Below, one piece after another: positions 1-64,000 of a stretch of 64,000 nt of DNA; the stretch's first letter is position 1, and each line of letters begins with the position of its first letter. Made by a program: the position numbers and the translations under genes. The notes under the pieces are model-generated. The model saw only the letters and a list, made by a program, of their open reading frames with translations, did no database searches and was not told where the DNA came from. The stretch covers positions 39,641-103,640 of the forward strand of contig KV424031.1 of NCBI GenBank assembly GCA_001632435.1. The letters are read 5' to 3'. This DNA is from Calocera cornea HHB12733. Its lineage: Eukaryota > Basidiomycota > Dacrymycetes > Dacrymycetales > Dacrymycetaceae.

Positions 1-555
1 CTCCGCTCCCGCTCCCCTTCCCCCTCCCAACCACCGCCTCCGAGCACAAGACCGCGGTTCACCCTCCTACACGGCTCGCTCTCGCCCTCCGAGCTCCCGC
101 CCTCTGAGATCCTAGGTCCGCTGGTGGAACTGCAGCGGAGGGAGCCGGACAGGTTTAGGCTGAGGCTGTTTGTTGACCGGCTGATGGACGGCGCGGGGGC
201 GATGGGCGCGGGGCAGGAGGCAGAGGTGGAGGTTGCGGGGCAGAGGCTGCCGCTGACGGTGGGGCGGATCAGGAGGGAGGACTTGGTCGATGCTGTCCGC
301 CCCTCCCACTCCCCTCCGCCCCCGCCTTCGCCTTCCTGGCGGGGCCTGCTCTCCTCCTTCTTCCCTGCCTCGTCTCGTGCCCCACCCGCGCAAGGGGAGA
401 AGGGGAAGGGGAAGAAAGTGCTCTTCCTAGTCTGTGGGCCCGAGCCGATGGTCGAGGCGTACGCGGGCCCGCGGGCGCGGGACCTGAGCGAGGGGGAGGT
501 GGGCGGGGTGCTGGGCGGGATGGGCTATGGGCGGGGGGAGGTGAGGAAGCTCTGA
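1..555 (+). CDS. FAD/NAD(P)-binding oxidoreductase, C-terminal part (gene starts before the window)
   Basis: Frame 1 is open from base 1 to the TGA at 553-555, so this is the 3' part of a gene starting upstream. The visible protein has FTLLHGSLSPSELPP, then RFRLRLFVDR, then the C-terminal VLFLVCGPEPMVEAYAGP and a final VRKL. This arrangement (a strand after the NAD-binding fold, CGPEPM as nicotinamide-binding loop, a short C-terminal tail) is typical of the NAD-binding domain of NADH-cytochrome b5 reductase/ferredoxin reductase-type flavoproteins, including fungal mitochondrial Cyc2-like proteins. A Pro/Ser-rich insertion separates the last two core strands. Internal GTG/ATG codons near 124 are not starts. 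The family is fairly secure; the subfamily is not. The gene ends convergently with the ETFRF1-like gene, 212 bp away. Confidence 0.72.
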   Translation, partial: LRSRSPSPSQPPPPSTRPRFTLLHGSLSPSELPPSEILGPLVELQRREPDRFRLRLFVDRLMDGAGAMGAGQEAEVEVAGQRLPLTVGRIRREDLVDAVRPSHSPPPPPSPSWRGLLSSFFPASSRAPPAQGEKGKGKKVLFLVCGPEPMVEAYAGPRARDLSEGEVGGVLGGMGYGRGEVRKL

Positions 556-766
556 GCGGGTGGGGCGGGCAGGCGGGGCTGGCCCAAAGGGCAGAGGGGA
601 TACAATGTACTCTTTGGCAGCACTACAATACAATGGAGAGAAGAGAACAACAGACAACGGTCGGATCGGATCGATACAGGTTCAACCCCGCCCCCAGCCC
701 CAGCCCCATAACCCTCATCAGCTCATCCGCAGCTCCAGCTCCGTCCACACTGCTAAGCACGCACCA

Positions 767-1238
767 TCACCGCGGCGCGTCATCGGCATGGTATGTCCTC
801 CGCAGATGGCGGAACTTCTTCAGGCTGTAGAGCGCCAGCTACCGACACGCCGTCAGCGCTTGGCTCATACGCCGCGAAGAGACGACGAGCGGCGCACCGT
901 CTCGTCCCGGATGTACTCGGCCATCGCCAGCGCCTTTTTTATATCCTCTTCCTCTGTCAGGCTGCGGTTCCCTGCATGCGAAGGGTGAGCATGTATATTG
1001 AGGGATAGGGAGGGGAGAGGGGAGGAGGGGAAGGGCGCACGCTCGAACGCCCGCCGGATGCGGGCGTTGAAGCCGTATGCTTCGTCGGGGTATTCGCGGC
1101 CTAGCCGGTGCAGCTACATTCGGTGTCAGTATGCGAACGATGCAGACCCAGGAGGGCGCTGGGGGACGGGGGGCGCACCTCCTTGTACAGGCGGATCGCT
1201 TGGACTCGGTACTGCTGTGGGTTGGCGGGGGGAGGCAT
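767..1238 (-). CDS. LYR-motif protein resembling ETFRF1/LYRM5, 92 aa, four exons
   Basis: Reconstructed from the minus strand as exons 1238-1179, 1113-1041, 971-898 and 838-767. The introns are 65, 69 and 59 nt with GT..AG ends and phases fit throughout. The protein starts MPPPANPQQYRVQAIRLYKE, so the LYR-type motif is IRLYKELHRLGREYP. It continues AYGFNARIRRAFERN and ends ETLALYSLKKFRHLRRTY then HADDAPR. The LYR helix, the spacing and the C-terminal E.LALY.L.K.R..RR.Y block match the ETFRF1/LYRM5 family (about 90 aa), small mitochondrial matrix proteins that bind electron-transfer flavoprotein and regulate its FAD. No single open frame shows the gene because every exon is 60-74 nt. The family assignment is strong; the role in this fungus is inferred. 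Confidence 0.82.
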
Positions 1239-2251
1239 GCAGAGGGAGTCCGCCCGCTGCGCCAGCAGGTGGAGCAGTCGCAGTGGGCGCTACGCGGGGC
1301 TTTACAAGGCTTGTGGCAGAGAAGCGCAGAGGGTGGATAGGAGGTGGGAGGAGGGAGGGGGGACGGCGAGCTCGAGGGTTGCGGACGATGTCGGCGACGA
1401 CGTCAGAGGGCCGGGGACGACCCTGAATGCCCGTCACGGTGGCTTCTCCCCTGCTTCTCTTCCCACTGCCTCCCACCAGTGCCTTTCGCCCTCGCTCACA
1501 TTGCCTGTGTCCACTGGGCCGCAGTGCTGATGGCAGACAGCTTGCTACCACCAGCCCGCACTCAGGACATGAGGACGACAGACTCGTCGGACTCGCCGAC
1601 GCTCCAGAACCACTCAATGCAAACAGCCTCGGAGCAGCCTCGCGAAACCCGTTTCGACCGAGCTTGATTCATCCAGCTGGGCAAGGCGCAGCCCCCGCTC
1701 CTCGTTTCGCACCATTCCCGCATCCTGCATCGCGTCCCAGCCCAGCCCTTCGAGCCTAACAATCCATCGCACCAAAACGCCCTCCACAACCCATATTCGC
1801 CCTTGTTCCCCCCTTCCCGAACGCCTCGTGGCACCGTACCCGCGCTCACGTAATACCTGACAATGGGCCGACCCTTACCCTTGTCATGGGCCGCACTGGG
1901 CTGGCACACTGGACATGATGGGCTGATGAAACGGGGCGTCGGGAGCCGAATTCAGCCAGTTCAGTTTTGGGGCCGGACGACGCTCCTCGCCTCCTCGCCT
2001 CCTAGGAGCCCCTGAGGGGGACGGCACGGCCGCTGGGTGTTGCGACAGACGACCGCGTACTTAGCTGCGCACTGATTGCCCTCGCCCGTCGCACGCCGCC
2101 TGCCCCCCGCCTCGTCGTGGTCCGCTCGCATCGGGCGCTGCTCTTGACGCCGCTCTCGCTCCCTGCCGTCCCCCTCCGAGTCCTCCACCTCCACCTCCTC
2201 TCCCCGCCCTCTCCTCCCCTCCAGCACACCCCCCCCGCCCCCACCAGCACC
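1239..2251. other. Intergenic region between divergent genes
   Basis: About 1 kb between the start of the LYR gene (minus) and the membrane SH3 gene (plus). Open frames here have low-complexity Pro/Ser/Arg composition and no recognisable motif. It presumably holds both promoters. Pyrimidine-rich stretches at about 2155-2245 lie just before the plus-strand start; I see no clear TATA box. Confidence 0.5.
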
Positions 2252-3642
2252 ATGTACCTCCCGAACCCCACCGGGGCGCCCTCGGACCCCATGACGACGG
2301 ACGTGATCATCGGGTTCGGCGTGGCGGGCGGCGCGCTGGTCATCCTCATGCTGTGCCTGGGCGTGCGGCAGTGGCGGCGGAAGCGGCGGGCGAAGGAGCG
2401 CGCGCGGCTGAGGGCCGAGGGCGTCAAGCTCCCGGTGCGTTTGACTGCTTTGCTGAACGCCTGAGCGGGTCACTGAGGATGGATCCATCGCGCTGTAGCC
2501 GAGGAAACCGCGCAAGCCGTCCCTCTGGAGGAGGATGGTCGGGAAGAAACCGCCGCGGCGCCGGCCAGCCGTGCACATCCCCAAGCCGAGCGACGACGCG
2601 GTGCTGAAGCAGGTACGTCCCCTCCGCTGCCTGCCACCTCCATCCCCTGCCCACCCCCCGCGCCTTGCTAACGGCACTACGGCAGCCCCTCACCGCGCAC
2701 ACGCGGAACAACCAGTCGATCGACAGCACCGCCTCGCCGCCGAAGACGTCGCTCGACTCGGCGTTCGCAGGCCCGAGACTGACGATCGACCCGAGCTGGC
2801 GCGGGCGGCTGCAGGCCGTGCAGCTGCCCGCGCCCTCCCCTCCGCCGCCGAACAAGCTGCGCAAGTCCAAGTCCAGCTCCCGCAGGAGCAGGGACGCGCG
2901 GGAGCCCCCGCTGACGACCGGGGAGAAGCCGCGCGACGTCCGCCCTACCCTGCCGAGCGTCGCGCCCGACCCGCTGCCCCTGCCCTCGCCAGGGCCCGGG
3001 CGGCACCTCGGCGGCCAGTTCGTGACGACGGCGTTCGACGCCGCTGCCCTCGCCCCCAGCTACGCGAGCACGGAGAAGCCCCCGCTCCCGCTCCCGCTCC
3101 CGCTGCCGTCCACGCCGGCGCCCGCTCTGGCCGCCACACGCGGCCCAACGCCAGAGTTCGACCCCCTGGCGCACCGCTCGCACATGCACCGTTTCTCCCA
3201 GCTCCTCTCCCCCGCCGCCGCCGCCGCCGCCGGGCCCGGGCCCGCGCAGCGCCTCAGCTTCGTATTCGACGAGCTGACGCGGCGGGCCGTGCTGGTCCCG
3301 TTTGAGCCGACGTTGCCGGACGAGCTGCGCGTGCGGGTGGGCGAGGAGCTCGCCGTGCTCGAGTGCTTCGATGATGGGTGGAGCGTTGTCCAGCGCCCGC
3401 GGGCGGTCGCCCCTCCCGCTCCGGCTGCCGCCCGCCCGGCAGGTCCAGGCCCAGCAGCGCCCGGTACTGCGGCTGAGGCGTGGGAGGACGGGGACGGGGA
3501 GGTGGAGGTGGAGCAGGGGGTGGTGCCCACTGTGTGCTGGGCTGGGGCGCCTAGCGAGCGGGTGGAGAGCGTGCCGATGCGGTACTCGAGCCTGAGGCAC
3601 GGCGTCGAGGCGGGGCTGTTCGAGATCGGGACGGCGCTGTGA
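2252..3642 (+). CDS. Single-pass membrane protein with C-terminal SH3 domain, 417 aa
   Basis: Three exons, 2252-2434, 2499-2612 and 2686-3642, with GTGCGT and GTACGT donors and TAG/CAG acceptors; phases fit. The ATG sits in CACCATG. Residues about 17-41 (VIIGFGVAGGALVILMLCLGV) form one membrane helix without an evident signal peptide, followed by an Arg/Lys-rich stretch (RQWRRKRRAKERARLR) that would face the cytoplasm. The middle is Pro/Ala/Ser-rich and probably disordered. Near the C-terminus comes an SH3-like block: RRAVLVPFEPTLPDELRVRV, GEELAVLECFDDGWSVVQRP, then an Ala/Pro insertion and GVVPTVCW. The layout, one helix plus a terminal SH3, recalls fungal Fus1-type scaffolds, but I see no specific similarity that proves this. 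The SH3 call is good; the function is unknown. Confidence 0.75.
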
Positions 3643-4412
3643 GTGCGTGCCTGGGCGCTGCGCCCTCCGCCTGAGCGCGGTGCACGGACTAGTACTGTAG
3701 TGTATTTTCGAACTGATGTCCTACATATGCCTGCTGTTGATGGTCTGACTTGTCTTGTGATATCCTTGCCGCCTGCCCCCCGCGCGGTGGGCTGAGCAAG
3801 ACGCTGTATTCCCGGCCGAACGAACGCAGGCGCAGGAGTAGTTGAAAGGTTGTGTAGCTATTCCTGGCGATGGACGGGGTAGCCCCCTGACGTGATTAAT
3901 GACGCTGCCGAACGTGTACACTCTATCCTCCCCTGGATTTGCAGCAGCAACGCGTGACCCTGCTCGGTACGGTATGGCAGCAGCCCCGCGCGGTTCGGGC
4001 GATAGGGAGCGACTGGGTATGTTGGCGAGGAGTGTCACTGTGCCAGGAATAGCTGTCCGAGTGTCCGAGTGTGCTTCCGGTGCGGGGGAGAGGGGTGAGC
4101 CAAAAATAAGTGCCCTGGCGGCTATCGGCCCACGGCGGTTGGCCCGCAACTCGCCCTCCCCGCCCACCCGCGGGTAGTGGTGCACATGGCCGCACGCACA
4201 GGCAGCGTCCACTCGAGGGGAGAGGGAGAGGGAGAGGGAGACATCCTGCTGCCGCCGCCGCTGCCGCCGCTGCTGTACAGTCCACCCTCGTCGATCCCGA
4301 TCACGATCACCGCAGCACCGCCAGCACACGGTCACAAACGGTCAGCACTTCAACTTCAGCTCCGTCCCCCGTCCATGACCTCCCCCCCACCCTGCCCAAC
4401 CCCCAGCAGCCA
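3643..4412. other. Intergenic region with simple repeats
   Basis: Region between the SH3 gene and the arrestin-like gene. It holds a GAGGGA microsatellite at about 4215-4240, a CCG/CTG-rich stretch at about 4250-4275 and CT-rich promoter-like sequence up to 4412. The arrestin reading frame stays open upstream to 4110, but this part is low-complexity and I treat it as 5' leader. Confidence 0.45.
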
Positions 4413-5454
4413 ATGTTCGCCAGAGTAACGTCCCGCTTCAGGCGGCCCTCCCTCCCAGCCGCAGCCGCCTCCCGCCCTCCCCCGCCCGACGTCACCCTCA
4501 CCCCCGCCCACCCCCACCCCCACCCCCACCCCGCGCCCCAGCCGACCGTCTCCGCCTTCGCCCCGCCCCCAACGCCAGACGGCACCGTCCCGCCCATGTC
4601 GGCCGCGCAGGGCGCCCTCGAGCCCCACCCGGACCTGGACGACCTCCCCGTCTACCTCGCCCGCGCCGAGGAGACCCGCTCAGAGCACATCTACGCTCTC
4701 AAGGCAAAGGACACCCCCTGGCTCACACTCAAGGTCTGGAGCAGCGCAGGACAGGGCGCAAGCCACCCCCTGTACTTTGACGCCGCCGTCGTCGAGGGCG
4801 TCGTCGACCTGGCCCTGCTCCAGCCGCAGGCCGTACAGAGTATTACTGTCCTGGTGAGTCCCCGTTGGTGCGCTGGCTCGCTGGCTGGCTGGCTGGCTGG
4901 CTTCATTGCTTGAAGGGTTGCGCTGATCACGCTCCCTCGCGGCAGCTCGAGGGGTTCACCCGCACGGCCGGGTCAGAGCAGAAGACGTTCCTCTCCCTGT
5001 GCGTCCGCTGTCCGCTGTCCCGTGCACCCGTGCACCCAAGCGCCCGCACCAGCTAACCCCCGCCCCGAACCCACCCGCAGGCCCACAACCGTCTTCCCCT
5101 CCCCCTCCTGCCCCCTCCCCGAGAGCGGCAAGCTCCCCGCGGGCACGCACACCTTCCCCTTCAGCTTCCAGATCCCAGCCACAGTCCGCATCGCCCACGA
5201 GGGCGGCGACGTCATCTCCCCGCTCCCGCCGACCTACTCCACCAAGGGGTGCGTCCCTCTCCTCTCCTCGCCTGTGCTGTGCTCCTCGCTTGGGCTGGCC
5301 TTGGGCGGCGGGCAACAGGGCACGCACGGAATGCTGATGCCGATACTGATGCGCGCTTTTCGGGCTCGGGCAGGTTCCCGGCCTTCTTGGAGTATCACCT
5401 AAGCGTAGCGGTGCACCGCGGAGCGCTGCGGGTGGACAGCACGTGCGTGTGCCC

Positions 5455-5512
<58 letters not shown>

Positions 5513-6590
5513 CACAGCGCACTGCAGCCACTCACGCCCCCCCCTCCAGCCTCTCAACAGCGCTCATCTACCTCCCGCGCTCGCGGCCCAAGCCCGCCTC
5601 CGCCCAGCGCCAGCGAGCGTACACGGAGCTCGCCGAGCCGCCCGGCCCCGAGCTCGACCCCCAGGGCTGGCACGCCCTCCAGGGCGTCATCCGCGGCGTC
5701 ATGTTCTCAAAGGTCGGCGTGGAGGTGCTGTGTACCGTGCGTCCCTCCCCCTCCCTCCCTCCCAGCCCTGCGAAAGCAACGCGCAAAGCGCAAAGCGCAA
5801 AGGGCACGCGCCGTTGCAACCGTTGCTGACGGGATAGCATGTCGGCCCCGCGGCAGATGCACGTTGCCCGCCCGCTCTGCTACGCCCGGGGCAGCACGAT
5901 CCCGTTCCTGCTGACCTTCTCCTCGCGGGACACGCAAGCGGTGGACCTGTTCACCCAGCCCCAGTCCGTCAAGCTCGTCCTCGAGCAGATCGTCACCGTC
6001 GGGCCCGACGCCCTCCGCACGAAGAGCGCAATGCTCTCCCCCGCCAGCACGAACGCGAGCAACACCTTTGGCCGCATCGTCAGCCGGGGAAAGTGCTGGG
6101 CGCTGGCCGAGGAGGAGCACAAAGGGCCGGAGGAGCGCACCCTCGCCGGCGAGATCGCCGTGCCGAGGGACGTCAAGCCCAGCTTCACTTTTGTCAGGTT
6201 TACCCTCAGCGTGAGTCCCGTTCCTCCTGCTGCTGCTCCTGCTGCTGCTTCCTGTTTCATGCTTCCCATTTCCGGCCTTTGATCGCACTTTGGGACTGGG
6301 GACGCCGGCTGACGCTCCCCGCGCAGTACAAGATCAACCTCGTCGTCGACGCCGTCGGCTTCGTCCCCGAGAAGGGCACCCACGCCCTCTCCCTCTCCCA
6401 GGAAGTAGCCCTCGCGACCGACCCGCCCCGCGGGGCCCGCCAGCCCGTCTCCGCCACCGCCAGCGGGGGGAGGCGGCCGAGCGCCGACTTGGGCGGGGGC
6501 GCGGGCGGAGCAGAGACGGTCAACCTGTTCTTGATGGGCAACCAGCGGTACATGCAGCATCATCATACGGCTGGGGCGGCGGCGGGATGA
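4413..6590 (+). CDS. Arrestin-like (ART/alpha-arrestin family) protein, 511 aa
   Basis: Seven exons: 4413-4853, 4946-4998, 5081-5248, 5374-5442, 5550-5736, 5857-6210 and 6327-6590; every junction keeps frame. After a Pro/His-rich N-terminus comes an arrestin N-like beta-sandwich: LTLKVWSS, GTHTFPFSFQIPATVRI, LPPTYSTKGFPAFLEYHLSV then AVHRGALRVDSTLSTALIYLPR. An arrestin C-like half follows: RGSTIPFLLTFSSRD, SVKLVLEQIVTV, SFTFVRFTLSYKINLVV. Fungal ART proteins recruit Rsp5-type ubiquitin ligases to membrane transporters. A PPTY sequence is present but lies in the conserved LPP region of the fold, so it may not be a true PY motif. The start was chosen at MFARVTSRF; an upstream in-frame start is possible. 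One intron contains the poly-C run. Confidence 0.8.
5456..5511 (+). repeat. 56-nt homopolymer C tract inside an intron
   Basis: An uninterrupted run of C from 5456 to 5511 in the fourth intron of the arrestin-like gene (intron 5443-5549), between the GTGCGT donor and a CTCCAG acceptor. The length is likely unstable and may be inexact in the assembly. It produces long poly-proline open frames on the plus strand that are not genes. Confidence 0.95.
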
Positions 6591-7014
6591 GCTGAGCTGA
6601 GCTGGGGAGCAAGGGGCGCACGCGCGCTTGCTGAGGCGCTTGCAGGCTGTGGGTAGTGCATGGACGGTAGAGGGTAGAGGGTAATGGAGCCGCTTGGATC
6701 TTGGACCAGGGCAGATCATCACTGGGAAGTGAATGCTGTGTGGCGTGTGGCGAGTGGTCTGGACTGCCGTCCGCCTCGGCTCGGCCCAAAGCTGAGCGCA
6801 GCGGCATCTGCTCTGCATGAGGGCTGGGCTCAGGCTCAGACAGTCTACAGCTCCAGGGGGAGCGTGAGCCGGTTCTTTGACCCGTCCGTCGGCCCGGACG
6901 ACCTTGCTCCCCGCAGACGTACATGCCTGACGACGAGCCGGGAGGCGGGGTGTACATCATTGACCAGGAGAGAAGTATGCGAGCAAGTCCGTTGGATATG
7001 TATCGTTACGCTGT
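6591..7014. other. Convergent intergenic region
   Basis: This is the 3' flank of both the arrestin-like gene (plus) and the 340-residue protein gene (minus). I see no gene in it; it presumably holds both transcript ends. Confidence 0.45.
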
Positions 7015-8194
7015 CTACATGGGCGGGGCGGGCGTAGGCTGCGGCGTGGCGAGCCCGACCAGCGCGCACTGGCATATGACCTGCGCGCGCCTCACCACCG
7101 TCGAGAGGGTGTTCGATCCGTCCTCCTTCGCCCCTAGGCCTCCCGGCGGAGCGAGGGTGACCTTGACCAACCCGGGGAAGACCGTCGCGCCGACGGTGTC
7201 GACCTCCCCGCGCTCGCTCTTCATGCAGCGCCGGGTGAGCTCGAGCTGGCCCGGGTCCAGCGGGTGCCCGAGCTCGGGCACGAACGCCCGGTAGAACGCG
7301 TCCATCGAGCTGCCCGACTGGCCCGCGTGCAGCATCCGCGAGAAGCCGTACGCCGCGTTCAGGATCTCGTGAAGCTCTTGCATGGGCCGCTCGGCGGGCG
7401 CGAGCAGCGCCGACAGCGCGCGCATGTTCTCCTGCAGGATGTTGGCGCCCATCTCGGGCGTGAAGGACTCGACCGCTGCGGAGAAGGTCTGCCGTCGCCA
7501 CACGCAGGCGACAAGCGGGTCTCCTGCAGACAGATCAGCGCGGGGACGAGGGGCGACTGGCGCGCAGCGCACGGGAAAAGAGGTTGTCGTGTATCCGCGT
7601 CAGGTGGACGTTCGCCTCGGTCGAATTGGTCACAATCAGGCAGTTGATGATCCCCTCCGCGATGCTCTCGGACAGGATATGCCGCAGCAGGTTCTGCACC
7701 TGGATGGACGGCGGCATGTTCGGGTCTTGCACGGGGTAGCCGTAGAGGTCCGTCAGGATCGCGTCGCGCAGCTGGTTCAGTGGCACATTTGGGGCGCGTA
7801 CGAGCTCGCCGGCCCAGCGGTTGATGTGGGCAGCCAACCTAGATGCTGCGTGCTGCACCGTTCCAGGTCAGCATGCGTTCAGGAGACAACGGTAGATGGA
7901 CGCACCCGTATAGACTGGTCATCTACGGAAGACGTCCCCCGGTTGTTGACCTGCGGACCTCGGGTCAGGGAGTTCCCCTCGAGCGTGGAGATCCTGTCCC
8001 TCAGAGTTGCGACCTGCCGCTCCTGCTCCTCCAGCTGTCGCCGCTGTTTCTCGACCTCGTCGTGGGCAATTCGCTACAACACAATCCAGGTCAGCGCCTT
8101 CCTGCAAAGTTGAGGTGGAGACACGCACGAAGTTGGTGAGCGCATAGTTGTACTGGTCGATGGACACGGTTCTCTGATCAGCGGCATACGCCAT
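7015..8194 (-). CDS. Unrecognised 340-aa protein with central coiled coil
   Basis: Four exons on the minus strand: 8194-8129, 8073-7906, 7852-7573 and 7523-7015. The introns are 49-55 nt and phases agree. The N-terminus is MAYAADQRTVSIDQYNYALT. Residues about 23-55 form a heptad-like helix (HDEVEKQRRQLEEQERQVAT, then LRDRISTLEG). The rest is mostly helical and globular: RLAAHINRWAGEL, QVQNLLRHILSESIAEGIIN, WRRQTFSAAVESFTPEMGAN, PGQLELTRRCMKSERGEVDT and a hydrophobic end, QVICQCALVGLATPQPTPAP plus PM. No signal peptide or transmembrane helix is obvious. I do not recognise the family; the clean exon structure says it is a real gene. It diverges from the F-box gene at 8535 across 340 bp. Confidence 0.7.
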
Positions 8195-8534
8195 GATCCT
8201 TCGTGCTGCAAGTCGCGTCGCGGGGGTGAGCGAAGATGTCCAGCGACCAACCTACGGGTTTAAGTACGGTTGGGATGCCTTCAAACCCGGGCGATTGGCG
8301 CCCGAGGACGAGGCGGGGATGCGATACATGTGGCGTCTGCCAGGAGGGCGTGGCGGTGGGCCTTTGTCCCTGGACCCTCTCTCGGCGGTGTCAGCCGGTC
8401 GTGTTCCTCTCCTTGTTCTCCCAATGTTCTCTGCAGTCACCTGCAGCGCTCCTCCGAGATAAAGAGAACAGCATTCCAGTCCGACAACGTATATCCCTAC
8501 CTGTGCTCAATCATACCCATCGGACATTCCACAA
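8195..8534. other. Divergent promoter region
   Basis: 340 bp between oppositely oriented starts (8194 minus, 8535 plus). I recognise no specific motif. Confidence 0.4.
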
Positions 8535-10264
8535 ATGCCGAAATCGGCGGCATCATACCCGGCTCAGGCAGATATCACCGCCAAACATCATCACATATGG
8601 GACATTCCCGAGCTCGTGCAGTGGATCATGGCGCACATGGACCATGGTACCCTATACAGTGCGATCCTTACATGTCGCGCTTGGTTCGAGCCGGCAGCAT
8701 CGGTTCTCTGGGAGAAAGTCTCGGACAGACAGCTCGTTTTCGGGGCGCAGACGAGATGGAACGTGAGTGCTGACCAGCTCTTCCGTTTTCCTAAGCGATT
8801 CACGTCGCGCAGGAGGGAGTTTTTACCCACGGCAGTTCAGCGTACGATGTATCGATCATGAGATATACACGATTCGTACGATGGTTTTGCATACAGCGCG
8901 ACATTGATAACGCACCGCGCGAAGCACTCAAGAGACTATTCTGCTATAGGCGTCACAAATCCGTGTTCCCCAATCTGCGTATCGCGAGCCTCGAGATGCC
9001 CCAGGTCTTCAGACGCGACTATTCCACCCGTGCGGCCCTGGACCAGCGAGACATCTTTTTCGCTTGTCTTTCACCATCGGTCACCAAGGTCATCCTGTCG
9101 CTGACCCCGAATGCGGTAGCGCAACACGACTATCTGCGCAGTCTCATTGGCGGAATCCTCTCCGCTGTACCGCTACTTCAAGCGATCCAAATACGACTAC
9201 AAAGGGCACTTACGCACCATAGTGGAACTCTATTCATGGAGTCCATGGCACCCTTGTCCCAGCAGGCGCTGGGGCCCTACTTCGAGAAGGGGTCATTCGA
9301 CTCGCTCCGCTCATTCTCGGCCGATCTCTGGACGCTCGATTCGTGCATGCGGCAAAGCTTGGCCGGCCTTCCCAATCTGGAGGTCCTCCGCATCAAGACT
9401 TTGAGGGACAGACTGCGGACCGGCTGCTGTCCGGATTGCGAACACTACATGGCTCTCATCGAAAGATCTCTCACCTCGGCTCCTACACTTACCTCGGCCC
9501 CTCCCAACCTTCACGGATCGAGGAGGACGTTCCCCGCGCTCCAAGTACTTGAACTGGGCGGTACTAGCGCGCCTTTGATGCAGGTCATCGCTCTCACCTC
9601 GTCGGTCGTCGAACTATCCATCGAAGTCCACTCCATCAGCGTAGTGGAATTGATATCCCTCATCGGCGCTCATTGTCCCGAGCTACAAGTTCTGTCACTC
9701 AGTCAGACCAGATGGACTGGAGACTTGACGGACAGAGCCTTCACCGGGCGGAAACTGGAGACGTTCCGCGGCTGCCACAAGATCCGCTCTCTAGCATTGC
9801 GCCTCGACTGTTGTTTCGACGATGACAGTCTCGTTTGGATCTGCGATATATGGCCTGGAATAGCGTCTCTTACACTGGATGATCGAGGACGCTCACGCAT
9901 TACGACGAATGGGCTGCGAACCTTGCTCACTCGTTGTCACAACATCAACGAGTTCTCCTTGCGAGTTGCCTTTCCCCAGCGCATAGTACAATGGTCCATG
10001 AGAACGCTGGACCCCGTTCTCACCAAGGATCGCGCAGGGGGCGGGTCATTACATCTGGGTACGACTGTGCCTCTACCAGGCACACGTGACAAGCCTGCCA
10101 CTCAACGACACATCACTTTTCGCCCATTGGTATCCCTCGTCCTCTCAAATCCAGACGTCGTTGCCCCGTTGCTGTACTCCATATGTCCCAATCTACACAT
10201 CCGTGCCGATAATGGGCTGGATTGGGAGAAGATCGCGCAGACGCTCGAGGATTGGCGAAACTGA
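8535..10264 (+). CDS. F-box/leucine-rich-type protein, 559 aa
   Basis: Two exons, 8535-8762 and 8813-10264, joined by a 50-nt intron (GTGAGT..CGCAG), phase 0. The F-box-like N-terminus is HIWDIPELVQWIMAHMDHGT then LYSAILTCRAWFEPAASVLW at residues about 20-58. The remainder is a long series of irregular leucine-rich segments such as LPNLEVLRIKTL, FPALQVLELGG, CPELQVLSLSQ and WPGIASLTLDD, ending near YSICPNLHI. Such proteins usually act as substrate receptors of SCF ubiquitin ligases; the substrate is unknown. It is paralogous to the gene at 10754 (same intron position, same C-terminal CPNLHI..W..A..L..W block) and to the decayed copy at 12626, so the three are a tandem array on one strand. Confidence 0.82.
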
Positions 10265-10753
10265 ACAGGGAATGGAGTTCGGGGCTTTGTGTTACACACC
10301 AATCTGTATTGAGTCCTGATCTGGTTTCAATTGGCTCTGCTCGGTTGGGTCGTGGCACTCCAGTAGTAGCTCAAACCTGATTTCGCTTTCGGCATAGTCA
10401 ACATCAGCTGCCGGAGTGGCAACCTGTACTTATTCAATCCGTTCTTGCCGTCGCGGTGTGCAGCAAACCATCTGGGATCGCAAGGGCACGCCTTGGATCC
10501 TATCTTGACTCTCTCCAGGTGAAGAATTGTTTATTTGCTGCCGAGATACACATGTAAAGATAATGCATCATATCTAATCGAAAATGTTCTTCCTCATTTC
10601 CGAATCTATTGACGTACCGAGGCGATTTTTGATGCTCACATGCTGTGATTGGACATAGGGAGATGAACCCGCGCGCGCGGCGCGACCTTCTCCACATCCT
10701 CTCGGCCTTTCCTCCTCTGGCCCTGTACGCAAAACATTGTACATATTCCAGAG
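10265..10753. other. Intergenic spacer between tandem F-box genes
   Basis: 489 bp of 3' flank of the first F-box gene and promoter of the second. I see no gene or recognisable element. Confidence 0.4.
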
Positions 10754-12400
10754 ATGTCGGCACCAACGCCCATATCCATCGATGCATCTCCCATGCATCG
10801 TCTCTGGGACATACCTGAGCTCGTACAGGAGATCATGACGCAGATGGACAACGGCAGCCTATTCAACGCGATCCTCACCTGCCGTGCGTGGTTCGATCCC
10901 GCAGCGTCTGTCCTCTGGGCGGAAGTGTCCACACGAGAACTCTTCTACCTGGTCTCGAAACGCAGCGTGAGTGTTCCCGAGCTCAGCCCCGCTTACAGAC
11001 GCATTGACCCCGTGCAGGCCGGCTGGTCTATCGTCACATACGGCGGTGGCCAGGACACTGCTCCCCTGAGCCGATACGCGCGCTTCGTCCGCTGGCTCTG
11101 CATACGACGCGACATATCCGATGGCGCGCGCTACGCACTCCTGGAGGTACTCGACAAGAGGCGCACGCAGCCGTTCTTTCCCATACTCCGCATCGCGAGC
11201 CTCGAGGTACCGGACGTTTCCTGGAGCGGCATCGCCCCTTCCGCCGCCCTGAGCCAGCGCGAGCTCTTCTTCCTTTGCCTCTCGCCGTCAGTTGCCAAGG
11301 TCATCCTCTCTCTGAACCATGACACTCTGTCCAGGCATGACTATCTCCGTGGTCTCATGGGTGGCATTCTTTCTGCCACACCGCAGCTGCGGTCAATCCA
11401 ACTACAACGACAATTCGCCTTCGGCGGCCATAGAGAAGCATTCCTCGATTCCGCTGCGCCCTTGTACCATCACGCGCTGCAGCAGTGTCTCGATAAATCT
11501 CTCGACTCTATCCGCTCATTCTCGGCCGATCTGTGGGCGCTCGACCCGCGCATACGGCAGGACTTGGCCAGCCTTCCGAGCCTCGAAACGCTCCGCATCA
11601 AGGCTGCTTTGGGCAATCCGCTGATCGGCTGGGATGCGGAGTGCGCGAGGTACATGACCTTCCTCGAGAGCTCCCCAGTGGCTCTCCCGCGCACGGATGG
11701 AGGCGATCGTACTGGATCGGACAAGACGTTTCCTGTACTGCGAGTTTTGGAGCTGGAGGGTACCAGTGGGCCCCTGGAGCAGATCCTGGCTCTCACCCCG
11801 TCGGTCGTTGATCTGTCCATCGTACTCCACTCTACCGACCTCTCGGAACTCCACTCTACAGATCTGTCGAAACTGACATCGGTCATTGGCGCTCAGTGCT
11901 CTGAGTTGCAAGTACTCTCCTTCACACAAGCCCAAAGAACGCCGAGAGTCTGCGGGAAGGCCGTCGCCGACCGGATACTGGCGAAGTTGCGTGGCTGTCG
12001 CAAGTTGCGCTCGTTGGCGTTGCACATCGACGGCAATTTCGACGATGATAGCCTTGTTCAGATATCCGAGCTATGGCCTGAGATGGAAGCGCTTACATTG
12101 GATGGCGGAGGAGGTCTGGCATCAACACGGGATGGGCTGCAACTTCTACTCTCTCGGTGTAACAACCTCTGCGATCTTTCCTTACGAGTAACATTCCCCA
12201 CCCTAAAACCTCTCCCTGGCACACACAAGAGACCAACTACTCAACGATATATCAAGTTCCGCCCGCTGCAGTCCCTCGCGGCGCCTCCGCACGTCGCGTC
12301 CGAGTGCTTGTACGCCATATGTCCCAATCTACACATCTGTGATTACACCGGTTGGGCCTGGGAGGATGTTGCGAAGAAGCTCGATAGGTGGCGCGTCTGA
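10754..12400 (+). CDS. F-box/leucine-rich-type protein, 531 aa after splicing
   Basis: The frame is open across the whole range (548 codons), but 10967-11017 is a 51-nt intron with GTGAGT donor and CGTGCAG acceptor, exactly where the paralog at 8535 has its intron. Exons are 10754-10966 and 11018-12400. The F-box region is HRLWDIPELVQEIMTQMDNG then SLFNAILTCRAWFDPAASVL. Leucine-rich segments follow (LPSLETLRIKA, FPVLRVLELEG, CSELQVLSFTQ, WPEMEALTLDG), with ending CLYAICPNLHICDYTGWAWE. A small internal duplication gives two copies of ELHSTDLS near 11830-11865. The role is probably an SCF substrate receptor. The intron is a multiple of three without a stop, so an unspliced prediction would add 17 residues that homology does not support. 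Confidence 0.82.
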   Translation: MSAPTPISIDASPMHRLWDIPELVQEIMTQMDNGSLFNAILTCRAWFDPAASVLWAEVSTRELFYLVSKRSVSVPELSPAYRRIDPVQAGWSIVTYGGGQDTAPLSRYARFVRWLCIRRDISDGARYALLEVLDKRRTQPFFPILRIASLEVPDVSWSGIAPSAALSQRELFFLCLSPSVAKVILSLNHDTLSRHDYLRGLMGGILSATPQLRSIQLQRQFAFGGHREAFLDSAAPLYHHALQQCLDKSLDSIRSFSADLWALDPRIRQDLASLPSLETLRIKAALGNPLIGWDAECARYMTFLESSPVALPRTDGGDRTGSDKTFPVLRVLELEGTSGPLEQILALTPSVVDLSIVLHSTDLSELHSTDLSKLTSVIGAQCSELQVLSFTQAQRTPRVCGKAVADRILAKLRGCRKLRSLALHIDGNFDDDSLVQISELWPEMEALTLDGGGGLASTRDGLQLLLSRCNNLCDLSLRVTFPTLKPLPGTHKRPTTQRYIKFRPLQSLAAPPHVASECLYAICPNLHICDYTGWAWEDVAKKLDRWRV

Positions 12401-12625
12401 GCTGGGGAGAGATGTAACGAAGCTGTGTTACATACCGATGGAGAGGAATTGTAATTTATTGTTAGTCGGCTGGTGCTCGACTTTTGTCGTGAGAGTCTAG
12501 ATTCTAGTAGTGGTCGAACCCCTTTCGTGCTCGTCTGCACACACCTGCTTTCTGACAGCCGATCCGGCCATTCACAGATTGTGGCCGACCACCCGTCTTC
12601 GACATCGTTTGAATTCGCGTAATGG

Positions 12626-13561
12626 ATGAAGCGAGAAGACGCCGACGGCCGCGCGGTCCAGTTGATCGTAGCCACCACGGCCTGCTCATATTTGCTATCG
12701 ACCTCCATCACAACCTCTCCTCCTAAAGGTATTCATTATGCATCTATCTGGTCTATACGCGAGCTTGTGGACGAGATCATGTCGCAGCTTAACTGCGGTA
12801 GCCTGTTCAACGCCATCCGCATCTGTCGAACGTTTTTCGAACCGGCCGCGACGGTGCTCTGGGAAAAGGTCTCGACGAGAGAGCTTTTGTCTATCATCTC
12901 AGAGCGCAAGGTTAGCACATGCTCACAGATTGATACTATATCATCGATCTTCTAATTGCGCGCAGCCTGGCGTCCTAACCCCTTTGCCTAACAACTTCGA
13001 CCGTGTCGCACGGTACAGTCGGCTCATACGCTCGCTCAGTATTCCATGCGATATCACTACGGCGGTCGGATATGTTGTCTTTCCTGTACTTCATAAGAAC
13101 TGTGATCTAGCACTATTCTCGACTTGCGGATGGCCAGCCTCGAGGCTGTGTCTTCTGATCTCCTTATCGGCCCATCGGTTGCATATCTCTATAGGTGCCT
13201 GCTCTAGAGTCTCATCCAAGTTGCCAGGACATGACCGAGGTCGGAGTCACTTCGCCTGCATGGTAGCGCCGGATCCGCCGCAACACCCAATGAACTTTCA
13301 AGTCCTTCTCTCTCACTACCCAAGCATACAGAAGCTAACCCTTCGGATGGATTTTCCCACTCGCCGCCTGCGCCAGCTTTGCCGGACAAGCCCATCTCGC
13401 TACGCCAGGTGTTGTTTCACCCGATTGGACCGCTCTTCGCTCCACGTTTCGTCGCCGAATGCCTACATACGATTTGTCCCAACATGGAGATACAAGGACA
13501 CTCGCGCAAGGCATGGAAGACAGTTGCGCAGCAGCTTGACGCGTGGCGATACTCTTGCTGA
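12626..13561 (+). pseudogene. Degenerate, internally deleted F-box paralog
   Basis: Exon 1 still reads as an F-box N-terminus: YASIWSIRELVDEIMSQLNC then GSLFNAIRICRTFFEPAATV and LWEKVSTREL. It is followed by an intron-like GTTAGC..GCGCAG (about 12911-12965) and a homologous VARYSRLIRSLSIPCDIT. The paralogous segment LRMASLEAV at about 13116-13142 then lies in a different frame. Roughly 230 codons of the leucine-rich middle are missing, and the C-terminal block (RFVAECLHTICPNMEI, then W..VAQQLDAWRY) is in yet another frame ending at 13561. With two frame changes plus the deletion it cannot encode a full protein. It is the third member of the tandem array at 8.5-13.6 kb. Confidence 0.8.
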
Positions 13562-13892
13562 ATATACAACCCGAGCCACGCAGTAGACCTATGTAGGGCG
13601 CAGTAAGGACTAACCGTAGCTAGACAGCATGCTAATGCGACAAGGGATCGCAATAATCAAGTTAATCGACATTGTACTGATGAGCATTGGTGATGTTGGA
13701 GCTTCATCACATGTCCTGAAGCAGCAGAAAGGCAATGAGCCATACAGTTTCTCCGTCTTCATGCACGACATCCAGACTGCAGTTATCATCCCGTTTACAA
13801 GGAAGGCGAGTGCACGCCAAGGATAAAGTGGCGACTGTCACATCGCGTTGGCTTAGGAACAATCATACACCGTTCCTGGATTCCAGCTGTAT

Positions 13893-15125
13893 CTACGCTG
13901 AATACAGCTCCCTTGGTACGGCCAGTTTGTTCTTCAGGGCATCATCCCGAACAATTGGCTCCTTCCACTTGGCCAACACCTCGTCCAGATCCCAATTGGA
14001 GGAAACATATCTGCCCGACAAATAGTCCTCCTTGCCTTGCTATAGCGGCGTCAGTCGGTGCCGCGTGCTCAGGAGGCAGGACAAGTACGTACGACCAGGC
14101 GGACCATCGTCCAGGCAGGAAGCTGCACATCGTCAATCAGCCACTGTTCCACCTCGGGCCCAGCGGCCAACGACATCTCGGTCTTTATCCCGCCGGGGTG
14201 GAGAGAAACCGCCTTGACGTTCCCATCTCCCTCTGGATTCTCCGTTCAGCAGATCTGACCAAATGGCAATCCATCTCACTCACCAGCGATAATGAACTCC
14301 ACGAGCCGGTTCAGGACATGCTTGGTGCTGCGTATCGTTGTTTCAGTAGATACCCTTGGGTTTGCAGGAAAGAGCCGACCTCTGATATCCTGACAGTCCA
14401 GCGGAAACAACTACAGACGAGTTCATCCACGGTCGGGGTTCTTAGTCAAGAACCTACATTGTGCCCCTATGCTTGAAACAAACAGCAGGTATCCATGCGT
14501 TTTCGACAGGTGTGGAAGGGTATAACTAACCCAGTCATAAGTTAAGGTTATATGGCCGGTGACTGAGCCTACTTACTGCGCGACGTTGAAACTCCCTCGA
14601 ACATTCACCTCCCACGTGTTCCACCACCTGTTAGGATCTTGCTCGGTCATGGCTGCACATCAAGTGAGTGATATGATCACCCGAAAGGCGCTAGATCTTG
14701 CCAAGTATGTTCTCGGCGGCTCCAGAGTTGCTAATCACGATGTCGATCTTCCCAAAGTCTTTGATACACGCGTCAACAGCAGCCTTTACATCCTCTGGCT
14801 TGACGACGTCCGCGGCCGCATATGCAACCTTGGCATTTGGCAAGTCCTTCAGGATAGTCTCCTTGACATTTTCCATGGTTGACGTCTTCCGGGATGCGAG
14901 GAAAAGCGATGCACCAGAATGCGCAAAGGCGAGAGCAGTTGCTTCGCCAATGCCGCGGGACGCGCCGGTTATGAACACAACCTATACGATTGAGCACACA
15001 ACATTTGAACAGAGATGAAGCTCACATACCTTGCCGGACAGTGTATCTTTGAACTTGGACGGCTCTATGCCGGGGTAGATTTCATGATGCAGGGTGACCG
15101 GCAGGTCTTGGGGTACAATCAACAT
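13893..15125 (-). CDS. Short-chain dehydrogenase/reductase (SDR1), 302 aa, with odd splice and active site
   Basis: Seven exons on the minus strand: 15125-15030, 14981-14702, 14652-14577, 14525-14454, 14381-14284, 14232-14093 and 14039-13893. It begins MLIVPQDLPVTLHHEIYPGI. The Rossmann motif is [20 protein letters not shown] (TGxxxGIG), with ISNSGAA corresponding to the NAG motif. The exon 2 donor reads G/GCAAGA, so this appears to be a GC-AG intron. In the paralogs the catalytic motif is Y-Q-S-G-K or Y-P-T-G-K; here the aligned in-frame residues are IRSTK, so the tyrosine seems lost, with a TAC present one frame away. The exon 4/5 junction is my least certain call. It may be a decaying or inactive copy. 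The SDR fold and kinship with the genes at 52.7, 57.1 and 58.8 kb are clear. Confidence 0.68.
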
Positions 15126-16139
15126 GGCAGAGGGATACGATGGGCCTGGTCGAGATACGGCAAGAGGGCATATATAGAGATTGCAATCGGCATGGGCATT
15201 GGCGTGGAGACCCTAAGCACATCGCAGTAGGATGGAATCCCAACATGATGCTGCCGTCCTTGGAGATTGTAAGCGAAGCGGAGCATCGAGATGCCGGGAG
15301 TCGCCACGCTGTAGAGACAATCGGCCAGACGATGCCAGCTCGCTGCGAGACAGTAATGCGTCATCAGAATCGCTCGGGAATAGACTGCGACCTATGGTCA
15401 GTGCTGTGTAGCATCGTCTTGACATGTTGCAGACGCACCTTCATCCTAGGCCCAAGTCCAAAACGGCATCTTGAAGCCCGACTAGCGGTTGATATTCAAT
15501 TGAATGTCGCTGCGTTGTGGATCCGTTCCCCATACTAACGGTCAGTTCATGCGCAAAATCGTCCGTGGTGGTAGGAACGACGCCCATGGGCAACGCGATG
15601 CCTGGTCCCTGACGAGTATGACTTTTCATGGAAGCCCACTTAGGTCCTACGTACCTAGCTTAGTCAGCTGCGACGAGATGACTGCCTGTTTCCATGGGGC
15701 GAAGTCCACGAAACTAAAATTTCAAGTTGCCTTATATGGAGCCCCTTTATTCCGCCGATCCGCGGGCTATTTACTTCAGATTCGACGTGTGCAGCTCAGG
15801 CATAGCAAGCGCGGTGGTCGGCATGCTACTGGGACAGGAGGGCGCCATAATGACCGAGGCGCCATAATGACCGAGGGTATCGTTGGACGTACGCACCTCT
15901 AACACTTGAATCAAAAAGTTCTACGATGACGCGAACGTGTTAGAGCTTGTAAGTAGGATCATTAATGGATTAAAATGTAAGGGAGGTGGACGCGGTGCCA
16001 CTTTTGTTGCCGAATCGAAGATGTGGCTGAAAACAAATAATGGCTCCGAGCTCGACACTGGTGCTCGAGCAACTCTTCCTCTTACCCACCTTTCCTCATC
16101 TCCTGAAAGCGTGTTGCGTTGAAAACACTGTTCCTCTGC
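15126..16139. other. Intergenic region with a short tandem duplication
   Basis: Upstream of SDR1 and downstream of the minus-strand F-box pseudogene. A 17-bp unit beginning GGCGCCATAATGACCGA is present twice head to tail at 15841-15857 and 15858-15874. I find no supported gene. Confidence 0.5.
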
Positions 16140-17573
16140 TCACTTCCTAACGTGAATATGAAGTTGTGTAGCGGGCCAGAGTCGTCGAAGGAAGGTTTCG
16201 CACTCCGTAGGCGCAGTGCAGTTGTATGTTGCCAAGTGCAGGGTAGTAGAGATGAAACTCGTCGTCATGATTGACGTCGCTTTGGGGAGAGGAACTGGTG
16301 TGAGACGATCGAAGTACATGTCGACATGGCTGACAGAATGGCAATACGACGCCAGGTATAAGAGGCTCTGTTCGGTCAGGTTTGTGGTGGATCCAGGATC
16401 CAAGTCAGCGGTTTTGATAGTCAACCGCTGAAGGTGAGGCCAGATCTGTGCTATCCGGAGTAATCTCGTTGTCTGGAAGGGCAGGTTTGACCGCCATCTC
16501 TAGGGACAAGTCGACAAGATGCGGGCAGGTTCATAAGTGGACCAGTAGAGCTGTGAGACTGAACGATGGGTCCACTAGCTCGTCGTCTTCGACGTCAACG
16601 TTCCATGGCCACGCTGTGATAGACAAATTCTCGAGGAGAGGCATTTGAGCGGTGTTGAGCTTGGAGTTCGGCAGGATCAGTTCGAGAAGCTGAATCGGAA
16701 GCTGAAATCGGGCGCTGCGCAGAGAAATAAACCATCGCGATTGAGTGGCTCGCATGTTTGAGACATGATCCAAGAAATCGTAATAGAAGGATCCGGCGGG
16801 ATAATCGATTGAAATAGAGAGATGCTTGAGACCAGCGTGATGTGAGAGCTGTCGGAGAGATTTAGGATGAAGCGCCCACAGTCCGCCTTCGACTGTATGG
16901 AGCGATGGAAGCTTATATGAACGATCTCTAAAATCAGCTTCCTGCTCGCGTCTGAACAGAATGTTACTTCCTGGTCGTCGCACATAGATGCGGTGACGAG
17001 ACGAAGTTTACTGAGAGCCTTGAATCTGGTCGGGATGAGCTGGAGGAAGGCAGCTGTATCATCTTCCAAGTCGTCCAGATGCTCGACTGCCAGCACCGCG
17101 TCTAGTTCTTGAAGATTAGGCGCTAAGAAGAACATCGCCAGAGACATCGCAGCAGCATCACGATGTGGGTGGTAGTCTTGCATTTCCTCGCGGTCCAAAA
17201 GGATGCGGAGCGTTTTCAGTCTCGGGAGCGTTCCGACAAGTCCCGAGGTCCGCGTCAAGCAGAGACGGAAGGTAGTAGTGAGCGACTTGAATGGTGAATG
17301 TTCGAATGTATCACTCGTAGTAGGTCAAGCGTTCCTCACGTTCTCTTGCTGACATTCGCTGAGCCTAGGCGCCACCATTAGCGACCGATAAAGAGTAACT
17401 GTACGAGTGGGACTCACCGGAGCCTGGCACAACAGGCGGAACACCGTCTGCACGCCTATCGTACTGTACCGATCTGTGAAGATGAAAAATAGCTCCGAGC
17501 ATAGCCCCTTGAGCGGAAGCATCTTTGAAGGGCCAGGTTGTAAATAAGGCCCACTGCGCGTTACGTTTTTCAA
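16140..17573 (-). pseudogene. F-box/leucine-rich pseudogene with in-frame stop and frame changes
   Basis: The order of homologous blocks on the minus strand matches the genes at 54561 and 60450. First comes SELFFIFTDRYSTI (compare LFFLPATRYLWY), then an intron-like GTGAGT..CCTAG, then LTYYE-stop-YIRTFTIQV near 17305 (the relatives have FYEQFIREL and FYQGRIRAL). LPRLKTLRILLDREE and KALSKLRLVTAS lie in another frame. LHTVEGGLWALHPKSLRQLS and MPLLENLSITAW lie in a third frame. Finally comes LTEQSLLYLASYCHSVSHVD, ending at 16140. The TGA within YYE*YIR and at least two frame changes make it non-functional. The N-terminal F-box itself is not recognisable, and an inverted-repeat arm overlaps what should be its start. 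Confidence 0.75.
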
Positions 17574-17742
17574 CTTTGACTTATGGAAACCGCGGAACCG
17601 AAATTAATCCGGTCCTAATTAAGCTCTTAACCACGGACAGCTTGTAATAAGGTCTTTTCTCAGCGTTACATGTTTCATTTGGGTAGGTGAAAAATGGGTC
17701 GCATTACACGTTACAATTACATCTTCACAGATCGGTACAGTA
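17462..17742. repeat. 23-bp perfect inverted repeat bounding about 280 bp (possible MITE)
   Basis: Bases 17462-17484 are the exact reverse complement of 17720-17742; the arm begins TACTGTACCGATCTGTGAAG. Each end is TA, so a TA target duplication as made by Tc1/mariner-type elements is possible. Inside, an imperfect direct repeat of about 35 bp (TTGTAAATAAGG... and TTGTAATAAGG...) occurs twice. No coding capacity. The left arm overlaps the decayed F-box reading frame. Classification as a miniature transposon is inference. Confidence 0.55.
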
Positions 17743-17743
17743 G

Positions 17744-18539
17744 CAGCACTGGAACTCTGGCAGGGACTGATAGTCAGCACCCTGGTTGCTGAAAAGCAGG
17801 TTATCAGCCGAAAAGGTGCTGCCTTGCCAAATGGCTGATAGCCATGATCAGCACCTAGGGTCCGATACCTCCGTGGTCCGCGTCAAGAGAGTGCCAGTTG
17901 CGCTCTGGGACCTTCATGCATCTGTCCTTTGGACCACCATCTCTCCGCCGTTTCATTTGCTCGCTGCTCTCTCCGTCCCCCCTACATTGCATGTATCTCC
18001 CACCAGCTTGCCCTTGTGGCCAACATAATTGGGCCATTGTAGGACCTCCTTCTGGAGGGCCAGGCTAGGCAATGTATATGTGCATATATGCATACTTTGT
18101 CGACTTTCAGCTTCCAACTCAGAGGCAGTGACCGGAGCGGTGAGGGGATAAGGTGCGAAAAACACAATGCTGTGATGCCATTGAGTGTGATAGACTTTAG
18201 ATCTTGGCTGCTTGGATGGACACCAGACTGACGGATAATGCAACAGACATAGATAGCTGTATCTAATCATAGTGCTGATATTAATGAACTATATTACTGA
18301 AAAACAGCCAGGTGCTGTTTACTTATCACTTTCTGCTGCTTATCAGCCGCTTCACCTAAGAAAACAACATACTGTTAATCAGCAACTACCGGCTGCTCAT
18401 AATCAGCTCCTTTGAGGGTCTCAGAGCAGATGACAGGGATTGCCAACCCGGCGCAGGTGGTTACAAGGCCTACTCAGGGGCCTTTCAGAAGGCCAGCCCT
18501 GACAGCCCTGACGGGACTGATAGGGCCTGCCCAGCCCTG
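17744..18539. repeat. AT-richer region with dispersed GCTGATA/CAGCA words, possible transposon remnant
   Basis: Both ends of this stretch are rich in short words such as CTGATAG, ATCAGCAC, GCTGCTTATCAGC and GCTGATTA in both orientations. GGGACTGATAG occurs near each end (about 17764 and 18513). The right boundary reads GGGCCTGCCCAGCCCTG, like the outward end of a hAT-type terminal repeat, but the left boundary matches it only loosely and I find no 8-bp target duplication. No reading frame is convincing. Confidence 0.3.
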
Positions 18540-18670
18540 AACATATTGCTGCACGACTGTAGTTGTTATCGCAAATCATGCAAATCTATAGTACCCCTTT
18601 CGAATCAACTCATTCATACGAATCGTATTCACGAACAGCCATCAGCAGACCTACTTGAGCATTTCACAAC

Positions 18671-18766
18671 ATGACTGCACCATTTGAGGAGCTTCCGGTC
18701 ACGCACCAGTACAATATCTATGCAGGCATTGAGCCGTCCGAATTCGTCGGGACTCTCCGTGGAAAG
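18671..18766 (+). pseudogene. Orphan first exon of an SDR gene
   Basis: An ATG opens 32 codons, MTAPFEELPVTHQYNIYAGI then EPSEFVGTLRGK, that match exon 1 of the window's SDR genes in length (each 96 nt, 32 codons), wording (PGIEPSKFVGTLKGK) and end at GK before the splice site. After it there is no [12 protein letters not shown] exon nearby, so this is a stranded fragment of a fifth SDR copy. It faces the plus strand, opposite to the four longer copies. Confidence 0.78.
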
Positions 18767-19308
18767 GTTGTTAAAGTACACGTCAAAGGATACATCATCG
18801 CCCCTTTGCAGATGACACATGTCATCAACTTAGTCATGATCTGTTGATGTATAAGTGGAAAATGTCTCTAAGAAAAGGCCATCGCGAGCAAGAGATGGGT
18901 CGAGATGTGCAATGCTTTCAAAGCTTTTATCGGACTATTCGGAGATTCGGCTTATCAGATCGGAGATTAGCGCCGGGTCTCATCAGGGATGACGCCTTCT
19001 TCACGCACAAGCCGCGACGGTGCCACCGCATAAGTTAAGTGCTGAGCGCTGAGCCCCTACCCAATCCAGCTACAAGCTTCAACACCTTACGGGCAGCACC
19101 ACTGGACGAATGATACCTCGGGAGCCATACTCGGCAGTGCGAGTGCTCCTGAGCTTGTCGAAGGGTCATATACAAGTGCGTATGTGGTGCTGGCTCGCGT
19201 TCACAATTTGCTGACATCAAGCGTGACCTCTTATTAGGTAACCCACGCGCGTCCTGCTGCAAAAGGCACACGACCGTCGAGCAATCGCTCTTACTCTACC
19301 TCAACAAC
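18767..19308. other. Intergenic region before ATM1
   Basis: No supported gene. The 3' part presumably holds the ATM1 promoter and 5' leader. Confidence 0.4.
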
Positions 19309-21887
19309 ATGTTTGTCGCGAGAACGTACCCGTGAAGTGCTATCACGAGGAACCGCATCCTTGAACGCGCTCCCTGCAGCGTCGAGAATCGGGTTGCAGT
19401 GCCGAGGATACCGACATTATCCGCCACGCCTATCCCCATCTCCCTCTGATCCTACTGCTCCACAAAATCCCAGTGCCAAGCAAGCACCGGGGCCAGAGAT
19501 CTCCCCAGCAGTACTAACAAACCCTCCTCCAAAGCCTGCATCGAAGCAACTACCGACACGTGACGCGTACGAGCATGACCTGGGCGACACCGTGCAGCTC
19601 TCTCAGGCGGAGCAGAGGAAGTCGGATTGGAATATCATCAAGCAGCTGGCGGTGAACGTGTGGCCGAAAGGGGAGTGGGGCGTGAAGACGAGGGTTGTGA
19701 CTGCGTTCGCGCTGCTGATAGCTGGCAAGGTGCGTGTATGCGTGTCACTTTCGTCGCATAATATTGAAGCGATCATAGATTGCCAATGTGCAAGTGCCAT
19801 TCTTCTTCAAGGGAGTGGTTGATGCTCTCAACGTGGAAGTCACTGCAGACACGACCGTATGGGTGATTGCGGGCTCGGTGATAGCGGGATGTATGTCCCC
19901 GCTCTGCCATCACCGGAGCACACGCTGAATATTGCTGGCATAGATGGCCTCGCTCGAGTCATGTCGACCATATTCAGCGAATTGCGGAACGCGATATTCG
20001 CTAATGTTGCTCAGCGCGCAATCCGTCGAGTTGCGCGCGACACATTCGACCATCTACTCAATCTGGATCTGAAGTTCCACCTATCGCGTCAAACCGGAGG
20101 TCTAACGAGAGCTATCGACCGCGGGACGAAGTGCGCTATCGTACAGCATCAGTGCGATGGTATACTAACGCACGAGCAGAGGCATCACGTTCATGCTCAC
20201 TTCTTTGGTCTTTCATGTGGTCCCCACTGCCTTGGAGATCACCATGGTGTGCGGAATCCTGGTGAGCCTTGAGCATCCTCGGCATGCCGAAGGAAATTGA
20301 CCACGGATCAGACGTACAATTTCGGAGCAAACTACGCGATCGTGACAGCAGTGACGATGATCGCATATACCTGGTTCACTGTTCGAACAACAGCATGGAG
20401 AACACATTTCCGTCGCGAAGCCAACCAAGCCGACAACAAGGCTGCAACCACATCTGTTGACTCTCTCATCAACTATGAGGCGGTCAAGCATTTCAATAAT
20501 GAGAAGTATGAAGTAAACCAGTATGATCAATCTCTAGCAAAGTTCGAGGATGCATCGCTTAAGATCGCGACATCACTCGCCTATCTTAATTCGGGACAGA
20601 ACATCATATTCTCCACGGCGTTGACAATGATGATGTTCTTGGCCGCGCAGGGAATTCTCAATGGTACGTCCGCATCATCACCATTCGAATTAGCACTGAT
20701 CCCAAGTATCAGGGCACATGACTGTTGGTGATCTGGTCATGGTCAATCAGCTCGTCTTCCAGCTGTCCTTGCCGCTGAACTTCCTCGGAACCGTCTACCG
20801 AGAGTTGAGACAGAGCTTGCTGGACATGGAAGTTCTGTTCAATATTCGCAGCAATAACAAGCCCATTCAGGCAAGTCTGCCTTTAGTTACCCATGAATTC
20901 TGATAACACATGAGTCAACAGGATCGGCCTGGCGCCAAGCCCCTCATGCTCAGAGGTGGCGAGATCAAGTTTGATCATGTCGCTTTCGCTTACCACCCGG
21001 ATCGACCTATCTTCCGCGATGTATCGTTCACGATTCCGGCGGGGAAGAAGGTTGCTATTGTTGGACCGAGCGGGTCTGGCAAGTCTACGATCTTCCGACT
21101 ACTGTTCCGGTTCTATGAGCCCGACAAGGGCCGGATTCTCATCGATGACCAAGACATCCTCGCTATTCAAGGGGACAGCCTCAGACGCGCCATCGGTGTT
21201 GTACCACAAGACACACCACTCTTCCACAACGATGTGATGCACAATATCCGCTACGGTCGATTGAGTGCGACGGACGAGGAAGTTGTGGAGGCAGCTAAGA
21301 AGGCAAACGTGCATCAGACTATCGAGCGCATGGCGCAAAAGTACCACACGCAGGTCGGTGAACGTGGTTTGATGATCTCGGGAGGGGAGAAGCAGCGCTT
21401 GGCTGTGGCGAGGGTGCTGCTCAAAGATCCGCCTATCTTGTTCTTTGACGAAGCGGTGTGTTGCACCCTAGTCCGAGCCGCATATTTACTGATTGGCATT
21501 TACGTTAGACATCGGCCTTGGACAGCCAGACGGAAATGGAGCTAATGAGAAACATTAACTCCACGCTGCTGGACAAAAAGCGCACTAGCGTGTTCATCGC
21601 CCATCGATTACGTACGGTAGCCACCGCGGGTAAGTCAATTTGGCTGAGTGACCATGTGCTTGAGTTCACTCGCGTACACAGATCTGATCATCGTCCTCAA
21701 GGAGGGCTATGTGGTGGAGCAGGGAACGCATGACGAGCTCATGCGCTCCGGCGGTCTTTACTGCTCCATGTGGCACACGCAGGCGAATGATCCCACGGAG
21801 ACCGCTCCGATAGCAAAAGAGGAAGACGATGACGACGAGGTGAAGGTGCGCAAGGACGAGCGCGAGGAGGTTGCGTCACCCAAATAG
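19309..21887 (+). CDS. ATM1: Mitochondrial ABC half-transporter Atm1 (ABCB7-type)
   Basis: Nine exons: about 19313-19729, 19779-19890, 19944-20130, 20180-20261, 20312-20663, 20713-20870, 20922-21455, 21509-21629 and 21682-21887. An Arg-rich N-terminus suits a mitochondrial presequence. The membrane domain contains [34 protein letters not shown] and [20 protein letters not shown]. The nucleotide-binding domain has Walker [11 protein letters not shown]-loop [10 protein letters not shown], signature [13 protein letters not shown], Walker B ILFFDEATSALD and H-loop IAHRL. Atm1 exports a glutathione/sulfur compound from the matrix for cytosolic iron-sulfur assembly. The intron after exon 6 starts GCAAGT (GC-AG). 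The ATG at 19309 is out of frame with exon 1 unless a short 5' intron (about 19326-19386, ending GAG) is removed, giving [15 protein letters not shown]; the exact start is unsettled. Length about 700-720 aa fits the family. Confidence 0.93.
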
Positions 21888-23273
21888 GCCAATGCCCTAT
21901 TGGGAGCGGCGGTGCGCGGCTACTAATGGTGGGACGAAGAGCATAGACTGTTGTTGTAATGTGTACCAGTGATTCCAACCAATTCACTTCTCTGGATCTT
22001 CTCAACGTGATGATAACGGCGCACGCTCCGACAGGCTGATCGGGAGCCATGTGGTCGAACGCCGCCCCATTCCTTAAGCAACCTGCTCGCCTGTGCGACC
22101 TACCGTAATGTGATGAGCCGGAACGGCCCATGTTTGTCGAAGCCTCTCCAAAATACACAGTACTCGAGTAGCCAGTCCATTGCAGACTGATAGTCCGACC
22201 GAGCTCTCCGGTAATCATGATGATATGCGATATGGGCGCACGGGCAGCAGCCAAAAATAATCCTCCTAAACACCGTCCAGCTTGGGCGCGAAGAGTGCGC
22301 GCGCCCTCGCGCCGGTCGGTCGGCTTCTTTTCCGCTGCTGCGCCTCTTCCCGCAAGGCAAGTTGTTGCCGGCCAGCGGCGAGCGCATTGTACCCTGTACT
22401 TACTGTAGGGACACACGATTTCGACTATTCAATGAACAAGGAGACGAGGCCGGCTAGACAGTCTCGTTAAAGCGATGTCGCCGCCTTCGCTCGCCGCAAG
22501 TCGTGCTTCCGCTTGCTTTGATTGAGCCTTTACAGAAATGCGCGCTATTCGCCTCAGGTTCGAACGGCAAAACTACTGTACAGTCGCACCCCACCTCAAC
22601 TCTCGCCACTTCCCCTCGTATCTGTTCATCCATTGTCTGAAAATTTGCCACAAAGTCCGGCAGGACAATGAACGTGTATCCCAAACGATCAAAGGCGGCC
22701 CTGTCCGATTGTCCCAGAAGCCACGGCGCTGCGTGCGAAGTGTGCACGGCAGACTGACACAGCCGCATCAGATGTCGTCGGCCCATCAGACGTCTGCGAA
22801 TCCCTGGGCCACGTAGTGGTCCAGGTTTTTTGGGGGGGAGAAATTCGCTGCATTTTTCGCCAAATCCGGTAATTACGTCCGGGCTCACGTGTATGCTTCC
22901 GCTAGAGTATCCGTGCATCTGCGCGCAGTTGCCCGCCTCTTCATAGGTCCACTGCCCGCCCCCTCGTGCTCGCCCCGCCCGCCCCATAGTGTTAAATCAG
23001 CCACCCACCGCTGCCCGCCTCCTGCTGTAATGTACATAATGGGCTCCTTCGCATGGGCCGGCCTCCCCCCAGCCCTTCTCGGTACACTGCGCATGGATTC
23101 TACTCATGCAAGCCCGGGGCGTTACACTTTCGCGCCGGTCGATGCGCTCCAATTGCATCACATCTAGCTTCATAAACCAGCCATTTCACCCTTATGCGCA
23201 TGGCTGGTTGTACTCAGTGGAAAAGGAGATATAACGTTGGCTTTGTGCGCAGTGTTTCTCAACTCTCTCCCCG
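21888..23273. other. Intergenic region between ATM1 and the Helitron helicase gene
   Basis: No supported gene. From about 23089 the TGCGCA word of the downstream element starts (23089, 23195, 23246), so the 5' end of the Helitron is probably within or just before this stretch. I could not place its 5' TC terminus. Confidence 0.45.
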
Positions 23274-26200
23274 ATGCACGCTCACTATAGCGTTATAGAA
23301 AGCACTATTCGGTTTCAAGATGGGACTGTGGAGCCGCTGTCCGTACTCAACCTGCGATATTCGTTCGAATTCCTCGTCCGCACTACACACTTTGTCCCGG
23401 CTGCCGACGATCGGGTTTCTCTGCTCGCACCCCTTGTGCCTGTCTTGGAGTCGTTCGATTTCTTCAAGAAGCCCGACCTCTTGGACATTGCGCAGTGTGT
23501 TGGCTACGCGGTACCCGCTCGTGCGACTCGGAGTACGATGATCCCCTCGCTGATCGCCCATATCCATACGGCTGAAGACTTGCTGCTCATGTTCCTCTGG
23601 GTATTCAAAGGTCGACCCCCCCGCGATTATGAAGGTACATCTCGACGGCCCGCCGCTGATACTCTGCGCTCGGGTACTGTGCCTGCGAAGCGGCGTTCCG
23701 ATGACCATGCGCATCGTCCCTCCGATCGAAGCAACGAAGAATCGTTTCCTCCTCCCTACTCCGAAGATCTCGTGCGGACTATAATTTCCGAGTACACTGA
23801 TTCTGTCAGCACGGAAAATCTGCGTACTGTCGTCTGTGCATCTTGCGCAGAGGGTGTCCGTGCCGCCGCCAGTCGGTCCATGTGTGTGGAAGACGTCGAC
23901 TTTACTGTGTTGACGAACCCATTGCTTCCGTCGCATCTTCGGCCTATCGGGTATAACCTCTGCGCATATTCGAATGCAATCCTCGAGCCGGCTGGTTTAT
24001 CCAATGCAAACGAATGCGAGGGCAACGTCACACTATGCACACCTTGCCATAGTTATCTACGAGCAAACAAGAAACCAGCACTCGCTTTAGCCAACCAGTT
24101 CTACTATGCGCATGATCATGTGCCATCTGCCGTGCAAGACGCCTTCAATCATTCTACTTTCGTTGATCGTCGACTTGTGGCCCGTTGTTCCACCACAAAA
24201 ATCTGCTTTCGTTATTTCGATAACCCGGAAAGCCGTTTGTATCGAAACGGGTTCGATGGAATGCAACGTTATTCCCGCGGCAATGTCCTTGTTTTGCCCC
24301 AGGATACCGCCCGGCTGCACAACGTCTTGCCGCCTCCCATGGACGATGTGCGCGACAGTTTCGTGGCAATTTTTGCAGGCCATGAGCCTCCTACACCCGA
24401 GATGTTGCGCAGAGTTCAGCCTGTAAAGGCGAATGCAAATACTGTGCGGACAATTATCGCTTTTCTGCTGGAACGTAACAAGGCGTACACCTGTACCACG
24501 GAAGAGTTCCCAGATGGGCCAGCAACCTTCTCGGCCCGCAACTTCTCGACACTTTTCCCGGATGCTGAAGGACAATGCGCACAGTCTACTATCCTTCCCT
24601 GTGTCGAGGTCGGTCATGTCCAACTGCAAGACCCACAATCGGCTGTGGAGTCCGATATCAGTGACAGGAATGTCTTTCAAGATGCGATCATCGAGCCGAC
24701 CGACTTTTTTGTGGAAGCATCTGGTTACACGACGGCATCTTCGTCTACAGCGTCGTATGACGCTATGAAGGCCGATGCCCTTGCGCATTGTCTCGATCGT
24801 CGTGGAACATTTTTGGTTTCTACCAGTGGTACTCGTCCTGTACAAGACTTTCGCAATGAGTACCTGTTGACCTGGATGTTTCCACACCTGGACCCGTTTG
24901 GGCTTGGTGGGTTCGATGACCCCAGAAGATCACCGCCGGTGTCAATGTCACGACAACTCGCTCATATGCTTCGACTCGCCGACCGACGATACCAACAGGA
25001 CCCGGCATTTGCATTCGTCTTTCACAACATCATTCAGAAAAGACAATCTCTGCGCGAAGTTCGCTTTTGCATCCCAGAGGGCCGTCATCAGCAAATCGTT
25101 GAGAATCTTCAAACTATCGACCCTGAAGTACTGGCAAACCTTGCGCATCGTCTGAAGGGCAATCCTTCGGCTCAGCCAAAGAGCCCAGAAGAAGTTATTG
25201 CCATGCGTGTACTGCGACATATACAAATGTTGCGCAAAGATGTGCCTGGTTCCGATGCGTATAAGCGGTGTCGGCGGAATGAAATCCGTTCATTGGTGTA
25301 CCGATATGGCTCCCCTGCATTCTTCATCACGATAACTCCCTGTGATGTGGATGGGTTGTTATGCGCATTGGCCATTGATGGTTACAAGAACGCTGAGCAA
25401 CTTCGACTTGGCACTACTCGTCAAACTCGCTTCCACAGAGCAATGCAGGTGGCCCATCATCCTGGCATCGCAGCCTCTGTCTTCCATGACACCATGCTTA
25501 GGTTCCGGGACATCATTTTGCGCATAGGAGATGGGCCTGGCCTATTTGGCGATTGTACTGCATGGTATGGCATGGTCGAAGCTCAAGGCAGAGGCACATT
25601 GCATTGTCATATGCTTGTATGGATTGATGGCAATCCGACACCGACCACTCTGCGCAAACGGCTGCAAGAAGACCATGGGTTCCAGGCACGAATGATTACT
25701 TGGCTGGAGTCGATTATTCAGACGGAATTGCCCGGCGATACCGAGGTTGTTGAAGAGCCGTGCGGCGCACTACCTATGCCCAAGCTCTCAAAAGAATCTA
25801 TCGACCCTCGTACTGCCGCATTTCCAGATTTGCGTCTCTGTGGTGTCGACTGGCATTCTGCTTTCAATGCGCATGTTAAAGCACTTGTGGAGCGAAACAA
25901 TTGGCATGAACATCGCGCAACGTGTTGGATTCACCTACGTGCTGGTGAAGAGCGTTCTGATGAGAAGTGTCGAATGCGCATGGATGGTACTACTCGCAAG
26001 ACGTCGGAAATCGATCCCCAAACAGGCGCCATCTTGTTACGACGTCTGCACCCTCGCATCAATGAGTACAACAACGTCATGATGTTCTTGTTGCAGTGCA
26101 ATATGGACATTCAATACCTTGGTTCTGGAGAGGCGTCACGCGCTGCGCTTTATTATATCACCGACTATATCACCAAATCAAGTCTGAAGGTGCATGCCGG

Positions 26201-29200
26201 CATGACAGCCCTTATATATGCACTTCAGAAGAATCGAGACAAATTTGCGCAGAGTCCCGAGCTGGGTCCCAATGTGCAGAGCAAGAGTCTCGTCAACAAA
26301 TTGCTGAACAGCATGATGGCCCGGCAGGAGGTGTCACACCAACAAGTGATGAGTTATTATGTTGGTGGTGGTGATTGCTACAAGTCCGACAAATTCGCCA
26401 AGCTGCACTGGGGTTTCTTTTCGTATCATGTCGCCAAGTGGGAGCAGTCAATGTCCAACAATGCGCAGAGTGACACGGATGCTGCCAGTTTGTCAAGTGA
26501 TGATGATGCGCAGAGTGACAGCGAAAATATGGAAGAAAATGATCTTCGGTGGTCGGTCAAACCAACACTGTCCTTGACAGTTGAAGAGGGTTCGGTCTCA
26601 GCAGGGAGCCAACTGTACGATTATATATTTCGACCAGCAGCTTCTCCTTTCACCGAATACTGCTTATACGACTTTGTTCGGTGGTGCGAGAAGGACATCA
26701 TTCCAGCAAAAGAACGATGCGCAGCGTCTCCATCTTCGTCCCAACTTTCTGCTGCATCAAGTGACTCAGATGAGTCCCCTGCACATCGCGGGCGGCCATG
26801 CCTTCCACGAGGGCACTTCATGCACGACCATCCACAACACTCTACGCACTGGTTGAGACAACGGTCAGGAGCTGTTGTTCCCGATATTTCTGGGCAGTCC
26901 ATACCTCGCCGTGAATCCGGGGGGGTTCGAAACGAAGCTTGGTGCAGAGCCATGCTCATATTGTTCCAACCATGGCGACAACTTGCAGATTTGTACAACG
27001 ATGCGCACAGTTGGCTGGACGCTTTCGATCATACTACTTTTGACTCGTTCCATATGTCCGTCATGGACAATATGGATGTGTTAAACGACTCGAAGGAGGC
27101 GAGGGACAGTGATTTACGGTCAAAGAAGCGTCGAACTCGCCTTGCGCGTCTTGCTGCAAATGCGGAAGCCTTTGAACAATTTCAAGACCTGCTCGGTGGT
27201 GACGATATTTTGGAGCAAGACGAACCTGCTTTGGGCGAGTTTGAAGGACAAGAAGACACACCAGCATTCCTCATGTCTCTGGACTCTGCGCAGAGATCTT
27301 TGAATGAAGGCCGTGTTCAATCTGCGCTTTCCCACCTTGCACACATTACCCAGATCGGTCGCATGCCAGATCATATGAGCATTGATGAAGACGATCGTTC
27401 CTCTATCAGGCAGCATGTCTACACAGATACTGCGCAATTGAAAGCACTTGCATCTGAACTACTACAATGGAAGAAGGATAAACGTGTACAGAAGACTGTG
27501 GTCGTTTCCCACAGACGGTCGGACCATCCGCCAGATACGAACATCGTTACTGCTGTCACCACGGAAAATAGGGCGGCATTTGTATTCAGACACTGCGCAG
27601 AGTTCCCAATCCCAGTCAATGATGTTGGCCTTGCCATGCAGCAAGTTATCACGGAACAAAGTCTGGCTTCTAATGCAGAACAACTCAGAGCTCTGCGCAT
27701 AGTGGCCAATCACCTTTCCGAAGCACACCATCAGCAACTACTATTGTACATTGGTGGTTGTGCGGGTACCGGAAAGAGCCATGTGATTCGCAGCATCGAG
27801 GCTTTATTCACTATTCTTGGTATCCGTGATTCCCTGCTTCTCAGCGCACCGACTGGAGCTGCTGCGGTTGTTATCGGCGGTTTTACCATCCATGCGCTTA
27901 CTCTCTTGCCTGCTATGCGCGGCAGAGCAGTAAATGACAAAGATCTGCAAGAAATATGGAACGGAGTTCGCTGGTTGGTGATCGACGAAATATCGATGGT
28001 TTCCGCCAATTTTTTGTATGAAGTCTCCCAGCGAATCTGTCGAGGAAAGCGGACGAGCGATGACCTACCCTTTGGTGGCATCAATGTCATCTTTACTGGT
28101 GACTTTGCGCAGCTGAAGCCCTTCAGTGCTGCTTCACTTTACAGTCATCACTTGGTCAAGCATATCATTGGTCGAACGGCAAACAGTGCGCATGGTCAGG
28201 AAGGTCTTGCCGGTGCATTGTACTGGCGGCAATTGTCGGATGCTGTTATGCTCACTGCGAATGTTCGACAAGCAAACGATCCCCGGTGGGCGAACCTTCT
28301 GAATCGGATACGTGTTGGGAAACCAAAGCTGAACGATGCGCATTGTGAGAATGATTTTTCTCAACCAGATCATTGCACATTGAGTACTCGGTTGCTATCA
28401 AACATTGCCTCCCTATCTTCTCAGGATGCAATGGCTTTCCTCGATGCTCCCTTCATTGTTTGTACAAAGGATATCCGGGACGCCTTGAACCTCACTTTGG
28501 CTCGGCGGCACGCTGCTACCTTGCGCACTGCTTGCATCCTCTATTTCGCTCAAGATTCGCTTGTACACAACCCAATCACTGGATTTTTGCAAGAGACGCT
28601 CTGGTCATTGCCCATCAACAGGACCGACGATGCTCCACCTTTCATGCCAATGTTCGTGGGTATGAAGATTATGCTCACCGAAAATCTTGCTTTGTCCCGT
28701 GGGCTGGTGAATGGTACTACAGGTACCATAACTGGTGTACGATACAACACCGACTCAGATGGCCGTCGGTTTCCTACCGCGGTTTATATCCACATTCCAT
28801 CTTCGAACTCTGCGCAAAGTGGTTTACCTGCCCACAACATCTGTATTCAGCCGTCGACGAAGCGGTTCAAATATGACACAACAGACCACAATGGGCAACT
28901 TCGAGTATTCACCATCACCCGCACTTATCTCCCGCTTCTGCCGGCGTATTCGTATACCGACTATAAAAGTCAAGGCCGCTCTCTGGATCGTGCAGTTGTG
29001 GACTTGGATGGCTGTCGGAATATCCAGAGCGCATATGTCATGCTGTCTCGTGTCCGGCGGTTGGAAGGTCTTGCCATCCTTCGACCCTTCCCTTCCGCAC
29101 TATTGAGTACAAGCCCCCCAGATGATCTCACGAAGGAAGTGGCTCGACTGCTCGCCATTTCAAAGGATTCAGCCATTCGGTATCCGCCCTTTCCAGATGG

Positions 29201-29204
29201 CTAG
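23274..29204 (+). CDS. Helitron Rep/Pif1-family helicase (RepHel), 1976 aa, intact single exon
   Basis: The N-terminal third has Cys pairs (VCASCAEGV, then CEGNVTLCTPCHSYLRANKK), a Helitron zinc-finger-like region. The Helitron_like_N block contains FVFHNIIQKRQSLREVRFCI. The HUH endonuclease motif is GRGTLHCHMLVWIDG at residues about 770-785, and the tyrosine region is AALYYITDYITKSSLKVHAG at about 955-975. The C-terminal SF1B Pif1-type helicase has Walker A GGCAGTGKSHVIRS (about 1493-1506), motif Ia APTGAAAVVIGGFTIHAL, Walker B WLVIDEISMVSANFLYEV, motif III INVIFTGDFAQLKPF, ENLALSRGLVNGTTGTITGV, and motifs V/VI TDYKSQGRSLDRAVVDL and SAYVMLSRVRRLEGLAIL. It nicks and unwinds one strand for rolling-circle transposition. 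All catalytic motifs are present with no stop. The DNA motif TGCGCA occurs about 29 times inside, often forcing Ala-Gln-Ser or Met-Arg-Ile/Leu-Arg codons. Confidence 0.95.
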   Translation: MHAHYSVIESTIRFQDGTVEPLSVLNLRYSFEFLVRTTHFVPAADDRVSLLAPLVPVLESFDFFKKPDLLDIAQCVGYAVPARATRSTMIPSLIAHIHTAEDLLLMFLWVFKGRPPRDYEGTSRRPAADTLRSGTVPAKRRSDDHAHRPSDRSNEESFPPPYSEDLVRTIISEYTDSVSTENLRTVVCASCAEGVRAAASRSMCVEDVDFTVLTNPLLPSHLRPIGYNLCAYSNAILEPAGLSNANECEGNVTLCTPCHSYLRANKKPALALANQFYYAHDHVPSAVQDAFNHSTFVDRRLVARCSTTKICFRYFDNPESRLYRNGFDGMQRYSRGNVLVLPQDTARLHNVLPPPMDDVRDSFVAIFAGHEPPTPEMLRRVQPVKANANTVRTIIAFLLERNKAYTCTTEEFPDGPATFSARNFSTLFPDAEGQCAQSTILPCVEVGHVQLQDPQSAVESDISDRNVFQDAIIEPTDFFVEASGYTTASSSTASYDAMKADALAHCLDRRGTFLVSTSGTRPVQDFRNEYLLTWMFPHLDPFGLGGFDDPRRSPPVSMSRQLAHMLRLADRRYQQDPAFAFVFHNIIQKRQSLREVRFCIPEGRHQQIVENLQTIDPEVLANLAHRLKGNPSAQPKSPEEVIAMRVLRHIQMLRKDVPGSDAYKRCRRNEIRSLVYRYGSPAFFITITPCDVDGLLCALAIDGYKNAEQLRLGTTRQTRFHRAMQVAHHPGIAASVFHDTMLRFRDIILRIGDGPGLFGDCTAWYGMVEAQGRGTLHCHMLVWIDGNPTPTTLRKRLQEDHGFQARMITWLESIIQTELPGDTEVVEEPCGALPMPKLSKESIDPRTAAFPDLRLCGVDWHSAFNAHVKALVERNNWHEHRATCWIHLRAGEERSDEKCRMRMDGTTRKTSEIDPQTGAILLRRLHPRINEYNNVMMFLLQCNMDIQYLGSGEASRAALYYITDYITKSSLKVHAGMTALIYALQKNRDKFAQSPELGPNVQSKSLVNKLLNSMMARQEVSHQQVMSYYVGGGDCYKSDKFAKLHWGFFSYHVAKWEQSMSNNAQSDTDAASLSSDDDAQSDSENMEENDLRWSVKPTLSLTVEEGSVSAGSQLYDYIFRPAASPFTEYCLYDFVRWCEKDIIPAKERCAASPSSSQLSAASSDSDESPAHRGRPCLPRGHFMHDHPQHSTHWLRQRSGAVVPDISGQSIPRRESGGVRNEAWCRAMLILFQPWRQLADLYNDAHSWLDAFDHTTFDSFHMSVMDNMDVLNDSKEARDSDLRSKKRRTRLARLAANAEAFEQFQDLLGGDDILEQDEPALGEFEGQEDTPAFLMSLDSAQRSLNEGRVQSALSHLAHITQIGRMPDHMSIDEDDRSSIRQHVYTDTAQLKALASELLQWKKDKRVQKTVVVSHRRSDHPPDTNIVTAVTTENRAAFVFRHCAEFPIPVNDVGLAMQQVITEQSLASNAEQLRALRIVANHLSEAHHQQLLLYIGGCAGTGKSHVIRSIEALFTILGIRDSLLLSAPTGAAAVVIGGFTIHALTLLPAMRGRAVNDKDLQEIWNGVRWLVIDEISMVSANFLYEVSQRICRGKRTSDDLPFGGINVIFTGDFAQLKPFSAASLYSHHLVKHIIGRTANSAHGQEGLAGALYWRQLSDAVMLTANVRQANDPRWANLLNRIRVGKPKLNDAHCENDFSQPDHCTLSTRLLSNIASLSSQDAMAFLDAPFIVCTKDIRDALNLTLARRHAATLRTACILYFAQDSLVHNPITGFLQETLWSLPINRTDDAPPFMPMFVGMKIMLTENLALSRGLVNGTTGTITGVRYNTDSDGRRFPTAVYIHIPSSNSAQSGLPAHNICIQPSTKRFKYDTTDHNGQLRVFTITRTYLPLLPAYSYTDYKSQGRSLDRAVVDLDGCRNIQSAYVMLSRVRRLEGLAILRPFPSALLSTSPPDDLTKEVARLLAISKDSAIRYPPFPDG

Positions 29205-29742
29205 GTAGTAAACAATGCGCATCGTCTATGTAATACATGATGTCTTCTAAGTGGCTTTTCCTGTTCACCAGCCCCATGCTAGCCTCTATCCAATACCCTT
29301 GTACTCTCGTTGTTACAGTGCCCTCACAACTCTGCGCATTGACGGCCAACGCCATTGCAAGCCATTATTAGTATGTCACTCGCCCTGACAACGCCACCTC
29401 AGGTGTATCCGCCCCTATGTAACACGCCACCGCATGTCTTGCCCGCCCTTACCCCGCCATTTCAAATTAATGCGCCATAGCCTGCCATCCCAAGCCATCG
29501 CAACGCCTCCTTTTTGTCCATGCATTCTATGCGCATTGGTGAATCGCAATGGACAACATCTGCGCATTGTCAGCCTCTCTCAAGCCACTACAAGCCTCCA
29601 CTGTGCTTTTTCATGGATCTCTCGCCTGACTCTTCACTGGCAGCGTAGTGTATGGCTTGCACACGTTGATTCAAGCCACTTTCACTTGTTATAAGGACGC
29701 TCTCTTTGCGCATTGTCAACAACCATCTCTTACTACTCCACC
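29205..29742. other. Spacer inside the Helitron
   Basis: Non-coding stretch after the helicase with TGCGCA at about 29215, 29332, 29529, 29561 and 29707, four of them TGCGCATTG. It contains several near-copies of the word GCCATTGCAAGCC/GCCATCCCAAGCC, suggesting old short repeats. It presumably carries the promoter of the next gene. Confidence 0.5.
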
Positions 29743-30859
29743 ATGGTCGTTAAACGCAAGAACGAGGATGGGGAGGTGCAGTCAAAGAATAAACAGTACG
29801 CAATTATCCCGTCCAGCCTAAACTATACACTTATTTCATTTTAGGGCAAAGACAGCTTCTGATACTGTATCTACTCCTTCGACAATCAACGATGAAGAGG
29901 CACCCCATGGGGTCACTCACAGTACTATCGCAGGAGCGAATGCTCCAGATCAACAGTGCGCATAGCATAACTCCACTGCAATGAACATACTCTCATTCGT
30001 ACGCAGGTCGGACAGTGCGGTGGACAACTATGCGCAAATGTCTGACAAATGGCGTGCCAATAGCGAAGTAGCGAATGGGCGTGCCGAAGAGTACCCCTCC
30101 GTGAAGTTGGAAGGATTCGAACCACCTCTGTTGACAAGGCTCATGACTATGCGCAAATATAGTGACCGCACCCGTGGTTTCTATTATGTGACGACAATGC
30201 CAGAAACACTGCGCTTTGGTCATGATCAAGCGTTCGATATGAGCAATTTTGTAGTACGAGGTGATAATTACCCCGTACACATTTGGGTCATTGGTCGAAT
30301 CACGGCTCTCAACTTTGTCAAAGACGACGGGTCCTGGCCGGATCAAGTGTACATGAGTATCCACCCTCTAGTGAAGGATGACACCCGTGCAGCGACCCGT
30401 ATCACCAATCTCTATTCCCGTCCGCGCCAGTGTACGTAAATCACCCTTTATTCACGATTTGGACTGACTTTGCGCAGGGTCGGACTTGAATCCTTGGGGC
30501 ACCATAATTGCCAATCACTTCCAGAAGGTATACAATTCGGACAAGCCAGTAAGTCCTGTGCGCACAGTATATGGACTCTACTCATCAGACCATAGGCGAA
30601 AGAATTCACTTCCATCTACGATGCGAGGAAGGAAATGAAACCGAAGAAAGCTATGAAGCAGTTGCCTGCATCTACTTTGAAGAAAGGCGACCTCGTCTGC
30701 GCAGAGATGCGTGTGAAGAAACGATTCGATAAGAAAGATGACGATATTCCAAAGAAAGATCGTCCCCATACCATCAGCTTCCAGCTACAGTCCGTGTTTT
30801 ACCTCGAAGAGGGTGTGGAACCCACAGATGACGATAAGGATGTGTGCTATGACTTCTGA
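29743..30859 (+). CDS. Unrecognised Helitron-borne protein, 307 aa, five exons
   Basis: Exons 29743-29795, 29845-29955, 30007-30431, 30478-30548 and 30596-30859; phases fit. It starts MVVKRKNEDGEVQSKNKQ (basic, nuclear-type) and has a Ser/Thr-rich linker. The globular core has YYVTTMPETLRFGHDQAFDM, YPVHIWVIGRITALNFV and WPDQVYMSIHPLV. A helical link follows (NPWGTIIANHFQKVYNSDKP), then LKKGDLVCAEMRVKKRFDKK and HTISFQLQSVFYLEEGVEP. The beta-rich VHIWVIGRITAL and LVCAEMRVKKRF..FQLQSVF segments could form an OB-like or other single-strand-binding fold, but this is a guess. Proteins of this general kind are frequent as orphan, transposon-linked genes in Agaricomycetes. Two introns begin or end with TGCGCA. 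The function is unknown; its position suggests a transposition accessory role. Confidence 0.68.
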
Positions 30860-31095
30860 CCATGCGCATTGTTCTTCCCTTTTTATTGGCTCTCTATGCG
30901 CAAAGCTTTTTCTCCCGTAGTACGTAAACTGTACCCTACGACATATATATATATACCGCGTCCTTAAACGGCCATGCGCACGTGGGATCGTCATCGTGGC
31001 TGGCATTGAATTTGGTGCCGCTGGGTGAATCTTAAAAGCCCATGTCCACATAGCCTCCTTTCCCTTGCTCGCCCCCTTTCCTCCCAACGCCTTAC

Positions 31096-31440
31096 ATGGT
31101 CGCCCCACAGGATACCAGTGCGCAGTGGGTATCCCCCCCCCTCCCGCCATGTGCGGCGTTACTCATTGCTTACTGCAGGCACTCTCCCGGTACGCTCTCT
31201 GCGCAGAGTCGAACCCATGTAAACTTCGACACCCCACTCCCATTCGGATGGGCTGCGTCGAACCGCGACACGATTCCGTTCGAGCTGGCGGAGATCGACA
31301 GTCTTGCGAATGAAATCATTGAACTGAACGTCAAATTGCACCACGCCAACGACACCATTTATCGCCAGCATTCCGCCATCCTCACGTTACAACGGCTTTT
31401 GAGAGAGCGATCGACGACAGACACTGCGCAGAGTTCTTGA
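31096..31440 (+). CDS. Small coiled-coil-like protein, about 114 aa (start uncertain)
   Basis: The frame from 31096 ends TGA at 31440. The convincing part is the C-terminal 60 residues: PFELAEIDSLANEIIELNVK then LHHANDTIYRQHSAILTLQR and LLRERSTTD, a helix with heptad-like Leu/Ile spacing. The N-terminal half (MVAPQDTSAQWVSPP...) is low-complexity and may contain an intron. No family is recognised. It lies between two other plus-strand genes of the element. Confidence 0.45.
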   Translation: MVAPQDTSAQWVSPPLPPCAALLIAYCRHSPGTLSAQSRTHVNFDTPLPFGWAASNRDTIPFELAEIDSLANEIIELNVKLHHANDTIYRQHSAILTLQRLLRERSTTDTAQSS

Positions 31441-31630
31441 CCTTCGATTGTAACTTCTTCTTTCCCGCTGTGTTAATGTTATTCCGCTGCGCATAGGTTC
31501 CAGCCCCTTTTGCAAACACACTTAACGCCACGTGACAATGCGCTTCCGTCGGATGCAAACGGCGCGGTACCCATCCCCCGATCTAAGGGACTCTGCGCAC
31601 TGTGTTCCTTTGCTGATCAGCGCCGATACA

Positions 31631-32490
31631 ATGTCTCAGCCACCGCTGTCCCAAGAAGAGGACGACAACAACAACCACCCCCACCCAACTCGCCCAGTTC
31701 GCACCCAGGCCTACTGGACGCGCCTCGCAGCTAGGGTTCCCAACCGCGAAGCACCTGGCAACTGGGGGTACTTCTATGATTACGGCCGTGTTCAAAGCTC
31801 CGTACACTTCCACCTCCCTCTATGCGCATAGTCCCCTTTCCTCACAAATTCGCACAGACTCGAACGAACCCTCCAAACCCGCCGTCCACAAACACTGCGC
31901 AACGTGCTTCCACTCAACCACCCATGCCTCCCAACGCACCAACGCGTGGCCGCTCTGCCCGTGGCCGAGTTCCCCTGACGATTGCCCGCGGGACGGGCAG
32001 AGGGCAAGCTACCTTAAATCCGTCCGTCTTCCATCTCCCCACGTTGCATCTTTCTCATCCTCTGCGCAGCGTTTGGGAGACCCGTCTCATGGAAGATGCT
32101 GATGAAGAGGACGGTGAACTCGAAGTTGACAATGCGCAGAGTCCCTCCCCCTCTATGCCAGACGAGACTGTCGCGATCACGAACGTGTTGATGACGATGC
32201 AACAAGATCAGCTGGAGGACGATGCGCAGACAATCCGTACCTTGCGTGCTGACGTTCGTCGCCTCACCGATGAGGTCGCACGTCTTCAGCATGCCTATGC
32301 GCAAAGTCAGGAAGAACTTGCCCAGATGCGCGAACGCGATAGGGTGAATCAGCTCGACCAGCAAGAGCTCGCTCTCCTCCGTCAGCTCAATGGACTCCGC
32401 GCAACGGGCCAGCCTACGGGAGTGAAGCGGGCCAGAACCAACAGCCGCGGTAGCAGCAGCAATTATCCGCCTGGGGCAGGCTCATGGTGA
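31631..32490 (+). CDS. Helitron-borne coiled-coil protein with Arg/Gly stretch, about 271 aa
   Basis: Exon 1 is 31631-31787 (MSQPPLSQEEDDNNNHPHPT ... RTQAYWTRLAARVPNR ... GYFYDYG); the intron 31788-31831 ends TGCGCATAG; exon 2 runs to 32490. A second intron with GC donor (about 31999-32067, ending CTGCGCAG) is possible but in frame, so both lengths read through. The middle holds RGRSARGRVPLTIARGTGRG, an RG-rich nucleic-acid-binding type stretch. It is followed by an acidic segment (MEDADEEDGELEVDN) and a long helix (RTLRADVRRLTDEVARLQHA, then YAQSQEELAQMRERDRV and QQELALLRQL) that looks like a dimeric coiled coil. The C-terminal KRARTNSRGSSS is basic. Family unknown; the resemblance of layout to small nucleic-acid-binding accessory proteins is inference. 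Confidence 0.55.
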
Positions 32491-32606
32491 ACGATGCGCA
32501 GAGTTACATTGATTCTTAGCTACGAATACCATTACAGGCGCTCGAAGTGTAGTGCTACCCAGTTGATACGGTCCTTGTACTGCAAAGCTGTGAATAACGA
32601 TTCCAA

Positions 32607-34893
32607 TTATGCGCATAGTTCACTCACTCGTGAATCCCTGGAAGCAGTTGCTTCAATGACAATCCGCCAACGATGCGCATTGGGTGCCAAAATTGCTGCC
32701 TCAAACGTGGGAATGTACGCGCGATTCATCATCCAACCGTACATGGTGCCCGCCGTTTGATTCAACAAGCGGGTTGCCGCACCGTTGAAGACATGAATAT
32801 ACTTCGTCCATTGTTGCATACTCCCATCCTTAATCGCAAAGTTGAGGTGGTACCTAATTCTGTCAGAAAAACCTCTGCGCAAAGTACTCTTACTCACTTG
32901 GGACCGCGCACGGGAAATGTCACCCCACAGGCACGGCAAGTCCACGATTGGTCGGCGTTCTGCCACTCGTCCAGGAACTTCTTGTTGCACTCGTCGTACG
33001 GACAGCCGAGGTAGATATAGTCGGGCCGACCAATCTCCAGCTTAAGATTCGCCTCGATGTAGAACGTCGTCTTCGACTTTGCGCCAAGTTTCTTGTTGAT
33101 CGCGTGAGCAATACTGTACGTCGCATTCGGCATAACGAAATTGGGAAGGGGGTGTCCATCCGCGCTGTAACCGCCCGTAAGGGTACGCCACTGCGCATTG
33201 TCGTTATTCTCGCTCTGGTACCTTCACAATGCGCAGAGTTAGTTTGCGCACACCGCCTATCTCTTACACGTACCACTGCAAGAGACGTTGCGCAGAGGGA
33301 TTATTGTGGTCGAAAAAAACCCTTGTGTGCGCCCTCTCTGACTTCAGGCACGGCCCATTGAACCAACTGAGGGTCACCGCCTTTAGCAGCACCACTTGGC
33401 CTTCCCGCCCAATGAACTGGTTGCCGGTGTTGTCGAAGAAAACCCCACGGACGACGACCTTCGTGTCGTCCAAGAACCAGGCTTCGACACGGCTCGACGA
33501 CGGCGCTTGACGGTGACCCTGCGCAAAGTAAGGTTGTGTGTAATAAGACAGACAAGAACATACCTTCGTGGGCTTCGCACCCGGCAGTACCCCACTCGAG
33601 ATGCGGTTTGCCACCCTCAGCACGACCGCCATCAAGTCTGTCACACAATGAACGTCCCGATCACTCTGCGCAGAGTTCATCACCCACCGACAACCCTCCC
33701 TTGATCCATACGCTCAATCTCGTTGATGAGACTATAATTGAAGAATATCAGAGGCAGAGGCCCCGCCGGGATCTGACTCTAATCAGCCGAATGTTCCCAC
33801 CTCTGCGCAGAGCTCACCGCCGTCTTTGTCGTATGCTTGTCCCACACCAGCCTGTACTTGTGGGGTACGCGTCCATATTCATCCGGGTTCTCTGTCACTT
33901 CCGCTCCTTGAATGCGCCACGTCTATGCGCACAGTCAGCCGCCATCCTTCACAATGTCAATACTCTGCGCACCGTCCCGAACACCATGTCTGCCGTATTC
34001 TCCATAAAGTCCCCGAACGCCATGAACTCAATTTCGCCCGTGCGGTCGATAAGTACAACCATTTGTCGTCCGTGACGGGGAGGATTCTGCTCGTAGACGC
34101 GACACGCGAGATCTCTGCGCAAAGTCAGCCATCGGACACAAAGTGGTACTCCTCCACTCACACCCGCACACCCTTCCTGATCTGGGCCACCTCCGTAAAG
34201 ACCGCGTTCGGGTGCATTGGGACAACTACTGTGCGCGGAGTGATCGTCGTCGTCGGCTCGGGTGGGCGATCGCTGTTGCCTTCTGCGCGAACAGTGCGCC
34301 ACATGACGCGCTTTTGCGCAGCGTTTGCGGCACGTGCACGCGGAGCGTGGAGCTGCATGGGGAACCCGGCCTGCAAATGCGCATTGTCAGGTATCTCCCC
34401 AGTACCGATGTCCGGAATGGTGAAGATGTAGTGCTGGGACATCGACGCCCCCTCAAACCGGCCTGGATTGCGAAGTCGCGCATAGTCCTTGATAACCACA
34501 ACCCTGCAGCCCACGTCAGCTACAAACATTGCGCATAGTCCTGGTGCTTACCCCCTGTTAGACCCTTCCGGCGTCCCCTGCATATACTCGAACACCTCTA
34601 TCACCGCCCATACCGGCAGCGTCCCTGACGAGATCTCTTGGCGCATACGACCACGGGGAATGACGCGAAGGCAGCGGGTTGCGTCCGCCATAACAACTCT
34701 GCGCAATGTCAGTCTCGCCACGCTTCGCAGTCACAAGCACTTACGACCAATCCGCTGGCTGAGCCGGCTCGTTCCTCACCGGGTCCATGACAACATCTAT
34801 GCGCACAACTTGCAAGACGGCGTTGTAGTGATCCGGCTGACCAGTTCCCATAATGAGCAGAGCGCCTGGCGTAAGCGGCTTGGACGGATCCAT
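32607..34893 (-). CDS. RPA1-like single-stranded-DNA-binding protein of the Helitron (multi-exon)
   Basis: It starts at 34893: MDPSKPLTPGALLIMGTGQP, then HYNAVLQVVRIDVV, RCLRVIPRGRMRQEISSGTL and CRVVVIKDYARL (N-terminal RPA70 OB fold). The first exons are 34893-34745, 34698-34552 and from 34503. Next comes a DBD-A-like fold (DLACRVYEQNPPRHGRQMVV, LIDRTGEIEFMAFGDFME). A DBD-B-like fold follows (FFNYSLINEIERMDQG, AWFLDDTKVVVRGVFFDNTG, NQFIGREGQVVLLKAVTLSW). Last is DBD-C with the RPA zinc ribbon, YIYLGCPYDECNKKF and WTCRACGVTFPVRGPKWRYH (CX4C..CX2C), then YIHVFNGAATRLLNQTAG. The end is at 32607. RPA1 homologues are known Helitron passengers or partners that coat single strands during rolling-circle replication. 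Several introns end CTGACnnTGCGCAG or carry TGCGCA near the donor. I did not resolve every exon; no frame-breaking change was evident. Confidence 0.85.
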
Positions 34894-37123
34894 CGGGGCT
34901 GGTGAAAGTTAGACGGAGGGATCGAGAGACAAGTGCGACAGCTGGCATCGACGCCCCGACCCCACCCCCTATCCATGCGCAGAGTCATCTGCTTCCGTTT
35001 GCTCCCGCTCAGTGCCTGCGCTTCCCCTCGTGGCCCAGGGGTTGCGCGGAGCGGGTGCTATGCACGGATTGGGCAGCCTCAGGTCAGCCATCGATATCAT
35101 CATGTCGGCTTTGCGTGCGTAATTGTCGCATTGTCAGATCGCGCGGATCTGCCGATCAGGTTGTCATGGAAAACGCGCGCACCCGCGCGCACCCGACCTC
35201 TTACTCTACTCTGATGGTCGTCGTCCGTTGGTCTCGGTATCCGCATAGGCGTCGTCAGCCTTGTCGACTTCCAGTTTAGGTCAACTCAGGCAAGGAAGAA
35301 AACGGTCCGAGGCTCAGCCTCTACCCGTTATGCGCTTCAAGTCTATTACGTTACGCTACTGCATCACGCTGGGATGTAGGAAAATGTTTGCAGGATGTCC
35401 GGCGGCAAGAGGGAGCTGGGATCTGATGGGCACAGTATCCTGGAGCCTGGAGAGCGGTATGACATCAGCTCTGTGGGTTGTGCTCCGACGCGGGGACTGG
35501 CCCGGTCCATGGGATACAAGGGTAGCGGCGGGTGCAGCGGGAGAGGAGGACGGGCGGGAGTCACCCCCACCGGCGGCTATTTCCCACATTCGAGCCTTGG
35601 GCACCCTTGGTCTGGGCGCTTGTCAGACATCGTTGGATGAGACAGCGACGAGCGGCGGGCCGGGCCTGTGGAGGACGTCAACCTCCGCTGAGCTGCAACC
35701 TCTAGCCTTCGTCCAGGAGCGGCTCGCCGAGGGCGACTGGGTTCCGTGATAACGCCTACAGCACCACCGCCGACTAGCAGCATCAGTCAACCACTGATGG
35801 ACAAAGCCAATTTGAAAGAGTCAAGGCACCGCCCCTTGGGCCATCTCCCGCATCTCTCTCTCACTGTCATCTCCAGCGCGTCGGGCCCATCAGATGCGCG
35901 CCGAAGGTTCCGAAGGGGCACACGACCTACTTACTGAGCGCCCCGGCGGTAGGTGTCGGGTTTGCGTTTGGCATACGGGCTGTTCAGCTGTCAGGCAGGA
36001 TGGAGGGGAGAGGGGGAAGGGGGAAGGGAGGGGGAGGCGATCGGTAATGATCGAGCCCAGCAAGGGCTCTGCGTTCGGCACACGTAGGGTTCAGCCGAGG
36101 GCTGTGTCGCGTCTCGCGTGAGGCGGTGCGGGCTGATGGGCGTGCAAAGCCGGACGGACTCATGTGGTGATTATTGTTGGGATTGCGCGGGGCGGTGCGG
36201 CTGATGGGAGACGGTGGGTGGTGGTTGATGCGTGCACCCTGGTGGCGGGTCCGTGATGGGCTGGTTGGGCGACGAGCTTAGGAGGGTCGGACTGTGCCTT
36301 TGCGGGTGTCGCTGGCGAGCAAGTGCGAGGGTCGAGTAAGCAGGCCGCGGCGTGATCCGCGCTCTGCCGGGCGGGGTGCGGCGATTACCCAATGTATTGA
36401 TATTATGAATTCGCGGGATGGCTGTCTCTCACCACGGAGCGCACTGACGCACACTACTGACACGGAACATTATGGCACGGAATATAGGAGGGTGTGGGGG
36501 GAGGAGGGACGACCCTTGCGCTGTTTTACTTCGAGCGTGCAATCCCGGGCGAGGTGGTGGGCGTGGCTTTGGTGGGTGGCCCAGGGTGCGCGAGGACAGG
36601 GGGGGTGAGGAGGGGGAGCACCGCCTTGTGCGTCGCAGGGCTGGCGAGACAAGGCGGTGCACCACGCGGCAAGCGTCTGGTCCCGCGCATTCCCCCCCAA
36701 AGTCGCAACAGTCGTCCGCCTCGCCCCCCTCCCTGGCTCGCCCTCCAAGCTGACCCTCTCTCACGGCATACAACGGGCCATAAGTAGCGAGCGGTGCACC
36801 GCATCGCTCGACCCCCGACCCGCACCCTCGCAGAGTACAACAACACCGCGACACAGCGCATAGCGACAGCAGCGTACCCCCCCCCTCCCCTCCCCTTACC
36901 CGCCCCCCCGGCCTCGCAAAGCAAACCACACCGCAGAGTCACCGCCCTCGCCCATTCCTGTGCGTATCACACCCCGTCACAACCGCCACAGCTCTCACCC
37001 GGCAAACAGAATCTCACCTGACAGGAGCGCCCATTCCCGCTCGCTCGACCGCCACTCCTCCCATCCCCTTCCCGCCCGGCACACAGCAACACCATAAGTA
37101 ACCCACATCCACCGCCCGCCACA
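34894..37123. other. Intergenic region containing the Helitron's right end and the CRZ1-like promoter
   Basis: TGCGCA words stop at about 34976. An imperfect GC hairpin lies at 35004-35055 (CCCGCTC with GAGCGGG; inside, GCGC and CCCC with GGGG and GCGC). From about 35300 to 37120 the sequence is GC-rich host DNA with purine-rich runs (36001-36036, GGGGGAAGGG-type) and C-rich runs (36870-36910). I see no supported gene. The last 200 bp are the probable promoter and leader of the zinc-finger gene. Confidence 0.45.
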
Positions 37124-39379
37124 ATGATGGACGACCCCACAGCACGCCTCGGCACATCCTCCCCCGCCCCAAAGCACGACGCAGAGCCCTACGAGCTCCA
37201 CCACTACGACCCCGCCCCCTCGCCCCAGCCCACCGGCACGGCCCAGCCCTACCCCTCCCCGCCCGTCCAGAACGAGCTCTGGAACTACGCCCAGCAGCAC
37301 GACTCGTACCAGCAGCTCGCATACACGCCCTCCTACGTCGGCTCCTACCCAGGCTCGGACTACTCCCAAGACTTCGGCGAACGCTCCTACGACGTCTCCG
37401 ACGACGAGTTCATGTTCGGCCCTCCTAGGCACGTCGACGACGACGCGGGCTCGCAGCACAACCCGGACGAGTACGACCCGGCGGCCTACGACGCACCCCT
37501 CGGCAGCGCAGCGCTCTCCGTAGGCTCGGACCAGCAGAGCATCTTCGAGATCCAGCAGCAGTCCCTGGCGGCGTTCACCAACCCGCAGGAGTACGGCGGG
37601 TACCAGCAGCCCGGGCCGTCCGGCTCGCCGGCATCCTCCGCGCATGCCCGCTCCCGCGCCTCCTCCGTCTCCTCCTTCCACTCCCACTCCCCGCACCTCG
37701 GCGCCGCCCAGCCGCCCAACCCCATCTCCGACTTCTCCGCCCTGTCCTTCAACCACCCCTCCTCGCCCTTCGTACCCCCAACCCCGCCAATGCAGCGCTC
37801 CGTCTCCCCCTTCGTTGGTGGCATCTCCGAGCCCTCGCCCCCGCCATCCCACATGATGCCGCAGAGCCCTGGGCAGAAGCCCCAGAGCCCGCCGCAGCTC
37901 ATGATTCCTGGCGAGACCGGCCCGGGCGGCCTCACTGCGCCTCCACAGCAGCAGGGTGGGAACGGGCTGCTCGGCGTTGGCGGTCCGCAGATCAACTTGA
38001 CGCCCGCGACGCCTATCAGCGCGTTGACCGCCAAGCCAGGCGATAACCAGCGCGGCTTCCAGGACATCCTGCGTGATATTACTGGTGAGTACCCTCAAAT
38101 TGACGCGCATATATGCGCGACTGACGTACATGCAGCCGGCCGCGGACCCACCTCTCAGCAGGGCCAGCGCTTCCCCTCGCAAGGCAACCCGCAGCACCCC
38201 TCGTGGCCGCCGCCCGCCTCTCAGCACACCCAGCCGCCGATGCTCCCTTCTCTCCCGCCGTTCGGCGCCCAGTTCGGCAACTACGCCTACGCCCCGCGTG
38301 TTCGCTCAAAGTCGGACACGAACCTGAATGGGCGGCCGCAATTCGCCCCTAGCCCCGGCGCGTGGGATGGCCAGCAGGGGATGGGCATGCCGCCTCAGCA
38401 GCAGCAGCCGACGACGATGGACCCAAGCATTCTCCTCCCGCAATCCTCCCAGCAGCAGCAGCAGCAGCAGCAACAACAACAACACCAGCAACAGCAACAG
38501 CAACAACAGAGCATGCAGAACTACGGGCAGCCTACGGCGTTCTACCCCGATCAGGCCGGCCTCCAGCTCCCGGCGCTCGGCGGCCAGCTCCGCCGCACGG
38601 GGTCCATGTCCGGTGCGCAGCCCTCGGGGTTCATGGGCCACTCGCGCCAGAGCCGCTCCCTGGGCGGCAGCCCGAGCATGCTCCCCAACCCGCTGGGCAT
38701 GCCCAACTACCTGCCCACCATCAACCCGAGTGACGGTACCCTCCTCCCGCCTATGATGCGCGACACCTCTGTCGGGCCCGACCGCCGCGGCCGGCGCTTG
38801 TCGCACGGCTCGGGCGGGTCCACCCCCTACTCGCGCTCGCCCTCCCCTGGGCCGGGCATGAGCCGCCCGCTGAGGGACATGGTCACCACCCCTGCCACAG
38901 CCGCCGCCTCCCAGGGCCGGCGCACGACCAAGGCGTCCTTCGTCTGCCCCATCCCCGGCTGCGGGAGCACCTTTACGCGCTCGTTCAACCTCAAGGGCCA
39001 CCTGCGCAGCCACAACGAGGAGCGGCCGTTCAAGTGCCACTGGCCCGGGTGCGAGAAGGGCTTTGCCCGCCAGCACGACTGCAAGCGCCACGAGGCGCTG
39101 CACCTCAACATCCGCCCGTTCACGTGCGAGGGCTGCGGGCGTAACTTTGCCCGCATGGACGCGCTCAACCGGCACTTGCGCAGCGAGGGCGGCAACGAGT
39201 GCGCAAAGACCCAGCAGCCCATGACGGAGGAGAGCCTGGCTGCCGCCATTGCCGCGGGCGAGCTGCCCCCCACCGCAGGGCAGGTCGAGAGCGCGCTGGA
39301 CGACTCGGACGCAGTGCCCATGACAGCGCCGAGCCTCGAACAGGATATGGAGAACATGAGCAAGGCGCTGGTCATGTAG
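37124..39379 (+). CDS. CRZ1: Crz1-like C2H2 zinc-finger transcription factor, 734 aa
   Basis: Exons 37124-38084 and 38136-39379; the 51-nt intron (GTGAGT..ATGCAG) is in frame and lacks a stop, so an unspliced reading gives 751 aa. The long N-terminal two thirds are Pro/Ser/Gln-rich (activation type), with a polyglutamine stretch around 38449-38513. Three C2H2 fingers follow near the C-terminus: CPIPGCGSTFTRSFNLKGHL plus RSHNEERPFK, CHWPGCEKGFARQHDCKRHE plus ALHLNIRPFT, and CEGCGRNFARMDALNRHLRS. These match basidiomycete Crz1, the calcineurin-activated calcium/stress regulator. PQINLT at about 37987-38004 fits the calcineurin docking pattern PxIxIT, which supports the call. Ser-rich stretches such as SRASSVSSFHSHSP are plausible regulated phosphosites. 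Localisation is expected to shuttle between cytoplasm and nucleus. Confidence 0.85.
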   Translation: MMDDPTARLGTSSPAPKHDAEPYELHHYDPAPSPQPTGTAQPYPSPPVQNELWNYAQQHDSYQQLAYTPSYVGSYPGSDYSQDFGERSYDVSDDEFMFGPPRHVDDDAGSQHNPDEYDPAAYDAPLGSAALSVGSDQQSIFEIQQQSLAAFTNPQEYGGYQQPGPSGSPASSAHARSRASSVSSFHSHSPHLGAAQPPNPISDFSALSFNHPSSPFVPPTPPMQRSVSPFVGGISEPSPPPSHMMPQSPGQKPQSPPQLMIPGETGPGGLTAPPQQQGGNGLLGVGGPQINLTPATPISALTAKPGDNQRGFQDILRDITGEYPQIDAHICATDVHAAGRGPTSQQGQRFPSQGNPQHPSWPPPASQHTQPPMLPSLPPFGAQFGNYAYAPRVRSKSDTNLNGRPQFAPSPGAWDGQQGMGMPPQQQQPTTMDPSILLPQSSQQQQQQQQQQQHQQQQQQQQSMQNYGQPTAFYPDQAGLQLPALGGQLRRTGSMSGAQPSGFMGHSRQSRSLGGSPSMLPNPLGMPNYLPTINPSDGTLLPPMMRDTSVGPDRRGRRLSHGSGGSTPYSRSPSPGPGMSRPLRDMVTTPATAAASQGRRTTKASFVCPIPGCGSTFTRSFNLKGHLRSHNEERPFKCHWPGCEKGFARQHDCKRHEALHLNIRPFTCEGCGRNFARMDALNRHLRSEGGNECAKTQQPMTEESLAAAIAAGELPPTAGQVESALDDSDAVPMTAPSLEQDMENMSKALVM
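38449..38513 (+). repeat. CAG/CAA (glutamine) repeat inside the CRZ1-like gene
   Basis: A run of mixed CAG and CAA codons gives an almost pure Gln stretch interrupted by one His. The mixed codons make it less prone to slippage than pure CAG. Such tracts are common in fungal transcription factors. Confidence 0.9.
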
Positions 39380-42300
39380 TCCCCCCGCCCGTGCTACTTC
39401 TTCTCTTGACGGTGCTTGCTGAGATGGTGTGGATGACGATGATGACGAGGTGCTTCTGGGCATACGCTACTTTTTTTTCCCGTTATTTCCCGTGCAACGT
39501 GTCGTCAGCAAAACTGCACATACCCTGGACGATTCTCCCCAGTCCCCGCACACACATTCCATGTCTCTCTCCTCCTTTTCTTTTTTTCGACTCTGTTATG
39601 TCTCCTCTCATCTTTCCAGACCTCCGCCGTATATATTGCCCGCCCGCGGGCACCCCGTGTATCAACTGAGTCCCATCGAGCCCCGGCTCGCTATTACGAA
39701 TATCGATTTCCGATAAGTTAGACCTTATCCCACGAGACTCGCGCGCTGCTTGACCGCCGGGAGCATTGTGAGCATCGGAGCGGGGCCGCTGACTCGCGTG
39801 GTTTGTTTAGATACCTTGCACTTTGTCGTATGTTTCGTTCCTGGACGACGTGCAGTGTGGCGTGTGACCGTGAACTTGTCCACACCCGAGGGAAACGAGG
39901 AAGTTGTAGCAGCTGGTCGAAGCAAGCAAGCAAAGAAGAGGGGAGAGGCACCAGGAACGCCCATCCACTGCGCAGCATCTCTTATATACCCTTATACTGT
40001 AGTCTGGCTCGCTCAATCGCTTAAAGTTGAGGAGGCTGCAATGAGCTGCTGCGGCGCTGCGGCACCGGATCTGGACGCGAAACATTGCGCGTCACTAGGC
40101 GCTTGAGGACTTTCTGCTGGGACGGTTCATCGCTTTCGCTGGGTGGAAGGATGGAAGGTTCTCTAGTTCTCTAGTTCGCCGCCCTGTTATTTAAGTATCT
40201 AGAGATCGTCGTCCAAGAGAAAACCTCTATCTCTACTTTAGTACGGGGCGTGTGCCCCGGGTGGTGAAGCGCGTAAGGCAGGGCCGGAGGAGACTTGGCT
40301 CCGACACGCGCACTGCCGCACCGTCGTTTTGCCGGTCCTTGGAATTCAAGGAATGCAGGGAATGCTCTCGGCTCCTTGCGCCCCGTGCTACTGTGGACCT
40401 ACCCCGATGCGTTCCCACGCCGCCCGCCAGCTCCGGGCGAGGTTATATTCTTTTCGGAGTAACGCGGTCCAACGGTGAATGTAAGATCCCCCGATTCGTA
40501 CCTCGGTACGATGCAAATGTTGTAGGTTCCAAGTACCGGATCATCCCGTTAGTGTTAAGCCGGGCTATGAACACGCCGAGGCGGAGGTGGCAGCCGCGTC
40601 GGGAAGTTGTAGATGAAGCTCGCTGCGAGATGGTAAGATATCCTCTGTGTCGGGACAGATGAACTTGCCGTGGATGCGAGCTGCGACCGGCGGGCCCGGT
40701 ACACTGGTTGTTCGTGAGAAAGTGCCCATCGATGTGTCCCGGTATCTTCTTTACAACATCCAACCAGAAGGGCAAGGACGATTTTCACATATGGCACCAC
40801 CACCGTGCTGGCGAGTCATCGTATACTCCGCACGGAGATGGCAGAAAGAAGCGGCCAGTCGGGCGATGGCCCCTTCTCCGGCATACGGCGGGCGCAGCGC
40901 CCTCGCCGGGAACCATCTGACGCGGTTTCGATATCCGCGCCTTTGGGCGATGTGCACACGGTGCGCTGCGTGCGCCCGCCGCCCAGGGCCCGGAGCACGG
41001 TCGGCGGCTGGCCGGGATAGGCGCACGGCCGCCAGCAGACCGCGCACGTTTTTACGTCAATCTAATCTCCCCGCCGGGCCCTGATACGTAATCGCGCTCG
41101 GGGCGTACCAAAGCAGGCAGACCGCCTAGATATGCTGCAGAGAGTCGAGATAGGTCCGGAGATGGCGTGCCTAGCTGGGGGATGAGAAGCCCGCTGAACC
41201 GGGGCGCGCACATCGCCGGTGCCTCGACTCCGTGGGGTCTCGCACCCGAGCGCCCCGAGCGCAAGGCGCTACAGAAGAACCGAACACACTGAAGCGTGCA
41301 TCGAGCATTGGGGTTTCGAGAATTGGTATTGAGACTCGAGAAGTTGCACAGGCAAGGGGCTTGTCCTTATCTCCCGTGAGGCAGCTTCCAGGACGGCCCC
41401 TCGGGCCAGCACCCGGCAGAAGGGAGGCTCCTATTCTAGCAGGCTAATGGGCGGATTCGTTCCGCGTTTCTGCAACATCACTAAAAAGCGTTGGGCCCTG
41501 GTAGCAGGGGTCCCTACCGCAGCTATCGGTGCTACGGACATTCTGGCCCGGCACTTTCTTCTGAAGCGGAGTGCTCCACTTTTCTTGCAACTTAGATCTC
41601 TGGATGTCTGTAGGTACAAGCTGTCCATATGATTCTGAACGACCGAAATTTGACACATGTGGGAGCCATGACAGGTATGTGTGGTAGCGCTATGTAGCAT
41701 AGGACTTGGCAATGGGTGCTAGGACCCCTATAGCTGCTACATAGCCACAGATAGCCATGTTGGTTTTGAGTGATGAACCCCAACGCGTGACCAAGAGGTA
41801 TTTCTGTGCACGCCATGCACGCCGCTGACGTTGTGTGCGCGAATGACCGCCTGGGATCTCGCAGTCGTCCGAGGGTTTGACGGATTTGATGGGGAGACAC
41901 ATGTGGAAGCACGCTCGATTTATATGGCCGGGCCAGGGGCCGGGGAAGGTCTCGCCCGGCGTGCGAAGGCGCGGGAGCGCGTACTGTTAGCTGGAGGGGA
42001 TGAATTGTTCCTCGAGTGTGGGCGCCGGGCAGCGTCCGAGGATGGAAGGGGCAGGGGCGGGCCGAGCGAGCGGAGACTTGTGCGTAGAGGGCGCACGAGG
42101 CCGGGTTCCTGATGCACGCTGGGCGATGGGCGGCGCGTGGAGGGGCATCTGGCGCAGGGAAGACGCGGAAATCAGGAGCAATCGCCGGCGCGGGCGCGTC
42201 GGGGCGGAGGAATACAGTCGAGTTGATGCGCGTTCAGAGTTCTGCGCTCTGCATTCTGGCGCAGGCTGGGCAGCTCGAAATACCCACAGTACGCGTGCTA

Positions 42301-42567
42301 GGCAGGGCAGAAGAGATCGTGCAAAAGTACCTTTTTTTCATTCACTCAAGGTATGGGTTCCGGACTGGTAGACTACAGCCAGCATGCAGGCGTGCTACGT
42401 ACTCCACAACACGGTGATGGGCATATATGGGGCACGGTTGCCATGCCCCGCTTCGGCATACAGGGGTTACAGGGATTGTGTGGGGGTATACCAAGTGTGG
42501 GCAGTAGCAGCAGCGGTAGCAAGAGCACAGGGTCGTTAATTGGCGACGTGAAGGAGTGTAGCACGGA
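39380..42567. other. Gene-poor region, 3.2 kb, with a hairpin
   Basis: Located between the convergent ends of the CRZ1-like gene (plus) and the methyltransferase gene (minus). T-rich sequence at about 39470-39600 is the likely 3' end of CRZ1-like mRNA. An 11-bp perfect inverted repeat occurs at 41689-41699 and 41735-41745 (GCTATGTAGCA and its complement). Open frames are short, Arg/Ala-rich and unlike proteins. I see no tRNA-like structure. Confidence 0.45.
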
Positions 42568-43936
42568 CTAGAGGATGCTGCTCGTGTTCATCAGCAGCAT
42601 GGTCTCGAAGAAGCTGTCGTGGCCGTAGTCGAGGAGCTGCTCGGTTGGGGGGATGCGCTCGCGCAAGCGTTCGGGCCTGCGGGTGCACAGGAAGATGTAC
42701 GTCCCGTAGAGCGGCTTGCAGTCCGGGAGGATGCGGAACTGCTCGCTCAGTGTGCGCGGGATAATGGGCCCGAAGAGCTTGAAGTTCTTGAGCACGGCCT
42801 CGATATCGACCGACTTGGGCTGGAGGACGACGGGCGTGAAGTGGAACCAGTAGCCGAAGGCCGCCCAGAACGGGGTCTCATTAGTGAGGTTGCGGATTTG
42901 GTCTGTACGCGAGTTAGGAGAGGAAGAGTGGGACTGGGGACGGCGGCTTACAAGCAATTAAGATCTGTGGAGGGTCCGCAGCGGTGCCCATAAAGTCCGG
43001 AGAGGTGAGATGCAAAAGGGTGGATAGCAAAGGAGCCAGTAGATGTGGGAAATACACCTGCACGATACGCGATCAGCGGCGGTCTTCACACAACACAGTA
43101 CGAAAGGTCTCACAAGGTCGCTGCACACGATGTGCGACAAGCGCCGTTTTACCTGCTCACCGCCCTGGGTGATGCGCGGCGGGAGCTCCATGATGCGGTT
43201 CGCGACAGTCGCGGCGTCGCCCTTGCTGCCCCACTCGAGCGGGAGCACGTCGATCTCGGCCGCGTTCGTCCACGCGCGGACGCGCGCTGCGTTCTGCTCG
43301 AGGAGGGGGAGGACCTCGGGCAGGTCGGTGAGGAAGACGACCGCGGTGTGCGGGAGGAGGCGGGCGATCTGGAGGCCGACTACACCCGTACCTGCTCCGA
43401 GCTCTAGGACAACGTTGTCCGTCGCGGTCTCGCCGCCTTTCAAGGGACAAGGTGGGTCGAAGAGCACTGTGAGGTCTTCCGGCGGCTGGAGGTAGATGCT
43501 GAGGACGTGGGACGCCTCCCTGCTCAGCGTCAGTAGATACACAGCGTCTACTGACCATATATGCGCACCAGATCCTCCCGGCGATACCGTACTTCTCGAT
43601 CCACTTTGGCTCGTCGATGCTCGCTGGAGACGGGAGGAAGTCGCGGACTGGGATGGTGCTGGGTTTGAGGGCGATGCCCCTAGGAAAGTTGAAGGACATG
43701 GCGGGGATGTCGCGGTACTCGAGGTACTGATTCGCCTTTGGGTGCTGGGGGTTGCGCTGTGGTGAGTGTTGTGCGGCCTGCTGGCCCGAGGACGAGCTGT
43801 TGACACGCGGGCATGGTCAGACGACGAGTGGACAGAGATAGATAGCGGGACGACATCGGGCAAGGCCCTGATCATCTGCCTCCGCGGGAGCGTGGGCGTA
43901 CCTGGCCGCCGTTGGGCGCGCTGCCGGGCGGGACAT
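42568..43936 (-). CDS. Family-16 (METTL21-like) protein methyltransferase, 369 aa
   Basis: Five exons on the minus strand: 43936-43902, 43796-43569, 43519-43114, 43057-42952 and 42902-42568, all phases consistent. It starts MSRPAARPTAAS. Then come YLEYRDIPAMSFNFPRGIAL and KWIEKYGIAGRIWEASHVLS. The SAM-binding motif I is VVLELGAGTGVVGLQIARLL, motif II is VVFLTDLPEVLPLLEQNAAR, and VLPLEWGS follows. The post-II catalytic motif is HIVCSDLVYFPHLLAPLLS, with the DxxY signature of the METTL21/Methyltransf_16 lysine methyltransferases. The C-terminal part has ILIAYQIRNLTNETPFWAAF. This family mostly methylates lysines on elongation factors and chaperones; the substrate here is unknown. The first exon is only 35 nt, so the start is a splice-based choice. 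Confidence 0.86.
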
Positions 43937-46508
43937 GCCGTGTTCCGTACGTGCTCGGGCGATAGGTGAGGACAGCGGCGAGGCTGGATGGGACGACGAG
44001 CGGGGAAGGGCGCTACTCTGCTGGTGTGCAGAGGGCCGCGGTCGTGCTGGGTAAGGGGAGCCGGGGTTATATAGGCGCGTGTGTAGTATGGCCCTGTCAC
44101 TGAGGGTAGCACGCAGCCTCGCCTCGTGATGGGTCGGGCGAGAGGCGCGGGAGCAGTGGGGTGCAGGGGGAAGGGGGGGAAGGGGCGAGGGCAGGAAGCA
44201 GCAGGGGAGAGGGAGAAGAGAAGAACAATGCGAGAGGAGAGGGAGGGGGAAGGAGAAGGGGTGAAAGGGCCATCAGGCCGGCAATTGCCAAGCGGCCCCG
44301 CTTCTCATCCTCTTCCTTTTCCTCCCTCTCCCTCAGCCTGCACACCCACACCCACCACTCGTACTCCCAGTGCTGCAAATAAACCCACTAGTGCAGCACA
44401 CGCTTCCAGTCACGCTGCTTCCCCGGCACGGCAGTGCGATGAGAGTGCGCTTCTGCCACCCCATCCTCGGTGCATCGGCCCTTCCCATCCTCCTTCCTAA
44501 AGATGTCACGCGTCCACCCGCACTCGCGTTCAATTCCGGCCGGCCTGGCTTCTCCCAAGCAGGCGGCACCCCATCAACATCCCTCGCCTTTCTGCTACAC
44601 ACTTTTCTCGCAGCCGAGCGCACGCTACGCCCTCCCACCCCCACCTCCAACCAGCCCACCGGTGCGTCCTCCGCAGCCCCGCGCTTCTCACTCCTCGCCA
44701 GCGAGCGCGCCCCTCCGCCGGCCCTGGCACCAGCAATCCCACTCCAACACAACGGGTCCTCTCCAAAAATTTCCGAGACATGCGCCGGTGCGTCATCCAC
44801 CCGCCCCTGCGCCTTCCCCGACTCTCGCAACACAACGCAGCGCAGCGTGCCGGCCCTCGTCATCTTCCATTCGCGCGCGTTCGCGAGTCTCCGATGCTCA
44901 CCTCACCTCGTAATTCCCCGCGCACGGCAAGTGGCTCGTTATTTTTATACATACATACAGCGCTGGAAGCCAGCGTCCAGCACCTGCAGGCGTCGGTGCG
45001 TCTCGCCCCGTCTTCCAGCAGCCGAGGCCTGCCGGGCTCGGCCGGCCGGCACCTGATTGCTTGCTCCAAAGTACGGTGGGCGACCCCGCTCGCGAGACTT
45101 TCATCGCCCTTGCCTCCCCTCCCAGTCCAGGAGTCAATCCGACCCTCATCACCCCCTGCGCCCTGCTGGGAACAGCGTTACAGCGTAACACCCTAACCCC
45201 GCCAGGGGACCCTCTTCGCCCCGGCCGGCGATCGTCGGCCTGTAGTCCTGCTGGACGCGCAGTTCCGATCCGGATCACGCTGATGGCCATCATGACCTGA
45301 CCCCATCGTATCCTCTGTACTGGACTGTATCCCGCGGGTCCAGCCGGCGCTGCCATCCTGTTCTTCTCGGCACACTCTGGCGCAGAGATTGATGCGCTCG
45401 CCCGCCAGACTAGCCCAGCGCGCAAAGCACTATCACAGCTCCTCCAAACGTCTAAGAATACAGTACTGACTTATTCCCCCGTTTCAAAAGTCGCGCAAAA
45501 GGTGCCGCGCAGGCCGGCCATCCCCGCGCCATGTGCCTTTCGCCCCAAGTCCGGCAGTGCGCCGCAGCCGCCAGCCACCAGCCACCAGCCGACAGCCGAC
45601 AGTCCAGCCCCAGGGGACAGCGCAGCGCGGGCGGCCGGGCGCGGGGAGCCAGTAGCCTATTTGAGTTGCCTCGGACTTGGCCGCCCGCTGTTGCGCGAAG
45701 ATGCTGGAGATCGGAGGGAGATTACCTCGCCGATGGCGCGCTGCCCGTCCAGTGGCGGGGCATTGCGTTCCTCACGGGGCCGGCGCGGGGTAGCACGATT
45801 GAAATTGCCGCCGGGCTCGCCGGTGAATGAGGGGAGAGGGCGCGCTCCGCGGCGCGCTGGCGGGGCTGCCCGCTGTGTGCGTGTGACGTGTGCCTGCCGC
45901 CGACGTGCGCGGACGAGCAAGTTTTCGGACAGTTGGCACGCTAGTGCCTTACTCGCGCATGGTGGAAGAAGGACGAGCGTGCGCTGGATCGGGGAGGCCG
46001 CCGGTGCTTCCTCCCGGTTCGAGCCGCGCACTGTCCTGGTCTTCGCGGCCCTTCGCCCGCGGTCCCATTCCACGCTCACTAAGCCACATCAGCAGTCGCG
46101 TGCCGGCCAATATTGGATCATCGGAGATTTGGGGCGACTGGGCCATTGCCTTTCGCGGCGCGGGAAATCGACGTGCTGGGCGGGCACCTATTGGCGAGGG
46201 AGGGATGGTCTGATTTAGGGTATTCGACCCGCTCCCATTGCCACGGATCGCACCCTTCAACGTACGACAATATTCTAGACCTTGCCTGAACTCGACACCT
46301 CCCTCGGTGCGGGGTAACAAACGCTAGGTTCTGCCGCACCAATGCTTCTGTAACCCCAATCGACGACGCCCGGTAACGTGCCTTGGCGGGCCCGGCAAAA
46401 CACGGCTTGCGCGCCTGAGATTCGTGCAGGATAGACCAAAGAAGATACAGCTACAAATACAACGTGATTGCCCCGCGCGAAAACTCATTGCCAAAGTAGA
46501 AGAAAGAA
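43937..46508. other. Gene-poor region, 2.6 kb
   Basis: Between the start of the methyltransferase gene (minus) and the 3' end of the paladin-like gene (minus). Open frames are Ser/Pro/Arg low-complexity (for example a 147-codon frame at 44470) and show no motif. A purine-rich run at about 44160-44270 lies in the methyltransferase upstream region. Confidence 0.4.
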
Positions 46509-49500
46509 CTACTCAAACGACCTGCGCGACAAGAGGTTCGTGATCTCTCGCCGGGTGCTCAGCCAAGCGGAGAATGTCGGCGCAGTGCTCGGATCGGCCA
46601 TAGATCGCGTGTGGATCAGGTAGTTTGCGAGAACGATCAGCAATGCATAGCTAAAGAGCAGGTCAATTTTTGGCGCGTGCCAGATGTGAGCTCGGCACTT
46701 ACCGATACCTGGAAATACAGTCAGAATGACGTTCCGGAAGAGGGGAAGTGCAAGATCCGCTACTCACATATAGTTCATCCCCATGTCGAAAAGACGCTTA
46801 TACTTTTCGGAACCCTCGTCGGCTGCGTCAGCCTTCAACTTGTAACTGCGAGTCTGCGTCAGATGAAAGCCCCGCACTTCTGAAACAGAAGAGTCTTACT
46901 CGTATATCGCTTTGCGAAGATTCTGAACATCATCAAGATTGTCAATCACGCGATCCGTAAGATGCTTCGCGAGCTTTCCGTGCGACAGTATTCCTACAAG
47001 CTGCAGAATGATCTTGTATTCACCTGAGAAATCAGCCAGCTTAGTGCGTAGTCGATAGACCAGAACAAAGCACAGACCATTCAGATAGACTTCCTCGTCA
47101 TGTCCGGTGATCATGGGATCGTTGTATTCCTCAGATCCACGGTTTAAACTTGTATCCAGGGCAGCGACCAGCTTCTTGTCCTGCTTCGCCTGCTGCACGA
47201 TCGTCGAGATCAGACTCGCCGCCACCATGCCAGTGGTTGTACGCCCTCGCCCCATTTGGCAGTTGAAGATGAGTTCATCGCCATCCACCAAAGCAGCCTC
47301 CACTCGCTCCACCAACTGCGTAAACCCATCCGGCAGGGGTGCTCGTTCATCGGTCTGAAAATTGTCATCAGTCACAATGTCTTGGAAGTCCAAATGCTAC
47401 ATACGATGGGAATCCTTGCGTAGTTCACCTAGGAGACCATATTCAGCGCTCCGCATCAAGACTTCACAAGTGACCTTACGTTGTAACCTTCCTTGACAAG
47501 CAGCTCGAAAACGTCTCTGTCTCAGAAGTAAGCAGCTAATTCGTAGCGGGGAAGATGGAGCGGACCTTGGGGTCATGATCTCTTCTTCTTTCACCGTCTC
47601 CCACATTGGGGTTAGAGTGTAATTGCCGGTACCATCATCCAGTTCATCATGCAGCAAGATCCGCCCAGCTCCTTCACGAACTTCATGTTCGGCATCGCGT
47701 TTCAGGTTGACTTCGATGACTTCGACATCAGCGGTTGTGATTCCAGTTGCTCTGTGCCGCAGTCAGGAAAACGAGGATTTGAAAATATGGATTGCGTACT
47801 CCACATTCTGGAATGGTCGATCCGTCAGTCGTAATACGTGAGGTCTACCAGCAACGTAGAGAACCGGTTCCTTCGGCTATTGTCAGAATCCGTTGTTTCT
47901 CCACGTGAGCAGATCACAGACCTCTCGCAACGATGTCCAATAAGACTTCTTGGTTCCGCCCGGTGCTGAACCAATTCTGGCTAGCAGTCGACGAGCTCTG
48001 AGCAATGGGTGAGATCACCCCAATAGCCTATAGTTGCAAGTACCTACCCTTCCACCGACGGCATCCCACTGCCACAGACCATTTTACCATCATCAACAAA
48101 ACCATTCCTGTCGCTCTCGTTTGCTCTACCATCGATGCGCGGTCGCTTCGAGTTTTCAGGTGCATAACGCAGAGTGAGTGGTACTTGACGGAAATTTGGC
48201 GCTCCATCGATCCGCCTGCAATACTATCAGCCCACCGCCCAATTACATAGAAGGAATACACACTCAGGTAGTGACATCTTCTGCAAGTTGGCGAAGAAAT
48301 CGCTCTTGAGAATTGTAGAAGCAGATAGGACACTGCCATGACGTCCAGCAACCAAGCTCTGGGCTTCATCTGGCAGTGCAGCTCCGTTGGCACGCTGGAC
48401 TCTATCCAACGGCTTCAGAGCATTGATACCATCCTCTTTCAGTTCGTTCAAGAATGTCTCCAAGACCGGCCGGTCCTTCACGAACTTGCCAAAAGAAGAT
48501 TGGTTGCGCAGTGTATCGGGCTTAGTGGAGGTAAGGTATGCTTGGAAGACAATGAGCCGGAAGTATTTTCGCAAGTTATCCAGCCCTGTCCATATTGAGC
48601 AAGGTAACGGTCAGGAATCAACCAACACACCTTTTGCCACATGTACGCTCTTTTCGTGGGCGTTTGTACTTTGCTCGGCTGCAATACGTTCATCTTCGAT
48701 GGAGTCAATCAAGTTGAAGATTTGTCCACAGGTATTCACGGCATCGTCGACAGCTTCCTTCACGAATACGCCATGCCGTATGACACGCAACAAATCTGAC
48801 TCGTCTCAGCTTACGTCAGAAAGGAAAGTTCCATAACACACTGTTGATCACTTGGTATGAATGATGGCCCTGGTTCCTTGTGCCATTTGGGGAGACTGAA
48901 AATGACTTGTCTGGCTGCGGTGTCTTCAGGTAGTTCGAATGCAGCCATCGCTGAATCAGTAAGACGAAAATAGAAGATATGGTGCTTCGTCCTCTGCCAA
49001 GTTGACAATTAAGAACAATAGGTGTTCTGTCGTAATCGCTTCGGACCACGATCTCAAGAATCCTTGTATGCGCAATTAGACTGGTATACTCGGGGTGATT
49101 ACGGACTCACTCCTCTATGTCGGTCACGTCTGGCACATGCTCCGCGGTGATTGGTACTCGGTAGAAGCGGAGAATGCCGTTGTCAGACTGCTGTCTCGAA
49201 TCGAAAATGTCACGCAGGACCGCCACATCACTTGGCTCGGCTTCTTCCCAAACCGGGATGACGGTACCGTCCTCCGTTTCCGTATGCAGCAGGACCCTGA
49301 TCAATTCATGAGCTTGCAAATAGACACTAGCATATGCATTCAATACGGACCTTCCGCCGAACGCGCTAATCTCTGCAAGCACATCGTTTTTCAGCCTATC
49401 CTCCAGTGCTTCCAGTCTAGCGGCGGATATACCACCATAATCCTGAATACATATTGAGATGCAGTTCGGCTCAGATAGACTTTTAAGACGTACTTTCATG

Positions 49501-52152
49501 TTTCGTAATGACAGACTCTCCCTTCTTAGACAATACGGTGCACCATTGACGTACACCAGCGGCTCCTCCCGGAGGTTAATCCAAATAACCGTGTCCGTGT
49601 CCGCGTACGACTCCCGCAGGCGACTGACCATTTGATCGATGGCCTCGATGCTTGGTTGTCCAAGCGCATATATTCGGGTTCCAGGCATGTTGCGGAAGTT
49701 GATCGCTCCACGAATGCTGTCAGACGTCTCTCCAGTGTCTGCCTGGTGCCACTGATCCGACTTCAGCAGTGTGTTTGCTCGAAGGATGATGCCGCTCCTG
49801 TTCTGTACGATAGCTCAGATGAGAACGCCATACGTGTCAGATAACACAACGACCAACCTTGACAACCAGATCTGCCCATTCATCCCCGACCACTTGCCCC
49901 CCGCTGATCCCCAGCTCGTTCTCAATAAGGGCATCAAGCTGGCCCTTCCTTGAACCTCGCGAGATGGCCGATAAATCCGCGACAGGGGCGAAAATCTCGA
50001 GCCGATTGGCATTCTTGCGCATATATCGGACTTGGCTGGATACAGTAGATTAGCATCAAGATGGGACGAGAATGCGCATTCTCCTACTTCCAGATCTCGA
50101 CACGGGTCTGCATCCAAGAGAAGAACGTCTCGTCTTTGTGGTTTTCGACGAAGCTGGCATACGCAATGATGAAGAAACTGGATCTACTTCAGTATTTGCA
50201 CTATACTTGCGGTGTTATTGCTCACTATTTCTCCAGAGCACGGGCTGCGCGACTCAGATAGTTACGTCTCTTTTTGTCGTCCATGCTCGTTAAGGAGTAC
50301 TTTACACGGAGGGAGAGGATGTCCTCTCGCAGGTTGATCACATGATCGCCTATAGGAGAATCAATTAATCGGTTACCAATCAGGATTCAGCCGACTCACA
50401 GCTATCAATGACATCGTCAACCAACTGCTTGGCCTTCAGCCCATCATCCAAGAATCCCAATAGAGACAGGATGACCGAAAAGTTGCCCTTAAACGCCTTG
50501 CGCAGGTTATCCATCAGTGCCGGCTGCGCTAACAGAAGCTCGACTGCAGAGAGCGACTTGGGGTTCTGCATGCCTGAGCGAGCTTCTGTTAGGTAGCCAT
50601 GCGCACGAGTCACGGAAGACATACTATTTTGGATGATATAGGTAATGCGCAGCAGTGATAGGCTCTGCTCTTGTTGTCTGACGGCTTGCTCGATGGCGAT
50701 GGCCGCTTGGGAACCGGCAGGCTGAGGGATATCAGCTTCGAATCAACCGGAGCAGGATGGAGGAACGCACCGTAGACGTGCCCGGCGTGTTGGTGGACAA
50801 GAATGGATCTTCATGACCTTTTTGTATCAATAGCTTCCGTCGAAGGATACAAGCAGCAACCATTGCAAAGGTAGCTGCTTTCAATTTCAGTATGACAATG
50901 AGACGCATGAGGAGAAATAGGCTGACTCCGTACAACACCCATACCGCAGGAAAAGAGGAGGGAGGTATGAACCGGATCGGCATTATTGATGATTGCGGCA
51001 TACGCATCGAGGTAGTTGTCCTGTACACATCCACGTTAGTTGGTAGACATATGGGTGGTACTGAGGTTGCGCACCTCAATGGGTCGATCGGGAGAAATCG
51101 GTATACTAATCCACATAATGAGATACAAGTAGCAATGATAGCTCACTGAACGCACCGATGATATTCCACCTTCCAGCCCTCCGCGACAATCTGCTCGACC
51201 ACCTCCCGGGATGTCAGCACGCAGCTGGAATCGATCTCAGTCCAGGTCGGGAACATCTCCTCGCCCTCGTCTATGCCTCTAGTCAGCGAGATTCAGAAAA
51301 CGAAAAGGACGAGCATACTGATTTCGTGATGCGTCAAAATCATCCCTCCATAACGCGCTGCCTCATCTAGGATATCCTGCTTGAGCCTGCGCTCGATGTC
51401 CTCTAGGTTCTCCACCCGGTCCGACAACGAGAGTGAGTCTCTAGGCTGGGAGGCATCGCGCAGCACGAAGGATCGATCCCCGATATACACTGTACATTGG
51501 TTAGTATGTGAACATGGTGCTGAATACGTGCATGCGCACCTATTGGCTCCTCTCGCGTCGAGAACCATACGCATTGTCCTGCTGGTGTCGAGTCCGGCCG
51601 ACATCGCAAGAGGGACAATATGGCTTTCAACCCCTGAATACGGGGCTGCGCGCAGCCGAACACGTTCAGGCCGGTCTGCCCTGCCCTGCGGAAGTTGGGT
51701 GCACCTTGCAGGTTGAGCTCAAGATCTAGGGCTCGACCTGTGCATCTATGAGAGCATGAACACCAAAGCAGCGAGATGCGGACACACCAGTGGGATAATG
51801 ATCCGTCTTCAGAATAAATCCACGCGTCAGCACGCTGCCTTGTCTAGATCTCACCACAGCTGGTGGAGCCCTGAGGAGATGAATGAGGGTGTTATCAGGT
51901 TGTGTTCCGTGTTGGTCCGTCCCGTTGCCATTTAGGGCTGCTGAGTGGATGAAAGATGACAGCGTCGATGAACGCCGTGCCATCCGCACGACCGCGGTCG
52001 TGATCGGAGTACTGCTCCGCTGTCCTCCTTGCACCATCCTGAGACGAAGATGTGTATGCAGGATGCCACGACGGAGTGAAGGACAGAGCAGAGAGGGGAA
52101 TATATGCAGTGCGGGAGCGCTCGCCGTTCGGATGCGGCGAAACGCTAGGCAT
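46509..52152 (-). CDS. Paladin-like protein with three PTP/phytase-like domains (multi-exon; start uncertain)
   Basis: A long minus-strand gene of many short exons. An early exon reads SVLTRGFILKTDHYPTG, then RALDLELNLQGAPNFRRAGQ and LNVFGCAQPRIQGLKAILSL, followed by YIGDRSFVLRDASQPRDSLS and YGGMILTHHEI. Three CX5R active-site loops are visible: LLFSCGMGVVR then TATFAMVAACILRRKLLIQK (50948-50928), VLNCQLGRGRSTISS (49007-48987) and IFNCQMGRGRTTTGMVAASL (47261-47241). Each sits after a conserved Ser/Asp-rich lead-in, as in paladin and the fungal inositol-hexakisphosphate-domain proteins. The last exon is FSYALLIVLANYLIHTRS to SRRSFE, stop at 46509. Paladins are described as pseudo- or low-activity phosphatases in signalling or phosphoinositide control. 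All three loops keep Cys and Arg here. The N-terminus lies somewhere between 52184 and about 51980; MPSVSPHPNGERSRTAYIPL at 52152 is one candidate. Confidence 0.82.
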
Positions 52153-52335
52153 GTGCGCCTGACGTCAACGCCCGAAATGTCCACCGATTACAAGTAAAGA
52201 TCAAGGGTCTTCTGGTGGCAATGCAGAAGGTCAACAACTCTGTTTGTTTACCCATTTTCACGGCTTCGCCACTGAGTCTGTTGCTCATTGGCTTTACAAT
52301 ATCATCGACTGATTAAATGCAGCTGGTTGCGCGAT

Positions 52336-52450
52336 TCACGCACTAGGCACCTTCGGCACCGCCAACCTGTTCTTCAAGAGGGTACCCTGTACTGTCGCCT
52401 CCTTCCACTTGGACGACACCTCCTCGAGGTCCCAGTGAGCGGACATCAAT
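52336..52450 (-). pseudogene. Orphan last exon of an SDR gene
   Basis: The minus strand reads SAHWDLEEVSSKWKEATVQG then TLLKNRLAVPKVPSA and a stop at 52336. It corresponds to the final exon of the neighbouring SDRs (VTWDLDELEEKWKDAIISED then ALKNRLALP). The beginning of the exon (QGxDDYLSGRFVS) is decayed and no other SDR exons follow in order, so it is a remnant of another copy placed just downstream of the SDR at 52666. Confidence 0.75.
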
Positions 52451-52665
52451 ACAGCGCATTCCGATGGCGCACTTGGTCGTCGGATGCAGGAGTCAATGAT
52501 ATACAACAGTTAGAGACCATCACTGTAATTCATTATGGATTGACGCGAAGCGAAGCACTATGCACACAGGACACCAACAGTCATCGAGGGGCAGACTGGT
52601 GCAGGTAAATCTCACCATCAGACTCTGCACCCAGGCAAACCTCATGAACGAACCCGACTTCGCAC

Positions 52666-53856
52666 TCACGCCTTCTGGGCAGCTAATGGTAGAGCAAGCC
52701 GGTTCTTGAGCGCGTCCTCGCTGATGATCGCGTCTTTCCACTTCTCCTCCAGCTCATCAAGGTCCCAGGTGACAGACACAAAGCGGCCAGACAGGTAGTC
52801 ATCCCTCCCTTGCTATATCGATCATCAGCCATTGATCTATGTATGTCTCATGGAAGAGACGCACCACAAGGCGAACCATCGCCCATGCCGGAAGCTGCAC
52901 ATCATCGATGAGCACCGCCGCGAGCTCCTTGGCAGCAACCTTAGACAGGTCGGTCATGACCCCACCAGGGTGGATTGAGAACACCTTGACGTCGTCGTCG
53001 GCCGTCTCTACAATGCGGTATTAGATCTAACTCTGACATGTTGAGGTGAACGGAACGCACCCATAGCTGCGAACTCGGCGATGCGGTTGATGGCGTGCTT
53101 GCCACTTTGGTAGGCGGAGGCGCCAACGCGCCGGCCTGCGTTGGAGATTAGCAGCCACAAATTTCACCACGGCTCAAGACCTACCTTGTGCACCCATGGA
53201 GGAGACGAAGATAAAGTAGCCTTTGGTCTTCGACAGCTCTGGGAGTGTATAGCTAGATGCATAGGTGAGTGTTGCTGCGACCGGCAAGGTGGTCAGGCGT
53301 ACTGCGCAACGTTGAACGAGCCCTTGACGTTCACCTCCCACGTCTTCCACCACACATCGGGATCGCGTTGAGCGATTGCTTTAGAACGATCAGCATTGAA
53401 CCTAGCGCATGTATGCATTACAATCACTCTGCGTGAAATCCTCCATTGTCCCCGAGTTGCTGATCACCACATCGATCTTCCCAAACTCTTTCACGCACCC
53501 CTCCACAGCCGCCTTGACACTCTCGTGCTGCTCAACATCCGTCGTCAGCGTACCGACCTTCACGTCGGGCACGGCGCTGATGATGTCGGATTTGACTTGG
53601 TCGAGCGTCTCTTGCTTGCGAGAGGCCAGGAAAAGGGAGGCGCCAGATTTGGCGAACGCGATGGCGGTCGCCTCGCCGATACCGCGCGAGGCACCGGTGA
53701 TGAAGACGACCCGGGCGGGTGTCAATTGGGCTCATATACAAGATATTCGATGACACACACCTTCCCCTTGAGCGTGCCGACAAACTTGGACGGCTCGATG
53801 CCCGGGTAGACCTCGTGGTGGATCTTGACAGGCAGGAACTCGTTGGGGGCGGGCAT
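52666..53856 (-). CDS. Short-chain dehydrogenase/reductase (SDR2) with an abnormal splice acceptor
   Basis: Starts MPAPNEFLPVKIHHEVYPGI (exon 1 53856-53761). Exon 2 begins [20 protein letters not shown] at 53710. Then follow ISNSGTMEDFTQ, WWKTWEVNVKGSFNVA, YTLPELSKTKGYFIFVSSMG, RRVGASAYQSGKHAINRIAE (catalytic YxxxK intact), DVKVFSIHPGGVMTDLS, DDVQLPAWAMVRLV and QGRDDYLSGRFVSVTWDL to stop at 52666. Same seven-exon plan as the other copies. The first intron (GTGTGT donor) ends CCCGG directly before GTCGTC where the paralogs have an AG; the only nearby AG would give a stop after two codons. So either the gene uses a GT-GG intron or it is a recently broken copy. An NAD(P)-dependent oxidoreductase is expected; the substrate is unknown. 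Confidence 0.72.
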
Positions 53857-54560
53857 GGTGTCGGTATGAACTAGTGAGGCGATCGGTGTGGATGCTCCAG
53901 GTGAAAGAGAGGTAGGAGGTGAGCGAGCGACATCGCCCAGACAGGTCGGCTCTTATTACACTCCCAGGTTGCGACGGTGACTTGAGTTCGGACCGTGTGC
54001 CAACGCAATGTCGGCCCGTGGATCGGCATCTGTCGCGCGGCGTGAACATCGCCTCCCGCGTAGGACCAGAGACGTGCCGAGCTCGAGACGACGCCTCGTA
54101 GATGACTTTCAGCGCATGGAACTTGGCCCTACGAGCTCCACGATATTACTTAACATGCATCTGATTATGGGTCTCTTGTCATCTATGCGCGGAGAACGAC
54201 GTGCTCTCCGGTGCATAAACGACACTCCGCCATGAGTCACGTGCAGCAAGACGCGTCAGCGCGAGGTGTGCGCGGACCACACCTCGGTCTTCCTTCCATT
54301 ACCACCAGCATCGCGCGTCGAACCGCTCAATCGATCGTCCTCCAAACGTTCCTCAGCCCAAATTCGCACCTATAACACGAAAAGATATTTCTGATTCAGA
54401 TCCTCACATCCGCTGCTCCTTCTCAGACTTGGTCACTCGAGTCAGACGCGTCGAAACAGCTGACCAGCGCGTCGAGTCGACGCCCCTCCCTTCTCTGAGA
54501 CTATCGATCAACTCCCCATCTGACGCTACAATCTCGAAACATCACTTGCAGTCCACGAAT
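53857..54560. other. Divergent promoter region between SDR2 and an F-box gene
   Basis: About 700 bp between the SDR2 start (minus) and the F-box start (plus). The F-box frame is open upstream to 54429 but without homology, so I take it as leader. No motif is recognised. Confidence 0.4.
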
Positions 54561-56064
54561 ATGCATCGAATCTGGACCATCGTTGAGCTCGTCGACGAAA
54601 TTCTGAGCTGGGGGAGAGCGATAGCCGATTCTAAGCCCCAGGCGGATCGAATGTATGCTGCCTTGATTACAACGGCTCGGCTGTTCTTCCTTCCGGCAAC
54701 TCGCTATCTCTGGTATGATGTCGACGACACCGCACTGTATTGTCTTTTGAGGGCCATTATGGTGAGCTGCAGATCAACTCAACCAGACACCAGGCTCTTT
54801 CTAAGACAGATTGTAGGTTCGTCCAGGTCGCCCGAACTCTAACGCCACACGATTGGAGCGATATAACTTCTACCAAGGACGTATCCGGGCTCTGACCTTG
54901 GATTGCTATGCTGACGTGCCTACTGACTTGAACGAGGCTATCTTCGATCTGACCGGGAAGAAGGACAGCAGCAAGGGTATGCTGTTTCCTAAGCTGGTCA
55001 CGCTCACCCTTGTCGCTACCGCAGAAACGAGCGATCGCAAACGTTATTACACTTATCCTGCAGGACCCTACTCTCTAGCGAACATCGTGCTTACCCCCAA
55101 TCTCCAGGAGCTCTCGTATACCGCAGATCCGCTGCACCTGAATGCCTTCTTCTCCCATGCGGTTTCCTTCCTCAAACAGATTCCATCCCGTTGTTCTGCG
55201 TTGATGGACCTTCAAATCTCGATCGAAACGCAAGGTCTCAAGAGCCATCACTTAAACAACGCGAGCGACTTCGAGAAGGTTCTGGGTCAAGTCATTGCAG
55301 GGCTTCCCAAATTGCGTTCGTTCACATGTACGCTGTGGGGTCGTGTCCCGTCTGTTCTATGCCCGCTTTCAATGCGCGAGACGCTGTCCCAATTGTCCAT
55401 CTCCGAGGCACGCGAGGACACTCTGGTTCCAGGACAGCGGTTTTGGAGCACGGAGAGGGCACTCTATCGGGGTTGTTTTCTACATATTCGAGAGCTTCAG
55501 ATTTCGGGAAACCTGTGTCTCGTCGACGCCGTCCTACCTCGATTGTCGGTGGGTGCAGCGGCGGCGCTGGAAGAAATGCCACTTCTTCAATCACTGTCAA
55601 TTCGATCACAGGAGAGTGGAGCCGCGCCTTTCACGCTTACGTCTGCCATTCGGCGCCTCGATCAGTGTCGCAAGCTCGTCCACCTTGATTTGGACATAGG
55701 CTTTGATGGAGGTGTATCTGATGCCCAAATCGAGATGATTGCCCTCACTTGGCCGAAACTGGTGCATTTGAGTATCAAGCATCCTGAAATGCGGAAATAC
55801 CGCCTTCGCAACGTCCATCAAGACACAACCTTGACGCTTCACAGCTTCTTGCATCTAGCCTCGCATTGTCACGCGCTCAATTACGTCAATCTACCGATAC
55901 GTCAGGTTGAAAGGATGAAGCCTGTCGACACGACCAACCTAGCGCCCGTTCGGATCACAATGTACTTACCATCGAGTGTCAGCTATGCTCACCGTCGAGT
56001 AGCACTGGGATATGCGCGTGCAATGTGGCCCAAGGCAACCCTGGTACATCACCTTTTCTACTAA
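54561..56064 (+). CDS. F-box/leucine-rich-type protein, 482 aa
   Basis: Exons 54561-54761 and 54817-56064 joined by a 55-nt intron (GTGAGC..TTGTAG), phase 0. The start MHRIWTIVELVDEILSWGRA was chosen because the paralog at 60495 begins MHRLWSIPEIVDEIV. The F-box region continues ALITTARLFFLPATRYLWYD. Leucine-rich segments follow (RIRALTLDCYAD, TPNLQELSYTADPLHL, LPKLRSFTCTLWG, LHIRELQISGN, MPLLQSLSIRSQ, WPKLVHLSIKHPEM), ending AMWPKATLVHHLFY. This subfamily (N-terminal MHR(I/L)W, closing WP.A..H) is distinct from the 8.5-13.6 kb subfamily but shares its architecture. Probably a substrate receptor of an SCF ligase. Confidence 0.8.
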
Positions 56065-57092
56065 GCGGCAGTCCTGGTGTGTCGGAACTGCACGGCATCA
56101 CTTACTCCATGGATCGGGCCATGATTGAAGGAGAATGTCATGATTTTTCACAAGAAGCGTGAGTAGGTTTATGCTACGGAATTAAATGGAAGGGCATTGA
56201 CAACAGTTTAGGTCGACAGCAAGGGCACGAGCACAAGCACCCCAATCCGTCAATCCTTCACCTTTCTCTAAGTTACTATCATCCGATTCATCTCTGTCTC
56301 ATATCCGTAACTGCCCGTCTTACTCCATCCAATATTCTCTACAATCAAAGTCTAAAGTTTGCTCATCAAGTGAACGATTTCCTATCACGGTCTCATGAAT
56401 ACGTGTCATGTTCTCTAGTCGTAAACTAAATATACTACAACAGACCTGAGCGGCCAATAGAATCATGTGAAGCTGAATGGCTCATGCTGATGCGAAGGGG
56501 GTGCATGCGTGCCTGCAAGGGAACTTGGTCGTCGTGCCATGTGTGTCTGCTACACTGTCTGCTGTGTTACATACCTCCTCTATTCCAACTGGAGTATACG
56601 GACCGAGGAATACCTAGCATTTCGACCTGGAAGTGGCACATTGTAGCTACCTTCTAACCTTATGGCCCAATGCATCCGTGACACGCCATGGGGCGTCCGT
56701 GACTCTCGATGTAGATTGGGAAGATGGTGAGCACCACTTCAGTATCGGCAAGGAGAAGACACAAAACTGAGAGCGCGTTAATCTATGATAAGACCCCCCT
56801 CCAATGGGAGGACACCCTACGGCGTAGCATTCGGCCCGCACCTCTAAACGATCGCACTCCTCGACTTCTGTCTCATTCAGTTCTCACCGCTTTGGGCTCA
56901 AATATTCTCTCCGGAGGAATTTGCCGCCGATAAAAGAAAAGAAAAAGGAAATGCGTACATTCCTCTAGTTATTCCTGTAGAAACGCGAAGATGACTACAT
57001 CGAGAAAACAAAATGGGGGCTCTGTAGACTCGAAACCCATGCTAATGACAAGACAACTCACAAGCAGACGGGTATGAGAGACGACTGGGGCA
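56065..57092. other. Convergent intergenic region, about 1 kb
   Basis: AT-richer 3' flank shared by the F-box gene (plus) and SDR3 (minus). A short direct repeat (CCGTGAC near 56666 and 56696) is present. No gene is supported. Confidence 0.4.
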
Positions 57093-58296
57093 TCATGCTG
57101 CATACGCAGCAGACGGCAAAGCCAGCCGGTTCTTGAGAGCATCCTCGCTGATAATCGCCTCCTTCCACCTCTCTTCCAGCTCGTCCAGATCCCAGTTCAC
57201 CGAGACATAGCGGCCGGAAAGATAATCCTCCTTCCCTTGCTGTGATACTCATCAGTCGAGGTCGGTCATGACACGTGATCTGAAACGCACCACAAGACGA
57301 ACCATCGCCCATGCTGGCAGCTGCACGTCGTCATTGAGCACCTTGGCGAGTTCGGGCCCTCCAGCCTTGGAAAGCTCGGTCTTGACTCCTCCAGGGTGGA
57401 TTGCGAACACCTTGACGCCATCGGGTGCCGATTCTAACATAGGACGACATCAGCCTTCAGCATCATAATAGCCGTATGAGGTGGAACGCACCGATTGCTG
57501 CGAATTCGGCGATCCGGTTCACGGCATGCTTGCCGCTCTGATAGCTGGACGCGCCCTTCCGTCTGACTGGGTGCACTCATCAGCAGATAATCACCAGCGG
57601 TGTCAGCACACTTACCTTGGGCCCCGACGGAAGAGACAAAGATGAAGTATCCCTTGGTCTCAGCAAGCGCGGGGAGTGCATAGCTGGTCATGCGGTTGGA
57701 CAGCCGTCGTGAAGGCGTACTAGGAAGGCGTACTGGGCTACATTGAAAGAACCTTTGACGTTCACCTCCCATGTCTTCCACCAGATGTCGGGATCACGTT
57801 GAGCGATAGCTGCAAATCCATGCTCAGTGCTTGCACGCGTATAGCATACATTCAAGGCGCTCACTTTGCGAGAAGTCCTCCATCGTTCCCGAGTTGCTGA
57901 TCACGATGTCCACCTTGCTAAACTCCTTCCGGCACGCCTCGAAAGCTGCTTTGACACACTCTCATGCTGCTCGACATCCGTCATATACGTTCCGACCTTC
58001 GCATCGGGAACAGCCTTCAGGATATCGGACTGGACCATGTCGAGTGTCTCCTGCTTGCGGGAGGCGAGGAAGAGCGTAGCACCCGACTTCGCAAAGGCAA
58101 TAGCAGTAGCTTCGCCAATACCGCGGGAGGCACCGGTGATGAACACGACCTACAGCCACGTACCAGACGGAATGGCTATGGACAGGGCAGCCGAACGTAC
58201 CTTGTCCTTCAGGGTGCCGATAAACTTGGATGGCTCGATGCCGGGATAGATGGTGTTGTGCGCCGTCACCGGCATGTTCTCAATCGGAGCAGGCAT
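57093..58296 (-). pseudogene. Short-chain dehydrogenase copy (SDR3) with a 2-bp insertion in exon 2
   Basis: Exon order and content match the SDR genes: [40 protein letters not shown], then TDVEQHESV. There the reading runs into VSKQLSRR and a stop, while the expected [20 protein letters not shown] continues in another frame. The cause is one extra dinucleotide in an AC run at about 57954-57959 (ACACACT where the paralogs have ACACT). Downstream exons are otherwise intact: WWKTWEVNVKGSFNVA, YALPALAETKGYFIFVSSVG, RRKGASSYQSGKHAVNRIAE, VFAIHPGGVKTELSKAGGPE and QGKEDYLSGRYVSVNWDLDE to stop at 57093. It is a very young pseudogene, or a sequence error in a dinucleotide run. Confidence 0.75.
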
Positions 58297-58789
58297 CGGG
58301 GTCGATTCCTGTCTATCGGCCTATGGTCGAATGAAGTGGCCGCGTAAGTGTACCGAATTTGCGCACTGAACAGCAAGGTCATGATAGCTGGCTCTTATAC
58401 CGCTCGCTGGTGCGGGTTGGGCAGAATTTGAATTAGGGTGTCGACCAGCGGGCACCAAAGTTCACGCGGTGACGCGAAGTCGGACCGCAGCGCTTCTCAC
58501 AGCAGCACGTCCCACGCGGGTACGGCGTTAAGAACGCGACGAACTCGAGGGACTGGACCGGACCCACGGTGCTCCTACCTTGCAGTGCGAGTGGGTGTGG
58601 CAAAGTATGACTCCCTGCAACAGTTGGTGTGCACGAGCCCATGGGGCCCCGACGAAGCTACAACTTCAACCGCATTCATTTGGGCGCTTGAGCAAGTACG
58701 GCATGCTCCTCTACTTTGCAACATCTGCGTACGACATGAGAGATATAAACACGGACACGGGGCCGTGAACATGGGCCAAGTCAGCCACC
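58297..58789. other. Spacer between SDR3 and SDR4
   Basis: About 490 bp comprising the upstream region of SDR3 and the 3' flank of SDR4, both on the minus strand. No gene is recognised. Confidence 0.4.
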
Positions 58790-59984
58790 TCACGCCTTGT
58801 GTGCGGCCGACGGGAGCGCGAGCCTGTTCTTTAAGGCGTCTTCCTCGACGATCGCTTCTTTCCACTGGTCGTGAACCTCGTCAAGGTCCCAGTTGACCGA
58901 GACGTACCGGCCGGACAGATAGTCATCCGTGCCTTGCTGCAAGTGTGCATGAGGGCGATGATGGTATTAAACCCGATGGTAAACGTACCACAAGACGAAC
59001 CATGGTCCACGCTGGCAGCTGTACATCATCGATCAGGATTTTCGCAAGCCACGGTCCGCCAGCCTTAGAAAGCTCGGTCTTGACAGCGCCAGGGTGCACC
59101 GCGAAGACTTTGACACCAGGGGTTTCTGCAAAGCAGTCAGCAGCCAATCAACGGTCCAGATCCATATAGCGCACCGATAGCGGCAAATTCGGCGATCCGG
59201 TTGACGGCGTGCTTGCCGGTTGGGTAGCTCGATGCACCGTGGTCTCTGCCTGTAAAAGCGCTTTAGCAACATATCATATCACGAGTCATCAGCAGACTCA
59301 CGCTGGGCTCCGATCGACGAAAGGAAGATGAAGTAACCTTTGGTCTTTCCAAGTTCCGGGAGGGCATAGCTAAATGCATTGATGAGACGACATGCGGACC
59401 AGCTGAAGAGTTAAGAACGTACTGTGCGACATTGAACGACCCCTTGACGTTGACCTCCCAGATCTGCCACCAGCCATCTGGATCGTGCTCGGCCATAGCT
59501 GTATATGTGCCTAGTACCCGGAATGTACAGCATGTCTCAACCGTACTCACTCTGACCAAAATTCTCCATCGTTCCAGCATTGCTGACGACCACGTCGAGC
59601 CTCCCAAACTCCTTCACGCATGCTTCGATGGCGGCTCTGACACTCTTGTGGTCCACGACATCCGTGACGCGAGTGCCAACTTTCGTGTCCGAAACAGCTT
59701 TGAGGATGCTGTCTTTGACGCCATCGAGCGTGGCCCGCTTACGAGATGCGAGGAAGAGGGACGCCCCGGACTGGGCGAACGCGACAGCTGTAGCCTCGCC
59801 AATGCCGCGAGATGCACCAGTGATGAACACGACCTGCATACGGGATCAGCTATAGGCCGTACAATCACAATGATGAAATGGTACGTGCCTTTCCCTTCAG
59901 CGAGCCAGCGAACCTGGATGGCGCGATGCCCGGATAGATGTCATGATGATGGGTGACGGGAAGGTCCTCAGGAGGCGTAGGCAT
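58790..59984 (-). CDS. Short-chain dehydrogenase/reductase (SDR4), best-preserved copy
   Basis: Begins MPTPPEDLPVTHHHDIYPGI then APSRFAGSLKGK. Then [20 protein letters not shown] (TGxxxGIG cofactor motif), LDVVVSNAGTMENFGQ (NAG), WWQIWEVNVKGSFNVA, YALPELGKTKGYFIFLSSIG (catalytic Ser), HGASSYPTGKHAVNRIAEFA (YxxxK), VKVFAVHPGAVKTELSKAGG, DDVQLPAWTMVRLV and QGTDDYLSGRYVSVNWDLDE to stop at 58790. All SDR active-site residues are present. The first intron starts GCACGT, another GC-AG intron, and the exon 1/2 junction (GK/VVF) is otherwise exact. It is an NAD(P)-dependent oxidoreductase of unknown substrate, in the same orientation as SDR3 and SDR2. Confidence 0.84.
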
Positions 59985-60449
59985 GCTATCCAAGGCTACA
60001 ACGCGTCTTTTCAAAGCGAACTTTGCGAGGCTTTCGGTATTGGAGGAACAGATTCATAGCTGAATATACCGAGGTTTTATACGTTCCGGTAGGTGGTGCT
60101 TCAACTAGAGAGGTACACAGGGTAGATTTGACGACGCTCGTTCGACCGCCGATGGTCGTCCGGACTGTCGCGCTCCATGTTTGCTCGGCCCTAAGGGACG
60201 CGCCGACGCGTCTAGGGTGCACGGTCCACGCGACGTTCCTCTGGACGGCGAGCGTCGAACTGCGGCAAAACTCACCCACCCACTGCCGCACCCCGGCGCA
60301 GCTCCGTCATCATCTCTTAACGCATCAGACACGCCTAGCTGCTCTTCGTTCATGCCTGACGAGTGGGTCGACGATCACCTCTGATTGGCTCGAACCAGCC
60401 GACGAACGCGCCCTCGTAGTTCCCACGCGAAGCATCGTACCGCGCAGCC
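59985..60449. other. Divergent promoter region between SDR4 and an F-box gene
   Basis: About 465 bp between the SDR4 start (minus) and the F-box gene (plus). The SDR-left, F-box-right divergent arrangement is the same as at 53857-54560. No motif is recognised. Confidence 0.4.
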
Positions 60450-62012
60450 ATGTTACGCCCAGGACACCACAGTACCAATCGGAACATTGCCAGCATGCAT
60501 CGTTTGTGGAGTATACCGGAGATCGTGGACGAGATCGTGTCGTTCACCGAGGGAGAGGGGCGCGATTCGTGGGCACACACCATCAAGACATATGTGGGTT
60601 TGGCGACTACTGCGAGCTTATTCTCTATTCCCGCTACGCGACGACTCTGGGCTAGAATCGACGCCGATGCACTGTGGTATCTTCTATTCTCTCTTCGGGT
60701 GAGTCGCCTCTGTCAATCTCTAGTCGCGCATATCTGAAGGGATGCTGTGTTAGGGCAGCGACTGTCACTGGAAAACGACTTCGGACCGCGTGGCTCGATA
60801 CGCTTTCTACGAGCAGTTCATACGGGAGCTATTCATCTCAGAGCACGATGATATCTTGCCGGAGTTGCTGCAGGAATACATTGCGATGACCGCTCTGCGA
60901 CCTTGTGCCGCCTCCACTATGCCCAACCTCACTCGACTCTGTGTAACCGCTTGCGGACCGAAGGGCGATCCAGAATACAACCCTCCTCTCTCGGTGTCGG
61001 CACATCCTGTCGCTACCTTGTTCTTGGTGCCGACCCTTCGAACCATTGTATACATGACGTATGCTCGCCAGTTGGAAGAGGATGACTGCATGGAGGAAGC
61101 TACAACGTTTTTCGAAGCCATCCCTATACGATGCCCCAGTCTCACGGAACTGAGCATTCAGGGTTCGTCGTCACTGGAAGTTGAAGCCTCCAGCTACAAC
61201 CCATTCGCAACGAATCTGTCCGAAATCACATCCGACCTCCCATTATTATCCTCATTTTCCTGTCCTGGATGGATCATATCACCCCGGCTTCTCCGAAGCC
61301 TCGGGCTGCATACTCAGCTCACCGAACTGAATCTCCACTATGCCGCATACGACCCCAACGATCCCCTGCATCGATTATTACAAGGCCGGTTGCATTGTCG
61401 ACTCCTTCCTGGTTCTCCAGCCTTCGCAGGCTTGATCTATCCGGTCCACTCCTGCTGTTGAAATTGGTCCTCCCAGTCCCCAATCAGAGGACAGAATCAA
61501 CATACCAAACTGTGGAGCAAATGCCCGTACTTCAAGAGGTTCGTATTGACTTGGGCTACGGGGACGAAAACGGTTCGCTTGACTTCTCATATCTTTTCGA
61601 AAGCTTGCGACCATGCCGGCGCATCACGTATCTGAATCTGGAGACCGGCTCTCCGTTTTCAGATCAAGAAGTCAAGTTACTTGCAGACACCTGGCCGGGG
61701 CTTCAGCACATAAAGCTTGGACACCCGGGCTACATCCCCACCTCAGGAAAAGCTCTGACCGAGCGAAGTCTGCAGTACTTAGCACGTCATTGTTCTTACC
61801 TCAAGTACGTTGAGCTGTTCCTGGATCAGCTGGACACAACGCAAATCGTTGACGAGACAAGTGTATCAGTATGTAACGATGTGGAATTGCGTCTATCCTG
61901 TGTGGAACTGCTGGATCGGGAGGTCGTTCAGCAGTCTGTATGGCAACTGTGGCCTGCCGCAAGAGTTCATCTGCAATTGGCAAGACCAGCCTCCCCGGAC
62001 TCCCCCGAGTGA
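60450..62012 (+). CDS. F-box/leucine-rich-type gene with one frame change
   Basis: Exon 1 (ATG at 60450, or more likely 60495 by homology) reads MHRLWSIPEIVDEIVSFTEG, then ATTASLFSIPATRRLWARID and ADALWYLLFSLR. A GTGAGT..GTTAG intron leads to GSDCHWKTTSDRVARYAFYE then QFIRELFIS. Leucine-rich segments follow (LPLLSSFSCPGW, HTQLTELNLHYA) to LHRLLQG at about 61385. There the homologous continuation WFSSLRRLDLSGPLLLLKLV, MPVLQEVRIDLG, CRRITYLNLETG and YLARHCSYLKYVEL to 62012 is in a different frame. No intron of normal size explains the shift. It is either a single-base indel in a recently broken gene or a sequence error. Otherwise it is a paralog of 54561. Confidence 0.68.
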
Positions 62013-62502
62013 AATCCAAAACACTCGACCAACCCTCTATGGCCGATTCTGAATGCTCGGCGTTGACCCATTTCACTGACAATTGAGGGTTTGAGGTGGC
62101 AGTTCAGAACTTAAGTACAATCAAGACACAGATTCACCAGCCTGTGTAGCCAGGTCACAACACTGATCCTCAGTTTAGAGCCTATAGCCTATACCATTGG
62201 CCTGGTGCTACGTGCATCACTCCAACAACCTGTGCCCCAGGCTAACAAGGTGCACAGCCCACACGAGCCAGTCTCCTCCATGTGTGCCATGTACAATACC
62301 TACTGGATAACTTAAGTTTAAAGTATCCTTCCAACAGAAGCCTGTAAAATCAAATGGGTGGAGTTGGAGTCTCTCAGCCTCAAGGAACTGCTATTATTAC
62401 CCGTCCAGTGTGAGTTTGCACCACGGTATCAGGAGAGTTCTAGTGCTAGTTGCTAGTGCACTATTTGGCTGTTTGGTGGAGAACACAGCTGTTGGGGGTA
62501 GC
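62013..62502. other. Spacer before the LTR
   Basis: AT-richer 490 bp with no reading frame of interest. It may include 3' flank of the F-box gene. Confidence 0.4.
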
Positions 62503-62999
62503 TGTGAGGGCACACAGTCTAGCAAGGCTGCCGACTAAACCTGTCAGGGGACACTCTATTTTCCTTCCTTATTCGGCTCTTACTTGCTTCAGAAGCACTT
62601 CCCAACAGGGAATCCGGCCTTCAGGGTCCAGGCCTATGGTCTAGAGTGTGGCCCGGACAACTGCGCAGCCATGAGTCTGGCCACTCATCATGACTCAGCA
62701 GCCATGACTCATACACGCGTAGCCTCGTTCCATGACCTGCTCCATGATGTGCCCCATGATGGGTTCCATGCTCTGACCCATGCAGGTCTGCAGGGTATAT
62801 ATAGGTGGGCTTTAGGCCCCTTAGCTCCTCAGATCTGGTCTCTGAGGAATCCCCCACCATAGGGACTTAGGCACTCGATCAATCATACACCCATTCCCCT
62901 ATACTCAAACCCCCTCATACGTCACTACTCCACCTATTCCACTTGACTCTTATACTTGTCTACCATCAGGCAGCCTCGTTACTGTGGTGTGCCCTCACA
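62503..62999 (+). repeat. 5' LTR, 497 bp
   Basis: Begins TGTGAGGGCACAC and ends GTGTGCCCTCACA, a perfect 13-bp terminal inverted repeat with the TG..CA ends of LTRs. Inside are a TATATATA box (62796-62803) and a cluster of CCATGA/ACTCAT-type short repeats upstream of it (62680-62780). Confidence 0.85.
62796..62803 (+). promoter_or_regulatory. TATA box of the LTR promoter
   Basis: TATATATA lies 35 bp upstream of the AGATCTGGTCT segment that would be the transcript start if the element self-primes. Confidence 0.65.
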
Positions 63000-63001
63000 G
63001 A

Positions 63002-63012
63002 AGACCAGATCT
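63002..63012 (+). other. Primer-binding site, complementary to the element's own predicted mRNA 5' end
   Basis: AGACCAGATCT, two bases after the LTR end, is the exact reverse complement of AGATCTGGTCT at 62831-62841 inside the LTR. That is the 11-nt self-priming arrangement known from Tf1/sushi-type elements. I do not recognise a tRNA-type site (no TGG start) in the same place. Confidence 0.65.
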
Positions 63013-63098
63013 CCAACCAACGACTCTGCCGGTATCCGCACCTTGTGTGGTAACTCACACCTACTGTCAATCACTGTCAACTCCGTCACCTCTCAACT

Positions 63099-64000
63099 AT
63101 GTCTTCCAACAACCAAGCAGACAGCATGTCTATCAACGCTGAAGACACTGCTGAACCTGCTGCGCCAATCATGCCTGACTTGCATGATATGATTACGGCT
63201 CTCCAAGAACGGATCAAAGGACTTGAGGCTCAAGTCGCTGCCCACAAGCCTGCCGTGACGCCCTTCCAATTTGCAAGCAAAGGACCAAAGGTTGCAACAC
63301 CTGATGTCTTCGATGGCACCCGCTCCAAGGCCGAATCATTCCTGCGACAGCTTCAACTGTACATTGAAGCCCGTGATCATGAATTCAACACCCAGAATGA
63401 TTACGTCACCTTTGCCTTATCCTACATGAAGGGAGGCACTGCCGGAGCATGGGCCGACCGCCTGGTCTCTGCACATATCACCAATCCAAACCCAATCTTC
63501 TCCGACTTTGCAGCCTTTATCAAGGCTTTCCGCCAAGCCTTTGCCGATCCTGATCCAGAAGGTTCAGCACGTCTCAAGATGGACGACCTCAAGCAAGGCA
63601 ACCGGACTGCAGATGAATACATCTCAGCCTTCCAAGAACTCGCTGCCCTTACCGAGTACAATGAAGTTGCCCACATTGAGAAATTTGAACATGGCCTCAA
63701 CCGATCTATCCTCAACAAGATCTATGGCATGGCCAAGATGCCCACCGGACTCTCTGAATGGTACGACTATGCCCTGCACTTCGATCACCAACAGCGCAAG
63801 TTTGATGCCCACTATGGCAAGAGCTGGGGCAACTCAGGCACACGTCCTGCCCAGCCTACCCGCACCTTCAATTACGCCAACAAACCAGCTTCAACTACCA
63901 TGATCACCACCACTGCTCCAATGCTTCACCCTGGGGAGCCTATGGACATTGACAACAATGCACGTACACGTGGCCCTATCACCTGCTACAATTGTGGTCA
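63099..64000 (+). CDS. Gag protein of the Ty3/gypsy element (3' end outside window)
   Basis: ATG at 63099: MSSNNQADSMSINAEDTAEP. A coiled region (MITALQERIKGLEAQVAAHK) follows, then the gag core PDVFDGTRSKAESFLRQLQL, YVTFALSYMKGGTAGAWADR and FRQAFADPDPEGSARLKMDD. Next are RTADEYISAFQELAALTEYN and FEHGLNRSILNKIYGMAKMP. A Ser/Pro linker (PMDIDNNARTRGPIT) leads into the start of a CCHC zinc knuckle, CYNCG, at the window end. The frame is open with no stop, so the copy may be intact. Gag forms the cytoplasmic particle in which reverse transcription occurs. Confidence 0.9.
   Translation, partial: MSSNNQADSMSINAEDTAEPAAPIMPDLHDMITALQERIKGLEAQVAAHKPAVTPFQFASKGPKVATPDVFDGTRSKAESFLRQLQLYIEARDHEFNTQNDYVTFALSYMKGGTAGAWADRLVSAHITNPNPIFSDFAAFIKAFRQAFADPDPEGSARLKMDDLKQGNRTADEYISAFQELAALTEYNEVAHIEKFEHGLNRSILNKIYGMAKMPTGLSEWYDYALHFDHQQRKFDAHYGKSWGNSGTRPAQPTRTFNYANKPASTTMITTTAPMLHPGEPMDIDNNARTRGPITCYNCG

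What the first reader, a model, noticed from the sequence alone, without database searches (positions are those of the whole stretch)
23089..34981. Dense, oriented TGCGCA words throughout a Helitron
By eye I count 77 TGCGCA in 11.9 kb (about 1 per 155 bp), against about 6 in 1-23,000 and about 18 in 35,000-64,000. The words cross the helicase exon, introns, spacers and the opposite-strand RPA1 gene without regard to strand. More than half (about 48) read TGCGCAnnGT in the plus orientation, where about 5 would be expected by chance; many extend to the palindrome CTCTGCGCAGAG. Coding sequence is bent to fit, with repeated Ala-Gln-Ser from TGCGCAGAGT. This suggests DNA-level selection or a mutational/insertional process acting on the whole element: binding sites for Rep, RPA or a host factor, a strand or identity tag for rolling-circle replication, or chromatin positioning. 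I know of no described Helitron with such a property.
Basis: partly seen in the sequence, partly recalled or inferred. Interest (0 to 1): 0.88.

Follow-up and report, generated by a model that had tools for sequence, protein, structure and literature searches.

The report
Transposons studded with lineage-specific DNA words
In one wood-decay fungus, several unrelated kinds of jumping gene are tiled end to end, protein-coding parts included, with short palindromic DNA words whose spelling is shared within a lineage and changes as a set between lineages, which looks like a family of DNA-binding proteins reading transposon identity, though no such protein has been found.

Summary
The density is real: 76 TGCGCA in 23,089-34,981 (6.4/kb) against 8 and 18 in the flanks (0.35 and 0.62/kb). 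The "orientation" is not: flanks are symmetric (TGCGCAnnGT 45, ACnnTGCGCA 37), so the word is a 14-bp palindrome, ACnnTGCGCAnnGT. It is 5- to 6-fold over synonymous codon shuffles, evenly spaced, and mostly held at the same sites in two Helitron relatives (65-68% protein identity) while the spacer bases drift. Related Helitrons of this genome (Calocera cornea) carry other words: AnnnnGCGCnnnnT in one clade, CACGTG in another, no clear word in more distant ones. Unrelated cut-and-paste transposons (PIF/Harbinger-like, another DDE_Tnp_4 element, a MULE) carry GCGC-type words too, and some homologous Harbinger sites read AC..GT, AG..CT or AA..TT by lineage. This fits sites for homodimeric DNA-binding proteins acting in trans, with switched specificity. 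Purpose is inferred: I favour a VANC-like anti-silencing or self-recognition system. The reader protein is unidentified, and my test for protection of word CpGs failed its control. Rolling-circle-only and strand-tag readings are disfavoured. A strong, surprising finding with an open mechanism.

The parts
22801..35060 (+). Whole Helitron element, about 12.26 kb, starting TCCCTGG after a host A and ending GGGTGCTA before a T
   Evidence: Limits are where the window copy (C118) and the C36 copy stop matching; coordinates. The 3' end reads CTA|T, so CTRR is not strictly met.
22803..22825 (+). Inverted repeat CCTGGGCCAC-GTA-GTGGTCCAGG at the 5' end, followed by T6 and a run of G; similar in the C36 and C79 copies
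   Evidence: Sequences printed; 78 and 82 bp aligned at 85% and 77%.
23088..34981 (.). Field of 77 TGCGCA words, consensus rACtmTGCGCAkaGTy; mean spacing 156 bp, CV 0.56; 25 are full ACnnTGCGCAnnGT
23274..29204 (+). RepHel: DUF6570, Helitron_like_N (Rep) and PIF1 helicase, 1,976 aa, one open frame, 29 words
   Evidence: Pfam; shuffles; codon alignment.
29743..30859 (+). Gene 2, 307 aa, exons 29743-29795, 29845-29955, 30007-30431, 30478-30548, 30596-30859 (stop included); no Pfam match; relatives near RepHel (same contig, within about 10 kb) in all three word clades and in some elements without a clear word
   Evidence: identical to CALCODRAFT_511253; homologues; Pfam; AF2 pLDDT 41, unusable.
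29956..30477 (+). Words overlapping predicted splice sites of gene 2: donor GTGCGCA at 29956, acceptor TTTGCGCAG ending at 30477
   Evidence: Intron sequences.
31285..31440 (+). Short conserved frame ending ...TTDTAQSS, 65% identical over 51 aa in C36; function unknown
   Evidence: ORFs; tblastn.
31631..32490 (+). Gene 3, coiled-coil protein, probably with an intron, weakly conserved (32% over 133 columns in C36); no basic DNA-contact region seen by eye
   Evidence: ORFs; coiled-coil matches below cut-off; tblastn.
32607..34908 (-). RPA1-like gene in pieces on the opposite strand
   Evidence: Pfam matches below cut-off: Rep_fac-A_C (E 0.094) and REPA_OB_2 (E 0.0036); homologous to RPA-like genes on C11 and C2; genome family.

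Best explanation
The words are binding sites, spread evenly over the whole transposon, for a homodimeric sequence-specific DNA-binding protein ('reader') that acts in trans. Unrelated transposons share a reader by carrying its word. The most likely purpose, by analogy with VANC and VANDAL in Arabidopsis, is self-recognition that counteracts silencing: a site every 110-240 bp would keep the entire element, exons included, open or unmethylated. Shown: the words, their symmetry, selection, even spacing, different words in different lineages, and sharing between superfamilies. Inferred: a protein reader, its dimerism, and anti-silencing. Step by step: DNA-level selection for dimer sites about 0.9; reader dedicated to transposons rather than a general host factor about 0.6; anti-silencing as purpose about 0.45.
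For: Symmetric flanks. TGCGCA 4.9- to 6.2-fold over synonymous shuffles in three copies, and an excess of the other words in their own clades only. Pattern scan: best scores 61-119 in loci with GCGC-type words and 20-38 in those with CACGTG, null maxima 4-13. Shared word sites 23, 21 and 24 of 27-30, against 10-13% of aligned hexamers. Identity over 68 shared site pairs: spacers 0.71-0.72, outer pair 0.90/0.87, beyond 0.54-0.69. Even spacing: 0 of 5,000 random placements as regular in C118 and C36. One word per clade on a tree with 13 of 13 inner branches well supported. Eight of nine Harbinger loci carry words of three spellings, and some homologous columns switch flanks, e.g. column 2429: actctGCGCaaggt, aggttGCGCagcct, aactgGCGCcagtt. 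91 of 161 genome-wide ACnnTGCGCAnnGT lie in five elements, 42 kb of 32.1 Mb; for ACTCTGCGCANNGT 36 of 48. Silencing pressure: 37 of 54 substitutions between three near-identical Harbinger pairs are CpG transitions; stops of the decayed Helitron copies stand at CGN codons in 8 of 9 (L009) and 5 of 5 cases (L007, CGN in at least one relative). Precedent for sharing: VANC6 motifs in unrelated AT9TSD1 (PMC5735166 section 10).
Against: No reader protein was identified. Gene 2 has relatives near Helitrons without a clear word and none on the contigs of the small Harbingers; its fold could not be predicted; Harbinger ORFs show no convincing Helitron counterpart. Helitrons C28, C62, C84 and Harbinger C63 have no clear word, so words are not essential. 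Protection of word CpGs from decay is not shown: GCGC outside words is retained as well (8 of 10 in L007; 18 of 39 against 19 of 39 for motif sites in L009), and in near-identical Harbinger pairs motif CpGs differ as often as others (4 of 41, against 5 of 43 for other GCGC and 28 of 287 for the rest). Mean spacing differs between clades (156, 159, 114 and 244 bp), so it is not one fixed nucleosome length. Host stretches are not wholly silent in the scan: winA scores 21 (CG-periodic) and winC 12. Many Harbinger columns have a site in one lineage only. CACGTG is also a generic bHLH/G-box site (recalled), and its genome-wide count was not taken. One genome only; no methylation, chromatin or binding data.
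Confidence: 0.5

Rival explanations
1. The words are sites for host chromatin or general regulatory factors (Cbf1-like for CACGTG, another factor family for GCGC words). Transposons collect them to keep nucleosomes spaced and promoters open; different clades lean on different host factors or reflect former hosts.
For: Spacing of about 156 bp is near a nucleosome repeat (recalled) and evenness is significant; unrelated superfamilies share words, which a host factor explains easily; CACGTG is a classical host bHLH site (recalled).
Against: The AC word is rare outside transposons: of 48 distinct ACTCTGCGCANNGT sites 36 lie in five elements, 4 on C258 near an RPA-like match, 1 in another worded Helitron, leaving 7 singles. 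Different outer bases at homologous sites of transposons in one nucleus are awkward for one fixed host factor. Spacing differs between clades.
Confidence: 0.22
2. The words are target sites of a DNA-modifying enzyme (all are CpG-centred palindromes) that writes or protects a self mark on the transposon, in the manner of a restriction-modification or TET-type system.
For: Every word found has a central CpG and a two-fold axis. Fungal DNA transposons of many lineages carry TET/JBP dioxygenases (PMC12730594, start of abstract and passages). CpG decay suggests that methylation or a like process acts here.
Against: No methyltransferase or dioxygenase was seen among the element ORFs scanned with Pfam (not every ORF was scanned). 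A partly degenerate 14-mer looks more like a binding site than an enzyme site. Word CpGs decay like others in near-identical pairs.
Confidence: 0.13
3. The words serve Helitron rolling-circle replication (Rep, helicase or RPA binding, a strand tag).
For: They fill a Helitron, and an RPA1-like gene is present. RPA-like genes also occur in the worded C2 and C11 stretches.
Against: The word has no orientation, and cut-and-paste Harbingers, in which only transposase and Myb-like genes were seen, carry the same words.
Confidence: 0.06
4. A mutational or insertional process, or codon and composition bias, produced the words without selection on them.
For: Drifting spacers and GC-rich words could suggest a mutational bias.
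Against: 5- to 6-fold excess over synonymous shuffles, conservation at homologous sites with a 14-bp profile, and different words in sister clades in the same nucleus. Tandem duplication is not the source: one 32-bp array in the whole element.
Confidence: 0.03

Closest known systems
VANDAL transposons and VANC anti-silencing proteins (Arabidopsis; Hosaka et al. 2017, PMC5735166: abstract, part 1 of 2 of the Results and sections 9 and 10 read; Sasaki et al. 2023, PMC10398659: abstract and outline only)
   Same: Short DNA motifs repeated within a transposon family; the motif differs between related families; an unrelated transposon (AT9TSD1) carries the motifs of one VANC; host silencing is the proposed driver.
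   Different: VANC motifs are not palindromic, lie in non-coding regions and often form tandem repeats. Here the words are palindromes, evenly spaced, not tandem, present in exons, introns and spacers, and found in Helitron, Harbinger-like, DDE_Tnp_4 and MULE elements. No reader is known.
Autonomous Helitrons with RepHel and RPA (plants, fungi, animals; recalled)
   Same: Rep, PIF1 helicase and RPA1-like genes; 5' TC; insertion between A and T.
   Different: Two further genes (gene 2, gene 3) and the word field; the paper listings show no report of such words.
TET/JBP-carrying fungal DNA transposons (PMC12730594: start of abstract and passages)
   Same: Several transposon superfamilies of fungi share one strategy said to help escape silencing.
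   Different: There an enzyme gene is carried; here DNA words are carried, and no such gene was seen in the ORFs scanned.
Bacterial DNA uptake sequences, Chi, KOPS (recalled)
   Same: Short words over-represented across coding DNA and read in trans by a protein.
   Different: Those mark whole bacterial genomes and are usually asymmetric; here the words mark single transposon lineages inside a eukaryotic genome and are palindromic.

Membership tests
Helitron (element in the window) | Rep (HUH) domain and PIF1-type helicase in one protein | tested here: met
   Helitron_like_N 104 bits and PIF1 69.5 bits, both over cut-off
Helitron (element in the window) | 5' TC, 3' CTRR, insertion between A and T | tested here: inconclusive
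   5' A|TC in three copies; 3' end reads GTGCTA|T in two copies, CTRR not strictly met
PIF/Harbinger (C34 element) | DDE_Tnp_4 transposase plus Myb/SANT-like gene | tested here: met
   PF13359 49.8 bits and PF12776 29.1 bits, both over cut-off
PIF/Harbinger (C34 element) | Terminal inverted repeats and 3-bp target duplication | tested here: met
   Perfect 21-bp arms, which take in one base of the TGA printed outside GAGCC...GGCTC at both ends
VANC/VANDAL-type sequence-specific anti-silencing | Transposon-lineage-specific short motif, diverged between related lineages | tested here: met
VANC/VANDAL-type sequence-specific anti-silencing | Motif also carried by unrelated transposons | tested here: met
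   Harbinger C34 and C243 share the Helitron word
VANC/VANDAL-type sequence-specific anti-silencing | Motifs in non-coding tandem repeats | tested here: not met
   29 of 77 words lie in the RepHel CDS; Tandem Repeats Finder gives one 32-bp array in the element, 24517-24548
VANC/VANDAL-type sequence-specific anti-silencing | Element encodes a VANC protein (DUF1985/DUF287) | tested here: inconclusive
   No such Pfam match in the ORFs scanned, but not every ORF was scanned and a different protein could serve
VANC/VANDAL-type sequence-specific anti-silencing | Reader binds the motif and removes DNA methylation | not testable with these tools
   Needs ChIP or EMSA and methylation data

The most novel reading that the evidence does not exclude
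A transposon identity code: in one nucleus, at least four kinds of transposon (Helitron, PIF/Harbinger-like, another DDE_Tnp_4 element, MULE) carry, through coding and non-coding DNA alike, evenly tiled CpG-centred palindromic words read by a diversifying family of transposon-dedicated dimeric proteins. Each lineage has its own spelling, spellings are swapped as whole sets, and small transposons free-ride on readers kept by others. Protein-coding sequence of the transposon is remodelled to fit the code.
Probability: 0.4. Interest if true: 0.95.

Novelty: new variant of a known kind. Interest (0 to 1): 0.88.

Why it matters
If the words are what they look like, the DNA alone gives the targets of an unknown family of sequence-specific readers, together with natural specificity-switch experiments (the same site spelled three ways in sister transposons). 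That would make it directly testable how transposons recognise themselves, evade silencing and share or compete for trans-acting helpers, and it would extend the VANC idea from Arabidopsis non-coding repeats to coding DNA of several kinds of transposon in a fungus. It also warns that selection on transposon coding sequence can be for DNA sites rather than protein.

Tried and rejected
Orientation of the words: rejected by counts. Word CpGs protected from methylation-driven decay: looked good in L007 (23 of 26 kept in words against 55 of 133 elsewhere) but failed its controls (GCGC outside words, and near-identical Harbinger pairs). Gene 2 as reader: relatives near Helitrons without a clear word, none on the contigs of the small Harbingers; fold prediction at pLDDT 41 was not taken to a fold search. 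Harbinger Myb or transposase resembling a Helitron protein: ORFs of 4 Harbingers against 15 Helitron stretches gave two marginal hits, E 0.004 and 0.008, taken as chance. RPA1-like gene as common reader: seen in worded Helitron, C2 and C11 stretches, not seen in the small Harbingers, and sequence-specific duplex binding would be unusual (recalled); kept as a weak lead. A nucleosome phase: pair-distance histograms show no clear peak by eye. Coding footprints of words in metagenome RepHel relatives P0005-P0007: no AH or HV excess, inconclusive because footprints are weak even in worded copies. RepHel in viral contigs: no match. Helitron locus L017 (C8) has 9 AnnnnGCGCnnnnT against 1.4, score 9 against null maxima 5.8-7.5; too weak to call. 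Rfam, genome contigs, phages, plasmids, E. coli genomes, NCBIfam, PHROGs, PADLOC and fold searches were not used. Paper searches list no description of such words; that covers only the open-licence library, and apart from the three papers named I saw listings only.
Full report
WHAT IS THERE. The window lies in a 32.1-Mb genome, named in database hits as Calocera cornea HHB12733. The element is a Helitron from a TC at 22,801 to about 35,060, with limits set by where it stops matching its C36 relative. It encodes RepHel (Helitron_like_N, PIF1), a 307-aa five-exon gene 2 without Pfam match, a coiled-coil gene 3 and, on the other strand, an RPA1-like gene known from weak Pfam matches and homology.

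THE OBSERVATION. TGCGCA occurs 76 times in 23,089-34,981 against 8 in 1-23,088 and 18 in 34,982-64,000. The flanks are mirror images: 45 TGCGCAnnGT and 37 ACnnTGCGCA; over 77 words, +3 is G in 65 right and 60 left flanks and +4 is T in 49 and 47. The feature is therefore a palindrome, ACnnTGCGCAnnGT, not an oriented tag. It crosses the RepHel CDS, introns, spacers and the antisense gene. Two words overlap predicted splice sites of gene 2.

SELECTION ON DNA. In RepHel 29 words are seen and 4.7 expected from 500 shuffles of synonymous codons; the relatives L006 and L007 give 30 against 6.1 and 27 against 5.0; no shuffle reached the observed value. On a codon alignment L005 and L006 share 23 of 29 and 30 words, L005 and L007 21 of 29 and 27, L006 and L007 24 of 30 and 27, while any aligned hexamer is identical in 9.9-13.2%. 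In the CACGTG clade sharing falls with distance: 17 of 19 and 25 for the close pair L011/L012, 6 to 9 of 19-25 with L010 (hexamers 6.6-6.7%). Over 68 shared TGCGCA site pairs, identity is 1.00 in the core by choice, 0.71 and 0.72 at the two spacer positions, 0.90 and 0.87 at the outer C/G and A/T, and 0.54-0.69 beyond; CACGTG has no such outer block. The spacers drift, and with them the amino acids, but the outer pair is held. Spacing is too even for chance: CV 0.56 (C118) and 0.59 (C36), random mean 0.98, 0 of 5,000 as even; C140 2 of 5,000, C67 7 of 5,000, Harbinger C34 87 of 5,000.

OTHER CLADES, OTHER WORDS. Searching the genome with RepHel gave 32 matching stretches; 12 near-full-length frames were compared. 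C118, C36 and C79 carry TGCGCA. C140 and C21 carry AnnnnGCGCnnnnT (56 and 29 in the first loci, 60 more in the C140 tail, 2.4-4.3 expected). C45, C67, C23 and C116 carry CACGTG (22, 19, 25 and 23 in CDS against 4.3-6.6), as does the C82 locus with a gene-2 relative (22 against 3.9). C28, C62 and C84 show nothing clearly above the null: best palindrome scores 8, 9 and 6 with null maxima 5.4-8.3, and best 6- and 7-mer scores 5-7 with null maxima 2.9-9.0. Other, mostly partial Helitron loci in the scan score 6-9. On a maximum-likelihood tree of 16 RepHel proteins (12 from this genome, 4 metagenomic) 13 of 13 inner branches are well supported and each word marks one clade.

UNRELATED TRANSPOSONS. 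A cluster of the same word on C34 turned out to be a PIF/Harbinger-like element: DDE_Tnp_4, Myb_DNA-bind_3, perfect 21-bp inverted repeats, TGA on both sides. Its 2.7 kb hold 18 TGCGCA. Nine transposase loci were found and eight carry words: C34 and C243 ACnnTGCGCAnnGT; C268, C198, C38 and C175 AGnnTGCGCAnnCT; C6 and C1 AAnnnGCGCnnnTT; C63 none clear. On a correctly oriented alignment some homologous sites are spelled per lineage, e.g. column 2429 actctGCGCaaggt, aggttGCGCagcct, aactgGCGCcagtt and column 1616 accttGCGCctggt, aacacGCGCagcct, aactgGCGCcagtt; many other columns have a site in one lineage only, so there is turnover too. AGnnTGCGCAnnCT occurs 183 times genome-wide against 38 for the reversed control. 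Two further clusters, of which only 4.0 and 3.0 kb could be fetched, hold a DDE_Tnp_4 transposase with a DUF6818-like frame just below cut-off (C2) and a MULE transposase (C11), both with an RPA1-like gene; that these genes lie in one element each is inferred from the spread of words.

MOSTLY IN TRANSPOSONS. 91 of 161 genome-wide ACnnTGCGCAnnGT (reversed control 37) lie in five elements covering 42.3 kb. For ACTCTGCGCANNGT (48 distinct sites, reversed control 1 per strand) 36 lie in those five, 4 on C258 near an RPA-like match, 1 in the C140 Helitron, and 7 are single. So the AC word is concentrated in transposons and I see no host regulon; the 70 other sites of the looser pattern were not all placed. 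For CACGTG no genome-wide count was made.

MECHANISM. Two-fold symmetry, two conserved half-site blocks with freer spacers, and even spacing point to a homodimer binding duplex DNA along the whole element. Different spellings at homologous sites mean that specificity has changed. Copies here lose CpG by transition: stops of decayed L009 and L007 stand at CGN codons in 8 of 9 and 5 of 5 cases, and 37 of 54 substitutions between near-identical Harbinger pairs are CpG transitions, which is what DNA methylation leaves. An anti-silencing role, as for VANC, is therefore my preferred reading. VANC6 offers a precedent for an unrelated transposon carrying the motif (PMC5735166 section 10). Against it: I could not show that words protect their CpGs, Helitrons without a clear word exist, spacing differs between clades, and no reader is known. 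Candidates are the RPA1-like proteins (seen in worded Helitron, C2 and C11 stretches), gene 3, and host factors; none is supported beyond co-occurrence.

VERDICT. Real, strongly selected, wider than reported and differently built. Filed as a new variant of a known kind because it looks as if it works like VANC targets, not because membership was shown: one defining feature (non-coding tandem repeats) was tested and not met.

Noticed in passing
L007 (C79) and L009 (C21): Decayed Helitron copies with CpG observed/expected 0.62 and 0.66 (other frames 0.87-1.22, except C84 with an open frame and 0.56) and stops all TGA, 13 of 14 at CGN codons: a footprint like CpG methylation and deamination.
   Followed up: yes
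L051 (C2:394600-398600), L052 (C11:339600-342600): RPA1-like genes related to the Helitron RPA1 beside a DDE_Tnp_4 transposase and a MULE transposase; the genome has many such RPA-like places (26 and 21 matches).
   Followed up: partly
L052 (C11:339600-342600): The word is nearly invariant there (AGGCTGCGCAGCCT) and many half-sites (GCGCAGCCTGG) occur, unlike the degenerate words of other elements; may be a young or amplifying set.
   Followed up: no
   Followed up: no
C258:3527-6456: Four ACTCTGCGCANNGT sites around an RPA-like match; probably a further worded element.
   Followed up: no
window 50016-51533: Seven TGCGCA in 1.5 kb of the right flank, without the AC/GT flanks; one (51068) fits AGnnTGCGCAnnCT.
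   Followed up: no
window 22803-22840: Inverted repeat followed by T6 and a G run just inside the Helitron 5' end, similar in three copies; a terminator-like hairpin at the 5' rather than the 3' terminus.
   Followed up: partly
window 29956 and 30477: Words double as predicted splice signals of gene 2 (donor GTGCGCA, acceptor TTTGCGCAG).
   Followed up: no
L038 (C67:133000-138699), ORF at 2082-2642 of the reverse complement: A frame that looks like a captured host gene (recalled resemblance, not searched) inside the CACGTG-worded Helitron stretch; comparing its word count with its host relatives would show whether captured DNA gains words.
   Followed up: no
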